Part shown: positions 1 through 40,807 of the stretch, piece after piece
How the letters are laid out: each line of letters opens with the position of its first letter
How positions within the stretch are numbered: position 1 is the first letter of the stretch
Origin: an uncultured Clostridia bacterium
Lineage (GTDB): Bacteria; Bacillota; Clostridia; Christensenellales; CAG-917
Assembly: GCA_947383095.1 (NCBI GenBank)
Contig: CANDBZ010000005.1
Span: 1-40,807 of the forward strand
Direction of reading: 5' to 3'
Length of the DNA: 40,807 nucleotides
Made by a program: the position numbers and the translations under genes
The notes under the pieces: generated by a model
The model's input: the letters and a program-made list of their open reading frames with translations, nothing else
What the model was told of the DNA's origin: nothing
Database searches by the model: none

Positions 1-319
1 TGTGACCGTGACTGCCGCCTATCAAAAATGATATTTCCTTTGTGCCGTCGCCTGCCTTATCCTTCAATAATTCGGCAAGCTGTACGCTTGAAATCTGCTC
101 TCCTCTGCCGTCCGTAACGACGACGAAGCCCTTCGCCTTCCCGGCGAGCTGCGCGCTTTCTATACGCTTTTGCTCCTCCGGCGTTTTGCCCTGCGGCGCG
201 TCGGGAAGCTCCGCGAGCCTCACCTCCGCAAAGCGGGAACATCTTTTGACATACTCGTCGACGGCGTCCGCAAAGTATTTTTCTTTAAGCTTGCCGACGG
301 CAATCACGTTTATTCTCAT
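1..319 (-). CDS. rlmH: 23S rRNA pseudouridine-1915 N3-methyltransferase RlmH (3' part missing)
   Basis: RlmH uses S-adenosylmethionine to methylate N3 of pseudouridine 1915 in helix 69 of 23S rRNA, on assembled 70S ribosomes. Translation from the ATG at 317-319 begins MRINVIAVGKLKEKY, the typical RlmH opening, followed by an EYVKR segment. The last visible residues include FLIGGSHG, matching the IGG(S/A)xG loop of this SPOUT-fold family. About 106 codons are visible; the family is about 155-160 residues, so the C-terminal third lies beyond the left edge. A GGGGGA ribosome site precedes this ATG; an in-frame ATG five codons upstream (332-334) is possible but lacks that spacing. The start overlaps the stop of the preceding CPBP gene as ATGA, implying translational coupling. 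Proximity to walJ matches the conserved Gram-positive walJ...rlmH neighbourhood. Confidence 0.92.
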   Translation of the reverse strand, partial: MRINVIAVGKLKEKYFADAVDEYVKRCSRFAEVRLAELPDAPQGKTPEEQKRIESAQLAGKAKGFVVVTDGRGEQISSVQLAELLKDKAGDGTKEISFLIGGSHGH

Positions 320-1278
320 CTCATTATCCCCCATACGAGGCTGAAAACCGTCGCGCATATCCCGATCGCCGTGATAAGTATAAAAGGAATATCCTTATAT
401 AATGGCAGGCTTCCGGACGGGGTATAAAACGGCGCTGCCGAAATTATGCCCTTTTTCACAGCCTCTTTGCGCATGAATATAAGCATTATCACAATCAGCG
501 CGATGCAAACGAAAGTGAGCAAAACGCCCACCGCGAGTCCCGCGGCAGAGGCATATATCCAATTTTCAAACTTCACAAGGAAATACAAAAATCCGCCGTT
601 TTGTTCGATATAGCCGCTAACGACGATCACCGCGTTGTTGAGAAAGTGTATAAACATCCCCGAGAATATAGAGCCCGTATAATACATTGCGAGAGCCATC
701 ACCGCGCCGCCGAAAAACGTATATCCCGTCTGCACGACGTTTTGATGCATGAGCGCAAAGTAAAGCGCGCTTATAAGCACAAACTTCCAGCCGCATTCTC
801 TGTATCCGGCATACAGCAGTCCCCTGTGCGCGATTTCCTCAAACGTCGCGGGAAGCAACGCGACCAAAACGAGCTCGCGCACCAAAACGCCCGCGGAGTC
901 GTAATCGGTGGGAGAGGAAACGTGAATATATCCCGTCATCTGAAGTATAGATTGCCATACGAAGCTTACAGCCGACGTGACGACTATCGTACAAACGCCT
1001 ATAACAGCCACTCTGCCCCAATTTGCGGCGGAAAGTCCGCGGCGAATGCCCAGATCATTCAACGCGACGCGAAGGCCGTCCTTCCTGCCTGCCGTGAGAA
1101 AATAAAGCGACAGCGACATCACGCCGAAGATAAAAATCTGCACCGCGCAAGCATAAAACGCGTCGCTGTTTTCAACGCCGAGCGCGGCATAAACGTCCAA
1201 AGAGGACGCGACCCTCAATAATAAGGTCGCCAGCACAACGCCGAAGTATATAAAGCCTACGGAATTGCGTCTCGTCAT
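316..1278 (-). CDS. CPBP-family intramembrane metalloprotease (second of a tandem pair)
   Basis: Membrane protein of the CPBP/Abi (Rce1-like) family, whose members cleave or process substrates within the membrane; some act in bacteriocin immunity. All three signature motifs are present: EEIAHRG (E147, E148, R152), ALMHQN (H178) and FIHFLNN (H211, N214-N215). About eight hydrophobic segments are visible, the last at the extreme C terminus after a polar loop. The ATG at 1276-1278 gives 320 residues and overlaps the TGA of the upstream CPBP gene as ATGA; a longer version starting at 1338 would run 64 bases into that gene and is unlikely. It shares motif spacing with its upstream neighbour, which suggests gene duplication. 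The substrate is unknown. Confidence 0.88.
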   Translation of the reverse strand: MTRRNSVGFIYFGVVLATLLLRVASSLDVYAALGVENSDAFYACAVQIFIFGVMSLSLYFLTAGRKDGLRVALNDLGIRRGLSAANWGRVAVIGVCTIVVTSAVSFVWQSILQMTGYIHVSSPTDYDSAGVLVRELVLVALLPATFEEIAHRGLLYAGYRECGWKFVLISALYFALMHQNVVQTGYTFFGGAVMALAMYYTGSIFSGMFIHFLNNAVIVVSGYIEQNGGFLYFLVKFENWIYASAAGLAVGVLLTFVCIALIVIMLIFMRKEAVKKGIISAAPFYTPSGSLPLYKDIPFILITAIGICATVFSLVWGIMR

Positions 1279-2354
1279 ATCAGTTTTGCTATGAATGCGT
1301 ACAGCCAATATGCGGCGGAAAGTCCGAGCGCAAGCCATACTCCTATCATTGGCTGCGCCTTGCCAAGCTGTTCGACTCCGTTCATTTGCGTAAGGGTACG
1401 GGTGACCGACCTCCGTCCCGCGCGCGTGAAGAGCGACTTAAAAAATGCAAAAAACTCTTTGACGGGATTGCGTTTGACGTCCGCGGGCTGCACGGCGTAA
1501 ATGGAAAACTCCTCATACTCGATACTGTTGCCCGTGACCTTGAATTCATTCTTGCTGCCCAGCCTATACATGATGTAAAGCAAAAGGACAAGCAGCAAAA
1601 GCCCGACGACAACGCTCGCCGCGCCCGTAAGCCAGTTGAAATGCCCGAGCCCGACGATAATCTCGCCCACCTGCGGCAGATAGGCGTTAATCGTGAGGCT
1701 TATGAAATTATTGAAAAAGTGCACCAGCACGCATGCCCAAAGCGAGTTCGTGAGAATCATGACGAGCGCAAGCACTATACCGATACCGAACTGATGCACC
1801 GTCTGCACGGGGTTTGCATGCATCAAGCTGAAAAACAACGCGGAAAAAAGTATGCCGAACAATACGCTTTTTGTGGAAAGCCCGCTAAAGACATGTCCGC
1901 GCATAAGGTATTCCTCGCCGAACGCCGGCAAAACCGCCATGACAAGCAGAGAGAGAAAGTAAGCGCCTACGCTCCCGAATTTGGGAGTATGCACGCTTGC
2001 GTGCATCCCTATCAGATTCAAAAACGCTTCCCACAAAATAGCGAGAGGGAAAAACGCGAGTATCGTCGCTACGGCGATAAAGGGAGTGAGCGCGAGCTGC
2101 GCAAGGCTGCGGGGCTTGCGTATGCGCGCAACGGAAATTTCGTCCAAACGGCGCACGCGTGCGTACACGAGCACGCTCGCCGTGAAGCCGACCTGCATGA
2201 CGACGTAGCCCACCCAATCCTGCGCTTCCATGCCGTCGAACACGGCAGTGACCTTCGAGAGCGCAAGCATGACAAACAGCGACAGCAGATTTGCCGCGCA
2301 AATTCCCAAAAGATATATAGAAGAGCCCTCGCTCGCGCCTATGGTCTTTCTCAT
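1275..2354 (-). CDS. CPBP-family intramembrane metalloprotease (first of a tandem pair)
   Basis: A 359-residue polytopic membrane protein with the CPBP protease signatures GEEYLMRG (E147, E148, R152), FSLMHAN (H179) and VHFFNN (H212, N215-N216). These positions agree to within one residue with those in the next gene, so the pair are probably paralogues. After the catalytic core there is a long cytoplasmic-looking insert (about residues 268-335, rich in charged residues) before a final hydrophobic helix. The ATG at 2352-2354 overlaps the walJ stop as ATGA, and the gene's own stop overlaps the following start, so walJ, both CPBP genes and rlmH are tightly coupled. A GAGGAG element lies somewhat far upstream of the ATG, so initiation may rely on coupling. 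The role is inferred only at family level. Confidence 0.88.
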   Translation of the reverse strand: MRKTIGASEGSSIYLLGICAANLLSLFVMLALSKVTAVFDGMEAQDWVGYVVMQVGFTASVLVYARVRRLDEISVARIRKPRSLAQLALTPFIAVATILAFFPLAILWEAFLNLIGMHASVHTPKFGSVGAYFLSLLVMAVLPAFGEEYLMRGHVFSGLSTKSVLFGILFSALFFSLMHANPVQTVHQFGIGIVLALVMILTNSLWACVLVHFFNNFISLTINAYLPQVGEIIVGLGHFNWLTGAASVVVGLLLLVLLLYIMYRLGSKNEFKVTGNSIEYEEFSIYAVQPADVKRNPVKEFFAFFKSLFTRAGRRSVTRTLTQMNGVEQLGKAQPMIGVWLALGLSAAYWLYAFIAKLI

Positions 2355-3130
2355 TTTATATCAAACTCCTCGCTTCTGACATATTGATGCGCAGTATGAA
2401 GCCGTATATGCCCGCCGCAGCCTTCGACGGCTTCCTTCACGGTGTCGAAAGCCATCTCCTCCGTATTGTTGTTTTCGCTGATATGTCCGAGTATTATATG
2501 CTTGACAGCGCTGTTTTCACAAAGCAATTTCGCTATTTTCGCCGCGCTATCGTTGGACAAATGCCCCTTGTTGGACAGTATGCGCGCCTTGAGATTGGGC
2601 GGATATTTGCCCTCCTTTAGCATGTCCACGTCGTGATTGGACTCCAAAAGCACGACCTCGCTGTCCTTTATATTTCGCATGACTCCGTAGGTGGGCACCC
2701 CTATATCGGTTGCGACGCTGCAGCGCGCCGAGCCTACGCGAAAAGAGTATGCCAAAGGGTAGACAGCGTCGTGCGGGATCCTGAACGGCTCAACTTTTAT
2801 ATCGCCCACAAAAAAACCGCCCTCATAATTATCGACTTCCGCAACGTTTTTCAACATGCCCTGCTTGTTATATATCTCCCTCGCCGTGTCGGGATGCGCA
2901 AACACCCTGCACTCCGCGCAAAGACGCGGCAGCGCTTTTACATGGTCGGCATGCTCATGAGTAATCACGACTCCGTCGAGCATAGACGGCTTCAGCCCCA
3001 GTTCCTCGAGGTCGTCGTGCAAACGCGCGTAAGATATGCCCGCGTCGACAAGCAGCGCGGAGCTATCGGACATTATCAGAGTGGCGTTGCCCTTGCTGCC
3101 ACTTGCAAGCGGAATAAGCTTTAAAGCCAT
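2351..3130 (-). CDS. walJ: WalJ/YycJ-type metallo-beta-lactamase-fold hydrolase
   Basis: A 259-residue cytoplasmic metallo-beta-lactamase-fold protein of the WalJ (YycJ/VicX) family. In Firmicutes the gene is linked to the WalRK cell-wall two-component system; the B. subtilis protein is a nuclease-like enzyme affecting coordination of cell division with replication. The N terminus (LIPLASGSKGNATLI) is typical, and the metal site THEHADHVKAL is intact (H58, H60, D62, H63), followed by further ligand segments LLESNHD and ILGHISENNN. The length is normal. No convincing ribosome site lies directly before the ATG at 3128-3130, and a terminator-like hairpin lies 28 bases upstream, so it probably starts its own transcript. 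No walR or walK is seen; they are not inside this window. Confidence 0.9.
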   Translation of the reverse strand: MALKLIPLASGSKGNATLIMSDSSALLVDAGISYARLHDDLEELGLKPSMLDGVVITHEHADHVKALPRLCAECRVFAHPDTAREIYNKQGMLKNVAEVDNYEGGFFVGDIKVEPFRIPHDAVYPLAYSFRVGSARCSVATDIGVPTYGVMRNIKDSEVVLLESNHDVDMLKEGKYPPNLKARILSNKGHLSNDSAAKIAKLLCENSAVKHIILGHISENNNTEEMAFDTVKEAVEGCGGHIRLHTAHQYVRSEEFDIK

Positions 3131-3158
3131 CGAAGCAGTTTATCCTTATCTCAAACGA

Positions 3159-3178
3159 AGACGGGCATGCGCCCGTCT
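3159..3178 (-). terminator. Hairpin terminator after the membrane-protein operon
   Basis: An 8-bp perfect, GC-rich stem (3159-3166 with 3171-3178) and a 4-base loop lie just after the stop of the gene ending at 3184. On the minus strand it is followed by TTCGTTTG, so the U tract is weak. It separates the glnS group from walJ. Confidence 0.6.
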
Positions 3179-3183
3179 CTCGA

Positions 3184-4044
3184 TCAAATTTCCTTGCCGC
3201 TTTGTTTTTTGTGCTCGGCATTGTCCTCTATACGATTGAGTATGACGGAAAACGCCACCGACAGCACGAACAACACAATACAAACGACCAAAATCACCAA
3301 AAACGCAACCTCGTTCGCCGCGTCAAAGGTCTGATTTTTGTCGACCAGCTTCCATATAAGCACGCCGAGCATGCATCCGAAGTCTATAAACGACAGCACC
3401 GCCGTCAACGTCCTCGGGTGCTTGCCGATAATGACCCCGATAAGGTTTGCTATCACCGCCGCCGCTGCGATTGCCGCGACGACTATGTATATCAGGTTTG
3501 TGACCGGCGTTATGCTGAAGCCGTTCTTCACCCAAGCGGTAATTGCGCCTATTATATCAAAGGATTTGAGCGACGCGCCCATATTAGTATCGAAATAGGA
3601 CAGTATAAACGGCAAGACGGTCACGGCCGCAAGCACAAAAGAAATAAGCGAGAAGATGCGTGGCAAATGGCGGCCCTTTTTCTTCGCTGTCTTTTTTTGC
3701 TCCGCCGCCTCGAATTGCGTAGCTTCTCCCTCGTCGTAGATCTCGGAAGCATACGACGCGGACTGCGCGCGTCCGTCCGTACGCAAAACGTTGCTGTCCT
3801 GCGTCATATACGGCACGACCGCAAGCGGCACCACTATCGGCTGCAGCTGTATTGTGTTGTGTTTAGGCGCGACGATAGGCACGGGACCGCCCATGCCCAC
3901 GGGCTTCATCACCGTGACGTCCGTGCCCGCGTCGGGCTGCGGAGAAGTATATGCCTCCGCCTCGAACAACGGCGTTTCCTCAACTCCGATTTCCACGGTG
4001 TTGACGGCGGCGACAGCCTCCTGTTTACGCTCCTTTTTTGCCAT
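3184..4044 (-). CDS. Uncharacterised four-helix membrane protein with long N-terminal tail
   Basis: I do not recognise this 286-residue protein. A polar N-terminal tail of about 128 residues contains Pro-rich stretches and the motif PIVVPLAVVPYMTQD (about residues 69-83). A lysine-rich segment (KKTAKKKGRH) follows, then four predicted membrane helices at about 130-150, 181-207, 212-233 and 246-272, and a short charged C terminus. The positive cluster before helix 1 suggests a cytoplasmic N terminus. A strong AGGAGGTGG ribosome site precedes the ATG at 4042-4044. The upstream neighbour has the same layout, and the zinc-ribbon gene beyond it carries nearly the same Pro motif, so the three probably work together. 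No enzymatic motif was seen. Confidence 0.8.
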   Translation of the reverse strand: MAKKERKQEAVAAVNTVEIGVEETPLFEAEAYTSPQPDAGTDVTVMKPVGMGGPVPIVAPKHNTIQLQPIVVPLAVVPYMTQDSNVLRTDGRAQSASYASEIYDEGEATQFEAAEQKKTAKKKGRHLPRIFSLISFVLAAVTVLPFILSYFDTNMGASLKSFDIIGAITAWVKNGFSITPVTNLIYIVVAAIAAAAVIANLIGVIIGKHPRTLTAVLSFIDFGCMLGVLIWKLVDKNQTFDAANEVAFLVILVVCIVLFVLSVAFSVILNRIEDNAEHKKQSGKEI

Positions 4045-4079
4045 AAATCCACCTCCTGCGCAATTAATGCGCGCGACGG

Positions 4080-4862
4080 TTATTTCATATATCCGTATTT
4101 ATCCGCGTCCACTCGGGTGCAAATAAACGAAACTGCGAAGTACCCGAGCGCGAAGACAACGAGACTGAACATCTCGCTCGTCTTATATCCGCGTATAAAA
4201 TCCTGCACAAAATCTATTTTTGCCACTCCTATCTTTTCCGCGCCCACAAGCGCAGCGATAAATACCGCAAGCACGGTGAACAAATAAACGACCGCGCCCT
4301 CCGTATAATTTACCGCCTTGACGGAGCCTATCATCGCATATAGAGATTTGAGCATGTTGACGGCAAGAAAAACCAGCCCCAGCATCAGTATCAAATCGGG
4401 CACGGCGTTCACCCATATCGCCTTGACCTCCGCGCCCTTCCATCCAACGCTTTCGGTAAGCTTGAAAGCGCGGACTATGTTGTCGAGCGCTCCGAAATCC
4501 CGCGGCACGTATTTGAACGCGAAATCGTCAAGCCAGACGCCGACCGCTCCGAGTATGTACGGCAAAACGACCGCGGCGGTGACTACGAACATCAGCAGAC
4601 CGACGACCATATTTTTTGCGCGCTTGCGTCTCTTCCACCTTTTGCTTATATCCTGCTTTTTGGGTTGGAAATCGTTCTCCGTTGAAGCTTTGGGCTGCCC
4701 GTCGTCCTCGGGCTCGTCCACGACTATATGCGGCGTGATGATAAAATCCTGCACGACCGACGGCATGACGTGATAACCGGAATTTTTTATGGGCGCAGGC
4801 GCGAGCCTTATGCCCGCGTCGTCAACTGCGCGTTTTTTATATTTTTTGTTTTCGTCCGCCAT
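4080..4862 (-). CDS. Uncharacterised four-helix membrane protein, likely paralogue of its neighbour
   Basis: An unrecognised protein of 260 residues. The first 80 residues are polar and end in a very basic stretch (KRWKRRKRAK). Four hydrophobic helices follow at about 84-108, 150-177, 188-210 and 230-250, with a short C-terminal tail. The topology and the tail-plus-basic-cluster layout match the downstream 286-residue protein, though sequence similarity is weak by eye. The tail contains MPSVVQDFIITPHIVVDEP, which resembles the P-I-V-x(6-7)-P-Y motif of the flanking genes in looser form. It lies 17 bases after the zinc-ribbon gene and 35 bases before the next gene, consistent with one transcript. 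The function is unknown; a role as membrane partner of the zinc-ribbon protein is an inference. Confidence 0.8.
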   Translation of the reverse strand: MADENKKYKKRAVDDAGIRLAPAPIKNSGYHVMPSVVQDFIITPHIVVDEPEDDGQPKASTENDFQPKKQDISKRWKRRKRAKNMVVGLLMFVVTAAVVLPYILGAVGVWLDDFAFKYVPRDFGALDNIVRAFKLTESVGWKGAEVKAIWVNAVPDLILMLGLVFLAVNMLKSLYAMIGSVKAVNYTEGAVVYLFTVLAVFIAALVGAEKIGVAKIDFVQDFIRGYKTSEMFSLVVFALGYFAVSFICTRVDADKYGYMK

Positions 4863-4879
4863 CGTCTATCCTTGCAAAA

Positions 4880-6067
4880 TCAGATTTTCTTCGTGTTTTG
4901 AGCCTGCGGCGCGGGCTCCGCACGTTTTATGCGCGCCGCCTCGGCGTATTGCGCGTTGAGCGCGGCGTCCTCCGGCAAATATTGCATAAGCGGTTGCTCC
5001 TGCGTCACATAAGGCACAAAAGCGACGGGCTGCACAATAGGAGGCATTTGCCTGTGCGGGTCGTTGGGCGCATAATAGTATCCGCCCTGCCCCGCCCCGT
5101 AAGGAGCGCCGTACGCCGCGTACGGATAAGGCGGATAAGCATATCCCGTGTGTCCGGGGCCCGAAAAGTCCCCGGGAGACTCCTGCCCTGCGGGTTTTTG
5201 AGTCTCTTCCTTTATCTCGTCCGCCGCGACCTCCTGCTTTTGACTTTCCGTGACAAACTCATCGAGCGTAGGCATCTTTTGCTTCGCAAGATCCTCGTCG
5301 GGAGGCGCGATAATGCGTTGCTTGCGCTTTATAGGCGGATGCTGCACTATCTTTTCTTTGGCGAGCAACAGCAGAGAACGGGCCTTGCTTCTGCCGCAAT
5401 TCGTACACGCCGTTGCGTTGAGCGGATTTATCGTGCCGCAAGACGGACACACATACGTGTCGGTCTCTATATCGTCCTCGTCTATCTGCGAATACGGGTC
5501 GGCATAATACTTGGAATACTCCTTGAGCGCCACCGATATCTTCTTCAGCAGCTCCACGTCTTCGGAGCCGAGCTCGTTCAGTCTTTCCCTGTACGCCTCG
5601 AGGGTGCTCGCCTTCTCGCGATACTCCAGCTCGCATCTTTTCCTGTATTCGTCGACTTCCTTTATCGCCTTTTCCTTTTCTTCCGCGGTTTTGGCGCGTT
5701 TTTCGGCAATTTCCTTATCGACGGCGGCCATTCTGTCGCGCTCCATATTATCCAGACGCTGTTTGGCCTTGCGCGCGTCGAGCATGTCGAAATCGGAGTG
5801 CGTTTCCGTATTCAGCTCTATGGGAGCGCCGCAGGACACGCAGTATTTCGCGCCGGGCAAATTCTGCGCGCCGCACACTACGCATACGGGCTTGCGCATC
5901 ACCTGCAAAATGCCGCCGCACCTTGCGCAATATCTGCTTCCCGCTCCGTTTTTTGAATTGCAAACGGGACATACGGTCTCATAGTTGTCCACTACGTCCG
6001 CGCCGCACGTCTGGCAAAAAGCCTGCCCTTGCTTTACCTCGTTTCCGCAAATTTTACAAACGAACAT
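4880..6067 (-). CDS. Multi-zinc-ribbon protein with coiled coil and Pro/Tyr-rich tail
   Basis: A 395-residue soluble protein. Three N-terminal zinc ribbons are clear from paired CxxC motifs (C4/C7 with C18/C21, C33/C36 with C47/C50, C62/C65 with C76/C79). A highly charged helical region follows (about 95-170, probably coiled coil), then a fourth ribbon (C207/C210 with C221/C224). The C-terminal part is disordered, with a Pro/Tyr/Gly/Ala-rich segment (about 303-337) and PPIVQPVAFVPYVTQEQP (about 342-359). The motif closely matches one in the membrane protein two genes downstream. Ribbons of this kind (DZR-type) often mediate protein or nucleic-acid contacts; the exact role is unknown. A GGAGAAG site precedes the ATG, 22 bases after glnS ends. 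Confidence 0.8.
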   Translation of the reverse strand: MFVCKICGNEVKQGQAFCQTCGADVVDNYETVCPVCNSKNGAGSRYCARCGGILQVMRKPVCVVCGAQNLPGAKYCVSCGAPIELNTETHSDFDMLDARKAKQRLDNMERDRMAAVDKEIAEKRAKTAEEKEKAIKEVDEYRKRCELEYREKASTLEAYRERLNELGSEDVELLKKISVALKEYSKYYADPYSQIDEDDIETDTYVCPSCGTINPLNATACTNCGRSKARSLLLLAKEKIVQHPPIKRKQRIIAPPDEDLAKQKMPTLDEFVTESQKQEVAADEIKEETQKPAGQESPGDFSGPGHTGYAYPPYPYAAYGAPYGAGQGGYYYAPNDPHRQMPPIVQPVAFVPYVTQEQPLMQYLPEDAALNAQYAEAARIKRAEPAPQAQNTKKI

Positions 6068-6088
6068 TTTGCTTCTCCGTCGCTTCTT

Positions 6089-7705
6089 TTATTTTATCTT
6101 GAAGCTGTCCTTGAGCCCTACAATGCTGTTGAACTCGTTGTTTTCATTCCTCTTGATGAAGTATCCCTCTCGCAAGAATTGAAATCTCGTATGCACGGGA
6201 GCGTCCGCGACAAGTCTTTCCGCCTTGCCGTGCAGCACCGTGAGCGAATTGGGATTGAGCCTGTCCATATAGTCCCCGTCCCCGTCGCCGATAAGATAGT
6301 CGAACATATTCAGCGTGACGTCTGCGCAATCCTGCGCGTTGACCCAATGTATGGTGCCCTTCACCTTCATATTCGCGCCCTCTTCGCCGGAGCGCGTGCC
6401 TTCTATATACTCGACATGCACCGCCTTGACGTTGCCGTCCGCGTCCAGATCGCAGCTCTTATACTTCACGATATACGCGCCCTTTAAGCGTACGATACCG
6501 TCCGGCTTGAGGCGGAAATATTTGGGCGGAGGGTCGAGCGAAAAATCGTCCTGCTCGATATAAAGCTCCCGAGAGAACGTCACCGCGTGAACGCCGCTGC
6601 CCTCTTTTTGAGGATTATTTTCTATATACGCCTCTTCCGTTTTGCCGTCGGGATAATTGTCGACGATAAGCTTAAGCGGCTTCGTCACAACCATTGCGCG
6701 CTGCGCGTTTGCGTTTAAGTCCTCTCTTACGCAGTGCTCCAGCATGGAAATATCCACCTCGCTGTCCGCCTTCGCAACGCCTATGCGTGAGCAGAAATCG
6801 CGTATCGCGGCAGGCGTATAGCCCCTCTCCCTTATGCCGCAGAGCGTGGACAGACGGGGGTCGTCCCAGCCCCAGACTATCTTCTCGTCCACGAGCTTTT
6901 TTATAAAACGCTTGCTCATCACGGCGTGAGTCAGGTTGAGTCTTGCGAATTCTATCTGCCTCGGACGGGGATCGAAGCCGCAATTCTCCGTCACCCAATC
7001 GTAAAGCGGACGGTGATTTTCAAACTCCAGCGAGCAGAGCGAATGGGATATGCCCTCCACCGCGTCCTCTATGGGGTGCGCGAAATCGTACATCGGGTAT
7101 ATGCACCACTTGTCGCCGGTATGCGGATGCGTCGCGTGGCAAATGCGGTAAATGACGGGATCGCGCATATTGATGTTGGGCGACGACATATCGATCTTTG
7201 CGCGCAAAACCTTTTCTCCGTCCGCAAACTCGCCGTCCTTCATTTTTTCAAAGAGCGCAAGATTTTCCTCCGCGCTTCTGTTCCTGTACGGGCTTTCCTT
7301 GCCGGGAACGCCGAAGCTGCCGCGCGTCGCGCTTATCTCCTCCGCGGAGAGATCGCAAACGTACGCCTTGCCGTCCTTGATGAGCTTTACGGCGCATTCG
7401 TACATCTTGGGGAAATAGTCGCTGGCGTTGTAAAGCCCGTCCCATTCGAAGCCGAGCCACTCTATGTCGCGCTTTATGCTCTCCATATACTCCACGTCCT
7501 CTTTGACGGGATTGGTGTCGTCAAAACGCAGGTTGCATATGCCGTTATATTTTTCTTTCACGCCGAAGTTGATGCACAGCGCCTTGGCGTGACCTATGTG
7601 CAGATATCCGTTGGGCTCCGGCGGAAATCGTGTGACGATCTTGCTTGCCTTGCCGTCGGCAATGTCCTGCTCGATAAATTCTTCGATAAAGTTTTTAGAG
7701 TCCAT
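6089..7705 (-). CDS. glnS: Glutaminyl-tRNA synthetase
   Basis: Class I aminoacyl-tRNA synthetase that charges tRNA-Gln with glutamine in the cytoplasm. The N terminus has RFPPEPNGYLHIGHAKA, with the HIGH signature at residues 36-39 and the eukaryote/GlnRS-type PPEPNG context rather than that of GluRS. FDDTNP follows, and the KMSKS-type loop is VMSKR (262-266), as usual for GlnRS. The C-terminal beta-barrel anticodon-binding region is present (YIEGTRSGEEG, TIHWV). The length of 538 residues is normal. Having GlnRS suggests direct glutaminylation, although a GatCAB pathway elsewhere cannot be excluded. It begins one base after the GNAT-like stop and has no T-box leader; its promoter appears to be the one at 8104-8132. 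Confidence 0.96.
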   Translation of the reverse strand: MDSKNFIEEFIEQDIADGKASKIVTRFPPEPNGYLHIGHAKALCINFGVKEKYNGICNLRFDDTNPVKEDVEYMESIKRDIEWLGFEWDGLYNASDYFPKMYECAVKLIKDGKAYVCDLSAEEISATRGSFGVPGKESPYRNRSAEENLALFEKMKDGEFADGEKVLRAKIDMSSPNINMRDPVIYRICHATHPHTGDKWCIYPMYDFAHPIEDAVEGISHSLCSLEFENHRPLYDWVTENCGFDPRPRQIEFARLNLTHAVMSKRFIKKLVDEKIVWGWDDPRLSTLCGIRERGYTPAAIRDFCSRIGVAKADSEVDISMLEHCVREDLNANAQRAMVVTKPLKLIVDNYPDGKTEEAYIENNPQKEGSGVHAVTFSRELYIEQDDFSLDPPPKYFRLKPDGIVRLKGAYIVKYKSCDLDADGNVKAVHVEYIEGTRSGEEGANMKVKGTIHWVNAQDCADVTLNMFDYLIGDGDGDYMDRLNPNSLTVLHGKAERLVADAPVHTRFQFLREGYFIKRNENNEFNSIVGLKDSFKIK

Positions 7706-7706
7706 A

Positions 7707-8093
7707 TCAACCCTTCTTGCCTCCGCATCTATAGTGCAAATTTATATCCTTTGAGTACGCTTCCATGCACCCGTTTTTCTCCGCGAACCCGAATTTCGCA
7801 AAGCTTTCGTCCGCCTCCGGCACGCGCAGCTTGACGGGCGCGCCCTCCATGAGCTTGAAGAACATAGCGTGCATGAAAAAAGTTCTGTCTTCCTCGTCTA
7901 CGCCGTCCGCAAAATATATCCTGCGTATCACGCCTACGGGCTCGTCCTCGACCTCTACTGACATATTCCAAAGCGCGACGGGCTTGTCGCCGTCATACAT
8001 AAAGAAATTGGCGCCGGAGGGCTTTTCCTCCAACCCGAGCGTTTTGTATATGTCCGCGGCGGCGCGCGAATCTTCGTATTTTACGGTCAGCAT
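7707..8093 (-). CDS. Small GNAT-fold-like protein lacking an obvious acetyl-CoA motif
   Basis: A 128-residue protein. The pattern of an early helix, a central V-x-R-R-I-Y-F strand and a late F-A-K-F-G-F-x-E segment resembles GNAT N-acetyltransferases. However, the R/Q-x-x-G-x-G/A acetyl-CoA loop expected after the central strand is replaced by ADGVDEEDRTFF, so activity is doubtful. It may instead be a non-catalytic GNAT-like domain. The ATG at 8091-8093 is preferred over upstream alternatives because the promoter (8104-8132) ends just before it; a longer start at 8144 would lie upstream of the promoter. It is followed after one base by glnS, so the two are co-expressed. The role is unknown. 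Confidence 0.65.
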   Translation of the reverse strand: MLTVKYEDSRAAADIYKTLGLEEKPSGANFFMYDGDKPVALWNMSVEVEDEPVGVIRRIYFADGVDEEDRTFFMHAMFFKLMEGAPVKLRVPEADESFAKFGFAEKNGCMEAYSKDINLHYRCGGKKG

Positions 8094-8103
8094 AATATAA
8101 ATA

Positions 8104-8132
8104 ATAATAAAGCGAAAATATGTATATGTCAA
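8104..8132 (-). promoter_or_regulatory. Sigma-A-type promoter for the GNAT-like/glnS operon
   Basis: Minus strand: TTGACA (8127-8132), 17-base spacer, TATTAT (8104-8109). Only 10 bases separate the -10 from the ATG at 8093, so the predicted 5' leader is about 0-4 bases. No ribosome site fits. Confidence 0.8.
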
Positions 8133-8169
8133 GATATAGCGCAAAGTGAAATGTTGGAAAAACTTCCGT

Positions 8170-8973
8170 TTAATAAACCACGCTCACGAGATGCAGCCCC
8201 TTTGCGGGGAGAGTTTTGCCCGCGAGAGTTCTGTCGCCGCGCTCGATAGCGGCTCTCACGTCGTCGGCGCAAAGCTTGCCGAGCCCGCAGTATACGAGCG
8301 TACCGGCGATGATCCGCACCATATTGTACAAAAATCCGTTGCCCGTCACGCTTATTTCCACGACGCAATCGTTCGCAATGCCGTCGGACGTTTCTTCGCA
8401 AACGGCGCCGTCCGCAAAGACCGACGAAGCGCGGCTGAGAGGGATTATGCGTATATCCACCCCGTACACAGTGCGCACGGTGTTTTTTATCACGCTGCCC
8501 GCCGCCTCGAAGCACTTGAAATCATGCTCGCCCTCTATAACGGCCGCCGCGGCGCGCATGGCCCGCATATCGAGAGGCAGCACGACGTGCTCGTGCGTCG
8601 GCTCCAAAAGCGGCCGCCTTTGCCGCGACACGTACAGCTTATAGCAATACGTCTTGCGCTTCGCGCTGAAGCGCGCGTTAAAGCCATCGGGAGCGATCTC
8701 GCAGGAAAGCATGCTCACGTCGTCGGGCAAATACGAATTGACGGCGAAAGGGATCTTTTCCGTAGGTATAGACGTGTCGGCGTCGAAATGCACGACCTGC
8801 GCCAACGCGTGCACGCCCGCGTCCGTCCGTCCGCTCGCGGTCGCCGAGACCTCCGCGCCCAACGACTTGCTCAAGGCTTTCTCCAAGGTCTCCTGCACGC
8901 TCGACCCGTTGAGCTGCCTTTGCCAGCCTACATAGCGCGCACCGAAATAAGATATGACCGCAACGTATCTCAT
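8170..8973 (-). CDS. truA: tRNA pseudouridine(38-40) synthase TruA
   Basis: TruA isomerises uridines 38, 39 and 40 of the tRNA anticodon arm to pseudouridine. The catalytic motif SGRTDAGVHALAQV is intact, with the nucleophilic aspartate at D51, and the N-terminal strand ends GWQRQ as expected. A second conserved block (FLYNMVRIIAGTLV) is near the C terminus. The length of 267 residues is normal. The ATG overlaps the ecfT stop by four bases (ATGA), placing it last in the ecfA1-ecfA2-ecfT-truA operon, an arrangement common in Firmicutes. No clear terminator was found between its stop and the next promoter. Confidence 0.96.
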   Translation of the reverse strand: MRYVAVISYFGARYVGWQRQLNGSSVQETLEKALSKSLGAEVSATASGRTDAGVHALAQVVHFDADTSIPTEKIPFAVNSYLPDDVSMLSCEIAPDGFNARFSAKRKTYCYKLYVSRQRRPLLEPTHEHVVLPLDMRAMRAAAAVIEGEHDFKCFEAAGSVIKNTVRTVYGVDIRIIPLSRASSVFADGAVCEETSDGIANDCVVEISVTGNGFLYNMVRIIAGTLVYCGLGKLCADDVRAAIERGDRTLAGKTLPAKGLHLVSVVY

Positions 8974-9821
8974 AGCAGTTCTCCGAAAATCATAGAGTCT
9001 ATATCGATGCCTACGGTGCGGAAATAATATCTGTCAAGCAGTATCACCGTAAAATAACCCGCAATAAAAACAAACGCGATCAAATCCCCCCACCCGAGCT
9101 TTGCCTTTTTAAACCTGGTGCGCTTGTCCGTCGCGTTGTAGCATCTCGCGTCCATTGCGAAAGCAAGCTCGTCCGCGCGCCTGAACGAATTGATGAAAAG
9201 CGGTATGAGCACGGGCAGCATAGCTTTTATTCTCGCAAAGATATTCCCCGTATCGAAGCACGCGCCTCTCGCCTTTTGCGCCGCGATTATCTTATTGGTT
9301 TCCTCGAACAAAGTGGGGATAAAGCGCAACGCTATGCTCATTATCATCGCTATATCTCTTACGGGCACCTTTATGAGCTTAAGTGGCGACATTAGACTCT
9401 CCAGCCCGTCCGCAAGCTGCACAGGCGTTGTGGTAAGCGCAAGCAAGGACGCGCCAGAAATCAACAAAACGAGCCTTAAAACAAGCTTTATGGTGGTATG
9501 AACACCGTTTTTGGTGATTATCAACGACCCGCTTTGCACAAGCACCTCGCCGTCTTTAATAAAAAACAGATTGATTATCGCAGTAAACACCACGATAAAA
9601 AGCACGCCTCGTACGGACTTGAGCACGGACATTATCGGGAGCCTTGCAAGCGCTACAATGATTATCAGCACCGCCGTCGTCAGCATAAAACCGAAATACG
9701 ATTTGATGAAAAATATCGCCGCAACGTACAACAGCGTCAACAGCAGCTTGACTCTTGCGTCCAGCCTGTGCACGGGCGAATTTGTAGGATAATACTGTCC
9801 GAAAGCAACGTCCTTAAACAT
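8970..9821 (-). CDS. ecfT: ECF transporter transmembrane (T) component EcfT
   Basis: The scaffold membrane subunit of an energy-coupling factor transporter, linking the two ATPases to exchangeable substrate-binding S components for vitamins or metals. The start MFKDVAFGQYYPTNS...HRLDAR is the family signature. Several hydrophobic segments follow, then the cytoplasmic coupling helices, with the first coupling motif AQKARGA (A184-R185-G186). The second is AMDARCY (225-227), where the usual glycine is replaced by cysteine. The length of 283 residues is normal. It starts 8 bases inside ecfA2 and ends overlapping truA, so it is translationally coupled at both ends. No S component lies in this window, which fits a shared group-II module. 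Confidence 0.95.
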   Translation of the reverse strand: MFKDVAFGQYYPTNSPVHRLDARVKLLLTLLYVAAIFFIKSYFGFMLTTAVLIIIVALARLPIMSVLKSVRGVLFIVVFTAIINLFFIKDGEVLVQSGSLIITKNGVHTTIKLVLRLVLLISGASLLALTTTPVQLADGLESLMSPLKLIKVPVRDIAMIMSIALRFIPTLFEETNKIIAAQKARGACFDTGNIFARIKAMLPVLIPLFINSFRRADELAFAMDARCYNATDKRTRFKKAKLGWGDLIAFVFIAGYFTVILLDRYYFRTVGIDIDSMIFGELL

Positions 9822-10731
9822 TTTCGTCCTCCTCGCTCACACCATCGTTCGCCTTTGCAGCTACGGTAATGCGCGAGCGCAACGCCTTTCCGAGCTCTGC
9901 CGAAAGCGCGTCCATCGTCACGATGTCGGAGGGTATTTCGACGCCTCGCGCAATAAGCTTGTCCGCTATTCTGGTAGCCGCAGGCAGATCGAGCCCCGCG
10001 TCCTCTATAAGCTTTCTGTCGCAAAAGACCTCTTTCGGCGTGCCGTTTGCGACAATGCACCCGTCCTTCAACGCGACGATCCTGTCCGCAAGGCGCGCCA
10101 TATCGTCCATGTTGTGAGACACCATTATTATGGTGGGCGACACTTCCTTTTGCAGCTTTTTGACAAGCGAAAGTATATCCTCTCTGCCCACGGGGTCAAG
10201 CCCCGCGACGGGTTCGTCGAGCACAAGCACCTTGGGCTGCATGGCGATCACGCCCGCGATCGCAACTCTGCGCTTCTCGCCTCCGCTCAAGTCAAAAGGA
10301 CTGCGCTCCGCAAACTTATCGTATTCGAGCCCGACGACCTCGAGAGCGCGCCGCACCCGCGCGTCGATCTCGTCCTTATCCAGCTTCATATTTTTTGGCC
10401 CGAAGGCAACGTCCTTTGCGACCGTGTCCTCAAACAACTGATATTCGGGATATTGAAAAACCATGCCCACTTCGAAGCGGAGCTTCTTCAAAGACTTCTT
10501 ATCCGTCGCCGACATGCCGTTGACTACAACTGAAGAGCGCTTTTTATCCTGCAGCTTTATAAGCCCGTTCAGGTGCTGTATAAGCGTGCTTTTGCCGCTG
10601 CCCGTCGCGCCCACAAGCCCCAGAAATTCGCCCTCCTCCACGGTGAGGTTAATATCCTGCAACGCCCGCTTTTCAAACGGAGTCTTTTTTGAATATATAA
10701 AATTCAGATTTTTTATTTCAACTGCCGGCAT
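9814..10731 (-). CDS. ecfA2: ECF transporter ATP-binding protein EcfA2
   Basis: A 305-residue ABC ATPase that drives ECF transport as a heterodimer with EcfA1. Walker A GATGSGKST starts at 41, the Q-loop glutamine is near 93 (VFQYPEYQLF), the signature LSGGEKRR is at 148-155, Walker B is VLVLDEP (168-174) and the H-loop is MVSHNMDDM. ATG 10729-10731 was chosen over the longer frame (to 10839) because GGAGGAAAT lies just upstream and MPAVEIKNLNFIYSKK is the normal EcfA2 start. It overlaps ecfA1 by 19 bases and ecfT by 8. The C terminus carries a longer acidic tail (NDGVSEEDENV). Confidence 0.95.
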   Translation of the reverse strand: MPAVEIKNLNFIYSKKTPFEKRALQDINLTVEEGEFLGLVGATGSGKSTLIQHLNGLIKLQDKKRSSVVVNGMSATDKKSLKKLRFEVGMVFQYPEYQLFEDTVAKDVAFGPKNMKLDKDEIDARVRRALEVVGLEYDKFAERSPFDLSGGEKRRVAIAGVIAMQPKVLVLDEPVAGLDPVGREDILSLVKKLQKEVSPTIIMVSHNMDDMARLADRIVALKDGCIVANGTPKEVFCDRKLIEDAGLDLPAATRIADKLIARGVEIPSDIVTMDALSAELGKALRSRITVAAKANDGVSEEDENV

Positions 10732-11546
10732 ATTTCCTCCACAAGCTCGTCCTCGTCCGTCACGACGTCTCCGAAGACAAAGCCCTCGTCCGCGAGCGAA
10801 CGGGAAAGCTGCGTCACGGGCGGAAGCGTCAGACCGCAAGCCTCCAGCAGGCCGGACGCAAACACCTCTTTGGGAGTCCCGTCCATAGCGACGCGTCCCT
10901 TCCTCATGACCACAACGCGGTCGGCGACGGTCGCCTCGTCCATATTGTGCGTGATATTTATGACGGTGATGCCGCTTTTGTTGAGCTTGAGCGCGATGTC
11001 CATGATCTCCTTGCGGCCGTTGGGGTCGAGCATAGACGTGGATTCGTCGAGAATTAGCACATCGGGACGCATGGCAAGCACGCCGGCGATCGCGACTCTC
11101 TGCTTTTGTCCGCCGCTCAACTTGGAAGCGGTACGCGTGCGATACTCGCTCATGCCCACCGCCTCAAGAGCCTCGTCGACTCTGACGACGATCTCCTCGC
11201 GCGGCACTCCTATATTTTCGGGGCCGAAAGCGATATCGTCCTCTATGATAGTCGCGACCGTCTGATTGTCAGGATTTTGAAACACCATGCCGACCTTTTT
11301 GCGTATTTCAAACGTATTTTCTTCGTCCGCCGTGGAAATCCCGTCGATAAAGATCTCTCCCGCAGACGGCGTAAACAGCCCGTTGAGCAGCTTCGCAAGC
11401 GTGCTTTTCCCGCTGCCGTTCATGCCTGCAAGCACGACAAACTCGCCCTTGTCGATGGCAAGGGATACGTTTTTCAACGCCTTGAGAGAATGGCCCTCTT
11501 TGACGGGATATGAATAGCTTACGCCTTTTATCTCTATCTGCGACAT
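10713..11546 (-). CDS. ecfA1: ECF transporter ATP-binding protein EcfA1
   Basis: The partner ATPase of EcfA2, 277 residues from the chosen start. Walker A is AGMNGSGKST, the Q-loop VFQNPDNQ, the signature LSGGQKQR and Walker B VLILDESTSMLDP. The LDES in place of LDEP is typical of EcfA1. The H-loop NITHNMDEA is present. ATG 11544-11546 gives MSQIEIKGVSYSYP, a normal start; a TTG start six codons earlier would lie inside the -10 box. It is the first gene of ecfA1-ecfA2-ecfT-truA. There is no ribosome site before the ATG, and the promoter lies only six bases upstream, so the mRNA is predicted to be leaderless. Confidence 0.95.
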   Translation of the reverse strand: MSQIEIKGVSYSYPVKEGHSLKALKNVSLAIDKGEFVVLAGMNGSGKSTLAKLLNGLFTPSAGEIFIDGISTADEENTFEIRKKVGMVFQNPDNQTVATIIEDDIAFGPENIGVPREEIVVRVDEALEAVGMSEYRTRTASKLSGGQKQRVAIAGVLAMRPDVLILDESTSMLDPNGRKEIMDIALKLNKSGITVINITHNMDEATVADRVVVMRKGRVAMDGTPKEVFASGLLEACGLTLPPVTQLSRSLADEGFVFGDVVTDEDELVEEICRQLK

Positions 11547-11552
11547 AAGCGG

Positions 11553-11581
11553 ATTATAGCACAAAGCGTATACGCGCGCAA
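11553..11581 (-). promoter_or_regulatory. Extended -10 promoter directly at the ecfA1 start
   Basis: Minus strand: TTGCGC (11576-11581), 17-base spacer, TATAAT (11553-11558) preceded by TGC (extended -10). Six bases then separate the -10 from ATG 11546, so the expected start of transcription falls on or beside the start codon. Confidence 0.75.
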
Positions 11582-11621
11582 TTATATTGCAAATCTATGC
11601 CGCAATTAATCTTGCCGACAT

Positions 11622-11654
11622 AAAAAAAGTATCCGTCTTGCAACGGATACTTTT
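11622..11654 (-). terminator. Intrinsic terminator of the lipoprotein/SGNH operon
   Basis: A 12-bp perfect stem (11625-11636 with 11643-11654) with a 6-base loop, followed on the minus strand by a run of seven T (11622-11628, partly in the stem). It begins 15 bases after the stop at 11670. Confidence 0.9.
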
Positions 11655-11669
11655 GATACAAATCTTTCG

Positions 11670-12500
11670 TCATTGCTGCACGAAGCTGACCTCGGCGTTC
11701 ATAAATTCCGCTTTGAAATACAGCTTTTTCTTCGCCTTTCGACCCTTGCCCTCCGTAGTCATATCGAACACGCACCAGGGCTGCGTGACGTCGGAGCGAC
11801 CGCCTATCTCGCTGATATAAACGGCCGTGTGCTTTTTGCCGTCCTTGCCCTTGACCTTTTTTACGTAATACTTGTTGTCGAAATGCAGCGTCAGGACGGT
11901 ATCCGCGGGGATAAGCTCAAGCAAATTCTCGGGCAACGCCATGTTTTGGGCCACATGATCGAGTATTTGCTTCACGCCGTCGTCGGTATAATCCAAGCCG
12001 TCGATGTAAAAGCCGAGGCTTGTCTGTATCAATTTCAACGCGCCGTCCAAATCGCCGCTTTCAAGCTTGCTTCTAAAGCCGGGGAACATAGGCTCAACCA
12101 TGCTGTCCACGCCGCCCTCGATGTCGAAATTCGCAATCATTTCGCCGATCGCGTCCTTCGTAAAATTGGGAAGCAACGTGCCGACCGCGCCGAGGAGCGT
12201 ATCAAGCGTCTCGCCGAAAAGGCCCGCCGCCGTCCTCACCTGAAAATGCATGGTGCCGTCCGTTTTAAACTCCGCATAGGTGTTATCGGCGTCTATTGCG
12301 ATATCGAATATAGCAGGAAACGGCGTCTCGCCAAGCTGGAAGCCCATGACGGAGCTGTGCGACAGATCCACCTTAAACCTCGTGTCTTTTGAAAACGACG
12401 TGCCGTTGTCGCATGCGCAAAGACTCAACGCGCACACCGCGAGCATAAGCGTCGCGACGGCGCAGATTGCGATTTTTTTCATAGCGTTATTGTTTTTCAT
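11670..12500 (-). CDS. Secreted lipoprotein of unknown function
   Basis: A 276-residue protein with a clear type II signal peptide: KK, a hydrophobic core and the lipobox SLCAC (lipidated C30). It should be anchored to the outer face of the cytoplasmic membrane. The mature part mixes beta-like segments (residues 40-90 and 200-275) with a helical middle (95-190). No recognised domain or catalytic motif was seen. ATG 12498-12500 is preferred because GGGAGGA precedes it; a further in-frame ATG seven residues in would also give a good signal peptide. The start overlaps nothing but follows the SGNH stop (12515) by 14 bases, so the two lipoproteins are co-transcribed and end at the strong terminator at 11622-11654. 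Confidence 0.8.
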   Translation of the reverse strand: MKNNNAMKKIAICAVATLMLAVCALSLCACDNGTSFSKDTRFKVDLSHSSVMGFQLGETPFPAIFDIAIDADNTYAEFKTDGTMHFQVRTAAGLFGETLDTLLGAVGTLLPNFTKDAIGEMIANFDIEGGVDSMVEPMFPGFRSKLESGDLDGALKLIQTSLGFYIDGLDYTDDGVKQILDHVAQNMALPENLLELIPADTVLTLHFDNKYYVKKVKGKDGKKHTAVYISEIGGRSDVTQPWCVFDMTTEGKGRKAKKKLYFKAEFMNAEVSFVQQ

Positions 12501-12514
12501 CCTCGCGTCCTCCC

Positions 12515-13753
12515 TCAATATACGGGCGTAACGCCGTCGATCGCCTTGAAGTAAGCAAGCGTCACGTCAAGGAAAGTATTCGCGTTGTCTATCGCCTCGA
12601 TGGCGGCCTCCGCGTCAAAGTCGGCAACGGGCTTATAAAGTCTGTCTATCTGCTCTTTTTTTATCGACTTGTAATTTGCGACCGCGTTTGGGCTAGCGAC
12701 CTTCATTTCCGTAAGCAGGTCCTGCGTCATGCCCGCGATCACCGCATGGCCCATATTGGAGGGATGCGTCCAATCCTCAAAAATCAATTTTCTGCCGAAA
12801 CAGCCTTCGTCGAGATTAACGGAGCCGTCCGCCTTTTTATCGAGCGCCGCAACCCTGTCGAACGCCGCAGCCGCGTCGAGTATCTTTATAGAGTCGGGAT
12901 TTTCCGCCAGATATCTGTCCAACATTCCGTTGAGCTTGCCCAGCAGATAATCCGCCAATTTTCTGACCTGCGCTATAGTCGTTATCTTTTGTCCCGCTTC
13001 GCCGAATCTGCCGTGCGTATCCGTAATTTCCGCAAGCTTTGCAAAAACCTCGGGGCTCAAATGCTTGCTGCCCTCAAAAAACGGATTGTAAACCTTTTGG
13101 AAGACGATCGTAGCATGAGGATTGAGCTCCTTAAGCCTTGCGACGATGTCGCATATATTCCTGTATGTGGGAGGGAATTTGAACTCTACCGGGATGGGTC
13201 TGCCTTGCTCGTCAAACTTTTCCACGGAATCTCTGTACAACGGATCGTCCAAGCTGCCGTCCTCGAGCGCGTTTATGAGCGTTTTGTAGTTTTTGTGAGT
13301 GGCGGTCTTGCCCTCCTCGTATTTCTCCTCGAAATACGGGTCGGCAACCTCGAGCATCATCAGTCCGAGGTTATATTGCAAAATATTGTTGCCGAGCACG
13401 GAAATATGTATCATATCCGCCTCTTGCAAATGCGACTTCATGAGCGCGGCGTTTTCGTCCTTGCGTTCAAGCACCTCGAGAAGTCCCTCTCCGCTGACTA
13501 TGCCCGTTGAGGTCTTATGCCCCGATACGGAGTGGTTATAATAGCTGAAATCGTTGACCCTGCCCACCAAAGCGTAATAGCCGTAATTATCGCGCTCGCC
13601 AAGCGGAGACGGTCCGATCAATGCTTCTGCAATGCTGTCGCCGATATACACGATAGTATATTTATCGTTGCCGTCGTCGCAAGCGACAAACGCTACCGCC
13701 ATCGAAGCGACCAGCACTACCGCAAGCAAAACGCTCAAGATTTTCTTTCTCAT
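12515..13753 (-). CDS. SGNH/GDSL-family hydrolase lipoprotein
   Basis: A 412-residue exported protein. The signal peptide ends in the lipobox AFVAC (C25). The mature domain opens with IVYIGDSIAEAL, the GDS block I with nucleophile S40. A block III-like LGNNILQYN lies near 120-128, and block V is DWTHP (D327, H330), so a Ser-His-Asp triad is present. Family members are esterases acting on acyl groups of carbohydrates, lipids or envelope polymers; the substrate cannot be told here. Block III reads GNN rather than GxND, and a long insert lies between blocks III and V. ATG 13751-13753 follows GGGGAA at good spacing and gives a clean signal peptide; the longer frame to 13834 includes promoter sequence. 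Confidence 0.86.
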   Translation of the reverse strand: MRKKILSVLLAVVLVASMAVAFVACDDGNDKYTIVYIGDSIAEALIGPSPLGERDNYGYYALVGRVNDFSYYNHSVSGHKTSTGIVSGEGLLEVLERKDENAALMKSHLQEADMIHISVLGNNILQYNLGLMMLEVADPYFEEKYEEGKTATHKNYKTLINALEDGSLDDPLYRDSVEKFDEQGRPIPVEFKFPPTYRNICDIVARLKELNPHATIVFQKVYNPFFEGSKHLSPEVFAKLAEITDTHGRFGEAGQKITTIAQVRKLADYLLGKLNGMLDRYLAENPDSIKILDAAAAFDRVAALDKKADGSVNLDEGCFGRKLIFEDWTHPSNMGHAVIAGMTQDLLTEMKVASPNAVANYKSIKKEQIDRLYKPVADFDAEAAIEAIDNANTFLDVTLAYFKAIDGVTPVY

Positions 13754-13799
13754 TTCGTTCCCCTTATTTTGTTGTTTTATAGATAAACTACATCTGTAT

Positions 13800-13828
13800 A
13801 TTTTATACGAAATGACCGCGTTTGTAAA
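13800..13828 (-). promoter_or_regulatory. Promoter of the SGNH hydrolase/lipoprotein operon
   Basis: Minus strand: TTTACA (13823-13828), 17-base spacer, TAAAAT (13800-13805). The predicted 5' leader is about 40 bases and contains the GGGGAA ribosome site. Confidence 0.7.
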
Positions 13829-13832
13829 TATC

Positions 13833-13866
13833 AACTGTTAAAATATTTTAATAAATTTTAACAGTT
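13833..13866. promoter_or_regulatory. Perfect 12-bp inverted repeat just upstream of the -35 box
   Basis: AACTGTTAAAAT (13833-13844) and its exact reverse complement (13855-13866) flank a 10-base AT-only centre. The near arm ends five bases upstream of the -35 hexamer at 13823-13828. There is no adjacent U tract in the minus direction, so a regulator-binding site is more likely than a terminator. The regulator is unknown. Confidence 0.55.
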
Positions 13867-13945
13867 CAACGTTCAAAAAATTCGCTCGCGGCACAAATAA
13901 GTATTGTTGATTTGTCAAATTGCCGAAAAGCCATGTTAAAAGAAT

Positions 13946-13981
13946 AAAAATCGCCGATAAACATGCGTTTCGGCGATTTTT
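13946..13981 (-). terminator. Intrinsic terminator after the cyclophilin gene
   Basis: A 12-bp perfect stem (13946-13957 with 13970-13981) with a 12-base loop and A/T runs at both ends, so it may act in both directions. It lies 25 bases after the cyclophilin stop. Confidence 0.85.
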
Positions 13982-14005
13982 GTATTTTTGACGCTATGCC
14001 CGAAT

Positions 14006-14518
14006 TCAAGCCATTTCCGCAAAACAGACCCTCTTCATGCGTTGAGGCTCCACGGGACGGTCGTTATAGTCCGTACGCGTAGCCGCGATCGCGTCGACCG
14101 TTTCTATGCCCTCCGCGACTCTGCCGAACGCCGCGTATTGTCCGTCGAGGAATTTGGCGTCGGCATGACAGATAAAAAACTGCGAGGACGCCGAATTGTA
14201 AAATTGACTTCTCGCCATAGAGATTACGCCTCTTTCGTGAGATATGGGATTGTCGAAGCCGTTGACTGCAAACTCGCCCTTTACCGTCTGTTTGCTGCCG
14301 CCCGTTCCGTTGCCTTGAGGGTCGCCGCCCTGTATCATAAAACCGGCTATCACACGATGGAAAATCAGCCCGTCGTAAAAACCTTGCGCTACCAATTCTT
14401 TAAAATTTTTCACCGTCGCAGGCGCGGCTTTCTCATCAAGCTCGACAACCATTGACTTGCCGTCTTCCATTTCAATCATGACAAAATCGGTGACTTTGTC
14501 GCATTTTATAAAGCTCAT
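14006..14518 (-). CDS. Cyclophilin-type peptidyl-prolyl cis-trans isomerase
   Basis: A cytoplasmic PPIase that speeds cis-trans isomerisation of Xaa-Pro bonds during folding. There is no signal peptide. The core motif FHRVIAGFMIQGGDPQGNG is intact with catalytic R55, F60 and Q63, followed by GVISMAR, SQFFI (about 112-116) and LDGQYAAFGRV (about 124-134). The length of 170 residues matches small bacterial PpiB-like proteins. GGAGG precedes ATG 14516-14518 at a standard distance. It lies 47 bases after the HI0933-family gene with no convincing promoter between them, so co-transcription is likely, ending at the hairpin 13946-13981. Confidence 0.95.
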   Translation of the reverse strand: MSFIKCDKVTDFVMIEMEDGKSMVVELDEKAAPATVKNFKELVAQGFYDGLIFHRVIAGFMIQGGDPQGNGTGGSKQTVKGEFAVNGFDNPISHERGVISMARSQFYNSASSQFFICHADAKFLDGQYAAFGRVAEGIETVDAIAATRTDYNDRPVEPQRMKRVCFAEMA

Positions 14519-14565
14519 ATATTACCTCCGTGTTCAAATATTTTCGGTCCCGAAGAGCGCAACGG

Positions 14566-15768
14566 TCAAAGCAAGCTCTTCGATATAGCGGTAGCGACCG
14601 CCTTCGCGCTGCTCCAGGCCCACTGCAAATTATATCCTCCGCAATCCCCGTCTATGTCCAAAACCTCGCCGACGGCATACGCGCCCTTGACCTTAAGCGA
14701 CATCAAATCGCTGTCGAATTCGCGAGGGTTGAGCCCTCCGGACATCACCTGCGCGAGGCTTGCGTCGCCAAGCCCCTCTATCGTGAGCTTAAATCCCTTG
14801 ATCGCCGCCGCAAGCGCGCTTATCTTCTCCACCGCGTTATCCTCCGCCGAGCAATGCGCCGCGAACATTATCCGCTCCTGCACCTTGCTGTGGAACGTAC
14901 CCGAAAGCGCTTGCGCGACCGTCTTCGCGCCGCCGACGCGTTTATGCAATATCTCCTCGACCTCCGCGCGGGAATACTCCGGCATGAAATCGATAGTAAG
15001 CATATCTCCGACGTGCGCCCTTCCTCTTGCAATCTCGCTCGACATATTGAAAACCGCAATACCGCTCACGCCGAAGTCCTTAAACAGCACTTCTCCCACC
15101 TCGTAGCGGTAGCCTATCCTTACGCCCGCCTTGACGCGCACTCCCTGCAAGCCCTTTATAGGCTCCTTATCCGTCCTTATCGGCGCAAGACAAGGCGTCA
15201 TAGCGCGCTCCGCATGTCCGAAAGCGGCATACAAATTCGCGCTGTTTTTCCCGAAGGTCGCGGGCGACCCTGTGGCAAGCACGACGTTTCTTGACATGAG
15301 TTTAAAGGCTTCGTTGGGCTTATCCTCGTGCTTTATGACCCCGCCGACGGTAAACTCGTCGTTAAAGCTTTCGATAAAATTCACAAAACGTCCCGTAAAA
15401 ACGGTTGTGCCGCGAGCTTCCGCCGCACGCCGCAAGACGTCCAAAACGGAGGAGGCGCATTCGCTGTATGGATATACGCGTTTGTCCGTGACTTTGGTAA
15501 GCAAACCCATCCTTTCAAACGTGGCAATGGTATCGTGAGCGTCGAACTTATCCAAAAATTCCTCGACGATACTCGGCTTGTTGTAATGCACGATGTTCAT
15601 ATCGAGGTTTGTAAGATTGCACTTTCCGTTGCCCGTGGCAAGCAGCTTTTTGCCCACGCGGTCGTTGCTCTCTATTATCGCGGCCGAAACGCCTGCCGGC
15701 AGTTGAGACACCAAAAAGAGCCCCGACGCGCCGCCGCCTATTATGATCACGTCAAATTTATCGTTCAT
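14566..15768 (-). CDS. HI0933-family FAD-binding oxidoreductase-like flavoprotein
   Basis: A 400-residue flavoprotein of the HI0933/YhiN family (BaiN-like), related to NAD(P)/FAD-dependent oxidoreductases. The N terminus FDVIIIGGGASG is the dinucleotide-binding Rossmann motif (G11-G16). The family segment KKLLATGNGKCNLTN follows, with the conserved LATGSPATFG later and a C-terminal GEVLDIDGDCGGYNLQWAWSS block that closes the FAD site. The physiological substrate of most members is unknown; BaiN was linked to bile-acid metabolism, which cannot be assumed here. ATG 15766-15768 gives MNDKFDVII; the ATG two codons upstream lies within the predicted untranscribed region. The promoter at 15775-15803 leaves no room for a ribosome site. 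Confidence 0.92.
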   Translation of the reverse strand: MNDKFDVIIIGGGASGLFLVSQLPAGVSAAIIESNDRVGKKLLATGNGKCNLTNLDMNIVHYNKPSIVEEFLDKFDAHDTIATFERMGLLTKVTDKRVYPYSECASSVLDVLRRAAEARGTTVFTGRFVNFIESFNDEFTVGGVIKHEDKPNEAFKLMSRNVVLATGSPATFGKNSANLYAAFGHAERAMTPCLAPIRTDKEPIKGLQGVRVKAGVRIGYRYEVGEVLFKDFGVSGIAVFNMSSEIARGRAHVGDMLTIDFMPEYSRAEVEEILHKRVGGAKTVAQALSGTFHSKVQERIMFAAHCSAEDNAVEKISALAAAIKGFKLTIEGLGDASLAQVMSGGLNPREFDSDLMSLKVKGAYAVGEVLDIDGDCGGYNLQWAWSSAKAVATAISKSLL

Positions 15769-15774
15769 GGGCAT

Positions 15775-15803
15775 ATTGTATCACACGGAGAGCCTTATTG
15801 CAA
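15775..15803 (-). promoter_or_regulatory. Extended -10 promoter directly at the HI0933-family start
   Basis: Minus strand: TTGCAA (15798-15803), 17-base spacer ending TGA, TACAAT (15775-15780). Six bases separate it from ATG 15768, the same geometry as at ecfA1, predicting a leaderless mRNA. Confidence 0.75.
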
Positions 15804-15820
15804 ATTCCTTCCGCATTATT

Positions 15821-15853
15821 GTAAAAAACAGCCCCGACTCGCAAGTCGGGGCT
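15821..15853 (-). terminator. Intrinsic terminator of the seven-gene MoxR/VWA/lipoprotein operon
   Basis: A 10-bp GC-rich stem (15830-15839 with 15844-15853) with a 4-base loop, followed on the minus strand by TTTTTT (15823-15828). It begins five bases after the stop at 15859. Confidence 0.92.
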
Positions 15854-15858
15854 GAAAG

Positions 15859-18800
15859 TCAATTTTGTTGCGAGGCTTTTATCTCGTCATATATAGCCTT
15901 GTAATAATCGTATGCGGCTTTAAAGGCTTCGTCGAATTTTTGTTTTTCATCGGCGGTAAAGGCGGAATATCTGACTTCGATCTCCTCCCATGCCTCGGCA
16001 AACTCGTCCTCGGTCAACGCGCCCATGTCGCTCATAGATAACATATAGGACAGCTCGATATCCAACATTGCGTTTGCGGCGGACAGCAAATCGCGGTCGC
16101 CAGAAAACTCCTTCGCAAAGAATGATTTCATGCCCTTGAAGTACATAAACTGTCCGAAGCCGTCCATCGCAAAGAACAATGACTTTGAGTCGTCCGACAG
16201 CGCGTAGAAGCCGGATATCGCCTCTTTGACAATATCCATGGTCAAGCTGCCGTCGTTAAGATACGACGCCAGATAGAAGCCCGAAAGCGAGCTCATATAC
16301 TCTCTTATATTCGACTCCTGATATCTGTCCCATATCCTGACTACATATTGGTTATTGACGGGATAAGAGGAAAGGCAGGACATATAAACGCTGCGGTATT
16401 GATACAGATAAGTTTCAAGCGAAGCGATTATATCGTCGTATATCTCGGATTGCTGATACAACACAATATCTATCACATCCTGCGGAGCGGTCGTCATGAT
16501 CTCGTTGTACAAATCGACGGTAAGCTCGTACGCGGAGACAAGCAAGGGATAACGCGTATAATCCTGCACGACGGCTACCAGCAGGTTTGCCAAAGCCTTG
16601 TACATATCCTCCAACGCAGTTATGTTTTCCTTCCATTCGTCGGATATGGTCTTTTCGACGAATTTGCCCTGCGCGTCGAACTTCTTATAGATATTCATAT
16701 ACGCTTCATAGAAAAACCCTATATGCTCGTCAAACAGTGCCTTATCGCTCACGGACAGCTCGCCGTAAAGCTTTTCGGCCGCGCCCATGCTGTCCAAAAA
16801 CAACTTGAACAGTGCGGCGGATTCCTCCTTTGTTCCGCTGTGATTGCTGACGATATAATATTGCAAAGCGTCAAACAGCTCGAAAACTATGCCGTTCTCA
16901 TCGTTTTGGCTCAAAAGATTTTTAGGCATAATGTCGCTGTAATAGTATATCAGCAGTTCGATAAAGTAGGGAGTTCTATCCGTGCCGTCGCTCGGAGAAA
17001 ACTCATAAGAGCCGTAAGGATTGAGCGACGCGATAAATTGAGCCTGGAACTCCGGCGTAAGCGCGATAAACGTCCTGAACATATCCTCGATTTTATCGCC
17101 GGATGCGGCTATAGTGTCGCCCAATGAGGCGGCGACCTCGATATACTTATCCCACATCGCTTCAAACGCGGGCTCTCCGTATGCCGAGCCGAGCAATGCG
17201 AATATACCCGTATCCGCCGTTTGCAACGCCGCGATCAAATTGCCCATATTGTATGCGTCGTCAAAAAGCGTGATATACATTTCGTCTTCGCTTTCCAATA
17301 TGCTGTCTCTTATCTTCAAAAGATTGCGATAGTCCACAATGGCAACGAAAGTGTCGATATCGGCGGCGGGATTGCCGTCCAAATCGCCCGTCAGATCCAA
17401 CAGATCCAGCATGGTCTTGATATATTGGAGATAATAAGTCTCCATCATGCCGGGCAAGCACACGTCGATCATTTCGTCGATGGCTTTCTGTCCCTGCCTG
17501 CTTATATCCTCGTCCTCGTTCAAAAACATCTGAAAATAATAGCGGTACAAGATCTCGAAATAATCGTTTTTGCCTTGACGCCACGAAGACACGGTGTTGA
17601 AAAGGTCGCGCTCGTAAATTGCGTTTTCTCCGATGATTTCGGAAAGCTCCACAACGTACGCGTGAGCCTCTTCGATTTTGTCCGCATTTGCGGGCGCAAG
17701 CAAATCGCTCAACTGCCACTCCGAGGGAATTGTCTGCAAGGATTTATGCATCTTGAGCATAAGGTCGATTTTTTCAATAGCCTCTTTTACGGCTTTAGAT
17801 GTGCAGATGTCCGTCATATACGCGCCCATCTTCACATCGCCGTATAGCTCCGTCTGCGCGAATTTGGCGACAACGCCTATGAGCAGATCCGCATATTCAA
17901 ACAGGATATCGTCGTCCTCAAAAGCCGATACCGTGGCGAATGCCTGGGCGGTCGTCGCATAATCGTCGCAGTTGACGGTTACGCGGCCCTTCGACGCCTC
18001 GAACAATACCGAAAACAGCTCCGCTCTTTCCGTCCATTTGGCATATCCGTATACCAACGCGGGACGCGCAAGCGCAAGAAGCTCGCCGTCGGATATGAGC
18101 TTTGCGTTTTCGGAGGACAGACCGTTATACATTCTGACGGAGGCTATTGCGAGGTTGCCCTGCGCCTCGGTCACGGGACTTGCCGCAGAACCCGACCAAT
18201 CGAGGGCGGACAGCGTCTTGGCATTGTTTTTAATGCGCGTCACGTCAGTCAGTTTGATTTCTATGTTGTATGAAAAATCCCAATCGTAATACTCTACGTT
18301 CACGGTCTGCGTGACGGAAGGCTTGTCCTCGGTCACCATAGACGTATCGAAGGCGGGGAGCATACTCTCGTTGAGCAATATCGTCTTTTCGAGAGCGCCA
18401 CCGTTTGCCGTGACGGTCAGGTAACCGCCGGACAGATCGTAACCTTCGTCATGGCTGTTGTACGCCCTCTTTTTAGGCGCGGTGAACTTGACCTGCTCCG
18501 CCGCATATACCTTGACGGGAAAACCGCCGATAAATTCGTCGGAATCGTCCTTGTATATGACGCTCACGGTCTTATCTCCCGCCGTCGAGGAGTCGAAGCC
18601 GTTGAAGGACAGTCTTTCATCACTCAAGAAAACTGACGTCTTTTCGCCGTTGTTTCTGGTGATTTCCAAAAGACCGGCTTTATTAAACGCCTCGCCTACG
18701 ACATACTCGGTCACATGGTTTTTCGCCGTCATACGCTCGACGACCTCTACCGTAAGCGTGGTGCTCGCTCCGCCGTAGCTTATCGTCAACGTCTGCTCGC

Positions 18801-19044
18801 CGACGGTGTTTTTATCGTACCCCGTCACGGTCACTCCGGCGGCGTTCAAATCGACGACAGACTGTTTCTTTTTTGCGACGACGGTCAATTTACCCGCCGA
18901 CAAGTCTAAATCGTTGCCTTTGACAAACACCATTTGAGGCATTTGGCTGACGCTGATCTCGGCTTTATCGTTGCATGCGACGACTGCGAACACGCATGTC
19001 GCAAGCAGCAACGTTATCAAAGCGATCTTTACGAATTTTTTCAT
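15859..19044 (-). CDS. Very large lipoprotein with N-terminal Ig-like domains and long helical body
   Basis: A 1,061-residue exported lipoprotein. The signal peptide ends VFAVVAC with lipidated C24. About residues 30-265 form two or three bacterial Ig-like (Big_3-type) domains, seen from repeats of the pattern G-x-D-L-x-L-S-x-G-x-L-T-V and Y-D-x-x-T-x-G-x-x-T-(L/V)-(T/S)-(I/V)-x-Y. The remaining 780 residues are rich in Leu, Ala, Tyr, Asp and Glu and look mostly helical, with no motif I recognise. ATG 19042-19044 is preceded by GAAGGGA. The gene lies 19 bases after the LRR lipoprotein and is the last gene before a strong terminator, so it belongs to the MoxR/VWA operon. A structural or ligand-binding surface role is inferred. 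Confidence 0.82.
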   Translation of the reverse strand: MKKFVKIALITLLLATCVFAVVACNDKAEISVSQMPQMVFVKGNDLDLSAGKLTVVAKKKQSVVDLNAAGVTVTGYDKNTVGEQTLTISYGGASTTLTVEVVERMTAKNHVTEYVVGEAFNKAGLLEITRNNGEKTSVFLSDERLSFNGFDSSTAGDKTVSVIYKDDSDEFIGGFPVKVYAAEQVKFTAPKKRAYNSHDEGYDLSGGYLTVTANGGALEKTILLNESMLPAFDTSMVTEDKPSVTQTVNVEYYDWDFSYNIEIKLTDVTRIKNNAKTLSALDWSGSAASPVTEAQGNLAIASVRMYNGLSSENAKLISDGELLALARPALVYGYAKWTERAELFSVLFEASKGRVTVNCDDYATTAQAFATVSAFEDDDILFEYADLLIGVVAKFAQTELYGDVKMGAYMTDICTSKAVKEAIEKIDLMLKMHKSLQTIPSEWQLSDLLAPANADKIEEAHAYVVELSEIIGENAIYERDLFNTVSSWRQGKNDYFEILYRYYFQMFLNEDEDISRQGQKAIDEMIDVCLPGMMETYYLQYIKTMLDLLDLTGDLDGNPAADIDTFVAIVDYRNLLKIRDSILESEDEMYITLFDDAYNMGNLIAALQTADTGIFALLGSAYGEPAFEAMWDKYIEVAASLGDTIAASGDKIEDMFRTFIALTPEFQAQFIASLNPYGSYEFSPSDGTDRTPYFIELLIYYYSDIMPKNLLSQNDENGIVFELFDALQYYIVSNHSGTKEESAALFKLFLDSMGAAEKLYGELSVSDKALFDEHIGFFYEAYMNIYKKFDAQGKFVEKTISDEWKENITALEDMYKALANLLVAVVQDYTRYPLLVSAYELTVDLYNEIMTTAPQDVIDIVLYQQSEIYDDIIASLETYLYQYRSVYMSCLSSYPVNNQYVVRIWDRYQESNIREYMSSLSGFYLASYLNDGSLTMDIVKEAISGFYALSDDSKSLFFAMDGFGQFMYFKGMKSFFAKEFSGDRDLLSAANAMLDIELSYMLSMSDMGALTEDEFAEAWEEIEVRYSAFTADEKQKFDEAFKAAYDYYKAIYDEIKASQQN

Positions 19045-19063
19045 ACTCGTCCCTTCTTTAATT

Positions 19064-21907
19064 TTAATTATCTGCGACCCAAACGGCAAAAAGCTTCGTG
19101 CCGTTTGAAACATCCGTTATTTTATCCGCGGCAAACTCCGCCGCAGACGCGTTTTCGACCTTAGACCAACCTGCAAAGACATATCCCTCTCTCTGCGGCG
19201 CGGCGAAAGTATTGACTGTATTGATATTTGACAGCGTTTTATCGTTTTTCGTCACCGAATAAACGTATCCGTCCTTCAGGACGCATCCCCATACGACGGG
19301 CCTGTAGCTCGAATTGAAGCGCGCGTTCCAATCTTCCTTGGGTTGAGCGTCCTGCGCGTAGATCGTGAGCGACTTGCACCCGTAAAACGCGTGCGCGTCT
19401 ATATATGTCACCGTATCCCTCAACACAACGCTCTGCAACCCCGTGCAAGCCCTGAACGCCTGCTTGCCTATCGACGTTACGCCGGACGGCAGATCAAGCG
19501 ACGTAAGCAAAGCGCAGCCGTAAAATGCGAAATCGCCGATGGTTTGCACGTTTGCGCCGAAGACGATTTCTTTGAGCCCCGCGCACCTGTAAAACGCATA
19601 ATCGTCTATTGTCGTAAGCCCCGACGGCAATTCGATGCGCTCCAACCCGTTGCACCCGTAAAACGCCCGCGCGCCTATCGTCTGCAGTCCGTCGTTGAAC
19701 ACGACCTCTTCGAGGGCGTCGCAGCCGTAAAACGCTTTTGCGCCCATAGTCTCGACGTTCTCGCCAAAGACGACGCGCTTCAACGTGTGGATCGTGTTGA
19801 ATGCGTTCGCGCCAATATGCTTAACGCCCGCGCCCAACACGACGACGTCTATACCGCCCTTGGACAAAATGAAATTTCCCGCCTCGTCGACATTATACGA
19901 CGTATATCCGCAGCCGAAAAACGCATAATCTCCTATGCTTTCGACGCTGTCGGGGATCGTCAGCACGTCGTTGTCCGTATCCTCGCCCGAGGCGTTTGAC
20001 AAAGCGCATTTGTAAAACGCGGAGCGACCTATAGACTTGAGCGTTTGAGGCAAAGCAGGCAATGCGAGCTTACCGCAGCCGTAAAATGTATAATCCTCGA
20101 TATTTTCAAGCTCCGACGGCAAATTTACCGACGTAAGCTCCGTGCACTGATAGAATGCGGAGCGACCGATAGTTTTCACGGATTCCGGCAGACGCACGGA
20201 CGTGACGGCGTTGCATTTGTAAAATGCGTAATTCGCGATACCGACGGTGCCGTCCTCGATGACGATCTCGCCGCTTGCGCGCTTTGCGTCGCAGCCGACG
20301 ACCCAATTGCCGGCGTATGCCACTCCGTTGCTTGCGTTCTTATAGAGCGCGGCATTGTTGAACGCATAGGAGCTTATGACCTCGACGGAGCTCGGTATCT
20401 CTATGCTTTCAAGACGCGTGCAATCCATAAAAGCGTACGCGTTTATCACCTTCAGACTGCTGTCTGTCAGTTGGTGGTTGGTAAAGTCGTATGCGCCGAG
20501 TATCGCGTTTGTCAGCATTTCGCACTTATAAAACGCCTGCACGCCTATTTCTTCCACGCCGCTGCCTATGACGACGGCGGTAATTTTACTGCCTGCAAAA
20601 GCGCCGTCTCCGATGATCTTGACCGTGTCGGGCAAGGTTATCGAAGTCAGCTTGGCAAATCCCGATACGGCGGAATTCGCAATGCCGACGGCGCCCTCCT
20701 TTATCTGCAAGGCCGAAACTTCCGTAGACTTGCACCCGACAAACCAATTGCCGACGTACACGTCGTTTTGCGAGTTTTCCCAAAGAGCCGTGTTAACAAA
20801 TGCGCCCTTGCCTATTTTCTTCACGCCTGCGCCGACATTGACCTCTGAAAGCGCCGTATCGTCGTAAAACGCATATTCTCCTATTGTTTCGACAGTGTCG
20901 GAAAGCTCGACCGTCTCAAGACCGTAGCACTTTGCAAACGCATACTGTCCCAGTTCTTTGACGCCGCGACCGAGAGAAACCGCCGCAAGGCTCTCGCATG
21001 AAGCGAAAGCAAATTCGCCGATGCTTTGCAGCTTCGCGCCGAATTTGACCGTGTTCAGCTTTTTGCAGCTGAAGAACGCGGAATCGCCAATCGTCTCGAT
21101 GCCGTCGGAAAACTGCACCGAAAGCAGCTCCGTACAATAAGCGAACGCGTTTATACCGAGCGTTTGCAGATTTTTGCCCAGCTTCACGTTTTTTAGCGCC
21201 GTGCAATAGGCAAACGCGTTGTCGCCGATTTTTTCCACGCTGTCGGGTATGATCAGATCGTCGGGCAACATCCTGCAGCTTTGAAACGCCTTGTCGCCGA
21301 TCTCCTTAAGATTGCTTGAAAACACGACTTCCTCAAGAGAAGCGCAGTTGTAAAAAGCGTTTGCGCCCACCGCGACGATGCCGTCGCACATCACTATGCC
21401 AGTAAGCTTGCTTTTGCCCGAAAACGCGTGGTCGCCTATCCTCGTCACAGGTATACCGCGATATTTGTCGGGTATAACGACCCTGCCCGTCGCGCGGCCC
21501 AATCCCGAGACCTCCGCCTCGCTGTTGTTATTCAAAAATCTGAACGTAAGACCGGTGTCGGCGTCCTGCGCAAACACAACGGGTTTAGACCACGCGGAGT
21601 CCTTATGATCCTTGCCGTCTCCGCACGCCTTTACCTTGAGCGTATAATCGCCTTCGGGCAGATCCATGCTCGAGAACGAAAAGGAATTTTTTCTTGTGTT
21701 TTTGGTCTCGTTGACGCCGTTTCCGCTTATGGAAACCATATAATAACGCGCGTTGTCGTCGGCTTTCCAGGACAGCGTAAGCGTAGGTCCGTCAAAATCC
21801 AGACCGAAGGGAGCGGGCAACGCCTTATTGTCGCAACCTACCAACGCGAACGCCGATACTGCGCAGACAACGATACATATAAATATCAAAAAATGAAATT
21901 TTTTCAT
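19064..21907 (-). CDS. BspA-like LRR_5 surface lipoprotein with FN3 and InlB-type domains
   Basis: A 947-residue lipoprotein. The signal peptide ends AFALVGC. A fibronectin III-like domain occupies about residues 30-115 (PFGLDFDGPTLTLSW...YYMVSISG). A long array of LRR_5 (BspA/TpLRR) repeats runs from about 125 to 870, recognisable by units like I-G-x-x-A-F-x-x-C-x-x-L-x-x-(V/I)-x-(L/F). The last 70 residues form an InlB/Listeria-Bacteroides-type repeat (REGYVFAGWSKV...TKLFAVW). Such arrays bind host proteins, other bacteria or polymers in characterised oral species; no ligand can be assigned here. GAGGAG precedes the ATG. It sits between the second VWA gene and the Ig-like lipoprotein in one operon. 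Confidence 0.9.
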   Translation of the reverse strand: MKKFHFLIFICIVVCAVSAFALVGCDNKALPAPFGLDFDGPTLTLSWKADDNARYYMVSISGNGVNETKNTRKNSFSFSSMDLPEGDYTLKVKACGDGKDHKDSAWSKPVVFAQDADTGLTFRFLNNNSEAEVSGLGRATGRVVIPDKYRGIPVTRIGDHAFSGKSKLTGIVMCDGIVAVGANAFYNCASLEEVVFSSNLKEIGDKAFQSCRMLPDDLIIPDSVEKIGDNAFAYCTALKNVKLGKNLQTLGINAFAYCTELLSVQFSDGIETIGDSAFFSCKKLNTVKFGAKLQSIGEFAFASCESLAAVSLGRGVKELGQYAFAKCYGLETVELSDTVETIGEYAFYDDTALSEVNVGAGVKKIGKGAFVNTALWENSQNDVYVGNWFVGCKSTEVSALQIKEGAVGIANSAVSGFAKLTSITLPDTVKIIGDGAFAGSKITAVVIGSGVEEIGVQAFYKCEMLTNAILGAYDFTNHQLTDSSLKVINAYAFMDCTRLESIEIPSSVEVISSYAFNNAALYKNASNGVAYAGNWVVGCDAKRASGEIVIEDGTVGIANYAFYKCNAVTSVRLPESVKTIGRSAFYQCTELTSVNLPSELENIEDYTFYGCGKLALPALPQTLKSIGRSAFYKCALSNASGEDTDNDVLTIPDSVESIGDYAFFGCGYTSYNVDEAGNFILSKGGIDVVVLGAGVKHIGANAFNTIHTLKRVVFGENVETMGAKAFYGCDALEEVVFNDGLQTIGARAFYGCNGLERIELPSGLTTIDDYAFYRCAGLKEIVFGANVQTIGDFAFYGCALLTSLDLPSGVTSIGKQAFRACTGLQSVVLRDTVTYIDAHAFYGCKSLTIYAQDAQPKEDWNARFNSSYRPVVWGCVLKDGYVYSVTKNDKTLSNINTVNTFAAPQREGYVFAGWSKVENASAAEFAADKITDVSNGTKLFAVWVADN

Positions 21908-21952
21908 CTTATCTCCTCAAAACTTGCCGAACCGGAATTGCAAGCGCGCCCG

Positions 21953-24706
21953 TCAGCGTTTCGCCTTCTCCGCTTTTTTCTGCTTATACTCCCTTATCAG
22001 CTCGTGCGGCAACTTGAACTTGAACTTGCGCGCCGCGATATCCAATAAGAAGAGCACTATCACGACAATCAACAGCGCTATGCGCGGGTCTACGTCCTTG
22101 TGTATCGTTTTTTCGAAGGTATCGAAGATATCTATGGCGTATTCGACTGCGATACCTCTGCCGTCCTCGGCAAGAGACTCCATATATTTTTCGCCTATAA
22201 GCTCCTTGGTCGGGAAATAATCGTATTCTCGCGAGTAAGGCAGCGTATGATACAGGGTCAAGGTCGCGAGCACGTTGCCGTCGGCGTCTTTTTTGTCTAT
22301 TTTTATCTCATACACTCCGGGACAAGTCGCGGCGAAATTAAATCTCGAATATCCGTCGGCTACATGCACGGGGATGGGATCCACATAAAAGTCCACAGCC
22401 TCGCGGGACATCGGCTTGACGGAAACGGATACTGTCTGTCCCTCCTGCAGCTGCGCGTCAACGCTCGCCTGCACGGAATAATTGTCGTGTCTGACGACCG
22501 CGTTTATCTCGTCGGTTTTAAGCGCCTGCGAGGGGAAAAGATTTTTGACGATGTTTCCGATGATTGTCTGCCCCACGATATCGCTCAAAAACTTTTCCGA
22601 CCAAATACCGTCGAGGTCGCTCATGAAGCTTCCCACGGTGCCTTCGCCGAACTTCCATTGCGCGTAGATAGGCACGAATTTGCCCATAAGCGGCACAACG
22701 ATAGACTTATCGTCCTTGATTTTCGTGCCGTAATAGCCCGTGAGCGGAGGCATATCCTCCTGCGCTATGCCCGCGACAACGGACGTGTGGTGATTTATAG
22801 TCGGTACAAATTCTTCGCCGTAATTTATGCCCTTTATCGCCTCCGTCGTCATATCCTCGTACATGATGGTAGGCAGATTTTCGATCTCGCGGTCGGGCAC
22901 GTTATAAAACTTTCCTCCTCCGCGCTTGCAGGTCTCCTCCATATTTTGGACAAGACCCGGGTCCATGCGTATGCCCACGATCGACATCGTGATGCCGCTC
23001 TTGACGTTGTTGTCGATATGCGGTCCGTACTCTTTTATCGTATCAGTGGGATTTCCGTCCGTGACAATAATGATATGGCGGCGTTCGACGCGTGCGGCGG
23101 CAAGCGCTCTTCCTGCGTTGTCGATAGCCGTCGAAAAGACCGTGCCTCCGCTGCCGCCCTCGGCGTCTCCGTGTTTATCCACTTCGTTTATCGCCTTGAT
23201 GATATCGTCCTTTTGCGACATGGGCAGGACGCTCAATTTCGCGCCCGCCTCCGTATCGAAGGACATGACTCCGCAATAATCTCTCGACGACAGCGCGCCG
23301 AGGCAGGCTATCGCGCCCTTCTGGGCCTGCTCGAATTTGCCCATGCTCATGGAACCGGAGCAGTCTATCACTATCATGACCGCAACCGGCGGCGTATAAT
23401 CTATCGCCTGCACGGGGAGCATATCCGCAAGCAAAGTGTTTGCGAGGTCGTCGCTGTTGTAGGCGTGATTTACAAGCTTGCCGTCGATCTCGTCGTTTTC
23501 TCCGCCGACCGTAAACAAACCGCCGCCGAACTGATTGACGTACTTATACAATATCTCGTCAAATCCCGCCGGCAGGTCGCTGTTTGCGATGTTCACCAAT
23601 ATGACCTGTTCGTATTGGCAAAGCTCCTTCACCGTTTTCGGGATAGAGGAGAAATCGGTATCGACGCCCAGCGCGGTCACGTTCATTCCGTACGAATCGG
23701 CAAGCAGAGCCTGCAAGGTCTGCGATTCGCCGCTTCTGCGCTCTATGAGCAGGATATTGTTCAAATCGTCGAGCTTGACATATGTGTGATAGCTGTTGTT
23801 CTTTGTAAGAACGTCCGCGCCGCACGAAATCTCAAATCTCAATTTGTGCATTCCGGGCAAATCGAATTTATGCGTCAACTCCACAGTCTGTTCGCCCTTC
23901 TTCAGCATATAAATAAACGGTGCGGACGGAACGTCGTTGTCATATATCGTGATCTCCACCGCGTTGCGTTGCACGTCGGGCGCATCGACGTCTTCAAAGC
24001 CGAAATTGCTGTTCAGCGAAAGTCCCACCTTGAAGTCGTCGCCCACGTTTATCTTATACTCCGGCAATTTTACGCTTGCGATCTGCACCTCGTCATGCTC
24101 CTCGTTGGGGAAATACGCCGTATCGACCTTTATCCCCTCCGCAGCGATGGATTTGATGACGGACATCGCGGTGCCGTCGGTCTCGACGCCGTCGCTCAAC
24201 AGCACGATCTTGCCCAAAGCGGGTCTCTTAAAGAGAGCGCTTGCGTATTTCAACGCGGACGCAACGTCCGTTGCGCTCGTGTCCGGATCGGCGGAATTCA
24301 GATAACGGCGGTAGACCTCGTCGGAGTCGTTTGAAAGCTCCGCCGCATACAGTTGGTTATAGCCGAACTTGACTATGCCGAGCTTATAGTCGTCACCGCA
24401 AAGATTGACGACGGTCTGTATAAACTCGTCCTTGTCCGCCTGTGACGAACCGCCGCTGTCGGAGCAGTCCACCAATAAAATGAGCTCGTTCTCTTTATTG
24501 GGAAGGTCATAGCTGTAAGTCACGCCGGCAAGCAAAAACACCGCTATGAAAATAGCCGCGCAATGCAACACCAAGGATGCGATCCTGTTTCTGTTGCGCC
24601 TGTATTTTTTCTTTACGAGGAAAAAGGGCACCAACGCCACGCCTATGGCGGGTATCAGCAGCATAAGCAGCCAAGGATTTGTAAAATTCAATGTAAAATT
24701 CGTCAT
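21953..24706 (-). CDS. Membrane protein with two VWA domains and a GATase-like domain
   Basis: A 917-residue membrane protein. Two helices lie near the N terminus (about 12-32 and 43-62), followed by a first VWA-like domain with DCSDS at 80-84. A central region (about 320-430) resembles the class I glutamine-amidotransferase-like domain found in such proteins (NNILLIERRSGES... QFGGGLFTVGG). A second VWA has a canonical MIDAS motif DCSGSMS near residue 448 and later VTDGNPTD. A C-terminal helix (about 876-893) precedes a basic tail. The bulk should face outside. ATG 24704-24706 follows AGGGA; the longer frame to 24754 would overlap the upstream gene. VWA domains bind metal-dependent ligands; here it is a probable partner of the MoxR ATPase. 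Confidence 0.88.
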   Translation of the reverse strand: MTNFTLNFTNPWLLMLLIPAIGVALVPFFLVKKKYRRNRNRIASLVLHCAAIFIAVFLLAGVTYSYDLPNKENELILLVDCSDSGGSSQADKDEFIQTVVNLCGDDYKLGIVKFGYNQLYAAELSNDSDEVYRRYLNSADPDTSATDVASALKYASALFKRPALGKIVLLSDGVETDGTAMSVIKSIAAEGIKVDTAYFPNEEHDEVQIASVKLPEYKINVGDDFKVGLSLNSNFGFEDVDAPDVQRNAVEITIYDNDVPSAPFIYMLKKGEQTVELTHKFDLPGMHKLRFEISCGADVLTKNNSYHTYVKLDDLNNILLIERRSGESQTLQALLADSYGMNVTALGVDTDFSSIPKTVKELCQYEQVILVNIANSDLPAGFDEILYKYVNQFGGGLFTVGGENDEIDGKLVNHAYNSDDLANTLLADMLPVQAIDYTPPVAVMIVIDCSGSMSMGKFEQAQKGAIACLGALSSRDYCGVMSFDTEAGAKLSVLPMSQKDDIIKAINEVDKHGDAEGGSGGTVFSTAIDNAGRALAAARVERRHIIIVTDGNPTDTIKEYGPHIDNNVKSGITMSIVGIRMDPGLVQNMEETCKRGGGKFYNVPDREIENLPTIMYEDMTTEAIKGINYGEEFVPTINHHTSVVAGIAQEDMPPLTGYYGTKIKDDKSIVVPLMGKFVPIYAQWKFGEGTVGSFMSDLDGIWSEKFLSDIVGQTIIGNIVKNLFPSQALKTDEINAVVRHDNYSVQASVDAQLQEGQTVSVSVKPMSREAVDFYVDPIPVHVADGYSRFNFAATCPGVYEIKIDKKDADGNVLATLTLYHTLPYSREYDYFPTKELIGEKYMESLAEDGRGIAVEYAIDIFDTFEKTIHKDVDPRIALLIVVIVLFLLDIAARKFKFKLPHELIREYKQKKAEKAKR

Positions 24707-24720
24707 ATATCCCTCGCTCC

Positions 24721-26652
24721 TTATCTGAAGTATTCGCGCGACTGCAAAAGCCACTCGACAAACAGCAGCGCGACCATTGCGGCGGCAAAATACGTCAGCA
24801 AGTCCTTATCGTCGTATTTTTCCTCGTTGTTGGCGTGAAGCAGCGGCAAAGCGTCTACCTCTTTTGTTATATTGCTCTCAAAGCTCGGCACTTTGACGAA
24901 AAAGTTGGATACTGCGATCACGTACTCGACGCCTTGTACGTTCGGCTTTTGCTTCATCGTCTCCTGCGTCAAGGTATAAGTGCCGGGCTGTTCTACGCGG
25001 AATTGCGCGGGCAACGTCTCGAAGTTGATATTGTCCGCGCCGGGGCCGTTGACGGTCAGATCCTCGCCCCTTGCGTTGAGCGTAAGCGTATCGCCTATCT
25101 CGAACATATGCCCCGTCAGCGTCGACGGAATAAAATATTCAAAAATATTGTACATGATCGTGGGGAATTCTTTGCGAACACCGACGTTTGAGAAGTTGAG
25201 GTTGAAAGTGCATACCGCGATCTTGCACTTGCTCTCGTTCTTGACGATAAGGACGGGGTCGCCCGCATATGACAGCACCTCGTCATAGCCCGCGGACGAA
25301 AGTATTCTCTTATAGTAAGACGTGGTGATGTTGTCCGCGTTCACGTATTTGTTTACGGGATGCTCCTCTCCCAATGCAAGCGTGGAATCGCTGCTTAAAT
25401 TCACCGTCTCTCCGAGGCGGAAGCCTGCGCCCTCCGGCGCCTTGTCGGGATCTATCAAGACCACCACGCCGTCCGTCGGCAAGGTTTCGGGCATGGTATG
25501 CTCGAAAATATAAAAATCAAATCCCTTGAGCGCGGGCGCTTCGTCGGAGCGAAGCAGTGCGAGCTCCACGTTCCATTTGTCTTTAAAGCTCGTGCGGTAG
25601 TTGTTGCATATAGAATTGATGAAGGTGTTGGGGAAAGAGCTTGCGTATTGCACTTTTATCGTCTCTCTTTTGCCGCCGTAATAGTCGATGGAATTGTCAT
25701 AGTTAAAGCCGTCGCTTTCATCTATGTATACCTTCAGATGGTCGAACGAATAAATGGCTCCTCCCGCAAAATCGCTCGAGGTGAGTCTGATGGTAGCCTC
25801 GTTTTCAACGCCGTCCAAAAACACGGTTTTGGAAATGTTTTCTTCGCGCCCGTCGTTTCCGTTAACGCCGTAAATATCGCAATTCACCGCGAGCTGCGCC
25901 GATTTGCCGTAGCATCCGACGTCTATAGTGATAGAATAATAGTTGTCCTCTTCGACCTTGGCGTCGCAGTTGAGCACGGCGGCGTTCCAATCGTCGTCGG
26001 CGGCCACGCTCACAACCTCGATACCGTTTTTATTGATATAGCTTGTGGCGGTATAAAGATATACCTTGGCGTTGCCGTTTATCTCGAGCACCTGCTCCGC
26101 AAGAGCCGCCGCGCCATCCATATCCGCAGACCCGAACGTGCATTTGGACGTGCCTTCGGCAAGCAGGTCGTCGAGCTCGTCCGCTACCATGACCGCGTCC
26201 GCCGCAGACGAACGCTGCGCAACGAAATACGCTTCTCCGTCCGCCACTATGACGGAAATGACTCCGTCGTTTTCCATCACGTTTTCCGCAAATTCCTTGA
26301 CTCCGGCAACGGCTCTTTCAAAGCGCGATTCTCCGCCCTCCGACACCATCATGCTTGCCGAAGCGTCGATAATGACGACGCTTTCGTCTTTATAGTTCAC
26401 TCTTTCTTCCAATATGGCGGGCTTTGCCAACAACAAGGCGCACAAAACCAGCACCAAAAGCTGACATAAAAATATGAGTAATTGGCTCAAGCGGCTTATG
26501 GGAATACGCTTTTTTTTGTACTTGAGACTCAACTTCCAGACATACGTGCTGGAAATTCTCTTTTGCTGATAATTGGGCTTAATGATATAAATCAATATAA
26601 GCGCAATCAAGGACAGCAGTCCCAATAAGCCTAACGGGATGATCAAACTCAT
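24721..26652 (-). CDS. BatA/aerotolerance-type VWA membrane protein
   Basis: A 643-residue protein. Two N-terminal helices (about 4-24 and 55-78), separated by a basic loop, match the BatA/aerotolerance-regulator N-terminal domain. A VWA domain follows with MIDAS residues DASAS at 96-100. The C-terminal half is an extracytoplasmic beta-rich region, and the final helix (about 617-635) is followed by QSREYFR. This family is usually encoded beside MoxR and DUF58 genes, as here. Its start overlaps the DUF58 stop by four bases (ATGA). The function in Firmicutes is poorly known; in other bacteria MoxR/VWA modules aid folding, maturation or stress tolerance of envelope proteins. Confidence 0.88.
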   Translation of the reverse strand: MSLIIPLGLLGLLSLIALILIYIIKPNYQQKRISSTYVWKLSLKYKKKRIPISRLSQLLIFLCQLLVLVLCALLLAKPAILEERVNYKDESVVIIDASASMMVSEGGESRFERAVAGVKEFAENVMENDGVISVIVADGEAYFVAQRSSAADAVMVADELDDLLAEGTSKCTFGSADMDGAAALAEQVLEINGNAKVYLYTATSYINKNGIEVVSVAADDDWNAAVLNCDAKVEEDNYYSITIDVGCYGKSAQLAVNCDIYGVNGNDGREENISKTVFLDGVENEATIRLTSSDFAGGAIYSFDHLKVYIDESDGFNYDNSIDYYGGKRETIKVQYASSFPNTFINSICNNYRTSFKDKWNVELALLRSDEAPALKGFDFYIFEHTMPETLPTDGVVVLIDPDKAPEGAGFRLGETVNLSSDSTLALGEEHPVNKYVNADNITTSYYKRILSSAGYDEVLSYAGDPVLIVKNESKCKIAVCTFNLNFSNVGVRKEFPTIMYNIFEYFIPSTLTGHMFEIGDTLTLNARGEDLTVNGPGADNINFETLPAQFRVEQPGTYTLTQETMKQKPNVQGVEYVIAVSNFFVKVPSFESNITKEVDALPLLHANNEEKYDDKDLLTYFAAAMVALLFVEWLLQSREYFR

Positions 26653-27548
26653 GACATTATACCTTTTTTAAGTAGCTCGCCAAACAGCATATTCTCTATT
26701 GGATTGTCCGTTTTCACGGTGATAAACGCCGCTTCGCGCGACACGCAAAACGAGCTTATATCCGATATAAGATCCGCAAGCGCATCTTCATAGGCGACCT
26801 GCATGCTGCGGGTTATCCTCAACTTCATGTTTTTATCGTCCAGAGAGTCGCTTGCCTCCGAATCGATAAGATGATATCTGCCGCTGTAAACAGGCTCCAC
26901 CTCCTCGGGAGTAAGCACCTGTATAAGCAAAATTTGTCTCTTTTTATAGCAAAGATAATCTATCGCGCCCTTCCAATCCTTATCCGTGAGAAAGTCGGAT
27001 ATGATCACGGTGAGCCCGTCCTTCGTGCCGTCGTCGACGCAGCTTGTGACCGCCTGCGAAATCTCCGTCTCGCCGTCGAATTCCAATTCCTCGAGAGAGC
27101 TTATCGCGCGGAAGAAGGACTGCTTGCCCACAATAGTGCCGAACGGGTTTTCGCATACGCCTCCCTTCATCAACTGAAAGGAAGTTTTATCCATATTGTG
27201 GACGGACAAAAAGCCGAGCGCCGCCGCAACGGCGATCGCATACGCGCCCTTCTTTTCGTCTGTTTTCCCCATAGAAGCGGAGCAATCCAAAAAGATACGG
27301 GTGTGCATCTGTCTTTCATCCGTAAACAATTTGATAAAAAACTTTTCAAAACGACTGTATAAATTCCAATCGATACGCCTTATGTCGTCGCCCAGCATAT
27401 ATTCGCGGTAATCGGCGAATTCCACCGTCTGACCGTAGGTCCTGACAAGGTGTTTTCCCCCGAAAAAGCCCGCCAGATCCGTCTTGAGATTGAGCGCAAG
27501 CGTTTCGAGCCTACCGAAGAATTGGTCGTTTAAGTAGGATGCTGCCAT
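26649..27548 (-). CDS. DUF58-domain protein (VWA-like partner of MoxR)
   Basis: A 299-residue cytoplasmic protein of the DUF58 family. The family hallmark GDDIRRIDWNLYSR begins at about residue 53, and it is followed by a VWA-like fold with IFLDCSASM (D88-S92). The N terminus matches the usual F-x-G-x-H-x-x-x-x-G-x-x-x-E-F-x-D-x-R-x-Y pattern. Almost every known DUF58 gene sits next to a MoxR ATPase gene; here they are joined as TAATG (1-base overlap of stop and start). There are no membrane helices, unlike some longer DUF58 members, so it probably bridges MoxR in the cytoplasm to the membrane VWA proteins encoded next. Confidence 0.93.
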   Translation of the reverse strand: MAASYLNDQFFGRLETLALNLKTDLAGFFGGKHLVRTYGQTVEFADYREYMLGDDIRRIDWNLYSRFEKFFIKLFTDERQMHTRIFLDCSASMGKTDEKKGAYAIAVAAALGFLSVHNMDKTSFQLMKGGVCENPFGTIVGKQSFFRAISSLEELEFDGETEISQAVTSCVDDGTKDGLTVIISDFLTDKDWKGAIDYLCYKKRQILLIQVLTPEEVEPVYSGRYHLIDSEASDSLDDKNMKLRITRSMQVAYEDALADLISDISSFCVSREAAFITVKTDNPIENMLFGELLKKGIMS

Positions 27549-28657
27549 TATTTTCTCCCGAAGAGACCCTTCTTTGCCTTTTTAGTTTCCGTCTCCTGCG
27601 GGATATCGATATCCTCCGCAGGCTGCTGTTGCTCCTCTTTTGTCTTTTCGTCGTTATCGGCCTTGATCGTCGCCTTTTTGCCGCCCAGCTCCTTGATTAT
27701 CATTTTTATAATTTCATCGGGCTCGACTCTTTGCGCGATAGCCTCGAAATTGAGCTTCATGCGGTGACGGAGCACGGGATAAGCAAGCTCGTTCAGATCG
27801 TTGTAGGAAACGTTGAACCTGCCTTGCATGAGCGCGCGCACCTTCGCCGCCGAAATAAGCGCCTGACCCGCGCGGGGGCTCGCGCCGAGGCGGACGTATT
27901 TCTTTGCGGTCTCCGTCGCGCAGTCTCCGTCCGGATGCGTTGCGGAGCACAGAGTCATTGCATAGCGCAGCACGTCCTCCGCGACGGGGATCTGATTGGC
28001 GGTCTTGCGCATCTCAAGCAATTCGTCGCCCGTACATGCGGAATCCGCGACCTCCGCCATTGTCTTTTGCGTCATATTGACTATCGCCATAAGCTCGTCG
28101 AGATTGGGGTTTTTGACGATAAGTTTAAACATAAAGCGGTCCATCTGCGCTTCGGGCAAAGGATAAGTGCCGTCCTGCTCGATCGGGTTTTGCGTCGCGA
28201 GCACGAAAAACGGCTCGTTGAGTTTTCTCGACACGCCCATGACGGTGACGGTATGCTCCTGCATCGCTTCGAGTAAAGCGGATTGCGTCTTCGGAGTCGC
28301 GCGGTTTATCTCGTCCGCAAGGATGATGTTGCTGAAAACGGGACCGGGCTGGAAGCTGAACTGCGTATTGCCTGCCTCGTCCTTGACGATGATGTTGGTG
28401 CCGGTGACGTCGGCGGGCATGAGGTCGGGCGTGAACTGAATTCTTGAAAAAGGCAAATTGAAAACTCTGCCCAGCGACCTGACAAGTCTCGTCTTGCCTA
28501 CGCCGGGAACGCCCTCCAAAAGCACGTTGCCGCCCGCGATCATCGCGATGACGGTGCCCTCGACGATTTCCTTTTGACCGATAACGTCACGCTCTATCTG
28601 TTTGAAAATGTTTGCGCATTGCTCGCTGAACTTCTTTATACTTTCTTCTGTTGCCAT
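27548..28657 (-). CDS. MoxR-family AAA+ ATPase
   Basis: A 369-residue AAA+ ATPase. Walker A GVPGVGKT is at 49-56, Walker B IILADE at 111-116, the sensor segment ATQNPIEQDGTYPLPEAQMDRF starts near 154 (shown in two conserved parts, ATQNP and LPEAQ), and the lid is present. MoxR ATPases act as chaperone-like machines with VWA partners. The C terminus carries an extra charged tail of about 45 residues (rich in Lys, Glu and Gln, ending KKGLFGRK) not usual in the family core. ATG 28655-28657 after GAGAGAGG is favoured over a start five codons upstream. It is the second gene of the operon. Confidence 0.95.
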   Translation of the reverse strand: MATEESIKKFSEQCANIFKQIERDVIGQKEIVEGTVIAMIAGGNVLLEGVPGVGKTRLVRSLGRVFNLPFSRIQFTPDLMPADVTGTNIIVKDEAGNTQFSFQPGPVFSNIILADEINRATPKTQSALLEAMQEHTVTVMGVSRKLNEPFFVLATQNPIEQDGTYPLPEAQMDRFMFKLIVKNPNLDELMAIVNMTQKTMAEVADSACTGDELLEMRKTANQIPVAEDVLRYAMTLCSATHPDGDCATETAKKYVRLGASPRAGQALISAAKVRALMQGRFNVSYNDLNELAYPVLRHRMKLNFEAIAQRVEPDEIIKMIIKELGGKKATIKADNDEKTKEEQQQPAEDIDIPQETETKKAKKGLFGRK

Positions 28658-28684
28658 AATTGCCTCTCTCAAATTATTTTTATA

Positions 28685-29782
28685 TCAGACGCTTTCAAAA
28701 TAAGCCTCTATAAATTTTCTCAATTCCGGCGGGAGCTCGTCCATAGACGAGATTTCCTGCATCGCCTCTTCATAGTATTGCTCGAGCCAATCGCGATAAT
28801 AGATCTCGCCGTTGATTATCTGATTGCTCTCGCTCCACTTGCCGCCTGCTCCGTCGCCCTTGCCGTCGCCTTTTCCTTCGCCCTCCTGGTCTCCGTTGCC
28901 TGAACCCTCGCTGCTGCCGGGCGAGCCGTTGCCGTCGCCCTCGTTGCCCTGCGAGCCGTCTGTTTCACTGCCGTCGGCAGGTTGGTCGGACGCGCTGTCG
29001 CCCTCGTTGCCGGGGCCCTCGAAATCGCCATCTTCGGGATTGTCGCCGTCGTTCATCGATTCAAACATAGCGGTCACTTCCAGATCCGCAGTCACCTTCA
29101 GATCCGTTCTGCCGGGATTTTTGTTGCCGTCGCTCCAGCCCACAAACACGTATCCGTCGAGAGCGACCGCCGTCACGGAAGTCGCGTCCTCGCCGAACTT
29201 CAGAAGCTGATCCGTCTCGCCGTCGATCTCGCCGCCGTCTTCCGCGATATAAGTCGCCTCGATAAAGCTCTCCATAGGATCGACGTTGCCGGAGGGGCTT
29301 GACACGACGCCTCCCATATAAAGGCCGCATACCAAGCTGAACGTAATGCCGAAAGCCGCCGCGCACGACGTCATCGCCACAAGGAACTTGGGCATCGTCA
29401 TCTTAAGCGACGACGCTTTGACGGAGTCTATATGCGCCCTTGCGTCGTCTCGCTGACAGCTCGCCATATACGAATCGACTTCCTCATAATCGAGCATCGT
29501 TACGGCGCGCTCTTCCAATCCCAAAGCGTCGACTCTGCGCGCCGCCTGCCTGACGGACGGCTTAAACTTCAAAAAATAAGTCAACAGACCCGCGATAACC
29601 GCGGTCCCCGCTCCTGCGCCTATAGCGATCCAAACGCCCGCCTTATAGCCGCACAGCCAACATATCAGAGCGATCAGGCCTCCGACGATAAAGCCCGCTG
29701 TCGCGCCTGCCAGACACGCCTTTATGACTGCTTCCGCCGTCAGTCTAGATTTGAATTTATCAAAAATACGGTTATCTTTCAT
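28685..29782 (-). CDS. Three-helix membrane protein with external InlB-type repeat and acidic Gly-rich linker
   Basis: A 365-residue protein of no family I can name with certainty; the first 160 residues look like the start of DUF4175-type proteins found near MoxR genes. Helices lie at about 23-45, 49-71 and 134-158. The next domain (about 170-242) resembles a divergent InlB B-repeat, with GYVFVGWSDGNKNPGRTDL and a closing AMFE. A very acidic Gly/Ser/Asp/Glu linker fills about 244-314, then a final 50-residue helical segment (YYRDWLEQYYEEAM). Helices plus a signal-less N terminus place the repeat outside. GAGGA precedes the ATG; it is the first gene of the operon, 43 bases after its -10 box. 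Confidence 0.8.
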   Translation of the reverse strand: MKDNRIFDKFKSRLTAEAVIKACLAGATAGFIVGGLIALICWLCGYKAGVWIAIGAGAGTAVIAGLLTYFLKFKPSVRQAARRVDALGLEERAVTMLDYEEVDSYMASCQRDDARAHIDSVKASSLKMTMPKFLVAMTSCAAAFGITFSLVCGLYMGGVVSSPSGNVDPMESFIEATYIAEDGGEIDGETDQLLKFGEDATSVTAVALDGYVFVGWSDGNKNPGRTDLKVTADLEVTAMFESMNDGDNPEDGDFEGPGNEGDSASDQPADGSETDGSQGNEGDGNGSPGSSEGSGNGDQEGEGKGDGKGDGAGGKWSESNQIINGEIYYRDWLEQYYEEAMQEISSMDELPPELRKFIEAYFESV

Positions 29783-29824
29783 ATAGCGATCCTCGATTTT
29801 AGATATACTTTATAATATTTTATG

Positions 29825-29853
29825 ATTATACCATACAACCATCGGTGTGTCAC
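29825..29853 (-). promoter_or_regulatory. Promoter of the seven-gene MoxR/VWA/lipoprotein operon
   Basis: Minus strand: GTGACA (29848-29853), 17-base spacer, TGG-TATAAT (-10 at 29825-29830, extended by TG). The leader before ATG 29782 is about 35-40 bases with GAGGA near its end. Confidence 0.85.
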
Positions 29854-29908
29854 GCAAAAACTGTATGGATATTTTTACTAAAATCTACACGCCTCTCAAA
29901 ATGTTGAT

Positions 29909-29953
29909 GGTTACCGCCGCAAAAGCGGCGGTAACCGTTGCAATTTGAATTGC
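29909..29953 (-). terminator. Twin hairpins after the giant lipoprotein gene
   Basis: A 12-bp perfect GC-rich stem (29909-29920 with 29925-29936, AAAA loop) is preceded on the minus strand by a small 6-bp hairpin (29940-29953). A few T (ATTTTGA) lie further on, so the U tract is poor. It lies 17 bases after the stop at 29971, so termination of the giant transcript is the likely role. Confidence 0.6.
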
Positions 29954-29970
29954 TATGGCGTCGTTGTCCG

Positions 29971-32900
29971 TCAGCCCTGCGAGGCCTGATAATCATACAC
30001 AACGGTTGCGCTCAAGCTGTCGAAATCGATGCTTGGATACGCGGCTTTTACGGCCTCCTCCGAATCGGTGAAGCATATGGTCTGCTCGCTCGTCCAATTT
30101 GCGAAAACGTTGCCCGCATACGACGAAATTTCGAGCATATCCACGGACAGCACAATGGTTTTGACGGTCGTCATATAATACATCCATCTGGCATATCCTG
30201 TCGCCGCCTCGAGTTCTTTCTCTCTGCCTTCCTCGAACATGAGCACGTCAAGGTGCGAATTTCTGAACGCGTTGTCCTCGACATTTCTTTCGACAACGTC
30301 TTTGGGCATCACGAACGTACCCGTCATGCCGGCAGGAACGCTGATAAGCTTCAGCGTAGGCAATTGAGATGAGTTTCCGGCGTCGTCGTATACATATCTC
30401 GTGGTATATGAGAACAATGCGCCGTTTACCACCGTGTACTTCTCGTTTTCGCCCTCCATCGCATAAGCGGTGATCGACGTACACTCGTTGAGCCCGTAAC
30501 CGCTATCCTTTATCGTGAGCATGCTTATTTCCTTCATATCACTCGCAAGAGTGAGCGTGCCCTTCTTGCCGCCGGGTACGCTGACAAGCGCCACCGTCTC
30601 CGACTCCGTGCCGGACCAGCTTCTCTTGAAGAGCTGATACAACGCGCCGTCTACCACCTTAAATCTCGCATTAGCGCCGCCTTCCATCGTATAGTTTTCA
30701 ACTGCGAAGCAGCCGCTGAACGCGTCGCTGTTTATGAGATATAGATCCTTTGACAACGCGAGATTTCCCTTTTTGCCCGCGGGGACGCTCAAAAGCGTGG
30801 CGCGGACGCTGCCGTTGATCTCTTCAAAGGAATACAGCGCGCCGTCGATAACTTTAAACATCGCGTTACCGTCGCCGTCCATGCTGTACGCTTCGAGCGA
30901 GCTGCAGCTTGTAAATGCCGAACGCAGAGTGGTAAGCTTGGACGGAAGCTTGACAGAGCGAAGAGACGTGCATCCGCTGAAAACGCTATAGTCCAAAACC
31001 GAAACGCCGTTGGGGATTACTATGCTTTGCAGCTTTGTGCAGTTTTGGAACGCCGCCCTGCCCAACGCGGTGAGATTTTGCGGCAATTCGATATTTTCGA
31101 GCGATACGCAGCCGTAGAAGGCATTGTAACCTATTTCCTCCACGCTTGCCGGCAATTCGATCGTCTTAAGCTGTGTGCAGCCTGCAAAAGCATAAGACCA
31201 TATCTCCGTGACCGCTCCCAAAATAACGACCTCTTCCAAATGCTCGCAGCCGGCAAAAGCATAGCTGCCTATAGTCGTCATCGTGGCGGGCAAGGTTATG
31301 CTCGTGATGCCGCAGCCCTCAAACGCGTTCGCCGCTATTTCCGTTATCGTCGACGGGAGCACGAGCGCGCCGGATTTGGACGCGGGCATGTTGACGATAG
31401 CGGTGACGGAGCCGTTGTACAAAACGCCGTCTATGATCTTGAAGTTATTGTTGCCGTCGTTGTCCATGGCAAAGCCCTTTATTCCGACGCAGTTGGTGAA
31501 CGCAGACGAAGACATGCTTGACAGCGAAGACGGCAATTTTACGGTCTCGAGACTCGTGCAGTTTTCAAAAGTATCGCGCTCCAATATCTTTATTGCGTTA
31601 GGCAAGACGATATTTTTCAATTTCGCGCAATTAGCAAAGACGGAATGTCCGAGCGTTTCCAATGCAGCCGGCAGGGAAACCGTTTCCAGCGCTCCGCAAT
31701 TTGTAAACGCGCTTTCGCATATTTCAGTCACGTCGGCGGGTATTTCGATCGACTTGAGCATCGGGCAACCGCTGAACGCCGAACGCTCTATTTTTTTCAG
31801 ACCGGCGGGCAACGTCACCGATGCGAGCGACTTGCAGCCCGAAAGGAACGCGTACGGCAAAACTGTGATGTTAGAGGGCACTTCAAAGGTCTCGAAGCCC
31901 GTATTGCTGAACAGATTTGTGCCGAACGACGTCACGCTTGCGGGAATATTGAGCTGTTTCAGGCTCTCGCACCCCGCGAACATACCGTCGGAAAGCGCAG
32001 TCGCCTTTTCGTTGAGCGTCACTCTCTCAAGCGATTTGCAATCGTAGAACAAATTCTTGCCGTAAACGGCTGCGGTAGCGGGTATGACTATGCTTTCAAG
32101 AGATCCGCACTTTTCAAACGCGCTTACGCCTAGACGCGAAACGGACGACGGTATGGCGATATTTTCAAGAGATGCGCAACCTGTAAATGCCGAGTCGCCT
32201 ATCTCTTTACACTTGCTGCCCTCCTCGAAGATCACGGTATTAAGCGCCGTGCAATCCTGGAAAGCGCCGTAGTGATACGGCTCGAAGCTTCCGTCGGAAG
32301 AAAGCCTGTCTTCGATGCACGTCACGCCTGCGGGTATGGTTATCCTTTCAAGCGCGGTGCACTTGTAGAAGGTGCCTTCGGGTATCGTTTCAAGCTGCGA
32401 GCCCTGCGCGAACGTCACGGACTTGAGCGCCGAGCAGTACTCTTCGCCGGAGCCGGAATTATCCGAGAAGGTGAACACGCCCATCTTCTGGAGACTTGCG
32501 GGCAAGGACACGCTCTCGAGCGATACGCACTTTTTAAACGTATAATTGCCTATTTCCCTCAAGGCTTCGCCGAATTCGACGGATTTCAAAGCGGAGCATT
32601 GATTGAACACATCGTTGCCTATCACGCTCAAGCCCTGCGGCAGCTTTATAGTTTCAAGCGATGCGCACATAAAGAACACGCTGTCGCCCATGGAATCGAG
32701 CTTTATGCCGTCCGCAAACGTGACCTTGCTCAACGCGCCGCATCTGTAGAATGCGCTCGAGCCCAGAGAGGTCAACGTCGCAGGGAGCTCTACCTTCTGC
32801 AAGCCGGAGTTTTCAAATGCGTTCGCTTCTATGACGAGAGAAGCTTTTCCGCCCTTTTCGAATTTTATCTCCGCAAGCGAGCCGCAGCCGGAAAATGCTC

Positions 32901-35900
32901 TGCTTCCGATAATCTCGACCGTATTGGGCGCCGTTATGCTTTCAAGCGCAGAACATCCGTAAAACGCGTTTTCGCCGATTTCTTTAAGACCCGCGGGCAG
33001 GATGATCGATTTGATATTTTTGTTGTTTGCAAACGCGCTGTTTGCAATCGCCGTGACCGTAGACGGAACAGTATAGGTCTCCGCGACAAGAGTCGTAGGA
33101 TAGGACACCAACGTCTTCATATCCTTGCTGAACATGACGCCCTTGATCGACGCAAAATCTTTATTGTTTGCGGAAACGTTGATTTCCTGTACGTTTGTCT
33201 CCGTAAAGACGTTGGGATCGTAGGACTTGAGCTTTGCCGAAAGCGTGACTCTCTCAAGAGATGCGCATCTCATAAACGCGTTTTCCCGTATTTCGACCAC
33301 GTTATCTGACATCACGATTTCCACGATACCGTTGCAGGATGCAAACGCTTTCTTGCCTATGACCATATCCGCGGTCCCGCCCGCAAATTCTATTTCCGTG
33401 ATCTTGGAGCCTTCGAACGCGCTTTCCGCTATCAAAGCGACGTGCGCATCCACGACGACCTTGCCCGTTTTGTTGACGGGGCACATGACGAGCACCGATT
33501 TGTCGGCAGTGTACAGCACGCCGTCTACGGAGCAATAATAGGCTCCGCCCGCGGCGACGTTGACGTTTTCAAGCTTCGACGAGGACGCGAACGTGCTTAC
33601 GCTCACTCCCGCGACAACGTTGCCGTAGCCGTCGGTATAATCGGATATTCTCGCAGGCAGATCGACCGTTTTGAGCGAGTTCATATAATAGAACGCTCCG
33701 TCGCCCAAGGACAATGCCGCCGTGCCGCCCGCCTCGAAGCTTACCGTCTCCAACGTATGCACGCCGTAAAACGCTTTCTCGCCGACGCCGATACGGAATT
33801 CGCTCGTGCCCTTTTCGTCAACGACAACGTTGCCGTTGGCTACGGATTTGGGTATCGTTATCTCCTCGAGCGCGGTTCCGTCAAACGCTTCTTTGCCGAT
33901 ATGCTTCAATTTCGAGTTTTCGCCGAACGAAACGCTTGCCAGCTTATAGCAGCCCTCAAACGTGTTCGCGCCGATAAACACGGTGCGCGCCGGCAGCTCG
34001 ATCGCCTCGAGATATGAACAGGACTTGAATACGCCGCCCTCGGCAAGATTGCCGTAATTGTCCGTCTGGGACGCGTTCCGCGCGCCGAGAATGAGGTCGT
34101 CCGCGCCGCCCGCCTCAAACGTAACGGACTTCGTATAGCTGCTTGCAAACGCCTCCGCGCCTATAGCCTTCACCGTGTTGGGAACGACGTAATTATCAAA
34201 TTTTGCGCTATAAAACGCTTTATAGCCGATATATTGCAAGCCATGCGGCAATTCGACGGTTTCTCCGTATCCGTACGTGCTTTCAAACGCGCTTTCGCCG
34301 ATGGAGACGAGTTGCGAATTTTGAGCAAAGCTCACGCGCAACTCATCGGGCATCCAGCCGCATTTGTAGAACGCGGATTTACCTATCGTCCTGACGCTCG
34401 CAGGCACTTCGACCGACGCCAAACGCTGATTGTTATAGAACATGAAGTCGCTTATGCTCTCAAGTCCTTCGTTGAAAGTGAACGAATTGAGATAAGTCAT
34501 CTCCGCAAACGCGTATTCGCCGACAGTTTTCGTGCGTGCGGGCAGTTCGATCGATTTCATGTACGAACTATCGCAGCCGTAAAACGCGTACGCGCCTATT
34601 TCGAGAGAAGCCGCGCCGTCTGCGCCTGCATCAAAGATGATTTCCTTAAGGCTGCCGCATTCTCTGAACGCGTCGTTGCCTATCTTGGACACGTTTTTGC
34701 CTATAGTCACGCTTTGAAGCTTATCGTTGCCTCTGAACACGCCGTCCGAAATTGTCGTAAGCGTTGCGGGCAGGACGTATGCGGTATCGGCTTTGCTTTG
34801 CGGATAGAACAGTATCGTGGTTTGGTTTTTATCAAACAGCACTCCGTCCACGCTCGTGAAATAAGGGTTTTCAGGATCAACGACGACTTTCTTCAAGGAT
34901 GTGCATCCGCTGAAAACGCCGGGGAGACTCGTCATATTCTTGGGCAAATTCAAGGTCTGCAAGGAGCTGCAGTTGTAAAATGCGTCGTTGCCGAAGGTCA
35001 GATTATTTTTGCTTGACGCAATGACGATCTCCTTCAATCTGTCGCAGTCGCGGAAGGCCTGTGCCCCTATGCTCTTCAAATTCGCGGGGAGCTCTATGCG
35101 GTTGAATTCGGAGTCGTCGCATCCGTAAAACGCGCCTTCGCCGATATGGGCGATATTGTTGCCCGCTTCAAAGACGACGGACGTCAGATCGTCGCACTTT
35201 CTGAACGCGTATTTGCCGATCGTGACCTCGCTCAAGCCGTTGCCCTTGAAGGTGACTTTCATAAGCTCCGTGTCGTAAAACGCGCATTCTCCCACCGTTG
35301 TAACCGTATTGGGTATGACGACCTCGGTTATCGAGTTGCATCCGATAAACGCGCCGTCCGCAATAGTCGTCACGCCTGCGGGGACTACGAATTCTCCCTT
35401 TACGCCCGGCAAACAATACAGCAGCGTCGTGCCGTCGGCGCTGTAAATAACGCCGTCCTCGGACGAATACGTCTTGTTGCCTCTGTCTATAAATATGTTC
35501 TCAAGATTTTTGCAGCCCACAAACGCGTTGGTCACGCCGGACGTGAGGCTGACCTCTTGCGCCGCGGGAGAGCCTGTCGCTCTTAAAAGCTCGTATTTGG
35601 TCAGCGCTATGCTCGTAAGGCGCGCGGGCAAGCTTACGGTTTTAAGCGCGGCGCAGTTTGTAAACGCGCCGTCCGCAATAGTCAACGCGTGCACGGAGCC
35701 CGTATCGAAAACTATCGTTTCAAGATTTGCGCAGTCCCTAAACGCTTCCCTGCCTATCGTATTCACGCTGGAAGGGATCACAACCCTGCTCAACTTGCTG
35801 TTTGCGAACGCCGTCGACGGTATCTCCGCAATTCCGTCGGGAATGCGATAGCTGCCCGTCTTGGCAAGCGGCATATACGCGATCTTCGCGTTGATCGCCG

Positions 35901-38784
35901 ACGGATCGGAGGGTTGAGAATCGATGCTGCCGTTGTCGAACAGCACGCCGTCCGCAGACCAATAACGAACTCTCTTATTCCCCTCGACCTCATAGACGTT
36001 GATCGCCTGCAATCCGGAGCAACCGCTAAACGGGTCGATATCGGAGATAAGCTCGATCGTATCGGGGATATTTATCGTCACGAGATTGGAGCAACCGTTA
36101 AACGCGTTGCCGGAGAGCATCCCAACTCTTATACCATTATATTCCGCAGGTACGGTAACCTCGGACACCTGACTTATTCTGCTGCCCTTCATGACGGCGT
36201 AGATCTGTCTGCCGGCATTATTGGTGAGCGTAAAGCTCAAAACGTCGTCAAACCAGAAGGCGTATACGTCGGCATTGTCCGTCCTATTCCACGGCGCTAT
36301 GCTGTTGCCCTTTTCGTCCGTATATTGCACGCCGTTTCCGTTCGGCGCGCTATACCAGCCTCCGAACGCGGAGGTTGCGTCGTTTGCTTGGGGCACGGTC
36401 AGATTGAAGTCTTTCTTATAATAAACGCTGCCGTTTGTCTCCGATCCGACGCCGCCGTCGCCGTAGTGATACGTCACTTTATACTCTTTTGCGGTATAGC
36501 AAGCGTAGAGCACAAGGTCCCCCGACGCTTTAAACGCGCTGTCCTTATACGCCGCGCCGTTGCTTTCGGGTCCGCGAGGGGTATTGTACCAGGCAAGGAA
36601 ATCATATCCCTGTTTTTGCGGCGCGGGCAAAACGACTTCGTCGCCCACCGCCTTATATTGCTCCTCGACGCTGCTGCCGCCGTCGCTGACAAATGTCAGA
36701 GTATGCGCGTATACCGTTGCGGAAACCCACTCGAAGGCCGCGCCCGTCTCGTTGACAAATCTGACTTTAAGCGTATTCGCGCCCGCTTTGGAAAGATCGA
36801 TGCGAGCAAAGTTGACGCCGTCGGTCACGCTGAACGCCGGCTGATCGTTTATCTGCACGTCATAAAACGCCGCGCCTATAACGTGCGCCCACGACAGAAC
36901 GCTGTTTTCGTATTTGAGGCTGTCCGCCATCGCGAGATTGCGGGCGTCTACGGGGTCGGTCGCAAGCGAGTTGGACGTCGCGCCCTTCGCGACTACGGTT
37001 ATCGTATAATTCTCTTTTTCCGCAAGCGTGACCTTGCCTGCAAGGTCGACGCTGTTCGTAGCGGTATTTACAGTCCTGCCCGCAATAATCACGTCGTAAG
37101 AGGTCGCGTCCTTGACGGCGGTCCAGCTCACTACGGTGCCCTTTATCCTGATATTTGCGGGGGTCGCGAGATTTTGCTTGTCAAACGTAAACTCCGCCGC
37201 CTCGGGAGATATGTAAAGCGTTGAAACGGGATACACCTTCACGACGATACCGCCCTCGCGCTTTGCGCATTCCTTGAGGCTGATGCCGTTTACGGCGCCG
37301 ATATTGACGTACTCTTCGCTGTGAGCTTCGTTGCCGCACTTGACCGACACCATATAACCGGTCGCGTTTTCGACCTCGTTCCAAACGAGCTTTTGAGTTT
37401 GCTCGTCAAAAGCAAAATCCGTGACGGCGGCAAGCTTCGGCGCATATACGTATTGCTTCGAGACGGAAGCGGCATAGCCTTCGCCGACTGCCGTGACGGT
37501 AAACCTGATGCCTCCTTTTTGCATCATGCAATCCGCAAAATCAAAGTACGTGGAATTTCCGTTGTCAAAATTGACGTGATTGTGGGCTTTGTCTCCGCAA
37601 TCGACGGTAATCAGATATTTTTCGGCGTTTTCTACCGCGCCGAACAAGAGCGTTGAAGGCTCGACCACTTTGAATTGAGAAACGCGGGCGAGCGATTTGT
37701 TTTTATAAAGACGCGTGGCGACCGCGTTGTCCGCCGCGCCCGACATTGCGACCGCGGTCACGGTGACGGTATAATCGCCCGCAATGTAATCCGCAAAGGA
37801 AATCGCCTCCACCGTGCCTCCGATGGATTTATTGCGCACTATGTATTCTCCGTCGGGACCCTGAACGGACAAAAGATACTCTTTGACGTTCGTTCCTACC
37901 GCATTCCAGCTCACCGCATTGGAGGTGACGTTGACGACGGGCGCAGAAAGCTTTGTGCCCGAGGTTTTTTCCTGCCAGAGCGCGTACAGCGTCACGTCCG
38001 CGTCAAGGCTCATACCGTCGGTGACCTGGTAGGACAAAAGGTCGCCGTTATCAACCTCGCTGACCCACCAGCCGTTGAAAATATATCCTTCGCGTTCTAC
38101 AACGGGCAAATCGAACAGCTTGCCGCCGAGCGTGGACTTGGAGGGCGGGTTTTCTCCGCCGTTATTCGCCACGAAATCCGCCGCGAACTCCACCTGTCCT
38201 ATCTTTTTCTCCACCCAACGCGCGTATACGGTCGTATCGGCAGTTATAAGCTGCGAATTGAACGGGAAAGTCGACGCGAAATCGGCGTCCTTATACCAGC
38301 CCACAAAAATATATCCGTCTTTCGTCGGATCGTCGGGCTTTGCGACCTTCTTGCCGTTGACGACGGTAGCGCCGTTTACGGGGCTTCCTCCGGCGGCGTC
38401 GAAAGTAACCGTATAATTGACCTTCTTCAAAAATCTGAATTCCGCGTCGTCATAAGTCAAAATTATGACTTCGTCCTTTAAAATCGCGGAAATCTGATTT
38501 TCGCCCTTTTTGTCGGGCTTCAGGGTGAGTACGTCCTCCTTGAGCGTATAGCTTCCCTGTTTTGCAACATCGGAAATCGCCAAGGAGAATTTATTTCCCG
38601 CGCCCAAAACCACGCTATATTCTTCTCCGCCCGCGTCGTAATAATATACTCCCGCCTCGGGACCGTCCTGCGGCTCCGGTTTGTTTTTATTCTTATTACA
38701 TGCAACGACGGCAACGCTCACGAGCGCAATCACGATCACGAGTAACGAGATTAGCAATAAGTGACTGAATTTGTTCTTTTTCAT
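29971..38784 (-). CDS. Giant 2,937-residue BspA-like LRR_5 lipoprotein
   Basis: A very large exported lipoprotein. The signal peptide ends VAVVAC (C29), followed by a Lys/Pro-rich linker. Two InlB/Listeria-Bacteroides repeats lie at about 127-272 (DGYIFVGWYKD, REGYIFNGWWV). Five FN3-like units follow at about 275-690, each with a (V/L)-x-W-x-x-V core. Two more InlB-type repeats come at about 694-842 (GYDFLAWYN). From about 860 to nearly the C terminus run dozens of LRR_5 units (I-G-x-x-A-F-x-x-C-x-x-L), punctuated by DGVLY/VDGALY insert units. The C terminus has no LPxTG motif, so attachment is through lipid. AAGGAG precedes the ATG. It has its own promoter and is upstream of the MoxR/VWA operon. 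A surface adhesin or scaffold role is inferred. Confidence 0.92.
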   Translation of the reverse strand: MKKNKFSHLLLISLLVIVIALVSVAVVACNKNKNKPEPQDGPEAGVYYYDAGGEEYSVVLGAGNKFSLAISDVAKQGSYTLKEDVLTLKPDKKGENQISAILKDEVIILTYDDAEFRFLKKVNYTVTFDAAGGSPVNGATVVNGKKVAKPDDPTKDGYIFVGWYKDADFASTFPFNSQLITADTTVYARWVEKKIGQVEFAADFVANNGGENPPSKSTLGGKLFDLPVVEREGYIFNGWWVSEVDNGDLLSYQVTDGMSLDADVTLYALWQEKTSGTKLSAPVVNVTSNAVSWNAVGTNVKEYLLSVQGPDGEYIVRNKSIGGTVEAISFADYIAGDYTVTVTAVAMSGAADNAVATRLYKNKSLARVSQFKVVEPSTLLFGAVENAEKYLITVDCGDKAHNHVNFDNGNSTYFDFADCMMQKGGIRFTVTAVGEGYAASVSKQYVYAPKLAAVTDFAFDEQTQKLVWNEVENATGYMVSVKCGNEAHSEEYVNIGAVNGISLKECAKREGGIVVKVYPVSTLYISPEAAEFTFDKQNLATPANIRIKGTVVSWTAVKDATSYDVIIAGRTVNTATNSVDLAGKVTLAEKENYTITVVAKGATSNSLATDPVDARNLAMADSLKYENSVLSWAHVIGAAFYDVQINDQPAFSVTDGVNFARIDLSKAGANTLKVRFVNETGAAFEWVSATVYAHTLTFVSDGGSSVEEQYKAVGDEVVLPAPQKQGYDFLAWYNTPRGPESNGAAYKDSAFKASGDLVLYACYTAKEYKVTYHYGDGGVGSETNGSVYYKKDFNLTVPQANDATSAFGGWYSAPNGNGVQYTDEKGNSIAPWNRTDNADVYAFWFDDVLSFTLTNNAGRQIYAVMKGSRISQVSEVTVPAEYNGIRVGMLSGNAFNGCSNLVTINIPDTIELISDIDPFSGCSGLQAINVYEVEGNKRVRYWSADGVLFDNGSIDSQPSDPSAINAKIAYMPLAKTGSYRIPDGIAEIPSTAFANSKLSRVVIPSSVNTIGREAFRDCANLETIVFDTGSVHALTIADGAFTNCAALKTVSLPARLTSIALTKYELLRATGSPAAQEVSLTSGVTNAFVGCKNLENIFIDRGNKTYSSEDGVIYSADGTTLLYCLPGVKGEFVVPAGVTTIADGAFIGCNSITEVVIPNTVTTVGECAFYDTELMKVTFKGNGLSEVTIGKYAFRKCDDLTSVVFEAGNNIAHIGEGAFYGCDDSEFNRIELPANLKSIGAQAFRDCDRLKEIVIASSKNNLTFGNDAFYNCSSLQTLNLPKNMTSLPGVFSGCTSLKKVVVDPENPYFTSVDGVLFDKNQTTILFYPQSKADTAYVLPATLTTISDGVFRGNDKLQSVTIGKNVSKIGNDAFRECGSLKEIIFDAGADGAASLEIGAYAFYGCDSSYMKSIELPARTKTVGEYAFAEMTYLNSFTFNEGLESISDFMFYNNQRLASVEVPASVRTIGKSAFYKCGWMPDELRVSFAQNSQLVSIGESAFESTYGYGETVELPHGLQYIGYKAFYSAKFDNYVVPNTVKAIGAEAFASSYTKSVTFEAGGADDLILGARNASQTDNYGNLAEGGVFKSCSYLEAIELPARTVFIGANTFEGCYKLASVSFGENSKLKHIGKEAFDGTALEEITIPKSVANGNVVVDEKGTSEFRIGVGEKAFYGVHTLETVSFEAGGTAALSLGDGAFYYMNSLKTVDLPARISDYTDGYGNVVAGVSVSTFASSSKLENVNVAAGGAYYCSVDGVLYTADKSVLVMCPVNKTGKVVVDAHVALIAESAFEGSKITEIEFAGGTADMVIGKKAFASCNGIVEIVMSDNVVEIRENAFMRCASLERVTLSAKLKSYDPNVFTETNVQEINVSANNKDFASIKGVMFSKDMKTLVSYPTTLVAETYTVPSTVTAIANSAFANNKNIKSIILPAGLKEIGENAFYGCSALESITAPNTVEIIGSRAFSGCGSLAEIKFEKGGKASLVIEANAFENSGLQKVELPATLTSLGSSAFYRCGALSKVTFADGIKLDSMGDSVFFMCASLETIKLPQGLSVIGNDVFNQCSALKSVEFGEALREIGNYTFKKCVSLESVSLPASLQKMGVFTFSDNSGSGEEYCSALKSVTFAQGSQLETIPEGTFYKCTALERITIPAGVTCIEDRLSSDGSFEPYHYGAFQDCTALNTVIFEEGSKCKEIGDSAFTGCASLENIAIPSSVSRLGVSAFEKCGSLESIVIPATAAVYGKNLFYDCKSLERVTLNEKATALSDGMFAGCESLKQLNIPASVTSFGTNLFSNTGFETFEVPSNITVLPYAFLSGCKSLASVTLPAGLKKIERSAFSGCPMLKSIEIPADVTEICESAFTNCGALETVSLPAALETLGHSVFANCAKLKNIVLPNAIKILERDTFENCTSLETVKLPSSLSSMSSSAFTNCVGIKGFAMDNDGNNNFKIIDGVLYNGSVTAIVNMPASKSGALVLPSTITEIAANAFEGCGITSITLPATMTTIGSYAFAGCEHLEEVVILGAVTEIWSYAFAGCTQLKTIELPASVEEIGYNAFYGCVSLENIELPQNLTALGRAAFQNCTKLQSIVIPNGVSVLDYSVFSGCTSLRSVKLPSKLTTLRSAFTSCSSLEAYSMDGDGNAMFKVIDGALYSFEEINGSVRATLLSVPAGKKGNLALSKDLYLINSDAFSGCFAVENYTMEGGANARFKVVDGALYQLFKRSWSGTESETVALVSVPGGKKGTLTLASDMKEISMLTIKDSGYGLNECTSITAYAMEGENEKYTVVNGALFSYTTRYVYDDAGNSSQLPTLKLISVPAGMTGTFVMPKDVVERNVEDNAFRNSHLDVLMFEEGREKELEAATGYARWMYYMTTVKTIVLSVDMLEISSYAGNVFANWTSEQTICFTDSEEAVKAAYPSIDFDSLSATVVYDYQASQG

Positions 38785-38874
38785 AGCGGTTCTCCTTTAA
38801 GGCGCAGCCCTCGTTTTAAAATCTATCATCTAATATGGTATAAATATAATAGAACAATAAATTTTATATATTAT

Positions 38875-38904
38875 ATAATACCCACACTTTATTGAAATTG
38901 TCAA
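38875..38904 (-). promoter_or_regulatory. Promoter of the giant LRR lipoprotein gene
   Basis: Minus strand: TTGACA (38899-38904), 18-base spacer, TATTAT (38875-38880). The predicted 5' leader is about 85 bases, AT-rich, ending in AAAGGAG before ATG 38784. Confidence 0.75.
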
Positions 38905-38906
38905 AA

Positions 38907-39008
38907 GATTTTATGCAGAAATATTAAATAATTATGAAAATTTTTGATTTATTTACGGTTTTAAGTTGATTTTTATGCATAATTATAATTTATTTATGCG
39001 TTTATGCA
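38907..39008 (-). repeat. Four TGCATAAA-type direct repeats upstream of the giant gene promoter
   Basis: On the minus strand, TGCATAAA or CGCATAAA occurs at 38910-38917, 38972-38979, 38993-39000 and 39001-39008. Two copies extend to TGCATAAAATC and TGCATAAAAATC. The nearest copy ends just upstream of the -35 hexamer, so these may be binding sites for a regulator. Confidence 0.5.
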
Positions 39009-39221
39009 AAAATCGGTCGTCGACATGCGATTGTACGGCGTTTCTTACATCCGCCGCCAAAGACAAGGTTTTATATGCTTTTGCTTGATCCTTCATGCGC
39101 CGGACCGCAAATCGCAAAGTCAGCGCCGCTATGGGATCCGACGAGTAAGCGCAAGAGCCTAAAAGCAACTCCCTCGACATAATAGCGAGAGATTTGAACG
39201 GCTATGTCGAGCGGTAACGAC

Positions 39222-39653
39222 CTAAACCGAATTTTTGCAACTGATAAAAATATGGCAAATCGCAAACAGAACGGAAAAAGCAATAAGCGGAATATTTGCC
39301 AAAACAACGCCGCTGAATAAGAATATGCAAGACGGAATTATCGAAAGAGATAACGCTTTTAATTTGCCGTTTTTATTCCAACATATCGCCCAAAAAATCA
39401 GATATGCCAAGCATAAAACGCCGTTTACAGTTAAATAGACAATAAGCGCATAATCAAACCAAAAGTTAAAGTACGTATACGGAATATTAAAAATCATCAG
39501 ACAAAAACAACCGTATCTACCGATATTTTCCAAAACTTCAACCGTCTTATTACGATAGCCGCTATCGTTATCTTTATGCTTTACGGCATAAATAATGTTT
39601 GGTATCATAATGACCGCCATTATTATAAGTCCGTAATAATTAAACCAAGTCAT
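39222..39653 (-). CDS. Small membrane protein of unknown function
   Basis: A protein of 143 residues, mostly hydrophobic, with about four or five predicted helices and a short polar loop after the first (KHKDNDSGYRNKTVE). No family was recognised. ATG 39651-39653 is chosen because a weak GGAGCG lies upstream and the longer frame (to 39728) would run into the flavodoxin-family gene. It follows that gene after 62 bases, probably on the same transcript. Codons are AT-rich compared with the genes to the left (many AAT, ATT, TTT), which suggests a different origin or an accessory region. Confidence 0.7.
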   Translation of the reverse strand: MTWFNYYGLIIMAVIMIPNIIYAVKHKDNDSGYRNKTVEVLENIGRYGCFCLMIFNIPYTYFNFWFDYALIVYLTVNGVLCLAYLIFWAICWNKNGKLKALSLSIIPSCIFLFSGVVLANIPLIAFSVLFAICHIFISCKNSV

Positions 39654-39715
39654 ACAACAAACGCTCCGAGAGGCTTTCTCCGCTAAATTGAGATTTATCT
39701 GATAAATCAAACGTA

Positions 39716-40432
39716 TCAATGCTTCCACGGACGACTTTTATCAAGCCAGCCGTTTTTATACCAATACTCATTATCAAGTCCCGCAACACCGCTTTTACGC
39801 ACCTTTTTCTGAATAAGTCGACAAAATATAAACTTGATTTTTGTAAAAAGCTTCGTGCGAGCAGGTCGGTCATAATTTATTTCAGCGAATCGAATAGCAA
39901 GCTTATTTATCTTTTCAGTTAACTTTTTGCGTTTCTTTTCAGAAAGTTTATCCCATATAATATCACTCATAAGTGCGCCGTTAAATATACCGATTTTCGA
40001 TATTCCCCACCAGGACAAACTGTGCTTAATATCTTTTGAGGTTGATTTTGCCCCTGCGCCAAGACATTGCGTAATAACGACCGCGCGTTTATCAAACATT
40101 TCGGGCGCAGGTCTGTGCGGCATCCAACGATAACCAAAATGGTCTAATAACGCTTTCATTGCACCTGTTGCGTGCATCACATATGCGGGAGACGTCATAA
40201 CGATCAAATCGGATTCAATAAGCGTTTTTTCAATTTCATTTATGTAAATAAAGTCCTTACAGTTTTGTTCGCCTTTCATAAAGCAGCTTGTACAGCCTAT
40301 ACAAAAAGACGGACAATCTTTCGGCAAAAAAAACTCAACTATGTCTGCACTTTGAAAGTTTTGCAGAAAAATCTCCTTTAAACGATATGTAACGCCATGC
40401 TTTTCCGTGCCGTTTATTACAGCTATTTTCAT
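39716..40432 (-). CDS. Flavodoxin-family NAD(P)H-dependent FMN reductase-like protein
   Basis: A 238-residue soluble flavoprotein-like protein. The N terminus MKIAVINGTEKHGVTYRL is the FMN-phosphate loop of the NADPH-dependent FMN reductase/flavodoxin family. A cysteine cluster follows (C44, C47, C50, C58, in the pattern CxGCxxC...C), usual in one branch of this family and linked to iron-sulfur or redox-sensing roles. SDLIVMTSPAYVMHATGAMKALLD is the family's second FMN-binding segment (here from about residue 74). The C-terminal 60 residues are basic. GGAG precedes the ATG and a good promoter lies 46 bases upstream. Composition is AT-rich. The substrate is unknown; a quinone, flavin or disulfide acceptor is possible. 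Confidence 0.88.
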   Translation of the reverse strand: MKIAVINGTEKHGVTYRLKEIFLQNFQSADIVEFFLPKDCPSFCIGCTSCFMKGEQNCKDFIYINEIEKTLIESDLIVMTSPAYVMHATGAMKALLDHFGYRWMPHRPAPEMFDKRAVVITQCLGAGAKSTSKDIKHSLSWWGISKIGIFNGALMSDIIWDKLSEKKRKKLTEKINKLAIRFAEINYDRPARTKLFTKIKFIFCRLIQKKVRKSGVAGLDNEYWYKNGWLDKSRPWKH

Positions 40433-40478
40433 ATTATCTCCGTTAAATTATTGTTTATCGCTTGATTTAAGCAATTAA

Positions 40479-40507
40479 ATTATACCGCAAATCAACGACA
40501 TTTTCAA
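40479..40507 (-). promoter_or_regulatory. Promoter of the flavodoxin-family reductase gene
   Basis: Minus strand: TTGAAA (40502-40507), 17-base spacer, TATAAT (40479-40484). The leader is about 40 bases, ending in GGAG. Confidence 0.85.
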
Positions 40508-40552
40508 CTATAGAACAGTGTGAAAATAGAGTCTTTAGAACTATAGCGAGGG

Positions 40553-40614
40553 CGACAAGGTCGTGGCAGAAAGCTGCCGTAATAGCGAGCGCGTATGCTT
40601 GCATACTAAAGCGA
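40553..40614. repeat. Hairpin-rich repeat, copy A
   Basis: Its last 41 bases (40574-40614) match 40767-40807 exactly. Three short inverted repeats lie in a row: 40553-40563, 40565-40578 and 40593-40606. It is next to the promoter at 40479-40507. No coding capacity was recognised. It may be a small dispersed element or a structured RNA. Confidence 0.7.
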
Positions 40615-40741
40615 GCGTCAGTTTGACCGTGGGTCAAAACGGCAACATCGTTGCTGTGCATTGACACGCAATGCGAAGTTCAAGCCAAACAAAAAACAAT
40701 CCCACAACGTATTAGTGTGGAATTTGAGCGGTTATGGTGAA

Positions 40742-40807
40742 GACGACAAGGTCGTAGGCAGTGAAACTGCCGTAATAGCGAGCGCGTATGCTTGCATACT
40801 AAAGCGA
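40742..40807. repeat. Hairpin-rich repeat, copy B (cut by the window edge)
   Basis: This copy has the same three hairpins as copy A (40743-40755, 40757-40771, 40786-40799). The second stem is one base pair longer (GGCAGT/ACTGCC against GGCAG/CTGCC), so pairing is kept although the sequence differs. The copy runs to the last base and may continue beyond it. Confidence 0.7.

Follow-up and report, generated by a model that had tools for sequence, protein, structure and literature searches.

Three adjacent genes of an uncultured Clostridia bacterium encode a zinc-ribbon protein (P0003) and two four-transmembrane (four-TM) proteins (P0002 and P0001), and the tails of P0003 and P0001 share a short proline-containing motif that is under purifying selection. 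Across dozens of species this motif is kept as strictly as the zinc-binding cysteines, in proteins that lie outside the family databases. We put it at about an even chance that the locus encodes a lineage-specific membrane complex whose subunits are joined by the motif as a docking tail. The analysis covered one stretch of DNA of 40,807 nucleotides, hereafter the window, together with relatives gathered from 60 genomes and named public contigs. The three open reading frames lie where the first-pass annotation had placed them, all on the minus strand (Table 1), and the gaps between glnS, P0003, P0002 and P0001 measure 21, 17 and 35 bases, in that order. P0003 has no TM helix, and its Pro/Tyr/Gly-rich tail carries the motif near the C-terminus. 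P0001 begins with a cytoplasmic-looking N-terminal tail that holds the motif, followed by a basic stretch and then by the four TM helices.

Table 1. Features of the motif locus and its conserved neighbours, in window coordinates.
Feature	Coordinates	Strand	Description
P0003, zinc-ribbon protein	4880-6067	minus	395 aa; four ribbons, coiled coil, motif tail
Zinc ribbon 1 of P0003	5993..6058	minus	PF13240 match
Zinc ribbon 2 of P0003	5915..5971	minus	PF13240 match
Zinc ribbon 3 of P0003	5819..5884	minus	PF13240 match
Zinc ribbon 4 of P0003	5387..5449	minus	PF13240 match
Motif copy in P0003	4979..5050	minus	aa 340-363, QMPPIVQPVAFVPYVTQEQPLMQY, in C-terminal tail
P0002, middle four-TM protein	4080-4862	minus	260 aa; paralogue of P0001
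Probable decayed motif in P0002	4722..4766	minus	aa 33-47, MPSVVQDFIITPHIV
P0001, four-TM protein whose N-terminal tail bears the motif	3184-4044	minus	286 aa
Motif copy in P0001	3793..3849	minus	aa 66-84, QLQPIVVPLAVVPYMTQDS, in N-terminal tail
Four-TM bundle of P0001	3196..3669	minus	aa 126-283, short helix in loop 1; AlphaFold model
glnS	6089..7705	minus	conserved upstream neighbour; outside the system; present where the triplet is lost
MBL-fold hydrolase (walJ/yycJ-like)	2351..3130	minus	conserved downstream neighbour; outside the system

That the motif occurs in the C-terminal tail of P0003 and the N-terminal tail of P0001, as the first-pass annotation had written it, was borne out by both shuffling and a genome-wide profile search. 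Over 19 residues the two tails matched with a top score of 61, whereas 100 shuffles averaged 25.9 and never exceeded 39, and a motif profile run over the whole 1.35 Mb genome returned the places in P0003 and P0001 only, even at E<=10. The similarity of the two tails is beyond chance. Proline-rich tails are compositionally biased, which would speak for an accidental likeness, yet the strict pattern is expected only ~1e-8 times in the genome and is near-invariant across dozens of species; we assign this reading a vanishingly small probability, conservation in orthologues having already refuted it. The motif had also been claimed for all three proteins. This stood for P0001 and P0003, but the P0002 form MPSVVQDFIITPHIV is degenerate and weak when taken alone: 8 of 200 shuffles matched P0003 equally well, and profile comparison with the motif gave a probability of 2.5%. 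Because syntenic middle proteins in four early-branching genera have the canonical motif (QLQPIVQPVAVVPF in L042, QMPAIVQPIALSP in L040, QLQPTVNPVAIAPY in L043 and QLAPIVQPM in L041), the looser form is best understood as a copy that has decayed.

Within the window's family (f1, putatively including Candidatus Faecicola), a P0003 relative was detected at E <= 1e-14 in 31 of 36 genomes, and in one further genome of the family (G007) P0003 was seen only as a contig-edge fragment; close orthologues occur in Candidatus Limadaptatus (a putative name). Among 38 P0001 relatives (alignment A3), all invariant columns other than the start Met fall within the motif, and among 26 P0003 relatives (A5) the invariant columns are mainly the motif and the zinc-binding cysteines. 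The mean top-residue frequency in P0001 was 0.95 for motif columns versus 0.50 for the rest, and in P0003 it was 0.98 versus 0.61, the motif scoring above any zinc-ribbon window. Rather than orthologues losing the motif and keeping the rest, we saw the reverse: both proteins preserve the motif better than any other part. Its codons vary freely at synonymous positions and the constraint therefore acts on the protein. Gene conversion as the source of the likeness was ruled out, since the two window copies agree at only 11 of 19 residues and 37 of 57 bases; the same codon is used at 5 of the 11 shared residues.

The motif copies also fall into subtypes with private invariant residues, namely V72 and M80 in P0001 and Q346, F350 and V354 in P0003, a pattern that hints at more than one kind of docking site, and at several of them. 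Such invariants are not expected of a simple homotypic sticker. They thereby speak against a reading in which the motif self-associates, its extended strands stacking into membrane-tethered clusters or condensates with the help of Pro/Tyr/Gly-rich tails. Self-association would suit a motif that is hydrophobic, contains Gln and Tyr, shows a two-residue strand in one model (that of the f24 fusion protein described below) and is present in several copies per cluster, one of them in a P0003 tail rich in P, Y and G. However, the motif has regularly spaced invariant prolines, an arrangement that disfavours beta stacking, and we regard this reading as unlikely.

The description of the three proteins as otherwise different did not survive profile comparison. 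hhalign gave 98% for P0001 versus P0002 and 97% for P0001 versus the motif-bearing four-TM class of family f24 (putatively the DTU072 bin and Candidatus Stercoripulliclostridium), far above the 6.4% or less obtained for two unrelated membrane proteins used as controls; some four-TM classes of family f13 were too distant for a direct link. Judged by these profiles, the four-TM domains are one paralogous family, and in other families the ribbon is fused to a like four-TM domain. Given the paralogy and the fusions, the common motif was more likely inherited and duplicated than acquired by convergence. Two tandem zinc-ribbon and four-TM proteins without the motif are encoded on the minus strand of L192 (genome G071, family f9) at 3757-4968 and 4995-6254. 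They share with the present locus the succession of ribbons and four TM helices and give a weak match to the four-TM profile, but they differ in having neither the motif nor small motif proteins and in lying in another neighbourhood. We consider them possible relatives of the ancestral form, and they suggest, without proof, that the ribbon-four-TM combination is older and the motif an innovation. Elsewhere in the order, relatives of the four-TM domain gave weak matches only.

Common descent could also account for the motif in a plainer way, as an inherited tail piece of an ancestral ribbon-four-TM protein that acts as a membrane-proximal targeting or folding element and docks nowhere. The paralogous four-TM domains, the existence of ribbon-four-TM fusions and the motif-less proteins of L192 would all agree with this. 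This idea loses force, as the motif is preserved better than the attached four-TM domain and persists in proteins that have no TM helix at all (P0003 and the small proteins described below), and it appears quite improbable to us. Independently of this scenario, shared ancestry could explain the resemblance of the copies without a common binding site, which counts against a complex.

Related families arrange the same parts in split and fused forms. In f1 the order is glnS, ribbon+motif, four-TM (motif-bearing in early-branching genera) and motif+four-TM. The typical f24 order starts with glnS, a ribbon(+motif)+four-TM protein, four-TM, a small motif protein, four-TM and a small motif protein, and continues with motif+four-TM, a small motif protein and motif+four-TM, followed by secE and nusG; in this family ribbon, motif and four-TM domain are joined in one polypeptide (A7). 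The f13 cluster comprises a ribbon+four-TM protein that lacks the motif, several four-TM proteins, one motif+four-TM protein and 3-4 motif-only proteins (64-97 aa). In two families, free-standing motif proteins of 64-133 aa adjoin motif-less four-TM genes. The Pro-rich stretch preceding the motif in the small proteins and in the early-branching f1 middle proteins looks suggestive by eye, and its profile comparison was not significant. In some f24 genera the cluster also contains small zinc proteins with one ribbon and no motif (153-168 aa; L107 4864-5325, L112 5427-5912 and L121 11721-12227).

When a 22-row motif profile was run over 297 genomes of the order, the motif was found in 45, confined to families f1, f13 and f24, at 2-7 copies per genome, almost all of them within one cluster and usually beside glnS. 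Outside the order, 391 genomes of the class yielded no credible match; there were four weak ones (E 1e-3 to 1e-2), and the three inspected (G419, G610, G583) ran antisense to other genes. The triplet behaves as a single unit that a genome can do without. In G011, which belongs to the same genus as the window and is 98% complete, direct reading of the site (L184 9160-11617) revealed that glnS adjoins the MBL hydrolase gene and that all three triplet genes are absent. The motif is absent from G022, no P0003 relative was found in G022 or G030, and the P0002 profile, in a search that had no positive control, returned nothing in G011, G022 and G030. At 5145-6135 on the minus strand of L120 (G251:C8), the genes for a small motif protein and a four-TM protein stand by themselves, apart from the main cluster (L119). 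Their motif is the same as that of the L119 copy, which gives the impression that the two genes moved together.

The narrow distribution bears on whether the motif might bind a partner that the cluster does not encode, perhaps a housekeeping machine (the Sec translocon, the ribosome and division proteins are examples), and recruit each protein to it separately, making a single complex unneeded. Such a partner is made thinkable by the position of the f24 cluster between glnS and secE-nusG-rplK/A, and the free-standing motif proteins could serve any partner as adaptors. Housekeeping partners are universal, however, and the motif is absent in the other sampled families of the order. Moreover, the f13 cluster has other neighbours, such as an AsnRS-like gene in L039, and the window's own genome has no motif beyond the cluster. 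We find an outside partner rather doubtful, if worth keeping in sight.

We favour a complex formed within the cluster. The locus would encode a lineage-specific hetero-oligomeric assembly on the cytoplasmic side of the membrane, composed of the paralogous four-TM proteins and the zinc-ribbon protein; the cytoplasmic side is suggested by the basic residues before TM1 and by the zinc ribbons. The shared ~25-residue element (I/V)QLxPIVQPIAxVPYxTQxQPLLQY would act as a flexible docking peptide that turns ordered upon binding an acceptor site inside the complex. It could be supplied in cis or in trans, by the N-terminal tail of a membrane protein, the tail of the ribbon protein or a separate small protein, and the candidate acceptors are the four-TM cytoplasmic face and the terminal ribbon. 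A docking peptide would best explain the motif because the element is disordered in the predicted structures, strongly selected and present in different tails as well as in small proteins beside motif-less partners. The first-pass proposal of an undescribed membrane complex gained ground from the free-standing motif proteins and the ribbon-motif-four-TM fusions of the sister families; the physical complex, like the docking role and the acceptor, is what we infer.

Several observations count against such a complex. The apparent decay of the motif in P0002 and its absence from the f13 ribbon-four-TM protein imply that not every subunit needs it, and the unit as a whole can be dispensed with, as in G011 and G022. 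AlphaFold predicted a confident four-TM bundle for P0001, without strands or paired cysteines, and a disordered tail carrying the motif. The model of the f24 fusion, of moderate confidence (mean pLDDT 62.7), arranges the TM helices in the same way and again leaves the motif disordered. In neither single-chain model was the motif docked on the ribbon or the four-TM bundle, which would argue against the complex, the absence in the f24 fusion model saying little in view of its moderate confidence. As a tentative extension, which we consider possible though on the weaker side, the motif may represent a portable assembly code, in which docking-peptide subtypes order the four-TM subunits and a zinc-ribbon cap within a hitherto undescribed membrane machine; that machine would have grown by gene duplication and by the code splitting off as independent small proteins. 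Should the motif prove to be a docking code, it would define a new membrane system of several subunits in uncultured Clostridia from animal guts, and the motif's partner could be approached directly with one peptide.

Zinc ribbons and the docking-peptide principle are ordinary, whereas the motif, the paralogous four-TM family and the split or fused architecture are undescribed in the libraries and the limited open-access literature covered. A limited open-access search returned nothing relevant and no described system with such parts. Across Pfam, NCBIfam, PHROGs, PADLOC and PDB sequences, the four-TM and motif parts had no family, and only the zinc ribbons matched. Similar to Zn_Ribbon_1 and DZR proteins (PF13240, PF12773), P0003 has four ribbons and passes the Pfam cut-off as a whole protein (PF13240, 71.2 bits versus a cut-off of 25, over four stretches with paired CxxC knuckles); unlike in these families, whose fold is generic and has no fixed function, it adds a coiled coil, a Pro/Tyr tail and the motif. 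The cysteines of ribbon 4 and the basic stretch after them are near-invariant in the orthologue alignment A5. PADLOC (anti-phage defence) gave weak partial matches only (best E 0.0013), and PHROGs had no match beyond the zinc ribbon, others being weaker than 0.005. The best PHROGs match was a weak one, of ribbon 4 (5387-5449) to a phage DNA-binding family, phrog_16351 (E 1.7e-5).

The four-helix topology of the P0001 model is like that of TARP/claudin-like, tetraspan and DsbB/VKOR bundles, but its Z scores fall short of the value quoted for helical matches arising by chance. VIA-align returned generic four-helix bundles (Z 8-11), and the claudin/TARP-like tetraspan fold reached Z values up to about 10.8 at rmsd 2.8-4.6, within the chance range for helical bundles; no Pfam match to a claudin/TARP-like profile exceeded the cut-off for P0001 or its relatives. 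A Foldseek search with the P0001 model found nothing with E below 0.1, which leaves room for a family missing from that search. As in docking-peptide assemblies, the motif is short, disordered and strongly conserved, occurs in different proteins and in free small proteins, and stays conserved across the different products of a single locus. It departs from them in its length of ~25 residues, in being confined to the cluster and in having no known acceptor domain and no PDB or family match.

The surroundings of the locus recur in relatives as well. Behind the MBL hydrolase, two tandem CPBP-type intramembrane protease-like genes occupy 316-2354 on the minus strand of the window, and such genes are found at the same place in related genomes. 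Upstream of glnS, the window encodes a small protein without NCBIfam match (7707-8144, minus), and small genes resembling it also precede glnS in related genomes.
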